Below are positions 1-34,923 of a stretch of 34,923 nt of DNA, piece after piece; position 1 is the first letter of the stretch; each line of letters starts with the position of its first letter. The DNA comes from an uncultured Eubacterium sp. GTDB lineage: Bacteria; Bacillota; Clostridia; Oscillospirales; Acutalibacteraceae. The stretch lies in assembly GCA_934512155.1 (NCBI GenBank), contig CAKSWS010000012.1, positions 1-34,923 of the forward strand, in the 5' to 3' direction. A model generated the notes under the pieces. It worked only from the letters and a program-made list of their open reading frames with translations. It searched no databases and was not told the origin of the DNA. Made by a program: the position numbers and the translations under genes.

Positions 1-111
1 AATTATAAGAGGAATAACTATTGCCAAAACAGATGTAATTATAATTCGGGTGTTGATTTTAAAATTTCGTGTTCTGTTTTTTATTTTTTCGGTGTTTTTG
101 TTTTTACTCAT
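1..111 (-). CDS. N-terminal part of an unidentified membrane protein (runs off the window)
   Basis: On the minus strand an ATG at 111-109 overlaps the TAA stop of the PHP gene as TAATG and opens a frame of 37 codons that stays open to the window edge. The product starts with a basic, Asn/Lys/Arg-rich stretch of about 22 residues followed by a hydrophobic run (residues 23-37, beginning RIIITSVLAIVIP), which looks like a first membrane helix or uncleaved signal anchor with a positive inside. The one-base overlap suggests translational coupling with the PHP phosphoesterase. N-termini like this occur in sensor kinases, diguanylate cyclases and many other membrane proteins, so no function is assigned. 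Confidence 0.6.
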   Translation of the reverse strand, partial: MSKNKNTEKIKNRTRNFKINTRIIITSVLAIVIPLII

Positions 112-1094
112 TATTCAAAATAAATAGGGTTGGTAAATGCTCTTATAAAAGGCGGAAGCACCTTGTTGTTGCATTTTAAAAATTTGTGTTCTACAGTGCT
201 GTAAAGTTTTTTAACAGCACCTTTGTATTCGTATGTAATTTCAGCTCTTACAAATCCTTTTTCTTTAACTTCACATTGAAATTCGGTGTCTTTTTCGCCG
301 ATTTTTGTGTTGTAAGAGAAAATAAGCCTATCGTTATTATAAATGCAAAGTTTGTGTGCAGGCAGTAAATTCTTTGCCTTAACCGTTATAATCGTGTTTG
401 GAGTAAATTTAACGGTGTCGCCCATAACGGCGTCGCCGCAGGTTAGGTAAAGCTGTGTTGAAATCGGAGAATTTGTAACAAAGCAGTTGCCGTTTCGCAT
501 TGCTTTTAAAATTGCTTCCGGCGTTTTCTCTTCTGCAAGTACAAATGTTGTGGGGCAGGCAAGCAAAATGTCCGGCACATAGTCTTTATGAAAATCCGAA
601 CCGCCTACAGCGGCAATTTTTTCACCGTTTAACAGTTTCTTTACCCACCAGTCTCTGTTTTTCATATTGTCTGTATGTTGAATTGTGTTCCACACTTCAA
701 CACAGTCGCAATATAAATCGTCAATATCAAATCTAAATCCGCATTGTGAACAAAACGGGTGGTTAAGAGAAATTGTTGCTCCTGCTTCTTTACACTTTTT
801 AATAATACTTTGGTAATCTTCTTTCGTGTCCAGCTTATAAGGAGGTTCTTCAGGCACCTTGGCGCCCCAAATATTAACATGGCCGTTATCGCCTGTTATT
901 TCCTGTCCTTGAATTATAAGCATATTTCCGTCGTAATAGCTTTCTTTTACGGAATTGAAATTATGGTCGGTAATAATCATAAAATCAAGATCCATTTGCT
1001 TGCATCTGTCTACAAGCTGACCTTTGGTAAGCACACCATCGCTGTTCGTTGTGTGCAAATGCGTGTCGCCTTTAAACCATTTTCTATTGTCCAT
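111..1094 (-). CDS. PHP-domain metal-dependent phosphoesterase (CehA/McbA-like)
   Basis: The 327-residue product carries the PHP metal-site motifs in order: GDTHLHT (His12, His14), Asp19, ITDHN (Asp43, His44), QGQE (Glu65), GHVN (His72), LNHPF, and GGSDFH near residue 165. PHP proteins are trinuclear metal phosphoesterases; this short stand-alone form resembles the CehA/McbA-like group and is not a DNA polymerase or histidinol phosphatase. The C-terminal 100 residues look like a beta-rich accessory domain. The start is fixed by an AGGTGAT ribosome binding site just upstream, and a promoter lies at 1113-1141. The stop overlaps the start of a membrane protein gene. The substrate is unknown. Confidence 0.85.
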   Translation of the reverse strand: MDNRKWFKGDTHLHTTNSDGVLTKGQLVDRCKQMDLDFMIITDHNFNSVKESYYDGNMLIIQGQEITGDNGHVNIWGAKVPEEPPYKLDTKEDYQSIIKKCKEAGATISLNHPFCSQCGFRFDIDDLYCDCVEVWNTIQHTDNMKNRDWWVKKLLNGEKIAAVGGSDFHKDYVPDILLACPTTFVLAEEKTPEAILKAMRNGNCFVTNSPISTQLYLTCGDAVMGDTVKFTPNTIITVKAKNLLPAHKLCIYNNDRLIFSYNTKIGEKDTEFQCEVKEKGFVRAEITYEYKGAVKKLYSTVEHKFLKCNNKVLPPFIRAFTNPIYFE

Positions 1095-1112
1095 AAATAA
1101 TCACCTGTTTAC

Positions 1113-1141
1113 ATATTATCATAATGAAAAAAAATAATCAA
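1113..1141 (-). promoter_or_regulatory. Sigma-A promoter of the PHP gene
   Basis: On the minus strand TTGATT (1141-1136) and TAATAT (1118-1113) are separated by 17 bases. The predicted start is about 1106, giving a short leader that contains the AGGTGAT ribosome binding site. Confidence 0.6.
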
Positions 1142-1176
1142 CATCAGGCTTCAATGGGGTTTACAATGAATTTATG

Positions 1177-1205
1177 TTGTATAAGAATAATGTACTTATT
1201 ATAAT
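1177..1205 (+). promoter_or_regulatory. Promoter of a possible small transcript
   Basis: TTGTAT (1177-1182), a 17-base spacer and a perfect TATAAT (1200-1205) point rightward, with a predicted start near 1212. No recognisable gene follows before a hairpin terminator at 1319-1349. Confidence 0.5.
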
Positions 1206-1211
1206 GTGGTG

Positions 1212-1349
1212 TTAAGTGCGGTGTAATTTTGCGTTTTCTTTATAGGTGATATGTATGGATTTTTTAGTTGAAAAAAACGTGAAAAACTGCAAAATATCTA
1301 AACTAAGCCAAAAAACCTGCACAGTCGTTTCGGCGGCTGTGCGTTTTAT
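1212..1349 (+). ncRNA. Candidate small RNA or small-peptide transcript of about 135 nt
   Basis: The stretch 1095-1442 holds no recognised gene. It does hold a good rightward promoter and an intrinsic terminator about 135 bases apart, the usual outline of a small RNA. A 43-codon frame (ATG 1255, stop 1384-1386) follows an AGGTGAT sequence, but it runs through the terminator and into the bioY promoter, so the complete frame would not be on this transcript. Either a non-coding RNA or a chance arrangement in AT-rich DNA is possible. Confidence 0.3.
1319..1349 (+). terminator. Intrinsic terminator
   Basis: GCACAGTCG and CGGCTGTGC form a 9-bp stem (one G-T pair) with a six-base loop, followed by GTTTTATT. 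It ends the possible small transcript and insulates the bioY promoter. Confidence 0.65.
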
Positions 1350-1356
1350 TAATTTA

Positions 1357-1390
1357 ATTGTAAACCAAAAAATAAATAATTGTTGACAAT
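1357..1390 (+). promoter_or_regulatory. BirA (biotin repressor) operator upstream of bioY
   Basis: TTGTAAACC at 1358-1366 matches the left half of the known bacterial BirA operator. It is mirrored by TGTTGACAA at 1381-1389, a two-mismatch version of GGTTTACAA, 14 bases further on. The outer half-sites ATTGTAAAC and GTTGACAAT are inverted copies at 8 of 9 positions. The right half covers the -35 box of the bioY promoter, so bound BirA-biotinyl-AMP would block transcription of the biotin transporter. Confidence 0.7.
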
Positions 1391-1411
1391 GTGCTTTGGA
1401 AGTAGTATAAA
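1383..1411 (+). promoter_or_regulatory. Sigma-A promoter of bioY
   Basis: TTGACA (1383-1388), a 17-base spacer and TATAAA (1406-1411) form a near-consensus promoter. The -35 box lies inside the right half of the BirA operator. The predicted start is near 1418. Confidence 0.8.
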
Positions 1412-1442
1412 ATACACAGTAATTTTTAAAGGCGGTGTTCTT

Positions 1443-2006
1443 ATGAGTGAAAACGAAAAGAAAAAAAGTAAGTTTAAAACCATTGATTTGGTTTATGTTG
1501 GTTTGTTTGCGGCTTTAATCGCTGTTTGTTCTTGGATTTCAATTCCTTTAACAGTGCCAATTACATTGCAAACTATGGGCGTGTGTATTGCGGCAGGGCT
1601 TTTAGGTACTAAAAGAGGCACATTTTCTGTTTTGATTTATATTTTGCTGGGTTTGGTCGGCGTTCCTGTGTTTTCCGGATTTAAATCCGGTCCCGGTGTT
1701 TTGCTTGGCACAACAGGCGGTTATATAATCGGTTTTTTGTTTACGGCAATTATTGTTGGTGTTATGACAAAAATGCTCGGCAATAAGCTTTGGGTATATG
1801 TGGTATCTATGATTTTAGGCATTGCCGTTTGCTATGTTTTCGGCACGGCTTGGTTTATTATTATTTATAACCATAATAATGCAGATGCAGTTTCATTGGC
1901 AACGGTTCTTGGTTGGTGCGTAACACCGTTTATTATTCCTGATTTGGTTAAAATTGCCCTTGCATCATTCCTTTGCCTTAGGTTAAAAAAGCATATTAAA
2001 GATTAG
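1443..2006 (+). CDS. bioY: BioY, substrate-binding (S) component of an ECF biotin transporter
   Basis: The 187-residue product is an integral membrane protein with a charged N-terminus and about six hydrophobic segments. It has typical BioY stretches: VPITLQTMGVCIAAGLLG near residues 38-55, then a GLVGVPVFSGF segment and GTTGGYIIGF. BioY binds biotin and works alone or with EcfA/EcfA'/EcfT, which are not encoded here. The start at 1443 is preferred because AAAGGCGG lies 7 bases upstream and the promoter's -10 box is inside the longer in-frame extension that starts at the TTG at 1380. The BirA-type operator upstream fits biotin-responsive repression. No biotin synthesis gene is nearby, which fits a scavenging lifestyle. 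Confidence 0.93.
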   Translation: MSENEKKKSKFKTIDLVYVGLFAALIAVCSWISIPLTVPITLQTMGVCIAAGLLGTKRGTFSVLIYILLGLVGVPVFSGFKSGPGVLLGTTGGYIIGFLFTAIIVGVMTKMLGNKLWVYVVSMILGIAVCYVFGTAWFIIIYNHNNADAVSLATVLGWCVTPFIIPDLVKIALASFLCLRLKKHIKD

Positions 2007-2052
2007 TTTTTCGTATATTTTGCACTATTTTTTTTGTTTTTTTAAATTTGTG

Positions 2053-2081
2053 TTGTAAATTTTTTTAAAGTTTAGTATAAT
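2053..2081 (+). promoter_or_regulatory. Sigma-A promoter of the SDR gene
   Basis: TTGTAA (2053-2058), a 17-base spacer and TATAAT (2076-2081). The start is predicted near 2088, at a short AAGTACTT palindrome, and a GGAGG ribosome binding site follows at 2105-2109. Confidence 0.7.
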
Positions 2082-2117
2082 AAGTAAGTACTTTAAAATA
2101 TTACGGAGGACTTATTT

Positions 2118-2954
2118 ATGTCTAACTGCTGGCTTCAGGGAAAAACCTGTATTGTTACAGGCGCATCCGGCGGTATGGGAGCAGGAATTGCTGCCACACT
2201 TATAAAAAAACATGGTTGTAGGGTTATCGGTGTAGCAAGAAGCGAACCGAAAATGCTTAAATTCATTGAAGAATTGGGTCCTACATATGCAGAACAATTT
2301 TCTTACAAGCTTTTTGATGTTTCAAAAAAAGAAAATTGGGATAATTTTGTTGAAGAAATTAAAGAAGAAGGCATTAAGGTTGACGTGCTTGTAAACAATG
2401 CAGGTATTTTGCCTAAATTTAAGAGATTTGACAGATACGAAATGGATGAAATTGAAAAAGCAATAAATATCAATTTTTATTCTTGTGTTTATTCTACAAA
2501 AGCTCTTCTTCCTATGCTTCTTGAAAGCAATGATGGCGGTGTTATTAACATTGACTCTTCTGCTGCTCTTATGAGCCTTGCAGGCACAACAATGTATTCT
2601 GCTTCAAAAGCTGCCTTAAAGGGCTTTACAGAATCACTTAGAGAAGAATTCAGAGGCAAACTTTATGTTGGTCTTGTTTGCCCGGGCTTCACTAAAACAG
2701 ATATTTTCCGTGATCAAAAGAACGAAGGCGGAAAAGGTCAAAAAATTATGGATATGATTTCAACCGACTGTGATTTGATGGTTAAAATGATTATGTTTGG
2801 TATTGAACATAAGCAGGCACTTCAAATTCACGGCGTGGACGCTCATGCAATGAGTGTTTTCGGCAAATTGCTTCCCGTTAACGGTTCTCGTCTTTTCAGT
2901 GCTATTATGAAGGCTGCCGATATTGATTTGTTTAGCGACGTATTCAGAGATTAA
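2118..2954 (+). CDS. Short-chain dehydrogenase/reductase (SDR family)
   Basis: The 278-residue product is a classical SDR. It has the cofactor loop TGASGGMG (14-21), an Asp in the FDVSK segment (Asp67) at the adenine position, NNAG (93-96), the catalytic Ser (147/148) and YSASK (Tyr160, Lys164), followed by CPGFTKT. Such enzymes reduce or oxidise carbonyl/hydroxyl groups with NAD(P)H, and the basic Arg41 after the second strand hints at NADP. The start is fixed by GGAGG at 2105. A terminator separates it from the downstream sugar symporter; co-regulation with it is possible but not shown. The substrate (sugar, steroid or fatty-acid-like) cannot be told from sequence. Confidence 0.9.
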   Translation: MSNCWLQGKTCIVTGASGGMGAGIAATLIKKHGCRVIGVARSEPKMLKFIEELGPTYAEQFSYKLFDVSKKENWDNFVEEIKEEGIKVDVLVNNAGILPKFKRFDRYEMDEIEKAININFYSCVYSTKALLPMLLESNDGGVINIDSSAALMSLAGTTMYSASKAALKGFTESLREEFRGKLYVGLVCPGFTKTDIFRDQKNEGGKGQKIMDMISTDCDLMVKMIMFGIEHKQALQIHGVDAHAMSVFGKLLPVNGSRLFSAIMKAADIDLFSDVFRD

Positions 2955-2963
2955 TTTTTTTAA

Positions 2964-3007
2964 AAAAGGGACGGAACAGTGCAACGGCGTACTGTTTCCG
3001 CCCTTTT
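2964..3007 (+). terminator. Intrinsic terminator after the SDR gene
   Basis: AAAAGGG..CGGAACAGT pairs with ACTGTTTCCG..CCCTTTT across a short loop, a stem of about 16 bp. The symporter's ribosome binding site follows within 20 bases, so partial read-through is likely. Confidence 0.8.
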
Positions 3008-3036
3008 ATGTTTTTATTTAGAAAGGAATGGTTTTT

Positions 3037-4479
3037 ATGAGCAGTACTGCAGATGCTGCAACAAAAAAGTATATGAATTTTAAAGAAATTGCAGCTTATT
3101 CTCTTGGTCTTTTCGGCTTTCAGGCAATAGTCGGTCTTTTAAATTCATATCAGGCTGAATTTGACGGCTCTATTTTAGGTGTAAATGTAAGCGTTGTTGC
3201 AATTTTGATTCTTATTGCAAAAATCGTTTCTGCCGTTGCCGACCCGGTTGTAGGTAATTTGGTAGACAGGTCTCACAGTAAATTAGGCAAGTTCAAATCA
3301 ATGATTGTTTATTCAATCGTGCCGCTTCTTTTGTTTACTGCGGTGATTTTTATTGATGTTCCTTTTAAATCAAATCAAACTGCCACTTATGTTTGGATTT
3401 TTGTTACATACCTGATTTGGAGCATAGCAATGACAATGGGTGATGTACCTTCTCAAGGTATTGCTTCTGTTTTAACTCCTAATCCAACAGAAAGAACAAA
3501 TGTTGTTTCCATTTCAAACACATTTAAGCAGGTAGGCTTTTCCGCTTGTGTAGTTATTGTTCCTATTATTTGCCTTATAATTCCGGGCGGTTCTCAGGTT
3601 TTTGGCTTTGAAGGCGATACGGATACTCCTATGATTGCATCGGAATATTTGGGAACGGCAATCTTAACAGCTGTTTTAGGCTGTGCTCTTTTTGCCCTTA
3701 TTCCTCTTATTAACAAGGAAAGAGTATCTAATGTTTCTACGGAAAAAACAACGGCAAAGGATATGATTAATGCCCTTAAAAACAATAAGCCGTTTATGCT
3801 TGTAATTATTTCTTATTTCCTTGGCTTCGGCCGTCAAATGGCAATGGGTATTCAGGTTCAGGCTGCAACAGTTATTTTGGGTTCTCAAAATCTCGTAGCT
3901 GTTCTTGGCATTGTAACTGCCGTTGGCTCAATGATTTCAATGGCTCTTTGCCCGCTTCTTATTAAAAAGCTTAATGAAAAGAATGCGTATATTCTTCTTT
4001 CCGTTTATGGCTTTGCCGCTTCAATATTCTCGTTTGTTATAGGTCATTTTTGGTTTAAATCACCTGATAATATGGTGCTTACAGTGCTTTTTTATGCATC
4101 GCTTTTCCTTATTGGTTTGCAGTTTGGCGCAGTAACCCTTATGCCTATGATTATGACAGCAGATGCTGTTGATTATTATGAATATGAAACAGGTAAAAGA
4201 ATGGAGGGTGCATGCTACTCAATTTTAACTTTAACAATTAAAGTTTGCTTGGCTCTCGGTACGGCTGTTGGTCTTATATTTGTTCAAAAATCAGGTTATT
4301 ACGAATCACTCAGCACAGGCGCATTTACAACAGGAACAAAGGATATTATTTTCTTTGCATACACTGCTTTGCCAGGTATTCTTGCTTTGCTTTCTGTAAT
4401 TCCTATGCTTAAATATGATATTGTTGGCGACAAAAAAGCAAAAATTTCTGCCGCACTTGCTGAAAGAAGAGCAAAATAA
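3037..4479 (+). CDS. GPH-family (glycoside-pentoside-hexuronide) cation symporter, MFS superfamily
   Basis: The 480-residue product has about 12 hydrophobic segments. It shows the GPH/MelB pattern: a KIVSAVADPVVGNLVDRS stretch after helix 2 and a SKLGKFKSMI loop (both near residues 68-92), and VDYYEYETGKRMEG near residue 380. These symporters take up oligosaccharides, glucuronides or xylosides with Na+ or H+. The ATG at 3037 is preferred over the one at 3028 because AAAGGA at 3022-3027 overlaps the earlier ATG and sits at normal distance from the later one. The gene lies between an SDR and a secreted GH18 protein, which suggests, without proving, uptake of a released glycan fragment. Confidence 0.88.
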   Translation: MSSTADAATKKYMNFKEIAAYSLGLFGFQAIVGLLNSYQAEFDGSILGVNVSVVAILILIAKIVSAVADPVVGNLVDRSHSKLGKFKSMIVYSIVPLLLFTAVIFIDVPFKSNQTATYVWIFVTYLIWSIAMTMGDVPSQGIASVLTPNPTERTNVVSISNTFKQVGFSACVVIVPIICLIIPGGSQVFGFEGDTDTPMIASEYLGTAILTAVLGCALFALIPLINKERVSNVSTEKTTAKDMINALKNNKPFMLVIISYFLGFGRQMAMGIQVQAATVILGSQNLVAVLGIVTAVGSMISMALCPLLIKKLNEKNAYILLSVYGFAASIFSFVIGHFWFKSPDNMVLTVLFYASLFLIGLQFGAVTLMPMIMTADAVDYYEYETGKRMEGACYSILTLTIKVCLALGTAVGLIFVQKSGYYESLSTGAFTTGTKDIIFFAYTALPGILALLSVIPMLKYDIVGDKKAKISAALAERRAK

Positions 4480-4492
4480 ATTTTAGTGTTTC

Positions 4493-4525
4493 AGCCGTTG
4501 CAATTTTGTTTGCAACGGCTTTTTT
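4493..4525 (+). terminator. Intrinsic terminator after the symporter gene
   Basis: AGCCGTTGCAA and TTGCAACGGCT form a perfect 11-bp stem with a six-base loop, followed by a T run. Confidence 0.88.
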
Positions 4526-4548
4526 AATAATTTCAAGGTGGTATTTTT

Positions 4549-5967
4549 ATGAAAAAAGGTTTTAAATTTTTATCGCTTTTGTTGGTGGTAATAACATTGT
4601 TTTCATTGTTTTCAGGTTGCAGTCAAAACGGTAAAAGCATAATGAATAATACATATGATAATTATGAAAATTTAGCTTCATCCTGTTCTGTTTTTAATCA
4701 ATCGGGTAAAAAAATTTCAGGTTTTAAGTTAAAAGGTAAAGCAGAAGAAAATAATTATGTTACTGTTGATTTAGGCGAAGAAGTTAAATTCAATACGGTG
4801 GTTTTGCAGGAAAAAGGAAAAAATGTAACCCTTTTTGAGATTTACGGCAGTAATAATTCAGAAAGTGATTATGAGTTTTTGTATCAAAGTGATTGTATAG
4901 AGGGCGGCCATACATGTTTTTTGGGTGATGTAAGTTATAGATATTTGCGAATTTTTGTAAATCAGGCAAGCGGAAAATATAATTTGTATAATTTTGGAGT
5001 TTACAACATTAAAAATGATAAGGCAAAAGAATTGCGTGTAAATTCGTATCTTGTTGCAAATGATATTAATGAAAATACCGATTTTTCAATGGTGGATGCA
5101 TTAACGGATATTATTGTTTTCGGTATTGCAAAATTTGATAAAAACGGAAATATTATTTTTGTTGATAATGATGGAAATGAAATAAACGAAAGTGTTTATG
5201 CAGAAAAAATACAAATTATAAAAAATAATGTTAAAGATAAAAGTATTAATTTAATTTGTGATGTTTCTATGCCGTACAATGATGGAAATGAAGATATTAT
5301 TTCTATGCTTTCACCTGAAAATGTAGATAATACGGTTGCCAATATTAAAGAAATTGTTGAAAAATATGATTTTGACGGTTATGATATGGACTATGAATTT
5401 CCAAACAGCAAAAAAGAATGGAAATTATTTAACGATTTTTTACGCAAACTTGATTCTGCAATATCTGATAAAATCATTTCTCTTGCTATTGCACCGTGGG
5501 ATTTGCAGTTCGATAAGGATGTGATAAATATTATAGACAGGGCGGAAGTTATGCTTTATGATATGTTTACGGCACACGGTTATCATTCGATTTTCTCTGT
5601 TACCGTAAATGGTGTAAATAAAATGCTTAAAGGTGGTTTTGCTCCTGAAAAAATAGATTTAGGCGTTCCGTTTTATTCCAGACCCACAAATCGTTTGGCA
5701 TATTGGGGAAATTATAATCAATATGACGGTAAATTGGATAAATATACCAATCTTCTCTATTTTAATGATTTTGACCACAATGGTAATCCTATGACGGCAC
5801 CTCAATATATTAATTCTGTACAAATGATTGCCGATAAAACTGCGTTTGCTGTAGATGCGGGGCTTGGGGGAATAATGGTTTGGCATTTAACTTGCGATTT
5901 GCCGTATGACAATGAACTTTCATTATTCCGTTCAATTAATGAAACAAAGCAAAGTAAAGCGGCGTAA
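4549..5967 (+). CDS. Lipoprotein with discoidin-like domain and GH18 catalytic domain
   Basis: The 472-residue product begins with a lipoprotein signal peptide ending in LFSGC (lipid-modified Cys24), so it should be tethered outside the membrane. Residues about 35-150 resemble an F5/8 type C (discoidin, CBM32-like) fold: a VTVDLGEEVKFNTVVL stretch and a YRYLRIFV strand. From about residue 165 a glycoside hydrolase 18 barrel follows, with the complete DxxDxDxE signature (Asp276, Asp279, Asp281, catalytic Glu283) and a late MVWHLTCD strand. GH18 enzymes cut beta-1,4-GlcNAc bonds in chitin, or the core of N-glycans (endo-beta-N-acetylglucosaminidases). In a gut-type bacterium a glycan-releasing role is plausible. 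AAGGTGG precedes the start. Confidence 0.88.
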   Translation: MKKGFKFLSLLLVVITLFSLFSGCSQNGKSIMNNTYDNYENLASSCSVFNQSGKKISGFKLKGKAEENNYVTVDLGEEVKFNTVVLQEKGKNVTLFEIYGSNNSESDYEFLYQSDCIEGGHTCFLGDVSYRYLRIFVNQASGKYNLYNFGVYNIKNDKAKELRVNSYLVANDINENTDFSMVDALTDIIVFGIAKFDKNGNIIFVDNDGNEINESVYAEKIQIIKNNVKDKSINLICDVSMPYNDGNEDIISMLSPENVDNTVANIKEIVEKYDFDGYDMDYEFPNSKKEWKLFNDFLRKLDSAISDKIISLAIAPWDLQFDKDVINIIDRAEVMLYDMFTAHGYHSIFSVTVNGVNKMLKGGFAPEKIDLGVPFYSRPTNRLAYWGNYNQYDGKLDKYTNLLYFNDFDHNGNPMTAPQYINSVQMIADKTAFAVDAGLGGIMVWHLTCDLPYDNELSLFRSINETKQSKAA

Positions 5968-5986
5968 AACTTAAATAGGTAAAATA

Positions 5987-6020
5987 GAAACAGACCGATA
6001 TTTGAATATCGGTCTGTTTC
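5987..6020. terminator. Bidirectional terminator between the GH18 gene and pnp
   Basis: GAAACAGACCGATATT and its exact reverse complement form a 16-bp stem with a two-base gap, and T-rich or A-rich tracts flank it. It can serve the converging GH18 (plus) and pnp (minus) transcripts. Confidence 0.85.
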
Positions 6021-6043
6021 TTTATGTTTAAATAATATTTTAA

Positions 6044-8233
6044 TTATCTTCTCGGGCGTCTGTCTCTGTTATCTCTTCTCGGACGTCTCGGTTCATCTTC
6101 AATGTCGTTTTCAGGAGTCATTCCTTCAAGTTCAATTAATGCATCTCTTCTTGAAAGATTAATTCTGTTTTGGTCATCAATTTCTGTGCATTTAACAATA
6201 ATTGAATCGCCAACATTAACAACATCTTCAACCTTTTCTGTTCTTTTAACATCAAGTTTTGAAATATGAACAAGTCCTTCTTTACCCGGTGCAATTTCAA
6301 CAAATGCACCAAATGGAGTAACTCTTGTTACAACACCGTTGTAAAACGCACCAACTTCAGGGTCTGTTGCAATAAGTTTAACAACGTCAACTGCACCTTT
6401 ACATTTGTCAATATCAATGCCGCTTACGTAAACTCTGCCGTCTTCTTCAATGTTAATTTTAACATCATATTCGGCTTGAATTTCCTGAATAACTTTGCCG
6501 CCTTTACCGATTACATCGCCGATTTTATCAGGATTAATGGAAAGAGTAAGCATTTTTGGAGCGTATTTTGAAAGTTCTTTTCTTGGCTCGCTTATGCAAG
6601 GAAGCATAATTTCATCAAGAATGTAATTTCTTGCTTTGTGTGTTTTTGCAAATGCTTCTTTAATGATTTCAGGTGTAAGGCCGTGAACTTTAAGGTCCAT
6701 TTGAATTGCTGTAATACCTTCTTTTGTGCCTGCAACTTTAAAGTCCATATCGCCGTAGAAGTCTTCAAGACCTTGAATGTCAACCATTGTCATAAAGTCG
6801 CCGTAAACACCGTCATCACCTGTAATAAGTCCGCAGCTGATACCTGCAACAGGTGCTTTAATAGGAACGCCTGCAGCCATAAGTGAAAGCGTAGAGCCGC
6901 AGATTGAGCCTTGTGATGTTGAACCGTTTGAAGAAAGAACTTCACTTACAACACGAATTGCATATGGAAATTCATCAACAGAAGGAAGAACAGGAACAAG
7001 TGCTTTTTCTGCAAGTGCACCGTGTCCGATTTCTCTTCTTCCCGGTCCTCTTGAAGGTTTTGTTTCGCCAACGCTGTAGGATGGGAAGTTGTAGTGGTGA
7101 ATATATCTCTTTTCTGTTTGTTCGTCAAGTCCGTCAAGAATTTGAGCATCGCTCATAGGTCCGAGAGTTGTAACTGAAAGAACTTGTGTTTGACCTCTTG
7201 TGAAAAGGCCGGAGCCGTGAACTCTTGAAAGAAGGTCAACTTCTGCATTAAGAGGTCTGATTTCATCAATACCTCTGCCGTCTACACGTTTGTGTTCGTC
7301 CTTAAGCCAAGCACGAACAACGTGTTTTTGAACAAGGTACATTATTTCGTCAATTTTGCCTTCGTTGCCTTCAAATTTTTCGTCAAATTTTTCATGAACT
7401 GCAGCGTAAATAGGAAGAAGTGCCTCATCACGAACAAGCTTGTCGTCTGTATCAAGAGCTTTTTTAACGTCGTCAATGCAAAATGCTTCGATTTCTGCTA
7501 AAATTTCAGGGTCAGGATCGGATGATTCATATGCAAATTTAGGCTTGCCGATTTCATCTACAATGTCCTGAATAAATGCAACCATCTTTTTGTTTTCTTC
7601 GTGACCTGCCATAATGCAGTCGAACATAAGGTCGTCTGGAATTTCATTACCGCCGGCTTCAATCATTGCAACTAAGTCTGCTGTAGAAGCAACTGTAAGT
7701 GTTAAATCTGTTTTTTCTCTCTGTTCAAGTGTTGGGTTAAGAACGATTTCACCATCTACAAGACCAACGTTTACAGATGAAATTGGGCCATCCCACGGAA
7801 TATCGGAAACTGCAATGGCAGCAGAAACGCCGATGGCAGCTGTGATTTCAGGTGAGCAATCAGGGTCAACAGACATAACTGTTGCAACAACTGAGCAATC
7901 GTTTCTTAAATCCTTTGGGAAAAGAGGACGAATAGGTCTGTCTATGCAACGGCTTGTAAGAATAGCCTTTTCTCCTGCTCTGCCTTCACGACGAAGGAAA
8001 GAACCGGGAATTTTACCTACAGAGTACATTTTTTCTTCATAGTCAACGGAAAGAGGGAAAAAATCTACTCCTTCTCTTGGTTTTGCAGATGCAGTTACTG
8101 TGCAAAGAACTTCTGTTTCGCCGTAACGTGCAAGAAACGCAGCGTTGGCAAGTCCAGCCATTTTGCCGGTTTCAAGTGTGAATTTGCGGCCTGCAAATTC
8201 AGTTTCCCAAACTTTAAAATTTTTGAAAAACAT
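6044..8233 (-). CDS. pnp: Polyribonucleotide nucleotidyltransferase (PNPase)
   Basis: The 729-residue product has the full PNPase layout: a first RNase PH domain, a helical linker, a second RNase PH domain (FTRGQTQVLSVTTLG, then PSYSVGETKPSRGPGRREIG), a KH domain (GKGGKVIQEI near residue 590) and an S1 domain (near residues 630-700), ending in a short Arg/Asp-rich tail. PNPase is a phosphorolytic 3'-5' exoribonuclease acting in mRNA decay. GAGG precedes the ATG at 8233. The gene follows rpsO in the same direction, the classical bacterial order, and an unusually long leader hairpin lies between them. Confidence 0.98.
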   Translation of the reverse strand: MFFKNFKVWETEFAGRKFTLETGKMAGLANAAFLARYGETEVLCTVTASAKPREGVDFFPLSVDYEEKMYSVGKIPGSFLRREGRAGEKAILTSRCIDRPIRPLFPKDLRNDCSVVATVMSVDPDCSPEITAAIGVSAAIAVSDIPWDGPISSVNVGLVDGEIVLNPTLEQREKTDLTLTVASTADLVAMIEAGGNEIPDDLMFDCIMAGHEENKKMVAFIQDIVDEIGKPKFAYESSDPDPEILAEIEAFCIDDVKKALDTDDKLVRDEALLPIYAAVHEKFDEKFEGNEGKIDEIMYLVQKHVVRAWLKDEHKRVDGRGIDEIRPLNAEVDLLSRVHGSGLFTRGQTQVLSVTTLGPMSDAQILDGLDEQTEKRYIHHYNFPSYSVGETKPSRGPGRREIGHGALAEKALVPVLPSVDEFPYAIRVVSEVLSSNGSTSQGSICGSTLSLMAAGVPIKAPVAGISCGLITGDDGVYGDFMTMVDIQGLEDFYGDMDFKVAGTKEGITAIQMDLKVHGLTPEIIKEAFAKTHKARNYILDEIMLPCISEPRKELSKYAPKMLTLSINPDKIGDVIGKGGKVIQEIQAEYDVKINIEEDGRVYVSGIDIDKCKGAVDVVKLIATDPEVGAFYNGVVTRVTPFGAFVEIAPGKEGLVHISKLDVKRTEKVEDVVNVGDSIIVKCTEIDDQNRINLSRRDALIELEGMTPENDIEDEPRRPRRDNRDRRPRR

Positions 8234-8264
8234 ATTTTTACCTCGCTTTAATTTTGTATATCCA

Positions 8265-8342
8265 AAGGAGGCGCAATAGTAATAAATTCAACCCATTTTG
8301 TTTTAAATAGATTCAATTTACTACTATTTTTCGCTCCTCCTT
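8265..8342 (-). promoter_or_regulatory. Long leader hairpin upstream of pnp
   Basis: AAGGAGG (8265-8271) pairs with CCTCCTT (8336-8342), and 13 of 14 positions pair between 8275-8288 and 8315-8328, giving a stem of about 22 bp with a loop of roughly 25 bases. In the transcript it lies about 30 bases before the pnp start. In E. coli a double-stranded pnp leader is cut by RNase III and then used for PNPase autoregulation. The same job here is inference from position and shape. Confidence 0.6.
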
Positions 8343-8370
8343 ATAGATTCTTTTATTGTTAAAAAATCAC

Positions 8371-8401
8371 AAAAAGCAGACGGCAATTAAACCGTCTGCT
8401 T
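8371..8401 (-). terminator. Intrinsic terminator after rpsO
   Basis: On the minus strand AAGCAGACGG and CCGTCTGCTT form a 10-bp stem with an eight-base loop and a TTTTTG tail. Read-through into pnp is likely, as in other rpsO-pnp pairs. Confidence 0.8.
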
Positions 8402-8411
8402 AAAAAGGACA

Positions 8412-8687
8412 TTATCTGTCAAGAGTATCACGAATACCAAGCTTTTTAATAAGTGCACGGTATCTTTCAATATCTTTGTTGTAAAGGTAGCTGAGAAGGT
8501 TTCTTCTGTGACCAACCATTTTAAGAAGACCACGACGAGAGTGGTTATCTTTCTTATGAATTTTTAAGTGAGCTGTAAGCTCGTTGATTCTTGTTGTAAG
8601 AACTGCGATTTGAACTTCAGGAGAACCTGTGTCGCCTTCGTGTGTTGCATATTCGGCAATAATTGCCTGCTTTTCTGCTTGTGTCAT
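8412..8687 (-). CDS. rpsO: 30S ribosomal protein S15
   Basis: The 91-residue product matches S15 throughout: a [11 protein letters not shown] segment, then [16 protein letters not shown], and [20 protein letters not shown] near the end. S15 binds 16S rRNA helices 20-22 and helps build the platform of the small subunit. The GAGGTGA ribosome binding site is 7 bases before the ATG. It has its own promoter and a leader of about 110 nt that can fold, and pnp follows. Confidence 0.98.
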
Positions 8688-8795
8688 AATTAATTCACCT
8701 CATTATATATTTTGCGATTAGCGAAAAAACACAGTATCGGGAAGGGTGAAAGCACATGTGCCTTATACCCGAAACCGAGTAATTCGTATTCGACA
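8688..8795 (-). promoter_or_regulatory. Candidate S15 autoregulatory leader
   Basis: The predicted transcript start near 8795 gives a leader of about 108 nt. On the minus strand it contains a hairpin: GGGT, a two-base bulge, AAGGCA, loop CATG, TGCTTT, one base, ACCC (8745-8771). An outer TCGGG/CCCGA pair is possible. S15 represses its own translation through leader RNAs of different shapes in several phyla, so a control role is plausible. I cannot match it to a described class by eye. Confidence 0.35.
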
Positions 8796-8801
8796 ACGGA
8801 A

Positions 8802-8830
8802 ATTATAACATATAAAAACCGTTTTGTAAA
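8802..8830 (-). promoter_or_regulatory. Sigma-A promoter of rpsO
   Basis: On the minus strand TTTACA (8830-8825), a 17-base spacer and TATAAT (8807-8802). Confidence 0.75.
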
Positions 8831-8927
8831 GTATTATTTATTTTATGCAATATGCAGTACATTTTATTGTGTATTTGCCGTAAAAAAGCGGTTTTTCACA
8901 AATAATATGGCAACAGTTAAAAATATA

Positions 8928-8955
8928 TTGACATTTTTTCATTTTTTGATATAAT
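8928..8955 (+). promoter_or_regulatory. Sigma-A promoter of the rplU operon
   Basis: TTGACA (8928-8933), a 16-base spacer and TATAAT (8950-8955). The predicted start is near 8962, at the beginning of the L21-type leader. Confidence 0.8.
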
Positions 8956-8959
8956 AATT

Positions 8960-9036
8960 AAGCCGCATATTGTGGGCTGTTAAGCGGTGCGTTGCACCCG
9001 CCTATTGTAGCGAGTCTGAATAAAGGAAGGTTAACT
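8960..9036 (+). promoter_or_regulatory. L21-type ribosomal protein leader RNA
   Basis: Two hairpins follow the promoter directly: GCC/GGC with CA/TG at about 8961-8976, and GCGGTGC with GCACCCGC at about 8983-9000. The GGAAGG ribosome binding site of rplU comes after them. A conserved leader of this size (L21 leader) is known upstream of rplU in Firmicutes and is thought to bind L21 for feedback control. The assignment rests on position and hairpin layout; no covariance search was run. Confidence 0.55.
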
Positions 9037-9039
9037 CTT

Positions 9040-9348
9040 ATGTATGCTGTTATCGTAACAGGTGGTAAGCAGTACAAGGTTTCTGAAGGCGACGTTATTT
9101 ATGTAGAAAAACTCGGCGCTGAAGAAGAAAGTGAAATCACATTTGATACTGTTCTTGCTGTTAGCACAGATAAAGGCCTTAAAGCAGGCAAGGATTGTGC
9201 TAAATCAACTGTTAAAGCAAAAGTTCTTAAGAACGGCAAGGGTAAGAAAATCACTGTATTTACTTACAAGCCAAAGAAGAACGAAAAGCGTAAAATGGGT
9301 CATCGTCAACCATATACAAAGGTTGAAATCACCGCTATTAACGCTTAA
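9040..9348 (+). CDS. rplU: 50S ribosomal protein L21
   Basis: The 102-residue product matches L21: it starts [17 protein letters not shown] and ends with a [29 protein letters not shown] basic region. L21 binds 23S rRNA on the large subunit. The ATG at 9040 is chosen because GGAAGG lies 9 bases upstream and the longer in-frame extension would cover the leader RNA. The first gene of the rplU-prp-rpmA operon, conserved in this order across Firmicutes. Confidence 0.98.
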
Positions 9349-9354
9349 TTAACA

Positions 9355-9669
9355 ATGATTAAGGCTGAATTTTACAGTGCGGATAACATTTTAACGGGTT
9401 ACAAAATTACAGGTCATTCAATGTCTGCTCCCGCAGGGGAAGATATTATTTGTGCGTTTGTTTCAAGTGCGGCTTTTATGGCGGCAAACACTATAACAGA
9501 GGTTTGCAATGCACAGGCAAGCACTGAGGCACATAATGGCTTTATGGAAGTTAACGTAACCGATTCTGCACAAAACGTTCAGGATATTTTAAATGGTTTA
9601 AAACTTCATTTAACAGAACTTGAAAAGCAATATCCTGAAAACATTAATGTGATTATTACGGAGGTGTAA
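9355..9669 (+). CDS. prp: Ribosomal-processing cysteine protease Prp
   Basis: The 104-residue product has the Prp catalytic pair, His21 in ITGHS and Cys33 in EDIICA, and sits between rplU and rpmA as in other Firmicutes. Prp removes the N-terminal extension of L27, an essential maturation step shown in Staphylococcus aureus, and the downstream L27 here carries that extension. No clear Shine-Dalgarno sequence precedes the ATG; the gene begins 6 bases after rplU, so translational coupling is likely. Confidence 0.95.
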
Positions 9670-9671
9670 TT

Positions 9672-9956
9672 ATGCTTAAGTTAGATTTACAACTTTTCGC
9701 TCATAAGAAAGGTATGGGTTCTACAAAGAACGGCCGTGATTCTGAATCTAAACGTCTTGGCGCTAAAAGAGCAGACGGTCAGTTTGTTCTTGCAGGCAAT
9801 ATCCTTTATCGTCAAAGAGGAACACATATTCACCCGGGCACAAACGTAGGCATCGGCTCAGACGATACTCTTTATGCTCTTGTTGACGGTACTGTTAGAT
9901 TTGAAAAAATGGGCAAAGACAGAAAGAAAGTTTCTGTTTACCCTGTAGAACAGTAA
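9672..9956 (+). CDS. rpmA: 50S ribosomal protein L27, with Prp-cleaved N-terminal extension
   Basis: The 94-residue product has the L27 core ([17 protein letters not shown], then a [18 protein letters not shown] stretch). It begins with the extension MLKLDLQLF before AHKKG, the Firmicutes motif cut by Prp between Phe and Ala. After cutting, the L27 tail reaches the peptidyl transferase centre. The GGAGGTG ribosome binding site overlaps the end of prp. Ends at a strong terminator. Confidence 0.98.
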
Positions 9957-9971
9957 TTAAGTATTGTTACG

Positions 9972-10002
9972 AACCCACAGATTTTTCTGTGGGTTTATTT
10001 TT
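9972..10002 (+). terminator. Intrinsic terminator after rpmA
   Basis: AACCCACAGA and TCTGTGGGTT form a perfect 10-bp stem with a four-base loop, followed by TTATTTTTTT. Confidence 0.92.
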
Positions 10003-10024
10003 TTGTTGCATTTATGCTGTTTTT

Positions 10025-10052
10025 TTGTTAATATTTTTAATATGAATATAAT
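10025..10052 (+). promoter_or_regulatory. Sigma-A promoter of obgE
   Basis: TTGTTA (10025-10030), a 16-base spacer and TATAAT (10047-10052) just after the rpmA terminator. Confidence 0.65.
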
Positions 10053-10086
10053 GGTATAAATATTTAGTATATAAAGGAAAGAAAAA

Positions 10087-11358
10087 ATGTTTGTTGATAT
10101 TGCAAAAATTAAAATAAAAGCAGGCGACGGCGGTGCAGGTGCAGTGGCATTTCACCGTGAAAAATATGTTGCGGCAGGCGGACCTAACGGTGGCGACGGC
10201 GGTAAAGGCGGCGACATTGTTTTTGTTGTTGATGATAATTTGGCAACCCTTGCCGATTTTAGATATAAGCGTAAATATGCCGCTAAAAACGGTTTGCCCG
10301 GCGGCGGGGACAGAAAGCACGGCAAAAACGGCGAGGATTTGGAAATTCGAGTTCCACGTGGCACTGTTATCAGAGAGGCAAACAGCGGCGCAGTTATGGC
10401 GGATATGAGCAAAACGGAACGTTTTGTTGCTGCACAGGGCGGTAAAGGCGGCTGGGGTAATCAGCATTTTGCCACACCAACACGTCAGGTGCCTCGTTTT
10501 GCAAAGCCGGGAATCCCCGGTGAGGAGTGGGATGTAAGCCTTGAACTTAAACTTCTTGCAGATGTTGGCCTTTTAGGCTATCCTTCTGTAGGTAAATCAA
10601 GTCTTATTTCCGTGGTTTCACAGGCAAAGCCGAAAATCGGCGATTATCATTTTACAACTCTTGTTCCCAATTTAGGCGTTGTTTCAATGGGCGAAGGTAA
10701 TTCGTTTGTAATTGCAGATATTCCCGGTCTTATTGAGGGTGCAAGCGACGGAATCGGTTTGGGTCATCAGTTTTTAAAGCATGTTGAACGTTGCAGGCTT
10801 TTAATTCATATAGTTGATGTAAGCGGTCATGAGGGCAGAGACCCTAAAGAAGATTTTGCTAAAATCAACGAGGAACTTGTTAAATTTAATCCCGAGCTTG
10901 CAAAACAGCCTCAAATTGTTGCAGGCAATAAAATTGATATGGCAGAGCCTGAGCAAATTGAAGATTTTAAAAATTGGGTTGAACAGCAGGGTTATGAATA
11001 TTTTTCAATTTGTGCACCAATTAAAGAGGGTACACAGGAATTGATGAATGCTGTTTGGAATAAACTTCAGCAGCTTCCGCCGATTAAAGAGTATGAAACA
11101 GAAGAAATTCCTGTTGAAAGTTATATTAAAAAAGATAACGGCTTTAAGATTACTCAGGTTGAGGATGGATATTTTCTTGTTGAGGCTGATTGGTTCCCAC
11201 GAGTTCTTAAAGGCGTAGATGTTGACGATTACGAAAGTTTGCAGTATATGCAGCGTGTGCTTGAAAAAAGCGGAGTTTTTAATGCGCTTCGTGAAAAAGG
11301 AATTCAGGAGGGCGACACTGTTTCAATTTATGACATTGAATTTGAATATGTGCCGTAA
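10087..11358 (+). CDS. obgE: GTPase Obg/CgtA
   Basis: The 423-residue product has the glycine-rich Obg fold (1-157), a GTPase domain with G1 GYPSVGKS (164-171), switch II DIPG (211-214) and an NKID motif near residue 282, and a C-terminal OCT domain (from about 345), which is typical of Gram-positive Obg. It binds the 50S subunit and links ribosome assembly to stress and nucleotide alarmones. AAAGGAAAG precedes the ATG. It has its own promoter and is followed 5 bases later by mrnC. Confidence 0.98.
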   Translation: MFVDIAKIKIKAGDGGAGAVAFHREKYVAAGGPNGGDGGKGGDIVFVVDDNLATLADFRYKRKYAAKNGLPGGGDRKHGKNGEDLEIRVPRGTVIREANSGAVMADMSKTERFVAAQGGKGGWGNQHFATPTRQVPRFAKPGIPGEEWDVSLELKLLADVGLLGYPSVGKSSLISVVSQAKPKIGDYHFTTLVPNLGVVSMGEGNSFVIADIPGLIEGASDGIGLGHQFLKHVERCRLLIHIVDVSGHEGRDPKEDFAKINEELVKFNPELAKQPQIVAGNKIDMAEPEQIEDFKNWVEQQGYEYFSICAPIKEGTQELMNAVWNKLQQLPPIKEYETEEIPVESYIKKDNGFKITQVEDGYFLVEADWFPRVLKGVDVDDYESLQYMQRVLEKSGVFNALREKGIQEGDTVSIYDIEFEYVP

Positions 11359-11363
11359 TTAAT

Positions 11364-11753
11364 ATGAGATTTACAGATATTGAAGTTAATGCAAAGCAGT
11401 TAAGTCCTTTGAATTTAGCCTTTATAGGCGACGCCGTTTACGAGATTTTAGTTCGTGAAACTCTTGTTTGCAGTGCTAACAGACCGGTAAACGATTTGCA
11501 TCGTGAAAGTGTTAAATATGTTTCCGCACAGGCACAAACTGCTGCTTATGAAAAAATTCAAAATACGCTTACGGAAGAGGAAATGACTCAGTTTAAACGT
11601 GGCAGAAACGCAAAGGTGGGTCATTCGCCTAAAAGTGCCACAGACGCACAGTATCATACTGCAACAGGTGTGGAAGCGTTATTTGGTTATTTGTATTTAA
11701 CAAGTCAAATTCAAAGAGCAAAAGAACTTTTCAAAATAATTATTTCTGAATAA
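11364..11753 (+). CDS. mrnC: Mini-ribonuclease 3 (Mini-III)
   Basis: The 129-residue product is a stand-alone RNase III catalytic domain without a dsRNA-binding domain. It shows LAFIGDAVYE near residue 20 with the catalytic acidic residues, and RGRNAKVGHSPKSAT near residue 80, the Mini-III signature. In Bacillus subtilis Mini-III trims the ends of 23S rRNA precursor. No strong ribosome binding site is visible 5 bases after obgE, so coupled translation is likely. Confidence 0.95.
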   Translation: MRFTDIEVNAKQLSPLNLAFIGDAVYEILVRETLVCSANRPVNDLHRESVKYVSAQAQTAAYEKIQNTLTEEEMTQFKRGRNAKVGHSPKSATDAQYHTATGVEALFGYLYLTSQIQRAKELFKIIISE

Positions 11754-11754
11754 C

Positions 11755-11788
11755 AAAAAGGATGTGATTGAAAAATCACATCCTTTTT
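11755..11788. terminator. Bidirectional terminator between mrnC and the DUF1667 gene
   Basis: AAAAAGGATGTGATT and AATCACATCCTTTTT form a 15-bp stem with a GAAA loop; it serves both converging transcripts. Confidence 0.92.
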
Positions 11789-11802
11789 TATTTTGTTTTA
11801 GT

Positions 11803-12153
11803 TTATTTTTCAATGTTTTTGCAAGCAACAATGTTAATTCCTGTGTCAAGCACATTTTCAATAACAATGTCGCCCACTTTAATAGGTGCTGTAAGAGTAA
11901 TGTCGTCAAGTAAAGCCATAACGTCAAACATTTTGCCTTTTGCAACTGCACCTGCTGTTTTAACGGGGCATCTTGGGTGTTCGTTGCTGTTTGTTCTTAC
12001 AGTTGATGTAATAACTCTTTTTGGGTTTTTTAATTCGTTTTTGCCGTATTCAGCACCTCTTGGACAGCTGTTTCCGGTAACGGCATAATCGTTTTCTTCA
12101 TCAACTTTTAAATGGCAGCCTTTTGGGCAGGTAATGCAAATAAGTTCTGTCAT
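11803..12153 (-). CDS. DUF1667 iron-sulfur-type protein of the glycerol-3-phosphate module
   Basis: The 116-residue product has the cysteine pattern C6-x2-C9-x3-C13 with Cys30 in SCPRG and Cys62 in RCPVK. This matches the DUF1667 family, small proteins predicted to carry an iron-sulfur cluster. In Firmicutes it commonly lies with a GlpA-like dehydrogenase and an FAD/NAD oxidoreductase, as here. The start codon is 2 bases after the stop of the oxidoreductase, and the GAGGAGG ribosome binding site is inside that gene. The likely role is electron transfer or complex assembly; this is inference. Confidence 0.88.
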   Translation of the reverse strand: MTELICITCPKGCHLKVDEENDYAVTGNSCPRGAEYGKNELKNPKRVITSTVRTNSNEHPRCPVKTAGAVAKGKMFDVMALLDDITLTAPIKVGDIVIENVLDTGINIVACKNIEK

Positions 12154-12155
12154 AA

Positions 12156-13406
12156 TTAACCCTCCTCAACCGAAACGGTAATGTTGTTTGTTTCAATTTT
12201 ATCAAGTAAAACTTTTGGCAGTGCAATTTTTTCCATTTCGCCGGGAGCGGCATGCTCTCTTTTAAATTTCGCAATTAAATTGCCGTTGCTGTCTTTAACC
12301 GTAATTACACAATTTTTAAATATTTGTCGTACTCTGAAAAAGATTTCGGCAGAGTCGGCACCGTTGCGGATTTTTTGCGGCACAGTGTAGCCTACGCCGT
12401 TTCCGTTTGTCAATTCAATATAATTTTCTCTGCTCTTTTCGCCGTTTAAAACATATTCTGCGGCTGATTTACCTGCTTTTTGGCTTTCTGCAGTAACAAA
12501 GTCTACCAAGTCGTGAACATGAACAACATTGCCGCAGGCGAAAATTCCTTCTGCGGATGTTTCCATATTTTCAAACACAACAGAACCGTTTGTTCTTGGG
12601 TCTATTGTAATGTTTGCGGTTTTTGTAAGTTCGTTTTCCGGAATAAGTCCTACGGAAAGCAAAACCGTGTCGCAGTCAAAATCAATTTCTGTGCCGGGAA
12701 TAGGTTTTCTGTCTGTGCCTACCTTTGCAATGGTAACGCCTTCAACTCTGTTTTTGCCTCGAATATCAATAATAGTGTGGGCAAGATAAAGGGGAATGTT
12801 AAAATCATTAAGGCATTGAACAATATTTCTTTGTAAACCGCCGGAGTATGGCATAAGTTCAACGCATGCAAGCACTTTTGCACCTTCAAGGGTCATTCTT
12901 CTTGCCATAATAAGTCCAATATCGCCTGAACCTAAAATAACAACTTTTTTACCAACCATATGACCTTCAATGTTAACATAGCGCTGTGCTGCACCTGCTG
13001 TTAAAATGCCTGCCGGGCGTGTGCCGGGTATTGAAATGGCACCTCTTGTTCTTTCACGGCATCCCATTGCCAAAATAATTGATTTTGCCTCAAGAATTTG
13101 GTAGCCGTCTTTTGTGTTAACACAGTGAACCTGCTTTGATTTTGTTATTTCAAGTACCATTGTGTCGGTCATAACATGAACGTCTGTGTCTTCAAGCATT
13201 TTAATGAATTTTCCCGCATATTCGGGACCGGTTAATTCTTCTTTAAAGTAATGCAAACCGAATCCATTGTGAATACATTGGTTTAAAATTCCGCCAAGTT
13301 CTTTATCTCTTTCAATTATAAGAATGTTTTTAAGACCGTTTTCATAAGCACTTAATGCAGCGGCAAGACCTGCAGGGCCACCGCCTATTACTATTAAATC
13401 ATACAT
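12156..13406 (-). CDS. FAD/NAD(P)-dependent oxidoreductase (GlpB-position partner)
   Basis: The 416-residue product has an N-terminal FAD-binding motif (VIGGGPAGLAAA, residues 6-17), a second dinucleotide fold (VVILGSGDIGLIMARRM near residue 155) and a GIFACGNVVHVHD segment near residue 300, the usual class I/II pyridine-nucleotide disulfide reductase layout. No CxxC redox pair is visible in the active-site position. It overlaps the GlpA-like gene as TGATG. It probably moves electrons from G3P oxidation to NAD(P) or another carrier; the acceptor is not known. Confidence 0.88.
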   Translation of the reverse strand: MYDLIVIGGGPAGLAAALSAYENGLKNILIIERDKELGGILNQCIHNGFGLHYFKEELTGPEYAGKFIKMLEDTDVHVMTDTMVLEITKSKQVHCVNTKDGYQILEAKSIILAMGCRERTRGAISIPGTRPAGILTAGAAQRYVNIEGHMVGKKVVILGSGDIGLIMARRMTLEGAKVLACVELMPYSGGLQRNIVQCLNDFNIPLYLAHTIIDIRGKNRVEGVTIAKVGTDRKPIPGTEIDFDCDTVLLSVGLIPENELTKTANITIDPRTNGSVVFENMETSAEGIFACGNVVHVHDLVDFVTAESQKAGKSAAEYVLNGEKSRENYIELTNGNGVGYTVPQKIRNGADSAEIFFRVRQIFKNCVITVKDSNGNLIAKFKREHAAPGEMEKIALPKVLLDKIETNNITVSVEEG

Positions 13407-14839
13407 CAGTTTTTCCTCCCGCTTTTTGTTTCACCGGTAAGAATGTAGCTTCCCGTATTATCCTGCAAAATGTTTTCAAATGGTTCGCCTTTAAATTTTG
13501 CGGCAATTTCCAAAACTTTAGGACCGCAAAAGCCGCCTTGGCATCTGCCCATTCCCGTTCCTGCACGGCGTTTAACGCCGTCTAATGAAACAGGCGGAAT
13601 AGGTGAATTGAGGGCATCTAAAATTTCACCCTCCGTAATGGTTTCACATCTGCAAATAACTCTGCCGTATTCGGGATGTTCTTTAATAAGTGCGTTTTTC
13701 TCTTCCGAGGAAAGCTCTTTAAATCTAATATGTTTGCGTGTGTTTATATAGTTTTCTTTTTCGGCTAATTCAAGACCTTTGCCTTTAAGTAAATCAATGG
13801 CGTATTCTGCAATGGCAGGTGCAGCCGATAAACCGGGTGATTTTATTCCTGCCAGGTCAAGGAAGTTTTCATCTGCAAATTCAATAATAAAATCGTCAAT
13901 TTCCGTGTTTGCACGCACACCTGTAAAGTTTCTTATATTTTCTCTAAATGAAATTGACGGAACAGATTTAACAGCCTTTTCTCTTACAAAATCAAGGCAG
14001 GCTGTTTTTGTGGATGTATCGTCTTTATCTCTATGGTCGGCATTAGGGCCAACAATTAAGTTGCCATGCACCGTTGGGGAAACAAGAACGCCCTTGCCGT
14101 CTTTGTTTGGGCATTGGAAAACAACGTGTGAAACACGTGTGCCTTCTGATTTATCAAGCAGGTAATATTCGCCTGCACTTGGAATAACCGTAAATGATTT
14201 GTCTGCCACCATATTGTGCACATCGTCGCTGTTAACACCTGCGGCATTAATTATATATTTTGCTTCAACATTGCCTTTTTTTGTTGAAATATTCCATTTG
14301 CCGTTGCCCTTTTTAATGGATGTAACTTCGGCTTCAAGCATAATTTCAACGCCGTTTTTAACTGCTGTTTCAGCCATTGCAATGCCGTATTCCCAAGGGT
14401 TGACTATTGCGGCACTTGGCGCATAAAGTGCACAAACCGCATTTTCCGAAAGGTTTGGCTCCATATCAAAAAGTTCTGCTTTATTAAGAACCTTCATGTT
14501 TGGCACACCGTTTTCAACGCCTCTTTTGTAAAGTTCTTCAACTGTTTTAGCTTCCTCATCGGAAAAAGCAACAACTAAAGAACCTATTTGTTTGTAGGCA
14601 ACGTCAAGATTTTTGCAAATTTCTTTTGCCATTGCAGAACCTTTAACGTTTAATTTCGCCATAAGAGTGCTTGGGTGCGGGTCATAACCTGCGTGAATAA
14701 TTGCGCTGTTTGCCTTTGTTGTTCCGCAACAAACATCGTTATTTTTTTCAATAACAACGGCTTTAATGTTGCTTTGGCTTAATTTGTAGGCGCATGCGGC
14801 GCCGATAACACCGCAACCTATAATCGCTACATCATACAT
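13406..14839 (-). CDS. GlpA-like FAD-dependent glycerol-3-phosphate dehydrogenase with BFD-like domain
   Basis: The 477-residue product has an FAD motif (VAIIGCGVIGAACA, 4-17), a DAO-type dehydrogenase domain to about residue 360 and a C-terminal BFD-like [2Fe-2S] domain with Cys396, Cys398, Cys433 and Cys438 (ICRC...GRCQGGFC). This is the layout of anaerobic GlpA and related clostridial enzymes that oxidise sn-glycerol-3-phosphate to dihydroxyacetone phosphate. The nearby glpP and the leader terminator support this substrate. GGGGG lies 5 to 10 bases before the ATG at 14839. Family members can also use 2-hydroxyglutarate-like substrates, so the exact substrate is less sure than the fold. Confidence 0.88.
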   Translation of the reverse strand: MYDVAIIGCGVIGAACAYKLSQSNIKAVVIEKNNDVCCGTTKANSAIIHAGYDPHPSTLMAKLNVKGSAMAKEICKNLDVAYKQIGSLVVAFSDEEAKTVEELYKRGVENGVPNMKVLNKAELFDMEPNLSENAVCALYAPSAAIVNPWEYGIAMAETAVKNGVEIMLEAEVTSIKKGNGKWNISTKKGNVEAKYIINAAGVNSDDVHNMVADKSFTVIPSAGEYYLLDKSEGTRVSHVVFQCPNKDGKGVLVSPTVHGNLIVGPNADHRDKDDTSTKTACLDFVREKAVKSVPSISFRENIRNFTGVRANTEIDDFIIEFADENFLDLAGIKSPGLSAAPAIAEYAIDLLKGKGLELAEKENYINTRKHIRFKELSSEEKNALIKEHPEYGRVICRCETITEGEILDALNSPIPPVSLDGVKRRAGTGMGRCQGGFCGPKVLEIAAKFKGEPFENILQDNTGSYILTGETKSGRKN

Positions 14840-14867
14840 ATGTAATCCCCCTTAAAATTTTGCCGAT

Positions 14868-14920
14868 AAAAAAAGAGCAACACAAATAAAGCAGTTACAA
14901 ACTGCTTTATTCCTGTTACT
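14868..14920 (-). terminator. Leader terminator between glpP and the GlpA-like gene (probable GlpP target)
   Basis: On the minus strand a 7-bp outer stem (AGTAACA/TGTTGCT) and a perfect 12-bp inner stem (AATAAAGCAGTT/AACTGCTTTATT) with a three-base loop are followed by CTTTTTTT. This intrinsic terminator lies between a promoter (14953-14981) and the GlpA-like start. GlpP proteins with G3P relieve such leader terminators in Bacillus subtilis, so the same control is expected here. Confidence 0.8.
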
Positions 14921-14952
14921 CAAATCTCATCAGGTGTTTATATTACAAGTTC

Positions 14953-14981
14953 ATTGTACAATTATTTTAATTAAAATGCAA
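14953..14981 (-). promoter_or_regulatory. Promoter of the G3P dehydrogenase operon
   Basis: On the minus strand TTGCAT (14981-14976), a 17-base spacer and TACAAT (14958-14953). The predicted start is about 14946, only 26 bases before the leader terminator. Confidence 0.65.
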
Positions 14982-14989
14982 TAGGTAAT

Positions 14990-15559
14990 TTATAAAAACC
15001 AAACTTTTTCGTTTGTGGATGATATTGCAACGGCACCGCCGGAAAGGGCTGTAACAACATCATCTTTTTCTGTAATAAGTCCGCCGGCAATAACAGGTTT
15101 TTTTGTTGTTTTTGCCGTTTGTTTAATAATTTTAGGCATTAATCCGGGCAAAATTTCAATAAAATCGGCACATTGCTTAATATCTGCGTGCTTGGCGTTT
15201 TCCATTGCTCTTGAATCTATCATGAAAAAGCGTAAAACGGTAAATAAGCCTTGCTGCTTTGCATATTTAATCAGTGGAATTTTAGTGGAAATAATGCCGT
15301 CTGTTTCAGTTTGATTTTTTAAAAAATCAATGCTTACTTCTCTGCCGGCAAGCCCGTCAATTAAATCGGCGTGAACAAAAACGGATTTTCCGTTTTCTTT
15401 AAGCACTTTAACTATGTTGCTAATGTTGTTTATATTTCCGTAAAGTACAAAAACTATTTTGCACTCGCTTTTTATGCATTCGTAAAGGCTTATTTCATTT
15501 TTAACGGCTGCTATAATCGGGTTATCTTCCAATGTTGTGTGCAATTCTTTTTCCGTCAT
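14990..15559 (-). CDS. glpP: Glycerol-3-phosphate-responsive antiterminator GlpP
   Basis: The 189-residue product matches GlpP in length and along its TIM-barrel-like strands: IVFVLYGNI, VFVHADLIDGL, GIISTK, RFFMIDSRA, EILPGLMPKII and PVIAGGLI. GlpP binds glycerol-3-phosphate and the leader mRNA of glp genes and prevents termination. AAGGTGA precedes the ATG. The gene is directly upstream of, and in the same direction as, the G3P dehydrogenase operon, whose leader contains a matching terminator. Confidence 0.95.
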   Translation of the reverse strand: MTEKELHTTLEDNPIIAAVKNEISLYECIKSECKIVFVLYGNINNISNIVKVLKENGKSVFVHADLIDGLAGREVSIDFLKNQTETDGIISTKIPLIKYAKQQGLFTVLRFFMIDSRAMENAKHADIKQCADFIEILPGLMPKIIKQTAKTTKKPVIAGGLITEKDDVVTALSGGAVAISSTNEKVWFL

Positions 15560-15594
15560 TTAATCACCTTTTTTATAATTATTAAAATATAGTA

Positions 15595-15622
15595 TTGACT
15601 TTTCCGAAATTTATGGTAAAAT
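15595..15622 (+). promoter_or_regulatory. Promoter of tRNA-Val
   Basis: TTGACT (15595-15600), a 16-base spacer and TAAAAT (15617-15622), 11 bases before the tRNA. Confidence 0.65.
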
Positions 15623-15633
15623 ATATCTCGTTC

Positions 15634-15709
15634 GGGAGCATAGCTCAGCTGGGAGAGCATCTGCCTTACAAGCAGAGGGTCACAGGTTCGAGCCCTGTTG
15701 TTCCCACCA
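15634..15709 (+). tRNA. tRNA-Val (anticodon TAC)
   Basis: The 76-base gene folds as a full cloverleaf: acceptor GGGAGCA/TGTTCCC with one G-T pair, D arm GCTC/GAGC, anticodon stem TCTGC/GCAGA with loop CTTACAA (anticodon TAC at 15667-15669), T arm CAGG/CCTG with TTCGAGC loop region, and an encoded CCA end. It reads GTA and probably all GTN valine codons by wobble. An intrinsic terminator overlaps its last base. Its 3' 20 bases are repeated 146 bases downstream. Confidence 0.97.
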
Positions 15710-15751
15710 AAAGCCGTATCGTAAGATGCGGCTTTTATTTTTATGTTCTCG
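15690..15751 (+). repeat. 62-bp direct repeat, copy 1 (tRNA-Val 3' end plus terminator)
   Basis: These 62 bases cover the last 20 bases of tRNA-Val, its terminator and the following TTATGTTCTCG. They recur without a mismatch at 15836-15897. Duplication of a tRNA 3' end is the classical footprint of site-specific integration. Confidence 0.95.
15709..15743 (+). terminator. Intrinsic terminator of tRNA-Val
   Basis: AAAAGCCG, one T-G pair and ATC pair with GAT, G and CGGCTTTT around a GTAA loop, followed by ATTTTT. Confidence 0.9.
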
Positions 15752-15835
15752 GCTCGAACCTGTGAGGCACGTTCCAAATTTCAATTTGGCAAAGAACAGT
15801 CCGGTGGACTGTTCGCTCGTGCCTGATTCTTATGA
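15751..15835 (+). repeat. Palindromic mini-element between the duplicated tRNA ends
   Basis: The segment opens with GGCTCGAACCTGTGA (15751-15765), an exact inverted copy of the T-arm of the adjacent tRNA (15680-15694). It continues as a three-way folding palindrome: outer arms AGGCACG (15765-15771) and CGTGCCT (15818-15824), enclosing CCAAAT/ATTTGG (15774-15789) and GAACAGTCC/GGACTGTTC (15794-15814). GGCTC and GAGCC pair at the very ends. It contains no open reading frame. It looks like a small non-autonomous or dispersed repeat element; mobility is inference. Confidence 0.75.
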
Positions 15836-15897
15836 GAGCCCTGTTGTTCCCACCAAAAGCCGTATCGTAAGATGCGGCTTTTATTTTTATGTTCTCG
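15836..15897 (+). repeat. 62-bp direct repeat, copy 2 (partial tRNA-Val and terminator)
   Basis: Exact copy of 15690-15751, beginning in the T arm, so it encodes only the 3' 20 bases of the tRNA and a second terminator (15855-15889). It is not a functional tRNA by itself. Confidence 0.95.
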
Positions 15898-15924
15898 CTT
15901 GAATTTCTTAAATCAAATGCTTCG

Positions 15925-15950
15925 TCGCTCTTAATTAAGAGCGATTTTTT
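15925..15950 (+). terminator. Palindromic terminator downstream of the tRNA region
   Basis: TCGCTCTTAATTAAGAGCGA is a perfect palindrome followed by TTTTTT on the plus strand. The T run overlaps the stop codon of the converging dehydratase gene. Confidence 0.7.
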
Positions 15951-17835
15951 AATTGTGTGCAGGGTGATAGTTTGTAATGTATTTTGTTAGTATGTCTCTA
16001 ACATTTTCGTCATTAATGTTATGTAATTCATCAAGCATATTGTTAAATTTAACTTCGTCAATATCAACAGGCTGAGTTACATATATTTTTTCAAGGGCGG
16101 TTTTTTTGCGTGTTTTAAGTTCGCTTTCAAGGGCAAGTTCTTCATAAAGTTTTTCACCCGGTCGCAGCCCTGTAATTTCAATGCCTATTTCATCTATAGT
16201 GTAGCCGGAAAGACGAATAAGGTTTTTAGCTAAATCCATAATTTTTACAGGCTCGCCCATATCAAGCACAAAGATTTCGCCGCCTTTTGCAAGACCGCCT
16301 GCTTGGCAAACAAGCTGCGCAGCTTCTGGAATTGTCATAAAGTAGCGTTCAATATCAGGATGGGTAAGTGTAATGGGACCGCCGTTTTCAATTTGCTTTT
16401 TGAAAATCGGAATAACAGAACCGTGAGAGCCTAAAACATTGCCAAAACGAACGGCGGCATATTCGGTGTTTTTGCTTTTTTTGTCCATATATTGCACAAT
16501 AAGCTCAGTAATTCTTTTTGTACAGCCCATAACGTTTGTGGGGTTAACGGCTTTGTCTGTGGAAAGAATAACCATTTTAGGCACTTTAAATTCGTTTGCC
16601 ATAAGGGCAACATTATATGTGCCGAAAACATTGTTTTTAACTGCTTCGCAGGGGCTGTCTTCCATAAGGGGAACATGCTTGTGGGCAGCAGCGTGGAAAA
16701 CAACATCCGGTTTAAATTCTTCAAATATTTCACGCAGTCTGTCTTTATCTCTTACAGATCCTATTCTTACCTGTGCGTCAAGTTTGTCGCCGTATTCTGC
16801 TTTTAAATCGTTTAATAATTCAAAAGCACAGTTTTCGTAAATATCAAAAATAATAATTTGCTTTGGGTTGTATCTGGCAACTTGGCGGCAAATTTCAGAG
16901 CCGATAGAACCGCCTCCTCCTGTTACAAGCACAGTTTCACCTATAAGATATTTGCAAACGCTTTTATCAAGTTTAACTTCACTTCTTGCCAAAAGGTCGG
17001 TAATTTCAACTTTTCTGGGTGCTTTTGTTTTAGCGGTCGGATTCATGCTTTCTTCAAATGACGGTGAAATTTTAATATCACAATTTGTTTGCAGAGCAAG
17101 ATTTAATATTTCTTTTTGTCTTTTTTCCGAGGCAGAGGGAATGCAAATAATAATTATGTCTATGTTGTATTTTTCAGCAAGAACAGGAATGTCGTTGCAA
17201 GTACCTTTAATTTTAATGCCGTTAATTTTTTTGCCTTTTTTTGCAGGATTATCATCAACTGCCAAAATAGGAAAACCTGTTTTATATCTGTTCATTGAAA
17301 GATTGTCAATAATGCAGTTGCCCATAAAGCCGGCACCAACAATCATAACACGTTTTTTCTTGTGGCTGTCAAAAATAATGTGTTTAACACGCCTTAAAAT
17401 CCTGTAGCCTGAACGGGGAATGCAAAAACTTATGAAGAGTAAAAAGAATGTAAGAATATAAGCGTAATGCGGTAACGCTCCGTTATATCCAAGAATTTTT
17501 ACAAACAGTCCACGGTCGGTAATATAAAGAAAAACAGAACATAAGAAAGATGAAAACGCACCTCTTGTAAATTCGGTAGCACTGGCAAAGGTCCATACAC
17601 CTTTGTAAAGACTTTGCAGTCTGTTTATTAATATAACAAAAACACTTGCCAAAATTATATGTGCCGGATTAAAAAGAATTTTTGAATATCCTTCGCCGTT
17701 AATATGTCCTTTTATGTAAAAAAGGGTGCAAACATTGCAAATGAAAAACGAAACAATGTCCCACATTGTTAAAAACGAAATAATAACTTTTTCTTTGTTT
17801 GAAAGTCTTGCTTGTGCTTTTTGTTCTTCACTCAT
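15949..17835 (-). CDS. Membrane-bound nucleoside-diphosphate-sugar 4,6-dehydratase (CapD/PglF-type)
   Basis: The 628-residue product has about four N-terminal membrane helices (to residue 140), a first Rossmann-like domain (VGAGFMGN, 166-173) and an SDR-type catalytic domain (TGGGGSIG, 305-312). Catalytic residues are the PglF-like STDK (Thr426, Asp427, Lys428) and MGCTK (Met436, Lys440), with Met in place of the usual SDR Tyr, which is normal in this family. Such enzymes convert UDP-GlcNAc to a 4-keto-6-deoxy sugar for capsule or glycan synthesis at the inner membrane. The ATG at 17835 is chosen because TTGAGG lies just upstream; a TTG 12 bases earlier overlaps that site. No glycosyltransferase is adjacent. 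Confidence 0.93.
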   Translation of the reverse strand: MSEEQKAQARLSNKEKVIISFLTMWDIVSFFICNVCTLFYIKGHINGEGYSKILFNPAHIILASVFVILINRLQSLYKGVWTFASATEFTRGAFSSFLCSVFLYITDRGLFVKILGYNGALPHYAYILTFFLLFISFCIPRSGYRILRRVKHIIFDSHKKKRVMIVGAGFMGNCIIDNLSMNRYKTGFPILAVDDNPAKKGKKINGIKIKGTCNDIPVLAEKYNIDIIIICIPSASEKRQKEILNLALQTNCDIKISPSFEESMNPTAKTKAPRKVEITDLLARSEVKLDKSVCKYLIGETVLVTGGGGSIGSEICRQVARYNPKQIIIFDIYENCAFELLNDLKAEYGDKLDAQVRIGSVRDKDRLREIFEEFKPDVVFHAAAHKHVPLMEDSPCEAVKNNVFGTYNVALMANEFKVPKMVILSTDKAVNPTNVMGCTKRITELIVQYMDKKSKNTEYAAVRFGNVLGSHGSVIPIFKKQIENGGPITLTHPDIERYFMTIPEAAQLVCQAGGLAKGGEIFVLDMGEPVKIMDLAKNLIRLSGYTIDEIGIEITGLRPGEKLYEELALESELKTRKKTALEKIYVTQPVDIDEVKFNNMLDELHNINDENVRDILTKYITNYHPAHN

Positions 17836-17872
17836 AAAAAACCTCAAAAAATAATAAATATGTAATTAATTA

Positions 17873-17884
17873 ATACCGAGGTAT
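17873..17884. promoter_or_regulatory. Short palindrome at the dehydratase transcription start
   Basis: ATACC-GA-GGTAT is a perfect 5+5 inverted repeat overlapping the predicted start (about 17878). It may be an operator; no regulator is recognised. Confidence 0.3.
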
Positions 17885-17913
17885 ATTTTATATTATATTA
17901 AACTTAATTTCAA
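17885..17913 (-). promoter_or_regulatory. Promoter of the dehydratase gene
   Basis: On the minus strand TTGAAA (17913-17908), a 17-base spacer and TAAAAT (17890-17885). Confidence 0.55.
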
Positions 17914-17963
17914 CATAATTTTACAATTTATTAATGATTTAGTGAAAATGGTGAACTTTTTGC

Positions 17964-17973
17964 GGGGGGGGGG
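17964..17973 (+). repeat. Homopolymeric G10 tract
   Basis: Ten consecutive G residues, striking in this AT-rich sequence, 21 bases upstream of the -35 box of the serine hydrolase promoter. Such tracts can change length by slipped-strand pairing and are also prone to sequencing error. Confidence 0.9.
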
Positions 17974-17994
17974 ATAGATTATTTGTATATTGTG

Positions 17995-18023
17995 TTGAAA
18001 AATTTGATAAATTGGTTTAAAAT
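17995..18023 (+). promoter_or_regulatory. Promoter of the serine hydrolase gene
   Basis: TTGAAA (17995-18000), a 17-base spacer and TAAAAT (18018-18023). Confidence 0.65.
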
Positions 18024-18050
18024 GTAAATATATGTTTGGGGGTAATACAT

Positions 18051-19643
18051 ATGGAAAAGTTAAAAGGTATTAATTTAGAACATGTTACGCCTGAAAGTGT
18101 AGGCGTAAAAAGCAGTGCAATTAACGCATTTATTGATGAAATTAACGAAAAAAAATTAGGCTTGCAAAGTTTTACGGTTGTAAGACACGGCAAGGTGTGT
18201 GCACAAGGATTTTGGAAACCTTATGCAGCAGATATTCCGCACGTGCTTTATTCAATGAGCAAATCTGTAACATCTACGGCGGTCGGTTTTGCAATCAGCG
18301 AGGGCTTGCTTAGCTTGGATGATAAGGTGGCAGATTTTTTTCCTGAATACAGGTCTGCAAAATTGCCGCTTAACCAAAAGCTTACAATAAGAATGTTGCT
18401 TACAATGCGTTCTGATAAATTTATAACCGTGCTTGAGGAAAAGGGCGGCAAAGATTGGATTAAACAGTATTTTGACGCCGGATTTTTACTTCCGCCGGAT
18501 TCAAAGTTTAATTATATTTCAGAAAATACATTTATGCTTTCTGCCATAATTTCAAAGGTTACAGGCATGAGTATGGTCGATTATTTGTATCCGAGAATGT
18601 TTGAACCTTTGGGTATCGAAAAGCCGTTTTGGGAGCAGGACGGAAAAGGTAATAATGCTGCCGGCTGGGGTCTTTATATGAAATCCGAAGATTTGGCAAA
18701 GTTCTTTTTGCCTTACATAAACGGCGGAAAATGGCTTGACGGCACTCAGCTTGTTCCGGCACAGTGGGTTAGGCAGGCAACATCAAAGCAAACAGCTTCC
18801 GTAAATGACGGATTTATTGATAATATGTGCGGCTATGGTTTTCAGTTTTGGCGAAATCCTGTTTCAAACAGTTATCGTGCCGACGGCCTTTTCGGTCAGC
18901 GTTGTTTTATGTTTCCTGAATATGACGCGCTTGTGGTTCTTAACAGCGGAGAATCGGAAGATTACAAGGTTATGAAGGTGTTTTGGAAGTATTTTCCGCA
19001 ATGTTTTGAGTATGAGCCAATTGAGGAAAATAAGGCAGATTATGAAAAACTTCAGCAAGCATTAGGTGAACTTGAAACCGAACAGCTTATGCCTACCGAA
19101 AGAAATAAAGAGGCAGAGGCACGGTACGGCGGCAGAACAATTAAATGTAAAACAAATAAATTCACTTCCGTCATTTCTATTTCCGTGCTTAATATGCTTT
19201 ATAATAAACCCGGTTGTATTAATGAAATGAAGCTGGATTTTGATGATAACGGTTTAAAATTTACTTGGAAGGAAAAGCAGCAGGTTAATACTGTTGATGT
19301 GGGTATGAACGGTGAATACGGCGTTTCTGTTATGAAATTGGGCGATTTAACGTATCATGCTTATTCAAAAGCCGCTTGGCAGGATAACGGCAGTCTTAAA
19401 TTGTGGATAAGACCTGTTGAAACTGCACATGTAAGAAAATTTACATTTGAATTTCTTGAAAACAACAAGGTGAAAATTATAAATGAAATGAGCCCGACTT
19501 TTGAAGAATTGGCAATTTATAATATGACATTTCTTGGCATGCCTATCAGGCATAAAACATCTGAAGATGCATTAAAAAAAGCCGTTAAAGATTTGGGACT
19601 TCCGATTCTTGAACCGGATTTTACAGGCTGTTTTGAAGATTGA
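18051..19643 (+). CDS. Beta-lactamase-related serine hydrolase (class C/esterase-like)
   Basis: The 530-residue product has the penicillin-recognising fold of the PF00144 family: nucleophile motif SMSK (Ser68, Lys71), Tyr155 in NYISEN at the YxN position, and a GLFGQ segment near residue 283. The N-terminal domain spans about 1-320. The C-terminal 200 residues form an additional beta-rich domain. No signal peptide is seen, so it is probably cytoplasmic, unlike true AmpC enzymes, and an esterase or peptidase role is more likely than antibiotic resistance. The ATG at 18051 follows GGGGGT; an upstream TTG at 18036 overlaps that site. Confidence 0.87.
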   Translation: MEKLKGINLEHVTPESVGVKSSAINAFIDEINEKKLGLQSFTVVRHGKVCAQGFWKPYAADIPHVLYSMSKSVTSTAVGFAISEGLLSLDDKVADFFPEYRSAKLPLNQKLTIRMLLTMRSDKFITVLEEKGGKDWIKQYFDAGFLLPPDSKFNYISENTFMLSAIISKVTGMSMVDYLYPRMFEPLGIEKPFWEQDGKGNNAAGWGLYMKSEDLAKFFLPYINGGKWLDGTQLVPAQWVRQATSKQTASVNDGFIDNMCGYGFQFWRNPVSNSYRADGLFGQRCFMFPEYDALVVLNSGESEDYKVMKVFWKYFPQCFEYEPIEENKADYEKLQQALGELETEQLMPTERNKEAEARYGGRTIKCKTNKFTSVISISVLNMLYNKPGCINEMKLDFDDNGLKFTWKEKQQVNTVDVGMNGEYGVSVMKLGDLTYHAYSKAAWQDNGSLKLWIRPVETAHVRKFTFEFLENNKVKIINEMSPTFEELAIYNMTFLGMPIRHKTSEDALKKAVKDLGLPILEPDFTGCFED

Positions 19644-19686
19644 TGTGCATATAGTTTGAATTTTTGAATTGAAAATATTTGCAAAC

Positions 19687-19725
19687 AAAAAAGCGTTCTT
19701 TTTAAAGAACGCTTTTTTTATATTG
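19687..19725. terminator. Bidirectional terminator between the serine hydrolase gene and luxS
   Basis: AAAAAAGCGTTCTTT and AAAGAACGCTTTTTT form a long stem with A and T tracts on either side; it serves both converging genes. Confidence 0.9.
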
Positions 19726-19730
19726 TAATT

Positions 19731-20195
19731 TTACTCTGCTGTCGGGTATTTCAAATCTTCTTTTGTCCAGTCTTTAATAACTTCAAGAAAAATTTTTGCT
19801 TCTTCCTTTGCCTGCGGCAAATTATGGTCAACACAGTTACCGCATTCTTTCATTGTGGCACCGGGAATCGGTCCCCAATAATCGGCAATGTACTGAAACG
19901 CTTCTTTAATTAAATTAATTGAATATGTGTCTGAAAGGGAACGTGTTAAAAAGTAAAATCCTGTTCTGCAACCCATTGGCCCGAAATAAATAATATTGTC
20001 GCCAAACTCTGTGTTGCGCACATATGTTGCAAAAATATGCTCAATGGTGTGCATTGCGGCATTTGTCATAACAACCTCTTTATTTGGTTCACGCATACGA
20101 ATGTCATATGTGGTAATATCATCGTCAATTCGGCTGATGTAAATGCCTTTTTTTAAAATATTGTGGTCAATTTGAAAGCTTGGAATAGTTTTCAT
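19731..20195 (-). CDS. luxS: S-ribosylhomocysteine lyase LuxS
   Basis: The 154-residue product has the LuxS metal site HTIEH (His49, Glu52, His53) and Cys118 in KECGN, and the catalytic Cys76 in MGCRTGFY. LuxS splits S-ribosylhomocysteine into homocysteine and DPD, the precursor of autoinducer-2, as part of the activated methyl cycle. Its ATG overlaps the stop of the phospholipase C-like gene as ATGA, so it is translated from an operon with that gene and the pseudouridine synthase. The usual partner gene (mtnN/pfs) is not in the window. Confidence 0.97.
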   Translation of the reverse strand: MKTIPSFQIDHNILKKGIYISRIDDDITTYDIRMREPNKEVVMTNAAMHTIEHIFATYVRNTEFGDNIIYFGPMGCRTGFYFLTRSLSDTYSINLIKEAFQYIADYWGPIPGATMKECGNCVDHNLPQAKEEAKIFLEVIKDWTKEDLKYPTAE

Positions 20196-21112
20196 TTTAC
20201 TTCAACTCCTGTTAAAAAAGATAAATTGTGTGTAATATCCTGTCCTTTGTTTTCGTTTAGATAAGCCGTAATCATATTTATTGCGTCTGTTTTTGATTTT
20301 TCGTACAAATCAAAAACATTTTCACGGCTTTTTATGTTTGAAAATGGGGAAATCCACGCTCTGTTGTTTATATTAACATATTTTTTTGCTTTTTCCAAGT
20401 CATCGGGTTTAATAAATGATGATAATTTAAAATTTTTTGTAAAAGGTGCCGCTGCATTCTCAAGGGGTTTAATTAATTTTTCTTTTTTGCCTGCAGGGTC
20501 AAATAAAAGCTTTTGGGCGTATTTTATATCTTCTATTGCAGTTTGAACATCGCTTTCACTGAATGTAAGGGGTGCAATTTCGCTTTTGGCACTTGCCAAA
20601 ACTTTTGCAATTTCCTGCTTTTCTTCGTTGGTGCAGTTAATTAAGCCCGCTGTTTCAAATTTTTTTGGGTTTAAAATTCCGTATTTTAAATTCAGCATAA
20701 CACTGTCTATTGAAAATTCTATTGTGTTGTGCACTGAATTTGGGTTTAATTTGTTGTTTTTTTGTGTTATTTTGTTTTGCAGGCTGTAAACATACGGATG
20801 GCAATTTCTGTCCAGCGCATAATGTAAAATAAATCCGATTACATAACTTTGGGCAACCGATTTATTGCCGCTGTGGTTGCAATAAACGGCAAAATCATCC
20901 AACACATCGCCGAATTTTGCATGGTGAAATGCAGAACCTGCCTTTCTTAAACTTTTTCCTTTTTGCCAAGGGAAAATTCTGTGAAAAAAGAAAATATCGG
21001 GTCCTTGTGTTCCTATGTAAACGGCATTTTCATTAACTTCAAAATTTGCCGCTTCTTTTATTTTTGGCATCATTTCTTTTGCGAAAATATAGTGGGTGGA
21101 AAATGCAGGCAT
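20192..21112 (-). CDS. Zinc-dependent phospholipase C-like protein
   Basis: The 306-residue product resembles the zinc-dependent phospholipase C/S1-P1-like helical family: an N-terminal STHYIFA segment with His7, GPDIFFFHR near residue 55, a HH pair near residue 84 and HYALDRNCHP near residue 113 as likely zinc ligands. No signal peptide is visible, so it is probably cytoplasmic and not a secreted toxin. Start and stop overlap both neighbours (TAATG with the synthase upstream and ATGA with luxS downstream), showing tight coupling. The physiological substrate is unknown. Confidence 0.85.
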   Translation of the reverse strand: MPAFSTHYIFAKEMMPKIKEAANFEVNENAVYIGTQGPDIFFFHRIFPWQKGKSLRKAGSAFHHAKFGDVLDDFAVYCNHSGNKSVAQSYVIGFILHYALDRNCHPYVYSLQNKITQKNNKLNPNSVHNTIEFSIDSVMLNLKYGILNPKKFETAGLINCTNEEKQEIAKVLASAKSEIAPLTFSESDVQTAIEDIKYAQKLLFDPAGKKEKLIKPLENAAAPFTKNFKLSSFIKPDDLEKAKKYVNINNRAWISPFSNIKSRENVFDLYEKSKTDAINMITAYLNENKGQDITHNLSFLTGVEVK

Positions 21113-21960
21113 TATTTCATCAGTCCTTTAAAATCTTCGGGAAAATCGCAGTTCAGCGTTATTTCCTTTTGTGTTATAGGGTGGGTAAAGTAAATTGTTT
21201 TGCAATGCAGGGCTTGGCGGTTAATTAAATCGGTTTTGCCGCCGTAAAGGCTGTCGCCTGCCAAAGGTGTACCCATGTGGGCAAAGTGAACACGAATTTG
21301 GTGGGTTCTGCCTGTTTCAAGGTTAACCTTATAAAGGGTGCCTCCGCTGAAATTACATATTTTTTTAAAATGAGTTACAGCATTTTCGCCTCCCTCAAAA
21401 ACACGGCGTTTTATAATGCTTTCGCCTTCTCTGGCAATGGGGGCATTTATTGTGCCGCTGTCTCCTATGTCATTTTGCGCTATGGCATAATAATCTTTTT
21501 TTATTTTTCCGGCAAGTTTTGACGCCGCAAGCTCATTTTTTGCAATAAGCACAATTCCGCTTGTGTCACGGTCTAATCTGTAAACGGCACGAAAAGCCGT
21601 GCTTTTTTCCATATAATTTGCGGCAGCGTTTGAAAGAGCGTCGCCTCTGTGGTTTCTGCTTTCATGCACAGGCATAAACGGCGGTTTGTTAAGTGCAAGC
21701 AAATCTTCGTCTTCAAAAATTATTTCAGGTTTTTCCGCACTGGGAGCGGGCATATTTCCTTTGTTTTCAATGGAAATTTTTAAAATATCTCCCTGTTTAA
21801 TACAATCAATAGTTCGGGCAAATTCGCCGTTAACGGTTATGCCGTTTTCAGTTCTTTTAAGTTTTGTAAGCAGTGATGACGAAATGCCGAAATTATAAAG
21901 AAAATCTTTAATTCTTTTTCCGTCATCATTTCGTGTTATTTTAAATTCAATAATTCTCAT
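21112..21960 (-). CDS. RluA-family pseudouridine synthase
   Basis: The 282-residue product has an N-terminal S4-like RNA-binding region (residues 12-65), the ALNKPPFMPVHES segment and the catalytic YRLDRDTSG motif (Asp130), then GRTHQIRVHFAHMG near residue 228. RluA-type enzymes make pseudouridine in 23S rRNA or tRNA; the exact target is not clear from sequence. The ATG at 21960 has no visible Shine-Dalgarno sequence and the predicted transcript begins within a base or two of it. Confidence 0.93.
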   Translation of the reverse strand: MRIIEFKITRNDDGKRIKDFLYNFGISSSLLTKLKRTENGITVNGEFARTIDCIKQGDILKISIENKGNMPAPSAEKPEIIFEDEDLLALNKPPFMPVHESRNHRGDALSNAAANYMEKSTAFRAVYRLDRDTSGIVLIAKNELAASKLAGKIKKDYYAIAQNDIGDSGTINAPIAREGESIIKRRVFEGGENAVTHFKKICNFSGGTLYKVNLETGRTHQIRVHFAHMGTPLAGDSLYGGKTDLINRQALHCKTIYFTHPITQKEITLNCDFPEDFKGLMK

Positions 21961-21967
21961 AGCTTTT

Positions 21968-21996
21968 ATTATATATGGAAAAAACTTTTAAAGCAA
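21968..21996 (-). promoter_or_regulatory. Promoter of the synthase-phospholipase-luxS operon
   Basis: On the minus strand TTGCTT (21996-21991), a 17-base spacer and TATAAT (21973-21968). Seven bases past the -10 box is 21961, one base before the start codon, so the message is probably leaderless. Confidence 0.65.
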
Positions 21997-22001
21997 TATG
22001 G

Positions 22002-22030
22002 TTGCAAAAGTAATTTTATAGTGTTAAAAT
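22002..22030 (+). promoter_or_regulatory. Promoter of the hydEGF operon
   Basis: TTGCAA (22002-22007), a 17-base spacer and TAAAAT (22025-22030). Divergent from the synthase promoter, with the two -35 boxes 5 bases apart. Confidence 0.65.
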
Positions 22031-22060
22031 CTATAGAAAAGTAAAGAAAGAGGCGGTTTT

Positions 22061-23107
22061 TTGGGGGTTTTTGAAAATTTAACAGATAAACTTTGCAAAG
22101 AAAACTGCCTTTCTTTTGAAGAGTATAAATTTTTGATTGAAAACAGAGAAAAATGTGCCGATTATTTGTTTGAAAAAGCAAGGTTTGTGCGTGATTCGGT
22201 TTACGGCAAAAAAATTTTTATAAGAGGCTTAATTGAATTTACAAATTATTGTAAAAATGATTGCTACTATTGCGGCATAAGAAAAAGCAATTTAAACGCC
22301 GTAAGGTATCGCCTGTCAAAAGATGAAATTTTACAATGTTGCAAAGAGGGCTATGATTTGGGCTTTCGTACCTTTGTGCTTCAGGGCGGCGAGGATTTGT
22401 TTTATACAGACGAATTGCTGTGCCAAATTGTTGTGCGTATTAAAAACGATTATCCTGATTGTGCCGTAACGCTTTCTTTAGGTGAACGAAGCCGTGAAAG
22501 CTATGAACGGTTAAAAAACGCAGGGGCAGACAGGTATCTGTTGCGTCATGAAACCGTAAACAAAGTTCATTATGAAAGTTTGCATCCTAAAAGTATGAGC
22601 TTTGAAAATCGCAGGCGTTGTTTAAATGATTTAAAAGAATTGGGCTTTCAGGTGGGCGCAGGATTTATGGTTGGTTCACCCGGGCAAACTTGTGATGATT
22701 TGGCAAATGAGATGCTTTATTTAAAAAAATTAAATCCTCAAATGGTGGGTATAGGTCCGTTTGTTCCTCATAAAGATACTGTGTTTGCTTCAAATCCGTC
22801 AGGTACGGCAGAACTTACAGTGTTTATGCTTGGGTTAATCAGATTGACTTTGCCGCAGGTGCTTTTGCCGTCAACAACGGCATTGGGAACAGTAGACCCT
22901 TTGGGCAGAGAAAAGGGAATAAATGCAGGGGCAAATGTTGTTATGCCCAACCTTTCGCCTGTAGGCGTAAGAAAAAAATATATGTTGTATGATAATAAAA
23001 TTTGCACCGGCGAGGAAAGTGCCATGTGCATTGAATGCTTAAAAAGAAGAGTTAAGTCCACAGGTTGTGAAATTGTTACCGACCGTGGCGATTACAAGGA
23101 GATATAA
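22061..23107 (+). CDS. hydE: [FeFe]-hydrogenase maturase HydE (radical SAM)
   Basis: The 348-residue product is a radical SAM TIM-barrel enzyme with the cluster motif CKNDCYYC (Cys64, Cys68, Cys71), a FVLQGGED strand near residue 108 and a VGAGFMVGSPGQT segment near residue 197, as in HydE. HydE builds part of the H-cluster 2Fe subsite from the HydG product. The start is a TTG at 22061; AAAGAGGCGG just upstream supports it, and no ATG is well placed. The stop abuts the hydG start. HydE and the related PylB/BioB enzymes differ mainly by context, which here is decisive. Confidence 0.95.
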   Translation: MGVFENLTDKLCKENCLSFEEYKFLIENREKCADYLFEKARFVRDSVYGKKIFIRGLIEFTNYCKNDCYYCGIRKSNLNAVRYRLSKDEILQCCKEGYDLGFRTFVLQGGEDLFYTDELLCQIVVRIKNDYPDCAVTLSLGERSRESYERLKNAGADRYLLRHETVNKVHYESLHPKSMSFENRRRCLNDLKELGFQVGAGFMVGSPGQTCDDLANEMLYLKKLNPQMVGIGPFVPHKDTVFASNPSGTAELTVFMLGLIRLTLPQVLLPSTTALGTVDPLGREKGINAGANVVMPNLSPVGVRKKYMLYDNKICTGEESAMCIECLKRRVKSTGCEIVTDRGDYKEI

Positions 23108-24529
23108 ATGGTAAAATATGACCCGAAATCATTAAAAGCGGAAGAATTTATTAATGATGAAGAAATTAAAGAAACATTAAGGTATGCCGATGAGCATAAA
23201 AATGACCTTGAACTTATTGACCGAATAATTGAAAAGGCAAAAAAGAGAAAAGGTTTAAATCACAGAGAAGCAAGTGTTCTTTTGGCTTGTGATAATAAGG
23301 AAAAAATTGAAGAAATTTATGATTTGGCAGAGCAGATTAAAAAGGATTTTTACGGTAACAGAATTGTAATGTTTGCGCCTCTTTACCTTTCAAATTATTG
23401 TGTAAACGGTTGCCTTTACTGCCCTTATCATCAAAAAAATAAGCATATCGGCAGAAAAAAATTATCTCAAGAAGAAATAAAAAACGAAGTAATAGCACTT
23501 CAGGATATGGGTCATAAGCGACTTGCCATTGAAGCAGGTGAAGACCCGGTAAACAACCCAATTGAGTATATTTTGGAATCTATTAAAACAATTTATTCCA
23601 TTAAGCATAAAAACGGGGCAATTCGCAGAGTTAATGTTAATATTGCGGCAACAACAGTTGAAAATTACAAAAAATTAAAGGAAGCCGGAATCGGTACATA
23701 TATCCTTTTTCAAGAAACTTATCATAAAGAAAGTTACGAGGTTTTGCATCCTACAGGCCCTAAGCATAATTATGATTATCACACAGAGGCTATGGACAGG
23801 GCAATGGAAGGCGGAATTGATGATGTTGGTATAGGCGTTCTTTTCGGCCTTGATAAATACAGATATGAATTTGCAGGTTTGCTTATGCATGCCGAACATT
23901 TAGAGGCTGTGCATGGGGTAGGTCCCCACACAATAAGCGTGCCACGTGTTAAGCCTGCAGATGATATTGACCCTACGGAATTTGATAATTCTCTTGATGA
24001 CGATATGTTTTGCAAAATTGCCGCTTGTATTCGTATTGCCGTTCCATATACGGGCATGATTATTTCAACACGTGAAACTCCGCAGGTGCGTGAAAAAATT
24101 ATTCGCTTGGGCGTAAGTCAAATCAGCGGCGGTTCAAGAACATCTGTGGGCGGCTATTGTGAAGAGGAAAGACCTCATGATACAGAGCAGTTTGATGTTT
24201 CCGATAACAGAACGCTTGATGAAGTTGTTAATTGGCTTATGACGGCAGGCTACATTCCGTCATTCTGCACTGCTTGTTACAGAGAGGGCAGAACAGGCGA
24301 TAGGTTTATGAGCCTTTGCAAATCCGGTCAAATTCAAAACTGTTGTCATCCTAATGCGCTTATGACTCTTAAAGAGTTTTTAATGGATTATGCAAGCGAG
24401 GACACACGCAAAAAGGGTGAAGTGCTTATTGAAAAGGAAATAGATAATATAGGCAAAGAAAAGGTTAAGCAAATTGTTCGTGAACGCCTTGTTAAGATTG
24501 AAAACGGAGAGAGGGACTTTAGATTTTAA
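23108..24529 (+). CDS. hydG: [FeFe]-hydrogenase maturase HydG (radical SAM tyrosine lyase)
   Basis: The 473-residue product has the radical SAM motif CVNGCLYC (Cys98, Cys102, Cys105) and, unlike ThiH, the extra C-terminal cysteines CTAC (387-390) and Cys404 that hold HydG's auxiliary cluster. HydG cleaves tyrosine and yields the CO and CN- ligands of the H-cluster. AAGGAGAT inside the end of hydE is its ribosome binding site and the start codon follows the hydE stop directly. Confidence 0.97.
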   Translation: MVKYDPKSLKAEEFINDEEIKETLRYADEHKNDLELIDRIIEKAKKRKGLNHREASVLLACDNKEKIEEIYDLAEQIKKDFYGNRIVMFAPLYLSNYCVNGCLYCPYHQKNKHIGRKKLSQEEIKNEVIALQDMGHKRLAIEAGEDPVNNPIEYILESIKTIYSIKHKNGAIRRVNVNIAATTVENYKKLKEAGIGTYILFQETYHKESYEVLHPTGPKHNYDYHTEAMDRAMEGGIDDVGIGVLFGLDKYRYEFAGLLMHAEHLEAVHGVGPHTISVPRVKPADDIDPTEFDNSLDDDMFCKIAACIRIAVPYTGMIISTRETPQVREKIIRLGVSQISGGSRTSVGGYCEEERPHDTEQFDVSDNRTLDEVVNWLMTAGYIPSFCTACYREGRTGDRFMSLCKSGQIQNCCHPNALMTLKEFLMDYASEDTRKKGEVLIEKEIDNIGKEKVKQIVRERLVKIENGERDFRF

Positions 24530-24553
24530 TCTTTATTAAAAGGAGCAAAAAAT

Positions 24554-25744
24554 ATGAGCCTTAATGATACTCCGTCGGGAGAAAGAATGCATATTGGCTT
24601 TTTCGGATGCAGAAATGCAGGAAAAAGCAGTCTTGTAAATGCTGTTACAAATCAAAAAATTTCTGTTGTAAGCGATGTTAAAGGCACCACAACAGACCCG
24701 GTAAAAAAAGCTATGGAGCTTTTGCCGTTGGGTCCCGTTCTTATAATAGACACACCCGGTTATGATGATGTTGGCGGCTTGGGCGAAAAAAGAATTGACG
24801 CAGCAAAAAATATTTTGCGAAAATGCGATATTGCCGTTCTCGTTACAACGGCGGGTATTGAATTAAACGGCGTTGAAACAGATTTACTAAATGCATTTAA
24901 AGAACGCAATATTCCTTATGTTATTGTAAAAAACAAATGCGATTTGGTAAACGGAGAACTTCAAACAGATGAAAATGTTGTTTATACAGACGCACTTCAC
25001 AGGCATGGAATAGAAGAACTTAAAAATAAATTGGCTTCTCTCAATCCAAATAAAACGGAAAAGCGTTTGGTTGGAGATTTAATTTCACCGGGCGATGTGG
25101 TTGTTCTTGTAACTCCTATTGATTCTGCCGCACCAAAAGGGCGAATGATTTTGCCTCAACAGCAGGCAATTCGTGATATTATAGACAGCGGTGCAGTTGC
25201 CGTTGTTGTTCGTGAAACAGAACTTGAAACTGCATTAAAATCTTTGGGCAAATCACCAAAACTTGTTGTTACCGATTCCCAAGCGTTTGCTTTTGTAAAC
25301 AGTGTTTTGCCGCCGGAAATTCCCCTTACATCTTTTTCTATTTTAATGGCAAGGTATAAAGGTTTTTTAAATACTGCAGTGGCAGGTGCAAATAAAATTA
25401 ATTCCCTTAAAAACGGTTCAAAGGTTTTAATCAGTGAGGGATGTACTCACCATAGACAGTGCGACGATATAGGCACGGTAAAATTGCCTAAATGGTTGAA
25501 AAAATATACAGGTTGTGAGCTTGATTTACACTGGAGCAGCGGCACGGAATTTCCGCATGATTTAACAGGTTTTGATTTGGTAATTCATTGCGGCGGCTGT
25601 ATGCTGAATGAAAAAGAAATGCAGTTTAGAATGAACAGTGCAAATGAGCAGGGCGTTCCGTTTACAAATTACGGCACGGCAATAGCATTTATGAACGGTA
25701 TTTTAAAAAGAACACTTCAACCGCTTAATAATATTGAAAAATAG
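24554..25744 (+). CDS. hydF: [FeFe]-hydrogenase maturase HydF (GTPase scaffold)
   Basis: The 396-residue product has a GTPase domain with G1 GCRNAGKSS (18-26), DTPG (66-69) and NKCD (127-130), a dimerisation domain, and a C-terminal cluster domain with CTHH (Cys297) and HCGGC (Cys346, Cys349). HydF carries the 2Fe precursor and loads it into HydA. AAAAGGAG precedes the ATG. Last gene of the maturase operon; no hydrogenase structural gene follows in the window. Confidence 0.97.
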   Translation: MSLNDTPSGERMHIGFFGCRNAGKSSLVNAVTNQKISVVSDVKGTTTDPVKKAMELLPLGPVLIIDTPGYDDVGGLGEKRIDAAKNILRKCDIAVLVTTAGIELNGVETDLLNAFKERNIPYVIVKNKCDLVNGELQTDENVVYTDALHRHGIEELKNKLASLNPNKTEKRLVGDLISPGDVVVLVTPIDSAAPKGRMILPQQQAIRDIIDSGAVAVVVRETELETALKSLGKSPKLVVTDSQAFAFVNSVLPPEIPLTSFSILMARYKGFLNTAVAGANKINSLKNGSKVLISEGCTHHRQCDDIGTVKLPKWLKKYTGCELDLHWSSGTEFPHDLTGFDLVIHCGGCMLNEKEMQFRMNSANEQGVPFTNYGTAIAFMNGILKRTLQPLNNIEK

Positions 25745-25750
25745 CATAAT

Positions 25751-25786
25751 AAAAAGGCATTGGTTAATCCAATGCCTTTTTTGTTT
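25751..25786. terminator. Bidirectional terminator between hydF and the DegV gene
   Basis: AAAAAGGCATTGG and CCAATGCCTTTTT form a 13-bp stem with a short loop; it serves both converging transcripts. Confidence 0.9.
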
Positions 25787-25787
25787 T

Positions 25788-26645
25788 TTATTTGCTGAAC
25801 GAAACAATGATTCCGTTGTTTGAAGCGTAAAGAGAATTTAAACCGCTTGCTTTTAAAATAATTATGTCTTTAAAATTACATTGCTGTTTAATTAAATTTG
25901 CAATACTGATTGCTTTTTCCTCACAGCAAACGTGGCTTATAATACAAACTTTATTTTCAAGGTTGCATCCCTCGGTTTCTTTTGCCACAAGACCTGCCAG
26001 TTTGTTAAGCGCACGGCTTTGGGAAAAATCTTTGCCGGCAAGGGAAATATTGCCCTCTGTTGTTCGCTTGCAAATAAGTTTAACTTTAAGAGCTTCAATT
26101 ACTTTTGCACCAAGGTTAAATAATCTGCCGTTGCCTTTAAGTGCATCTAAACTTTCAAGGCTAAAATAAAGTTCGCAGTTGTTAACACAGTAATCATCAA
26201 CTGTTTTAATAACGGTTTCAAAATCTGCACCGCTGTCTGCTGTTTCTTTAATTTTGTGTGCTAAAATTGTTTCAATTCCGGATGTGGCAAGAGAGTTGAA
26301 AACATAAATTTGCTTGCCGTCTTCATGCTCGTCTTTATAAAGGTCCACACCCTGTAAAGCACTGTTGTAGCAGCCGCTTAATTTATCTGTAATTGTTAAA
26401 ATATAAACCTGTTCCTCGTTGCCCTCAATGGCTTTTGCAAATGCGTCGGGGGAGGGGCAGGCAGATTTTGCAAGTTGGTCTGAATTAACCATTTTGTCTA
26501 TAAAATCATCCTGATTAAAATTTTCATCATCAAGAGTAATGTAATCGCCTATTTGTAAAGTAAGAGGCACAATTTGCAAATTGTCCCAACTTTTCATATC
26601 CTCTGTAATATCACAGCAGGAATCAACAATTATTTTGTAAGACAT
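25788..26645 (-). CDS. DegV family fatty-acid-binding protein
   Basis: The 285-residue product has the DegV layout: the N-terminal KIIVDSCCDIT strand, SACPSPDAF near residue 58, a YILTITDKLSGCYNSA segment near residue 82, and a NGIIVSFSK end. Firmicutes DegV/FakB proteins bind a fatty acid and present it to the kinase FakA for phosphorylation and phospholipid synthesis. The ATG at 26645 is chosen because AAAGG lies 11 bases upstream; a GTG at 26654 would be too close to it. It has its own promoter but follows argH in the same direction with no terminator between. Confidence 0.92.
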   Translation of the reverse strand: MSYKIIVDSCCDITEDMKSWDNLQIVPLTLQIGDYITLDDENFNQDDFIDKMVNSDQLAKSACPSPDAFAKAIEGNEEQVYILTITDKLSGCYNSALQGVDLYKDEHEDGKQIYVFNSLATSGIETILAHKIKETADSGADFETVIKTVDDYCVNNCELYFSLESLDALKGNGRLFNLGAKVIEALKVKLICKRTTEGNISLAGKDFSQSRALNKLAGLVAKETEGCNLENKVCIISHVCCEEKAISIANLIKQQCNFKDIIILKASGLNSLYASNNGIIVSFSK

Positions 26646-26705
26646 AATTCTCACGCCTTTCTTCGGCGGTTAAAATTAATTTTATAACATTGCCGACACG
26701 CACAT

Positions 26706-26735
26706 ATTATATACTATTGTGTTGTAAGGTGTCAA
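26706..26735 (-). promoter_or_regulatory. Promoter of the DegV gene
   Basis: On the minus strand TTGACA (26735-26730), an 18-base spacer and TATAAT (26711-26706), directly after the argH stop codon. Confidence 0.75.
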
Positions 26736-26743
26736 TTTAATAA

Positions 26744-28120
26744 TTAACTATTTGCAAATTTTCTTACAAATTTAATTTGTTCGTCAACACTGTTTTTGCC
26801 AGGTCCGCCTATAACAATTCTGTCTGCCACGCATTTTTCCAAATTAATTGCTGTGTAAACATCGTCGTTAAATAAATCGCAAACATTTTTATATTCTTCA
26901 ATGGGCAATGTTTCAAGAGTTAAGTTTTTGTCTATACAAAGGGCAACAAGTTCGCCGGTAGCCTTGTAAGCGTCTCTGAAAGGTAAGCCTTTGCCAACTA
27001 AATAGTCGGCACAGTCAGTGGCGTTAATAAAGCCCTTTGCCGCAGCTTTTCTCATGTTGTCTTTAAGAACGGTCATGGTTTTAATCATTGGCGTAAATGC
27101 GGTAAGGCACATTTTAACGGTGTCTACAGCGTCAAAAATTGCTTCCTTATCTTCCTGCATATCTTTGTTGTATGCCAAAGCAATGCCTTTCATAACGGTT
27201 AAAAGTGTTGTTAAATCGCCGAAAACTCTGCCGCTTTTACCACGCACAAGTTCTGCAATGTCAGGGTTTTTCTTTTGCGGCATAATAGAAGAGCCTGTTG
27301 AAAATGCGTCGTCAAGTTCAACAAATTTAAATTCCCAACTGCACCACATAATAATTTCTTCGCTGAAACGGGAAAGATGCACCATAATAAGCGAAAGGTC
27401 TGCCGCAAGCTCTATGCAAAAATCACGGTCTGATACGCCGTCAAGTGAGTTAAGCGTAACGCCGTCAAATCCTAATAATTCGGCAGTCATTTCACGGTTA
27501 ATGGGGTATGTTGTGCCGGCAAGAGCACCCGAACCCAAGGGGCAAATGTTCATTCTGTGTTTTGTGTCTTTAAGTCTGTCCAAATCACGGCAAAGCATTG
27601 CGGCATATGCCATAATATGGTGGGCAAATGTAATAGGCTGTGCCCTTTGAAGGTGGGTGTAGCCGCTCATTATTGTGTTTTCGTTTTCTTCTGCCTTGTC
27701 GCAAATAACGTTAATAAGTTCTTTAACCTTATTTTCAATTTCTTCAATTTCTTTTCTTAAATTAAGACGAATGTCAAGGGCAACCTGGTCGTTTCTTGAA
27801 CGTGCCGTGTGTAATCTTTTGCCTGTTTGACCGAGTCTTGCGGTAAGTTCGCCTTCAATAAATGTGTGAATATCTTCTGCATTACCGTCTATTTCAATGG
27901 TTCCTGCTTTGATTTCCTGTAAAATATTAAAAAGCTCTTCGCAAATTTTGTCGCTTTCCGATTTATCTATAATACCCTGTGCGCCAAGCATTGTGGCATG
28001 GGCAATACTGCCTTTAATATCTTCTTCAAACATTCTGCTGTCAAAGCTTATTGAAGAGTTAAAATCGTTTGTTTCCTTGGCAAGTTCCTTTTTAAATCTG
28101 CCTTTCCATAATTGCGCCAT
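26744..28120 (-). CDS. argH: Argininosuccinate lyase
   Basis: The 458-residue product matches ArgH from LWKGRFKKE to the end. It shows the family signature GSSIMPQKKNPD (near residue 277), TARSRNDQVALD near residue 104, and SGYTHLQRAQP near residue 152. It splits argininosuccinate into arginine and fumarate, the last step of arginine synthesis. AGGAGG precedes the ATG. It follows argG with a strong intercistronic hairpin between them. Confidence 0.98.
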   Translation of the reverse strand: MAQLWKGRFKKELAKETNDFNSSISFDSRMFEEDIKGSIAHATMLGAQGIIDKSESDKICEELFNILQEIKAGTIEIDGNAEDIHTFIEGELTARLGQTGKRLHTARSRNDQVALDIRLNLRKEIEEIENKVKELINVICDKAEENENTIMSGYTHLQRAQPITFAHHIMAYAAMLCRDLDRLKDTKHRMNICPLGSGALAGTTYPINREMTAELLGFDGVTLNSLDGVSDRDFCIELAADLSLIMVHLSRFSEEIIMWCSWEFKFVELDDAFSTGSSIMPQKKNPDIAELVRGKSGRVFGDLTTLLTVMKGIALAYNKDMQEDKEAIFDAVDTVKMCLTAFTPMIKTMTVLKDNMRKAAAKGFINATDCADYLVGKGLPFRDAYKATGELVALCIDKNLTLETLPIEEYKNVCDLFNDDVYTAINLEKCVADRIVIGGPGKNSVDEQIKFVRKFANS

Positions 28121-28140
28121 AAATCCTCCTAAAATACTAT

Positions 28141-28167
28141 TATCGGGCGGAGTTCTTCCGCCCGATA
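28141..28167 (-). promoter_or_regulatory. GC-rich intercistronic hairpin between argG and argH
   Basis: TATCGGGCGGA and its exact reverse complement form an 11-bp stem with a five-base loop. On the argG-argH strand it lacks a T run and so is not a normal terminator. It may protect the argG message or tune the argG:argH ratio. Confidence 0.6.
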
Positions 28168-28201
28168 TTTTAATGCATAAGCCGTGTTAAATTTGTTTTA
28201 A

Positions 28202-29434
28202 TCAGTCGTTATTTTCTCTTTTTTGGTCAAGAAGTGCTTTAACTTTAATTGAAAGACCGAAAAGATTAATAAATCCTGCGGAATCTGCTTGGTTGTATGC
28301 ACCGCCGTCATCGCCGAATGAAGCAACATTTTCATCGTATAATGTGTATGGAGATGTAATGCCTGCATTGATAATGTTGCCTTTGTATAATTTAAGCTTA
28401 ACATCACCTGTTACTGTTTCCTGTGTTTTGTCAACAAAAGCAGAAAGAGCCTCACGAAGGGGAGTAAACCATAAGCCGTTGTAAACAAGTTCGCCGAATT
28501 TTTGAGAAACAAGTTTTTTGTAGTGTGATGTTTCACGGTCAAGAGTAATCATTTCAAGAAGTTCATGGGCTTTGTAAAGAATTGCACCGCCCGGTGTTTC
28601 ATAAACGCCACGGCTCTTCATTCCTACAAGACGGTTTTCAACAATGTCAAGCAAGCCAATGCCGTTTTTGCCGCCCATTTCGTTAAGTTTTTCAACAATT
28701 TCAAGTGCTTTCATTTCCTTGCCGTCAATAGCGGTAGGAACGCCCTTTTCAAAATGAATTGTAACATAAGTGGGTTCGTCCGGTGCCTGTTCCGGTGAAA
28801 CGCCCAGTTCAAGAAATCCCTCTTTGTTGTATTGCGGTTCGTTTGCCGGGTCTTCAAGGTCAAGACCTTCGTGGCTTAAATGCCAAACGTTTTTATCTTT
28901 TGAATAGTTTGTTTCACGGTTTATTTTAAGAGGAATGTTGTGTGCTTCTGCATATTCAATTTCTTCTTCACGTGATTTAATGCTCCATTCACGCCAAGGT
29001 GCAATAATTTGCATTTCAGGTGCAAATGCTTTAAGTGTAAGCTCAAAACGAACTTGGTCGTTGCCCTTGCCGGTGCAACCGTGGCAAATAGCGTCTGCTC
29101 CCTCTTTTTTTGCAATTTCGGCAAGAGCCTTTGCAATGCAAGGACGAGCGTGTGATGTGCCTAAAAGGTATGTTTCGTAATCTGCGCCTGCTTTAAGGCA
29201 AGGGAAAATGTAGTCTTCCACATATTCGTCTTTAAGGTCAAGCACATAAAGTTTTGATGCGCCTGTTGCAAGTGCTTTTTCTTCAAGTCCGTCAAGTTCC
29301 GTGCCCTGTCCAACGTCGCCGGAAACTGCAATTACTTCACAATTATTGTAGTTTTCTTTAAGCCATGGAATGATGATTGATGTATCAAGTCCGCCGCTGT
29401 ATGCAAGAACAACTTTTTTTATTTCTTTAGCCAT
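28202..29434 (-). CDS. argG: Argininosuccinate synthase
   Basis: The 410-residue product has the ATP pyrophosphatase loop AYSGGLDTS near residue 11, [13 protein letters not shown] near residue 117, and the substrate-binding segments of ArgG. It joins citrulline and aspartate with ATP to make argininosuccinate. The ATG at 29434 follows AAAGGAG; an in-frame start 23 codons earlier lies on the -35 box of the promoter and is rejected. The first gene of the argGH operon. Confidence 0.98.
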
Positions 29435-29474
29435 AATTATGTATCTCCTTTGTTTGCTTTCCAAATCTGTAATC

Positions 29475-29503
29475 ATTATATAATGCAGTGTGTTTATAGT
29501 CAA
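29475..29503 (-). promoter_or_regulatory. Sigma-A promoter of argGH
   Basis: On the minus strand TTGACT (29503-29498), a 17-base spacer and TATAAT (29480-29475). Confidence 0.8.
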
Positions 29504-29520
29504 GGTAAAAAGGAAAATAT

Positions 29521-29575
29521 TGTATAAATATACAAAAATAAGTTGTAATATTCATTGTTTATGTATAAATTTGCA
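29521..29575. promoter_or_regulatory. Two ARG-box-like sites upstream of the argGH promoter
   Basis: TGTATAAATATACA (29521-29534) fits the ARG-box core TGNATWWWWATNCA fully, and TGTATAAATTTGCA (29562-29575) fits with one mismatch; their centres are 41 bases apart. ArgR dimers bind such paired boxes in Firmicutes. The AT-rich context makes chance matches possible. Confidence 0.45.
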
Positions 29576-29829
29576 TTATTTTTTTGCGTTTTCTATACAT
29601 ATTATATTATAGTTGTGTTGTCGCACGGAATGTATAATGTGTTTATGGGGTGGGTACTTATCAGCGTTAAGAGGGTAAATATAATATGTATAAAATATTA
29701 AAACGAATTTATAAAAAATAATGAAAGTTTTACATTTTAAATAGTTTTGTAACAATAAATTGTGCGAAATGCACAATGAAAATGTGAATTTTTCATTAAC
29801 TTTTAAACAACAAAATCAAGTGAATTTCA
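29576..29829. other. AT-rich intergenic DNA without recognised features
   Basis: Between the ARG-like boxes and the promoter of the secreted-protein gene I see no open reading frame with a ribosome binding site, no RNA gene and no clear terminator, only AT-rich sequence with many promoter-like words. Confidence 0.5.
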
Positions 29830-29858
29830 TTGACAAATGTTGTTTTCTATGCTAATAT
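29830..29858 (+). promoter_or_regulatory. Sigma-A promoter of the large secreted protein gene
   Basis: TTGACA (29830-29835), a 17-base spacer and TAATAT (29853-29858). The start is predicted near 29865, leaving a leader of about 134 bases. Confidence 0.75.
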
Positions 29859-29881
29859 TTAACTTGTAATATATGCTAAAT

Positions 29882-29974
29882 GGGGTATCTATACCCTGTT
29901 TGGCGAAAAACCGTTGGCAAATGTGCATTTTTGCGGCTTGGTCAGTGCCGCTTTTGCGTTTTTGCTTGCCGGTT
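29882..29974 (+). promoter_or_regulatory. Structured leader RNA upstream of the secreted protein gene
   Basis: GGGTA/TACCC (29883-29896) forms a first hairpin. AACC-GTT-GGCAA (29909-29920) then pairs with TTGCCGGTT (29966-29974) and encloses GCGGC/GCCGC (29933-29951), which is followed by TTTTGCGTTTTT and so resembles a weak terminator. The ribosome binding site GGGAGG (29983-29988) lies outside. No known riboswitch class was recognised. Confidence 0.4.
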
Positions 29975-29998
29975 GTATTTTAGGGAGGTAAATGAATT

Positions 29999-32900
29999 AT
30001 GAAAATTTCTAAATCCAAAAGAATTTTAGCCGTTTTCCTTTCAATCCTCATGGTTATGACATCAATTCCGGTTGTTGCATTCACAGCCTTTGCGGCTGAT
30101 GACAACGATGTTGCCGCAGTTGAAACTGCCATGACCGAATATGAAAAGAAGATGGATGGCACAGTTTACAAAGAAATGTCTAAAGCATACGAGGCTTACG
30201 TTGCTTGCCAGGCTGCACTTGATGCTTACAGGTACGGCGCTGTAACAAATGCTCTTAACGGCAAGGCTGCAGCTTTAACATCTGCCACAACAGATATGGT
30301 TAACAGCGGCACATGGAGCGGTAAGTTTACTACTTCAAACGTGTCTTTCACAATCGGTTCTACAACCACAACAAGTGATAAGATGACTAACCTCGTTTAT
30401 GCAAACAGTGAAAAGAGTACTAAAAACGGATATGGCAGCGGTCTTGAAATAGTTAACGGCGGTGCTATGAAATACGGTGCTCGTATTTATCCGTATTATG
30501 CAGATACTGTTGTTCTTTACAACGGTGATAATACGCCGCCAAGCTTTCCTGTTTCATTGGGTATGGTAAATGACGGCGGTCGTTATAATGTTTACTATGA
30601 ATATGCATATACAGACGGCGATATTCAGTTAAAAGATAACTGGATGGGTTATGTTGACAATAACTTTAGTTGGCCTATTACTTCAACAAGCGGTAACATT
30701 GGTTACAGCTCAAGCAATAAGACAACAAATAAAGTAGTCAGTGATAAAAAAATAACAAAAACCTTTGCTAACGTAATGTATTATACAGGAACTCCGACAA
30801 ATACATTAACTTCAATCACTTCTACTGCTTGGCAGGGTATGATTGACCATAAAAGCCAAACAGGTTCATTTAATTACGGCGATAATACTATTTACGTTTT
30901 GAACACTGTTAACCTTCAAAATGCTATTACAAATGCACTTGCAAAGGTAGAACTTAAAAATGTTTCAGCTTATAAAGAAGGCGGTTTATCAGCAATCTTT
31001 AAAGCTCTTTCAAATGCAATGCAGTTTGATGCAACAAGTTCAAGTTTTGGTTACGACAACGGTGTTGATGCAGGTGCTAATAACTGTAAAGACTCTATTG
31101 ACAACTTAACTTTAGCTCTTAATAACGCAACAGTAGGCACTGCAGATGCAGACAGCGGTTACCAAGCTATTCGTGATGCTATGACATCAGATGTTATTAA
31201 TACATTTAATGCAGGCTCCGAAGGTTACGAAGCGAAATCTTGGGAAAAATTTGAAAATGCATACAAAGCAGCTCGTGACGCTATGGCAAATACTGTAACA
31301 AACGGCTACAATGCATCAAATGCCGCAACATTGGGTAAAAATCTTGTAGATTCATACCCACCTAAATTAACTGCTTCAAAGCAAAACACAGATGCACTTA
31401 TGGCAGTTATAAATAATTTTGAAGCATTAAACAACATCTTTACAGCTGAAAGCTACAGTGCAGCAGCAGAAGTAGTTAAAAATGCAAAAATTGCAATTTG
31501 GGGTTCTGAAGATAAGTACGGCGTTGCTGCGGCAGGTCCGGATGAATCCGAGCAGGCTGCAAAAGATATTGCAGACCAGGTTGCTTTGGTAACAGAAGCA
31601 GTTAAAACATTAAGAATTTCTTCTGCAACAGTTGTTGAAACAACTTACGGCAGATATTCACTTGATGGAGTTATTGCTATAGAAGTAAACGGTTCACTCT
31701 ATAAAAACTATGACGTTTATGCAACAGCAGTTGCAACGGCAGTTGATTTCAGAAGCAGATTAAACACAGCAGAGTTTACAGATTACAACACTCAACTTGC
31801 AGATTACCTTGCAGCGGTTCAGGCTGTTCTTGATGCTTACCATCAGTTAACTTATGCATTTACCTCTATTCCTGACGGCACTGTAACACAAAACAGCAGC
31901 ACAAAGTCTATTACTCCTCTTACTGCTCAAGATCAAGGTTATCAGTATGTAACATTCTCCTATACTGATTCTGCAGTAATTCTTAATATGACTCATGAAA
32001 CAAAGAATATTACATTTGGTAATGCAAATATCAGCTTTGGCACAAATATTAAGGGCAGACCTAATAACATGCTTGACAGTATTTCAATTCATGCCACAGC
32101 ATCTTCTATTTCCGACGGTAATAGACACATAAATTCAAATGGATGGTCAGATACACCTACTGCTCTTACAGATGGTCAAAAGTCAACTTATGCAGGTCAA
32201 CTTGCGTATAACGGATTTGAACTTACAAATCTCAGATGGACCGGTGAAACATCCAACAATGATGCAAACCAAATTATGACTTTGTCTGACGGAACAAAAA
32301 TTACCGATGAAAATCAGGCAAAAGCACAGGATTTAACAGATGCATTAGGCCGTACGGACGGTACAGGCACAACAGATTTAAACTACGGCGGTGTGTTTGC
32401 GAAAACAAATAACAGTGATGCCGCTTACACATATGTTGATGCTGATTTCAATGTAACAGTTAAACCAAATGCAGAAGTAAAGTTAACAAGAACAACGACT
32501 CCTAAACTTATAACCTATCGCCTTAATAACACATATTTCGGCGCAGTAACAGGTTATAACTGCCAAAACACAGCATATTATGCAGGCTACAACTGGTTAA
32601 CTTCAGAGCAAAACAGTGAAAAGCTTAATTCTGTTGTTTATGTAGTTGATGTTTCTTACCTTTTAGACCTTGTTAAGGTTTGCGACGGCATTTTAAATGC
32701 AGGTGCGTTAAATTACACAGCCGACAGCTGGAAAGCATTTACAGAAGCACTTACAAAAGCTAAAGATGATATAAACTACAATAATTTGGCATACACAAAA
32801 ATTCTTTCTGAATGCCAAACAAGATACACAGCACTTTGGGATGCTTACCAAGCACTTAAAGTTAAAGATGTAAAGGTTACATTTGCTTACAAAGATGCAG

Positions 32901-34639
32901 ACGGAAATGACACATCAACTGTTATCACAATTCCGGAAGGCGCAAGCAAGCCTCTCTCAAACGCTCAATCACAAATTGAAGCTATTACAGTTCCTCAGTA
33001 TTCCGCAAACGGTTACACTTATACATTTAAGTCTTGGAATCCGGTTGTAGATTACAGTTACTGCCCTGTAAACGATATTACCTACACTGCAACATATGAT
33101 TCGTTCTCAAGTGTAGATTGGAGCGTTTACAACACAGCACAAACAAATCTTATTAACGCACTTTTAGGTGAAAAATACACCGTTGAAGGTTTGAATGCAA
33201 TTAAAGCAGAAGTTGCTAAATTGGCTTACTTCACACTTTCTGAAACAGAAAAGGGCAAAACAGGTGCTGATAAGCAAGACGCTATTAATGCAGAAGCAAG
33301 TGTAATTGATTCAATTACAGCAATGCTTCCTCAATATATTGCAGATTCAAGCGCATATGACGCTCTTTCAAAATCAGTAGATGTAATTAATGCAGATGCA
33401 TATGACGCAGCAAAGGTTCAAGAAGCTTTTGCAAATGCCAAAACAACAACAGATGTTGAAATCGGCGGCGCAACCTATAAAGGTTATGAATTTGACAGCG
33501 CAATCGCAACTGTTATGAGTGCTATGAGCGACAATGCTTATAAGTATACAGTAATTGCATATGATTTTGGTGATAATCCGTATTATTTAACAAAAGACGG
33601 AACTTATGTTCAGGGTACAGGCGATTCTACCGCTCCTGTTCCGCCAGCCGGAAGAGATGACATTTACTTCCATTACGGCGATGCAGTAACAGCAACAAAC
33701 CCTGTTGATGCAAGCAAGGCGTGCACATTTGAAGTTACCGTTATTGCAAATAAAACAGATGTTGAATCTGAACGTAAATATGTAGGTATGTCAACAGAAT
33801 ATAAATTTAATGTTCGTGGTAACACTTCAATATTTACTTCAGCAAGTGAAAATACGGATATAAATGTTGTTAGATTTGTAGACGGCAGAAATAATCAGGT
33901 TGTTTATGAAACAGTTACTTCAGATTCATTTATTAGACTTAATCAAGTTACTCTTCCAACCGTTCCGTTCTATACACTTTCAAATTACACTGAGTCTTCA
34001 TCAGGCACAACTTACAGAACAAGCGCAAGAGTTGATTTAACATCAAAAGTAACAACACTTGTTGCCAATTACACCGCATCTTCAGAAATCGGCAATTATA
34101 CAATTATTGTTCAAAATGAAGGCGGCAAACAAATTAGTAAGCAAACAGCAGCTTATAACGAAAAAGTTACAGTTGAAGCACCGGGTGCAACAGCAATTGT
34201 TGACACGGCAACAGGCAAAGTAGTTGCCTACGGTTCAACTTACAGTTTCTATGCTTGTCAAGATCTTACTCTTAAAGCAGTTTCATCAGAAACAACAGAT
34301 GTTCAGGTTTCCGTAGTTAAACCTGTAATTACAGATGATATTGTTTACTTCATCGGTCAGTTCGCTGCACCTGAAGGCACAACAATTAAGGGCAAGGGTA
34401 TTGTAATTGATACAAACGGCTTAAATAAGAATTTGACTCTTAAAGATGTTGATTCAGCAAGTCAAGTATACAACATGTCTGTTTCCAAGTTAACATGCGG
34501 CAACCAGTTTACTGCTTATGCACCTATTAATAATGCTGCCGGTTCAACGGTAACTTATGTTGCATATGTAATTTATGTAGATGCTTACGGCAACGAACAA
34601 ATTGCTTACTCTAATGTAGTTGAAGCACAGTTGTCATAA
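29999..34639 (+). CDS. Very large secreted protein with helical (FIVAR-like) and Flg_new/InlB-B-like repeats
   Basis: The 1546-residue product begins with a classical signal peptide (basic KSKR, hydrophobic core 9-28, AFA-type cleavage near residue 32/33). Several segments look like FIVAR-type three-helix modules, each with an aromatic helix start: around residues 33-85, 410-455 (SWEKFENAYKAARDAM), 480-540, 900-955 (SWKAFTEALTKAKDDI), and 1037-1110. Residues about 958-1035 resemble an InlB-B/Flg_new beta repeat. The last 110 residues form a separate beta-rich domain. There is no LPxTG motif, S-layer homology domain or terminal membrane helix, so the mode of cell attachment is unknown. It is rich in Ala, Asn and Thr with very few Cys. 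GGGAGG supports the start. A 44-residue peptide gene follows 17 bases later. Adhesin or glycan-binding roles are only guesses. Confidence 0.85.
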   Translation: MKISKSKRILAVFLSILMVMTSIPVVAFTAFAADDNDVAAVETAMTEYEKKMDGTVYKEMSKAYEAYVACQAALDAYRYGAVTNALNGKAAALTSATTDMVNSGTWSGKFTTSNVSFTIGSTTTTSDKMTNLVYANSEKSTKNGYGSGLEIVNGGAMKYGARIYPYYADTVVLYNGDNTPPSFPVSLGMVNDGGRYNVYYEYAYTDGDIQLKDNWMGYVDNNFSWPITSTSGNIGYSSSNKTTNKVVSDKKITKTFANVMYYTGTPTNTLTSITSTAWQGMIDHKSQTGSFNYGDNTIYVLNTVNLQNAITNALAKVELKNVSAYKEGGLSAIFKALSNAMQFDATSSSFGYDNGVDAGANNCKDSIDNLTLALNNATVGTADADSGYQAIRDAMTSDVINTFNAGSEGYEAKSWEKFENAYKAARDAMANTVTNGYNASNAATLGKNLVDSYPPKLTASKQNTDALMAVINNFEALNNIFTAESYSAAAEVVKNAKIAIWGSEDKYGVAAAGPDESEQAAKDIADQVALVTEAVKTLRISSATVVETTYGRYSLDGVIAIEVNGSLYKNYDVYATAVATAVDFRSRLNTAEFTDYNTQLADYLAAVQAVLDAYHQLTYAFTSIPDGTVTQNSSTKSITPLTAQDQGYQYVTFSYTDSAVILNMTHETKNITFGNANISFGTNIKGRPNNMLDSISIHATASSISDGNRHINSNGWSDTPTALTDGQKSTYAGQLAYNGFELTNLRWTGETSNNDANQIMTLSDGTKITDENQAKAQDLTDALGRTDGTGTTDLNYGGVFAKTNNSDAAYTYVDADFNVTVKPNAEVKLTRTTTPKLITYRLNNTYFGAVTGYNCQNTAYYAGYNWLTSEQNSEKLNSVVYVVDVSYLLDLVKVCDGILNAGALNYTADSWKAFTEALTKAKDDINYNNLAYTKILSECQTRYTALWDAYQALKVKDVKVTFAYKDADGNDTSTVITIPEGASKPLSNAQSQIEAITVPQYSANGYTYTFKSWNPVVDYSYCPVNDITYTATYDSFSSVDWSVYNTAQTNLINALLGEKYTVEGLNAIKAEVAKLAYFTLSETEKGKTGADKQDAINAEASVIDSITAMLPQYIADSSAYDALSKSVDVINADAYDAAKVQEAFANAKTTTDVEIGGATYKGYEFDSAIATVMSAMSDNAYKYTVIAYDFGDNPYYLTKDGTYVQGTGDSTAPVPPAGRDDIYFHYGDAVTATNPVDASKACTFEVTVIANKTDVESERKYVGMSTEYKFNVRGNTSIFTSASENTDINVVRFVDGRNNQVVYETVTSDSFIRLNQVTLPTVPFYTLSNYTESSSGTTYRTSARVDLTSKVTTLVANYTASSEIGNYTIIVQNEGGKQISKQTAAYNEKVTVEAPGATAIVDTATGKVVAYGSTYSFYACQDLTLKAVSSETTDVQVSVVKPVITDDIVYFIGQFAAPEGTTIKGKGIVIDTNGLNKNLTLKDVDSASQVYNMSVSKLTCGNQFTAYAPINNAAGSTVTYVAYVIYVDAYGNEQIAYSNVVEAQLS

Positions 34640-34656
34640 AAGGAGGATTGATATTT

Positions 34657-34791
34657 ATGAAATTAAAGTATGAAGAACCAATGATTGAGATTCGTAATTA
34701 TCGCTTCCTTGCGGACGTTATTACAACACCAAGTGATGCTACAAAGGATCCTGATTTGGGCGACGGCGACGGATTTGACATTTTTGGTTAA
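34657..34791 (+). CDS. 44-residue acidic peptide with YxxP leader-like N-terminus
   Basis: A strong ribosome binding site (AAAGGAGG, 34639-34646) precedes an ATG at 34657 and a 44-codon frame ending in TAA, followed by a terminator; this makes a real gene likely. The product starts KLKYEEPMIEI, passes through RNYRFLADVITTPSD and ends in an Asp/Gly-rich tail (DLGDGDGFDIFG). It has no signal peptide or membrane helix. The N-terminal YxxPxI pattern resembles leaders recognised by RRE domains in lasso and other RiPP precursors, but no maturation gene is in the window. It shares a transcript with the large secreted protein. Function unknown. Confidence 0.75.
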   Translation: MKLKYEEPMIEIRNYRFLADVITTPSDATKDPDLGDGDGFDIFG

Positions 34792-34808
34792 TTTAAAATA
34801 ATCAAAAT

Positions 34809-34842
34809 AAACCACCTTCTCGTAAGAGAGGGTGGTTTTTAT
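34809..34842 (+). terminator. Intrinsic terminator after the 44-residue peptide gene
   Basis: AAACCACC, one T-G pair and TCTC pair with GAGA and GGTGGTTT around a GTAA loop, followed by TTTTATT. Confidence 0.92.
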
Positions 34843-34860
34843 TATTGCTTCCTTCTAATT

Positions 34861-34923
34861 TAGCCTCCCTTGTTAAAGGGTTACTCACCACGGTGTGGGG
34901 AGATGCCACGCAGTGGCAGAGGG
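34861..34923 (+). repeat. Partial palindromic, probably dispersed repeat at the window edge
   Basis: The last 60 bases are GC-richer than their surroundings and made of small palindromes: CCCTT/AAGGG (34867-34880), CACC/GGTG (34886-34895) and TGCCAC/GTGGCA (34904-34918). This is the look of dispersed intergenic repeats in clostridial genomes; the element is cut by the window end. Confidence 0.5.

Follow-up and report, generated by a model that had tools for sequence, protein, structure and literature searches.

The 44-codon frame near the 3′ end of the window, by which we mean the whole 34,923-nucleotide stretch of DNA analysed here, is a real gene. We consider it likely that its product is the precursor of a linear RiPP akin to the linear polyphosphorylated peptides (LPPs; Popov et al. 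2026, PMC13381572), which would be matured in trans and act together with the secreted protein encoded directly upstream. What can be read at the sequence level is the gene and its conservation, a bicistronic layout, the co-occurrence of kinase and RRE genes, compact clusters in relatives, a recurrent pairing with secreted proteins and C-terminal modules common to partners. New here are precursor numbers reaching at least 18 per genome, the frequent place behind a secreted-protein gene and the shared C-terminal modules of the partners.

The peptide gene and its giant neighbour

The product, MKLKYEEPMIEIRNYRFLADVITTPSDATKDPDLGDGDGFDIFG, runs from an ATG at 34657 to a stop at 34789-34791. The initial annotation had described a strong ribosome-binding site, a 17-base gap behind a 1546-codon gene and a terminator of the gene's own, and a reading of the sequence bears this out: 17 nt separate the TAA of the giant gene (34637-34639) from the ATG, and partner and peptide form a bicistronic layout closed by a terminator. 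The spacing to the Shine-Dalgarno sequence favours the ATG over an alternative TTG start at 34648, 9 nt further 5′, from which the product would have 47 aa. The terminator scan returned 4 sites overall against 4.3 in shuffles and therefore the terminator site by itself proves nothing. That the frame is not a chance one, as had also been claimed, is supported by comparison of seven copies treated as syntenic, namely the window, L002, L003 and L004, which adjoin argG-argH, and L119, L120 and L121, which have the partner family and the downstream gene in common. The peptide frame is unbroken in 7/7, GGAGG or GGGAGG lies 5′ of the peptide in 7/7, and a hairpin with a T-run, differing in sequence between copies, lies just 3′ of it in 7/7. 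The ratio dN/dS is about 0.2 in three paralogue pairs from one genome, G097 (0.065/0.28, 0.15/0.80 and 0.14/0.65). The doubts raised beforehand, that homologues might be lacking or carry frame-breaking changes, are allayed by the existence of homologues, by these intact frames and by the paralogue dN/dS. A chance ORF is rejected on the same frames together with the pairing counts given below. With a ribosome-binding site and a family of its own, the peptide is also taken to be neither a pseudogene nor a piece of the giant protein's C-terminus.

Pfam and NCBIfam scans with the peptide gave no match, an Rfam scan found nothing at its locus and tblastn against phages and plasmids found none. A single-sequence protein search returned two near-identical entries, and a large protein search 129 relatives, the few named ones being hypothetical proteins only. 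The giant partner likewise has no domain in Pfam and NCBIfam scans, including no known anchor domain in Pfam, and a search for it in genome and viral contigs found none; its orthologues in L002, L003 and L004, at the same place by argG-argH, are 35, 26 and 35 % identical, respectively. The partner's signal stretch was recognised by inspection and with a home-made rule.

Table 1 Features of the peptide gene and of the partner gene upstream, in window coordinates
Feature	Position	Strand	Basis
Partner gene of 1546 codons for a secreted protein without known domains	29999..34639	+	Sequence; orthologues in L002/L003/L004
Signal-peptide-like N-terminal stretch of partner, MKISKSKRILAVFLSILMVMTSIPVVAFTAFAA	29999..30097	+	Sequence; similar stretches in orthologues
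C-terminal module of partner, residues about 1291-1541	33869..34621	+	Common to five otherwise different secreted proteins
Shine-Dalgarno AAGGAGG	34640..34646	+	Sequence; counterpart in 7/7 syntenic copies
Putative RiPP precursor gene	34657..34791	+	44 aa plus stop; read from sequence, family conservation, syntenic copies
Leader-like conserved part, residues 1-23	34657..34725	+	Conservation in family alignment A4; leader/core border by analogy with LPP
Y5 of YxxP	34669-34671	+	A4 conservation
P8 of YxxP	34678-34680	+	A4 conservation
D20-V21-I22-T23 in leader-like part	within 34657..34725	+	A4 conservation
Ser26, candidate phosphorylation site	34732..34734	+	Aligns with near-invariant Ser; analogy with LPP Ser3 as described in PMC13381572
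Putative core: variable acidic Gly/Asp-rich tail, aromatic end	34735..34788	+	A4 tails
Intrinsic terminator ending partner-peptide unit (hairpin and T-run)	34809..34838	+	Terminator scan; counterpart in 7/7 syntenic copies

The peptide family and the enzymes that accompany it

The family, which has no name, combines a conserved N-terminus (MKxxYxxPExExxxFxxxDVITxS) with a variable, acidic tail (alignment A4). YxxP is its most conserved feature (Y in 65/66 members, P in 64/66); the profile by which members were gathered itself rewards this stretch. The full YxxP is present in 63/66 aligned members and FxxP in 1/66, and the window copy reads KYEEPMI. The earlier description of this stretch as a RiPP-leader-like YxxPxI motif is borne out by this conservation and by the stand-alone RRE and kinase found in all 30 related genomes with the peptide at E ≤ 0.01 (below), and the RiPP reading of the peptide is strongly supported by these sequence comparisons. 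A Ser is near-invariant (63/65 rows); judged by analogy with LPP, the border between leader and core would lie at this Ser (Ser26 in the window copy), and the peptide is probably the precursor of an enzyme-modified peptide, with phosphorylation as the modification. Among the tails in the alignment, which leaves out three divergent members (L162, L167 and L170), Cys occurs in 0/66, which rules out a Cys-based RiPP (lanthipeptide, sactipeptide or ranthipeptide). L162 and L170 are Cys-containing relatives.

Across 150 related genomes, an HprK-like kinase (A5, E ≤ 1e-5) is present in 30/30 genomes with the peptide (E ≤ 0.01) vs 42/120 others, and a stand-alone PqqD-type RRE in 30/30 vs 50/120, counts that take no account of kinship among the sampled genomes, so that Fisher values drawn from them overstate certainty. 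The 80 genomes with a stand-alone RRE are the 91 matched minus 11 whose sole match lies in a frame of more than 200 aa. With the 8 genomes from which the kinase profile was built left out, the kinase is found in 22/22 peptide genomes vs 42/120. In the class-wide sample, where the peptide is present in 51/391 genomes, it accompanies the peptide (E ≤ 1e-3) in 50/51 genomes vs 65/340 others, G417 being the peptide genome without a kinase match. A strong kinase match (≤1e-50) stands without the peptide (E ≤ 0.01) in 28/150 related genomes and one at E ≤ 1e-5 in 42/150, and if weak peptide matches (E ≤ 1) are counted, 9/50 peptide genomes are without the kinase. No peptide reaches E ≤ 0.05 in G010, which encodes RRE, kinase, peptidase and transferase alike; in G008, a peptidase match and a transferase occur in the absence of both kinase and peptide.

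The nearest seven peptide-bearing relatives (G002, G003, G004, G005, G031, G044 and G081) carry one kinase, two or three stand-alone RREs, one Ser/His peptidase and three or four NTP_transf_5 genes (PF14907) apiece, and in 7/7 the gene next after the peptidase was recognised by eye as an ABC transporter. G001, the closest genome by argH, and G011 are without peptide, RRE, kinase and peptidase all together and have one NTP_transf_5 each. By extension from the relatives, the enzymes would be encoded in the window's own genome. Kinase and peptidase were identified by motifs and gene order, Pfam support being weak or absent. The kinase has a consensus P-loop SGTGKSTH and NDDKP, and of three scanned against Pfam one matched Hpr_kinase_C (0.0036), another AAA_18 (0.091) and the third nothing. 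The peptidase has GxSMxP, LHR and GD motifs, with Ser and His invariant in 14 aligned members; two of three matched Peptidase_S24 (0.013-0.015) and the third only DUF6039 (0.057). Cluster genes matched PF14907 (E 4e-37) and ABC_tran plus ABC_membrane. A first solved-structure search gave no match; in another, the RRE drew weak lasso B1-type matches, the best to TfuB1 (E 0.031).

In some relatives the same peptide family heads a compact cluster of kinase, RRE and Ser/His signal peptidase genes, partly with an ABC exporter and a nucleotidyltransferase. The order is peptide-kinase-ABC-RRE-peptidase at L129 and L154, kinase-RRE-peptidase-transferase at L137 and kinase-RRE-peptidase at L142, L161 and L173, and further compact clusters, their genes named by eye, lie at L381, L382, L384 and L385. 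Judged by sequence, the genes of these clusters are the LPP gene set, which in the published description comprises a discrete RRE, an HprK-like kinase, a Ser/His SpI-like leader peptidase, an MsbA-like transporter and an NTP transferase (PMC13381572). An RRE lies within 5 kb of 12 of the 22 peptide places compared, which were picked by eye and include two weak ones among the 12 (G014:C47, E 0.0455; G046:C33, in-frame stop). Among the peptide-bearing relatives nearest to the window the enzyme genes are scattered, elsewhere in the genome from the peptide, and neither the window copy nor many scattered copies have an enzyme gene adjoining. The initial annotation had suggested a search for modification genes downstream of the window, but they are not expected close behind the peptide, since these relatives encode them elsewhere. 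Precursor matches number at least 18 in one genome of the class-wide sample, copy numbers in high-copy genomes being lower bounds.

LPPs and the present family both have a short precursor, a conserved N-terminus with YxxP and a variable tail, and the conserved Ser lies 18 residues after the Tyr in LPPs, by our own count from the published motif, and 16-21, mostly 19, here. The window peptide and 64/66 members have an aromatic-xxP near the N-terminus, as LPP precursors have [Y/W]xxP. The discrete RRE and the HprK-like kinase are found in the relatives' genomes, as are a SipW-like Ser/His signal peptidase, with weak Pfam support, and the NTP transferase and MsbA-like ABC transporter. The full published leader, YxxPxVLxHQxIxFETxxS (PMC13381572), is absent: here it reads YxxPxIEI..F...DVITTS, the HQ and FET parts are missing, and counterparts exist only for YxxPx[hydrophobic], an aromatic residue and the terminal Ser. 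A published LPP cluster has 1-3 precursors and frequently adjoins a capsule locus in Bacilli (PMC13381572), whereas the hosts here are Clostridia, precursors are scattered, the enzymes are frequently encoded at separate places, and a secreted-protein gene tends to precede the precursor. The main text of PMC13381572 contains none of the words Clostridi, Ruminococc, surface and secreted.

Pairing with secreted proteins

The initial annotation had also proposed a pairing with a large secreted protein. By a strict test, 36/67 peptides lie directly behind a secreted-protein gene vs 8/1146 background genes, the latter drawn from the surroundings of argH and RRE genes (91 loci), so that the pairing recurs; that part of the proposal stands, but not every homologue has a secreted neighbour. 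To arrive at the 67, all places at E ≤ 0.011 were taken save G046:C33, whose match has an in-frame stop; three weaker places from these contigs and five from an earlier search brought the rows to 64. Dropping G024:C98:5433 (in-frame stop, 8 aa) left 63; the window, L002, L003 and L004 complete the set. Nine of the 67 lack an ORF of 120 aa at a distance of up to 300 nt upstream, of which at least two are near a contig end, and some other peptides lie behind ordinary genes. The signal-peptide rule misses proteins with an over-long N-terminal ORF extension, probably L119, L137 and L145. A later set under a looser test gave 29/42 vs 93/1146, the background figure here being genes of any length with a signal and the 42 places, from 11 genomes, being high-copy genomes and places near the kinase that were chosen and not a random sample. 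Among the 42, four neighbours are cut by contig ends, four are absent, four are signal-less by the rule and one lies beyond 100 nt; at L386 a wrong 5-aa frame had been taken for the peptide. The argG, lepA-like, dinB-like, prephenate-dehydrogenase-like and ABC genes were named by eye.

The partners are varied (20 groups among 48), and in several the likeness is largely confined to the C-terminus. Those at L123, L128, L135, L136 and L147 match the giant protein only in its C-terminal module, at 27-30 % identity, and likewise have a gene of this peptide family behind them; in G374, G097 and the window group, several partners have the C-terminal 85-316 residues in common and little else. An AlphaFold model of the last 247 residues of the giant protein is mostly beta with one short helix (pLDDT 61). 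Partners at L156, L175 and L177 resemble the giant protein in its N-terminal part and not at the C-terminus. In G178, tail type and partner C-terminal type agree in 12/13 pairs, those that could be classed by eye, the classes having been assigned after the data were seen. Block duplication of C-terminal module plus peptide would also yield matched tails and modules.

Proposed pathway and alternative readings

We propose the following course for the LPP-like RiPP. A stand-alone PqqD-type RRE, whose gene lies at another place in the genome, would bind the leader (YxxPxI...F/Y...DVIT), and the HprK-like kinase would phosphorylate the near-invariant Ser where leader and core meet (Ser26 of the window peptide). 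The phosphate may be decorated by one of the several NTP_transf_5 enzymes, the Ser/His (SipW-like) signal peptidase would remove the leader at a presumed site, and the acidic tail would leave through the MsbA-like ABC transporter encoded beside the peptidase. Co-expression with the upstream secreted protein would follow because both products work together outside the cell, any contact between them most likely running through the partner's C-terminal module. Peptide and secreted protein together hint at an undescribed system. More tentatively, and with rather less than even confidence, we suggest a genome-wide two-part system in Clostridia, in which secreted, often giant proteins drawing on a few C-terminal module types are each co-transcribed with their own RiPP precursor, one in-trans enzyme set phosphorylates, trims and exports the peptides, and each peptide, once mature, would dock to the module that matches it, anchor it or gate it.

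A lasso precursor, cleaved by a B2 transglutaminase-like protease and then cyclised in its tail by an asparagine-synthetase-like cyclase, was suggested by the initial likening of the motif to lasso leaders and shares [Y/W]xxPx[hydrophobic] with this family. Weak profile matches by single members point the same way (NF033528 in 4/66, best E 0.02; NF033524 in one, E 0.16; PF19397, presumably a lasso precursor family, in one, E 0.093). Paeninodin-type phosphorylated lasso clusters also have an HprK-like kinase and a nucleotidyltransferase (PMC13381572; PMC7533575) and, as described in PMC13381572, a discrete RRE; WxxP leaders, lasso cyclase and B2 protease are paeninodin's, and B2 was not found here with PF13471 across the 150 genomes save for one match over cut-off, in an 861-aa frame. 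On this near-absence a lasso peptide is rejected, and we give the reading hardly any weight: weaker PF13471 matches (35/150 at E ≤ 0.01) lie almost all in 260-860 aa frames over a partial profile, the Ser/His signal peptidase occupies the protease place in the clusters, and no cyclase-like gene was seen by eye among the genes listed for the compact clusters. Scarcely more credible is a small protein that stays unmodified and serves the giant protein as secretion helper, chaperone or antitoxin-like partner, the leader-like motif having another binding target; it would suit the recurrent secreted neighbourhood and the lack of enzyme genes beside the window copy and many scattered ones, but neither genome-wide dependence on kinase and RRE nor membership of compact enzyme clusters would be expected of it.

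The more serious contender, towards which we nonetheless do not lean, keeps the RiPP and makes the secreted protein a transcriptional neighbour only, the peptide being a free signal or bacteriocin timed with surface proteins. The many partner groups and the peptides without a secreted neighbour agree with it, as does the statement in the discussion of PMC13381572 that the function of the LPP product is unknown. The tail and module agreement in G178 speaks against it, as do the common C-termini in G374, G097 and the window group, which block duplication would also give. For LPPs, described in 2026 without a function (PMC13381572), the LPP-like pathway in Clostridia would make function testable because the secreted partner says where to look. 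If the favoured reading is true, this would be an unusual case of a RiPP tied to secreted-protein biology and not antibiosis, and many unannotated genes of 35-80 residues would gain a function; the two-part system, if true, would be a protein-sorting or assembly system with a modified peptide as address label.

Two known arrangements bear comparison. Prochlorosin-type lanthipeptides are scattered, with many precursors and one modifying enzyme acting in trans; here the tails in the alignment are Cys-free, leader and enzymes are others and the precursors are paired with secreted proteins. In sortase or type 9 secretion, different cargo carries a common C-terminal module marking it for one system; the giant protein has no Pfam anchor domain, and the shared factor would in this case be a modified peptide with a gene of its own.

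The peptide gene and its family

The window ends with the gene of a giant secreted protein, which matches no Pfam or NCBIfam domain, and a 44-codon peptide gene directly behind it, whose strong Shine-Dalgarno sequence, 17-base gap and own hairpin terminator, as described in the initial annotation, were confirmed in the sequence. With the window argH as a close-relative marker to find related genomes, the order argH-argG-giant protein-peptide was found to be retained in three loci (L002, L003 and L004), in which the giant protein is 35, 26 and 35 % identical, respectively, to the window copy. Three further loci (L119-L121) carry the same giant family and, by eye, a prephenate-dehydrogenase-like gene downstream as in L003 and L004. 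The peptide frame, which the initial annotation had allowed might lack homologues or prove broken in them, is intact in all seven syntenic copies (the window and these six loci), each with a strong ribosome-binding site and, just 3' of the peptide, a terminator-like hairpin that differs in sequence between copies. The peptide gene is real.

In the family sample of 150 genomes, the family profile A3 detected relatives of the peptide in 50 at E <= 1 and in 30 at E <= 0.01; 129 relatives at E <= 1 were present among 5.8 billion proteins, the few named ones being hypothetical proteins only. The family alignment A4 (66 members) has the consensus MKxxYxxPExExxxFxxxDVITxS followed by a variable tail, with Y in 65, P in 64 and the Asp ahead of VIT in 52 members and Ser in 63 of 65, a leader conservation that is partly built in since the members were gathered by profile. 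Acidic residues make up 25 % of the tails and basic ones 3 %; an aromatic residue occupies one of the last three positions in 40 of the 66, and Cys is absent from all 66. Matches per genome reach at least 18 in G374, 17 in G516 and 16 in G178, each of which has one or two kinase matches. Two longer, Cys-containing relatives (L162 and L170) adjoin an RRE (PqqD-like leader-binding domain) and a radical-SAM-looking gene (CNFNCKMCY and CNFNCPMCY), and may belong to another class of RiPP whose leader is related.

Features of the window and of related loci
Locus	Feature	Coordinates	Strand	Remark
Window	giant protein gene	29999-34639	+	1546 residues, signal-peptide-like N-terminus
Window	Shine-Dalgarno of peptide gene	34640-34646	+	strong
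Window	peptide gene	34657-34791	+	44 codons; start 17 bases past giant-gene stop
Window	hairpin terminator behind peptide gene	34809-34838	+	
Window	TTTAGCCTCCCTTGTTAAAGGG...	34861-34923		at window end; interspersed-repeat-like in appearance; single copy within window
L177 (same place as L087, L287)	core of TTTAGCCTCCCTTGTTAAAGGG stretch	6206-6226		behind peptide
Window	ribosomal protein L21 leader (RF00559)	8951-9027		ordinary
Window	HydE-type radical SAM maturase for [FeFe] hydrogenase	22061-23107		unrelated to peptide
L162	longer peptide relative	9933-10169	+	79 aa
L170	longer peptide relative	9705-9953	-	83 aa
L173 (G147:C8)	partner	-1099 to -38		oriented
L173 (G147:C8)	peptide	1 to 114		oriented
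L137	large protein, peptide, HprK-like kinase, RRE, Ser/His peptidase, NTP_transf_5			
L129, L154	peptide, kinase, ABC transporter, RRE, peptidase			
L142, L161, L173	kinase, RRE, peptidase			
L164	kinase, peptidase, transferase			RRE between them (RRE profile search)
L381, L382, L384	kinase, RRE, peptidase, ABC, transferase-like gene			class-wide sample; named by eye
L385	kinase, RRE, peptidase, transferase-like gene, without ABC			class-wide sample; named by eye

Enzymes beside the peptide and elsewhere in the genome

Several relatives carry a member of this peptide family at the head of a compact enzyme cluster. Pfam matches to cluster genes were clear for PqqD (1.5e-15), the ABC transporter and NTP_transf_5 (4e-37 and 1e-37), and weak or absent for the kinase and peptidase. 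The consensus motifs SGTGKSTH and NDDKP are clear across nine kinases, and 14 peptidases have an invariant Ser (GxSMxP) and His (LHR) together with GD, a Ser/His pattern known from SipW-type signal peptidases.

Many peptide copies have no adjacent enzymes, and the same is true of the window copy as far as the window extends. As the sampled genomes are related to one another, the co-occurrence values are indicative: in the family sample, the kinase is present in 30 of 30 peptide-bearing genomes (E <= 0.01) and in 42 of the 120 others (Fisher 5e-12), in 22 of 22 against 42 of 120 once the eight genomes that supplied the kinase profile are removed, and in 41 of 50 when weak peptide matches (E <= 1) are counted; the stand-alone RRE is present in 30 of 30 against 50 of 120; and class-wide (391 genomes) the kinase accompanies the peptide in 50 of 51 genomes, the exception being G417, against 65 of 340 others, which does not change on removal of three genomes overlapping the family sample (48 of 49 against 64 of 339).

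Seven genomes (G002, G003, G004, G005, G031, G044 and G081) are the nearest that bear the peptide. Each encodes a single kinase and a single Ser/His peptidase, the latter with an ABC transporter gene directly behind it, along with two or three stand-alone RREs and three or four NTP_transf_5 genes. The kinase adjoins a dinB-like gene in G002, G004, G031 and G081 and lies near an NTP_transf_5 gene in G005. In six genomes, all but G081, one of the RREs adjoins an NTP_transf_5 gene. The next gene after the peptidase and ABC genes encodes 564-570 aa in all seven (L300-L306) and begins in a glycoside-hydrolase-like manner (EYPRPQF.R.S...LNG.W). The peptide is missing, together with RRE, kinase and peptidase, from G001, the closest genome by argH, and from G011, which have one NTP_transf_5 gene each and whose assemblies may be incomplete. 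A strict all-or-none rule is contradicted by G010, with RRE, kinase and peptidase and no peptide at E <= 0.05, and by G008, with peptidase and transferase and neither kinase nor peptide.

Likeness to linear polyphosphorylated peptides

The peptide relatives have the same enzyme set as the linear polyphosphorylated peptides (LPPs), for which the RRE is described as binding leaders with a YxxP motif, LppK as the kinase that acts on Ser3, and the SipW-like LppS as cleaving after Thr-1 (PMC13381572). An analogous route for the window peptide would involve recognition at Y5-P8, phosphorylation at Ser26 and cleavage near V21-I22-T23, and the peptide very likely works like an LPP. However, the peptide family does not match the full published leader consensus, so the window peptide is not classed as an LPP, and is likened to one by gene set rather than by RRE or peptidase clade. 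With kinase and RRE in every family-sample genome that has the peptide at E <= 0.01, and with the compact clusters, the peptide is very likely a RiPP precursor, as initially annotated, of an LPP-like pathway. The lasso side of that annotation rested on a YxxPxI motif in the leader; no family model was reached by the peptide members, lasso precursor models being among the weak best matches, and many rumen genomes are reported in a lasso-peptide survey to carry HPr kinase, PqqD and nucleotidyltransferase (PMC7533575). By the test for the lasso leader protease, B2, the peptide is not a lasso peptide.

Secreted partners and their C-termini

Such peptides recur behind large secreted proteins, but not always. 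Among peptides with fetched context, 36 of 67 start no more than 100 nt after an ORF that spans at least 600 residues and has a signal-peptide-like N-terminus; for ordinary genes the figure is 8 of 1146. With the length limit dropped, 39 have a signal-like neighbour, at a median distance of 17 nt. When ORFs of any length with a signal-like start were admitted at the same distance, pairing was seen at 29 of 42 hand-picked places from 11 other genomes, compared with 93 of the 1146 ordinary genes; the median length of the ORFs at these places was 629 residues. In a three-gene variant in G031 (L126 and L132), the peptide stands between a secreted protein of 916 or 989 residues and a lipoprotein-like gene of 182 or 181, with gene ends overlapping or nearly so.

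The 48 partners compared fall into 20 groups, and for several of these the C-terminus is the common point. For the window giant, likeness to the otherwise different partners of L123, L128, L135, L136 and L147 is confined to its last 250 residues, at 27-30 % identity; the G097 partners have their last 229-316 residues in common (46-81 %), and 7 of 45 partner pairs in G374 show a match, which in each pair covers 85-120 residues and lies at the C-terminus or close to it. However, the partners of L156, L175 and L177 match the window giant N-terminally and not at the C-terminus, three others match it only at the signal stretch, and the within-genome matches in G002, G003, G034 and G044 are not C-terminal. 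G178, where 14 places were fetched for the 16 peptide matches and 13 had a partner compared, has partners that also share signal stretches, some being alike over much of their length. By eye, the six G178 peptides of one tail type all lie behind partners whose last residues read K[WY]LG, the six of a second type all lie behind partners that have [FY]EG close to their end, and one peptide fits neither type.

Functional coupling of the peptide to the secreted protein is plausible. New features are the many and scattered precursors, an arrangement with enzymes in trans, and the pairing of precursors with secreted proteins, of which several have C-terminal modules in common; no description of scattered precursors paired with secreted proteins appeared among the titles and abstract openings listed in searches of open papers. 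At L173, the partner end DEGWSDWWTPEY and the peptide end DKGWSDWWTPEF are directly alike.
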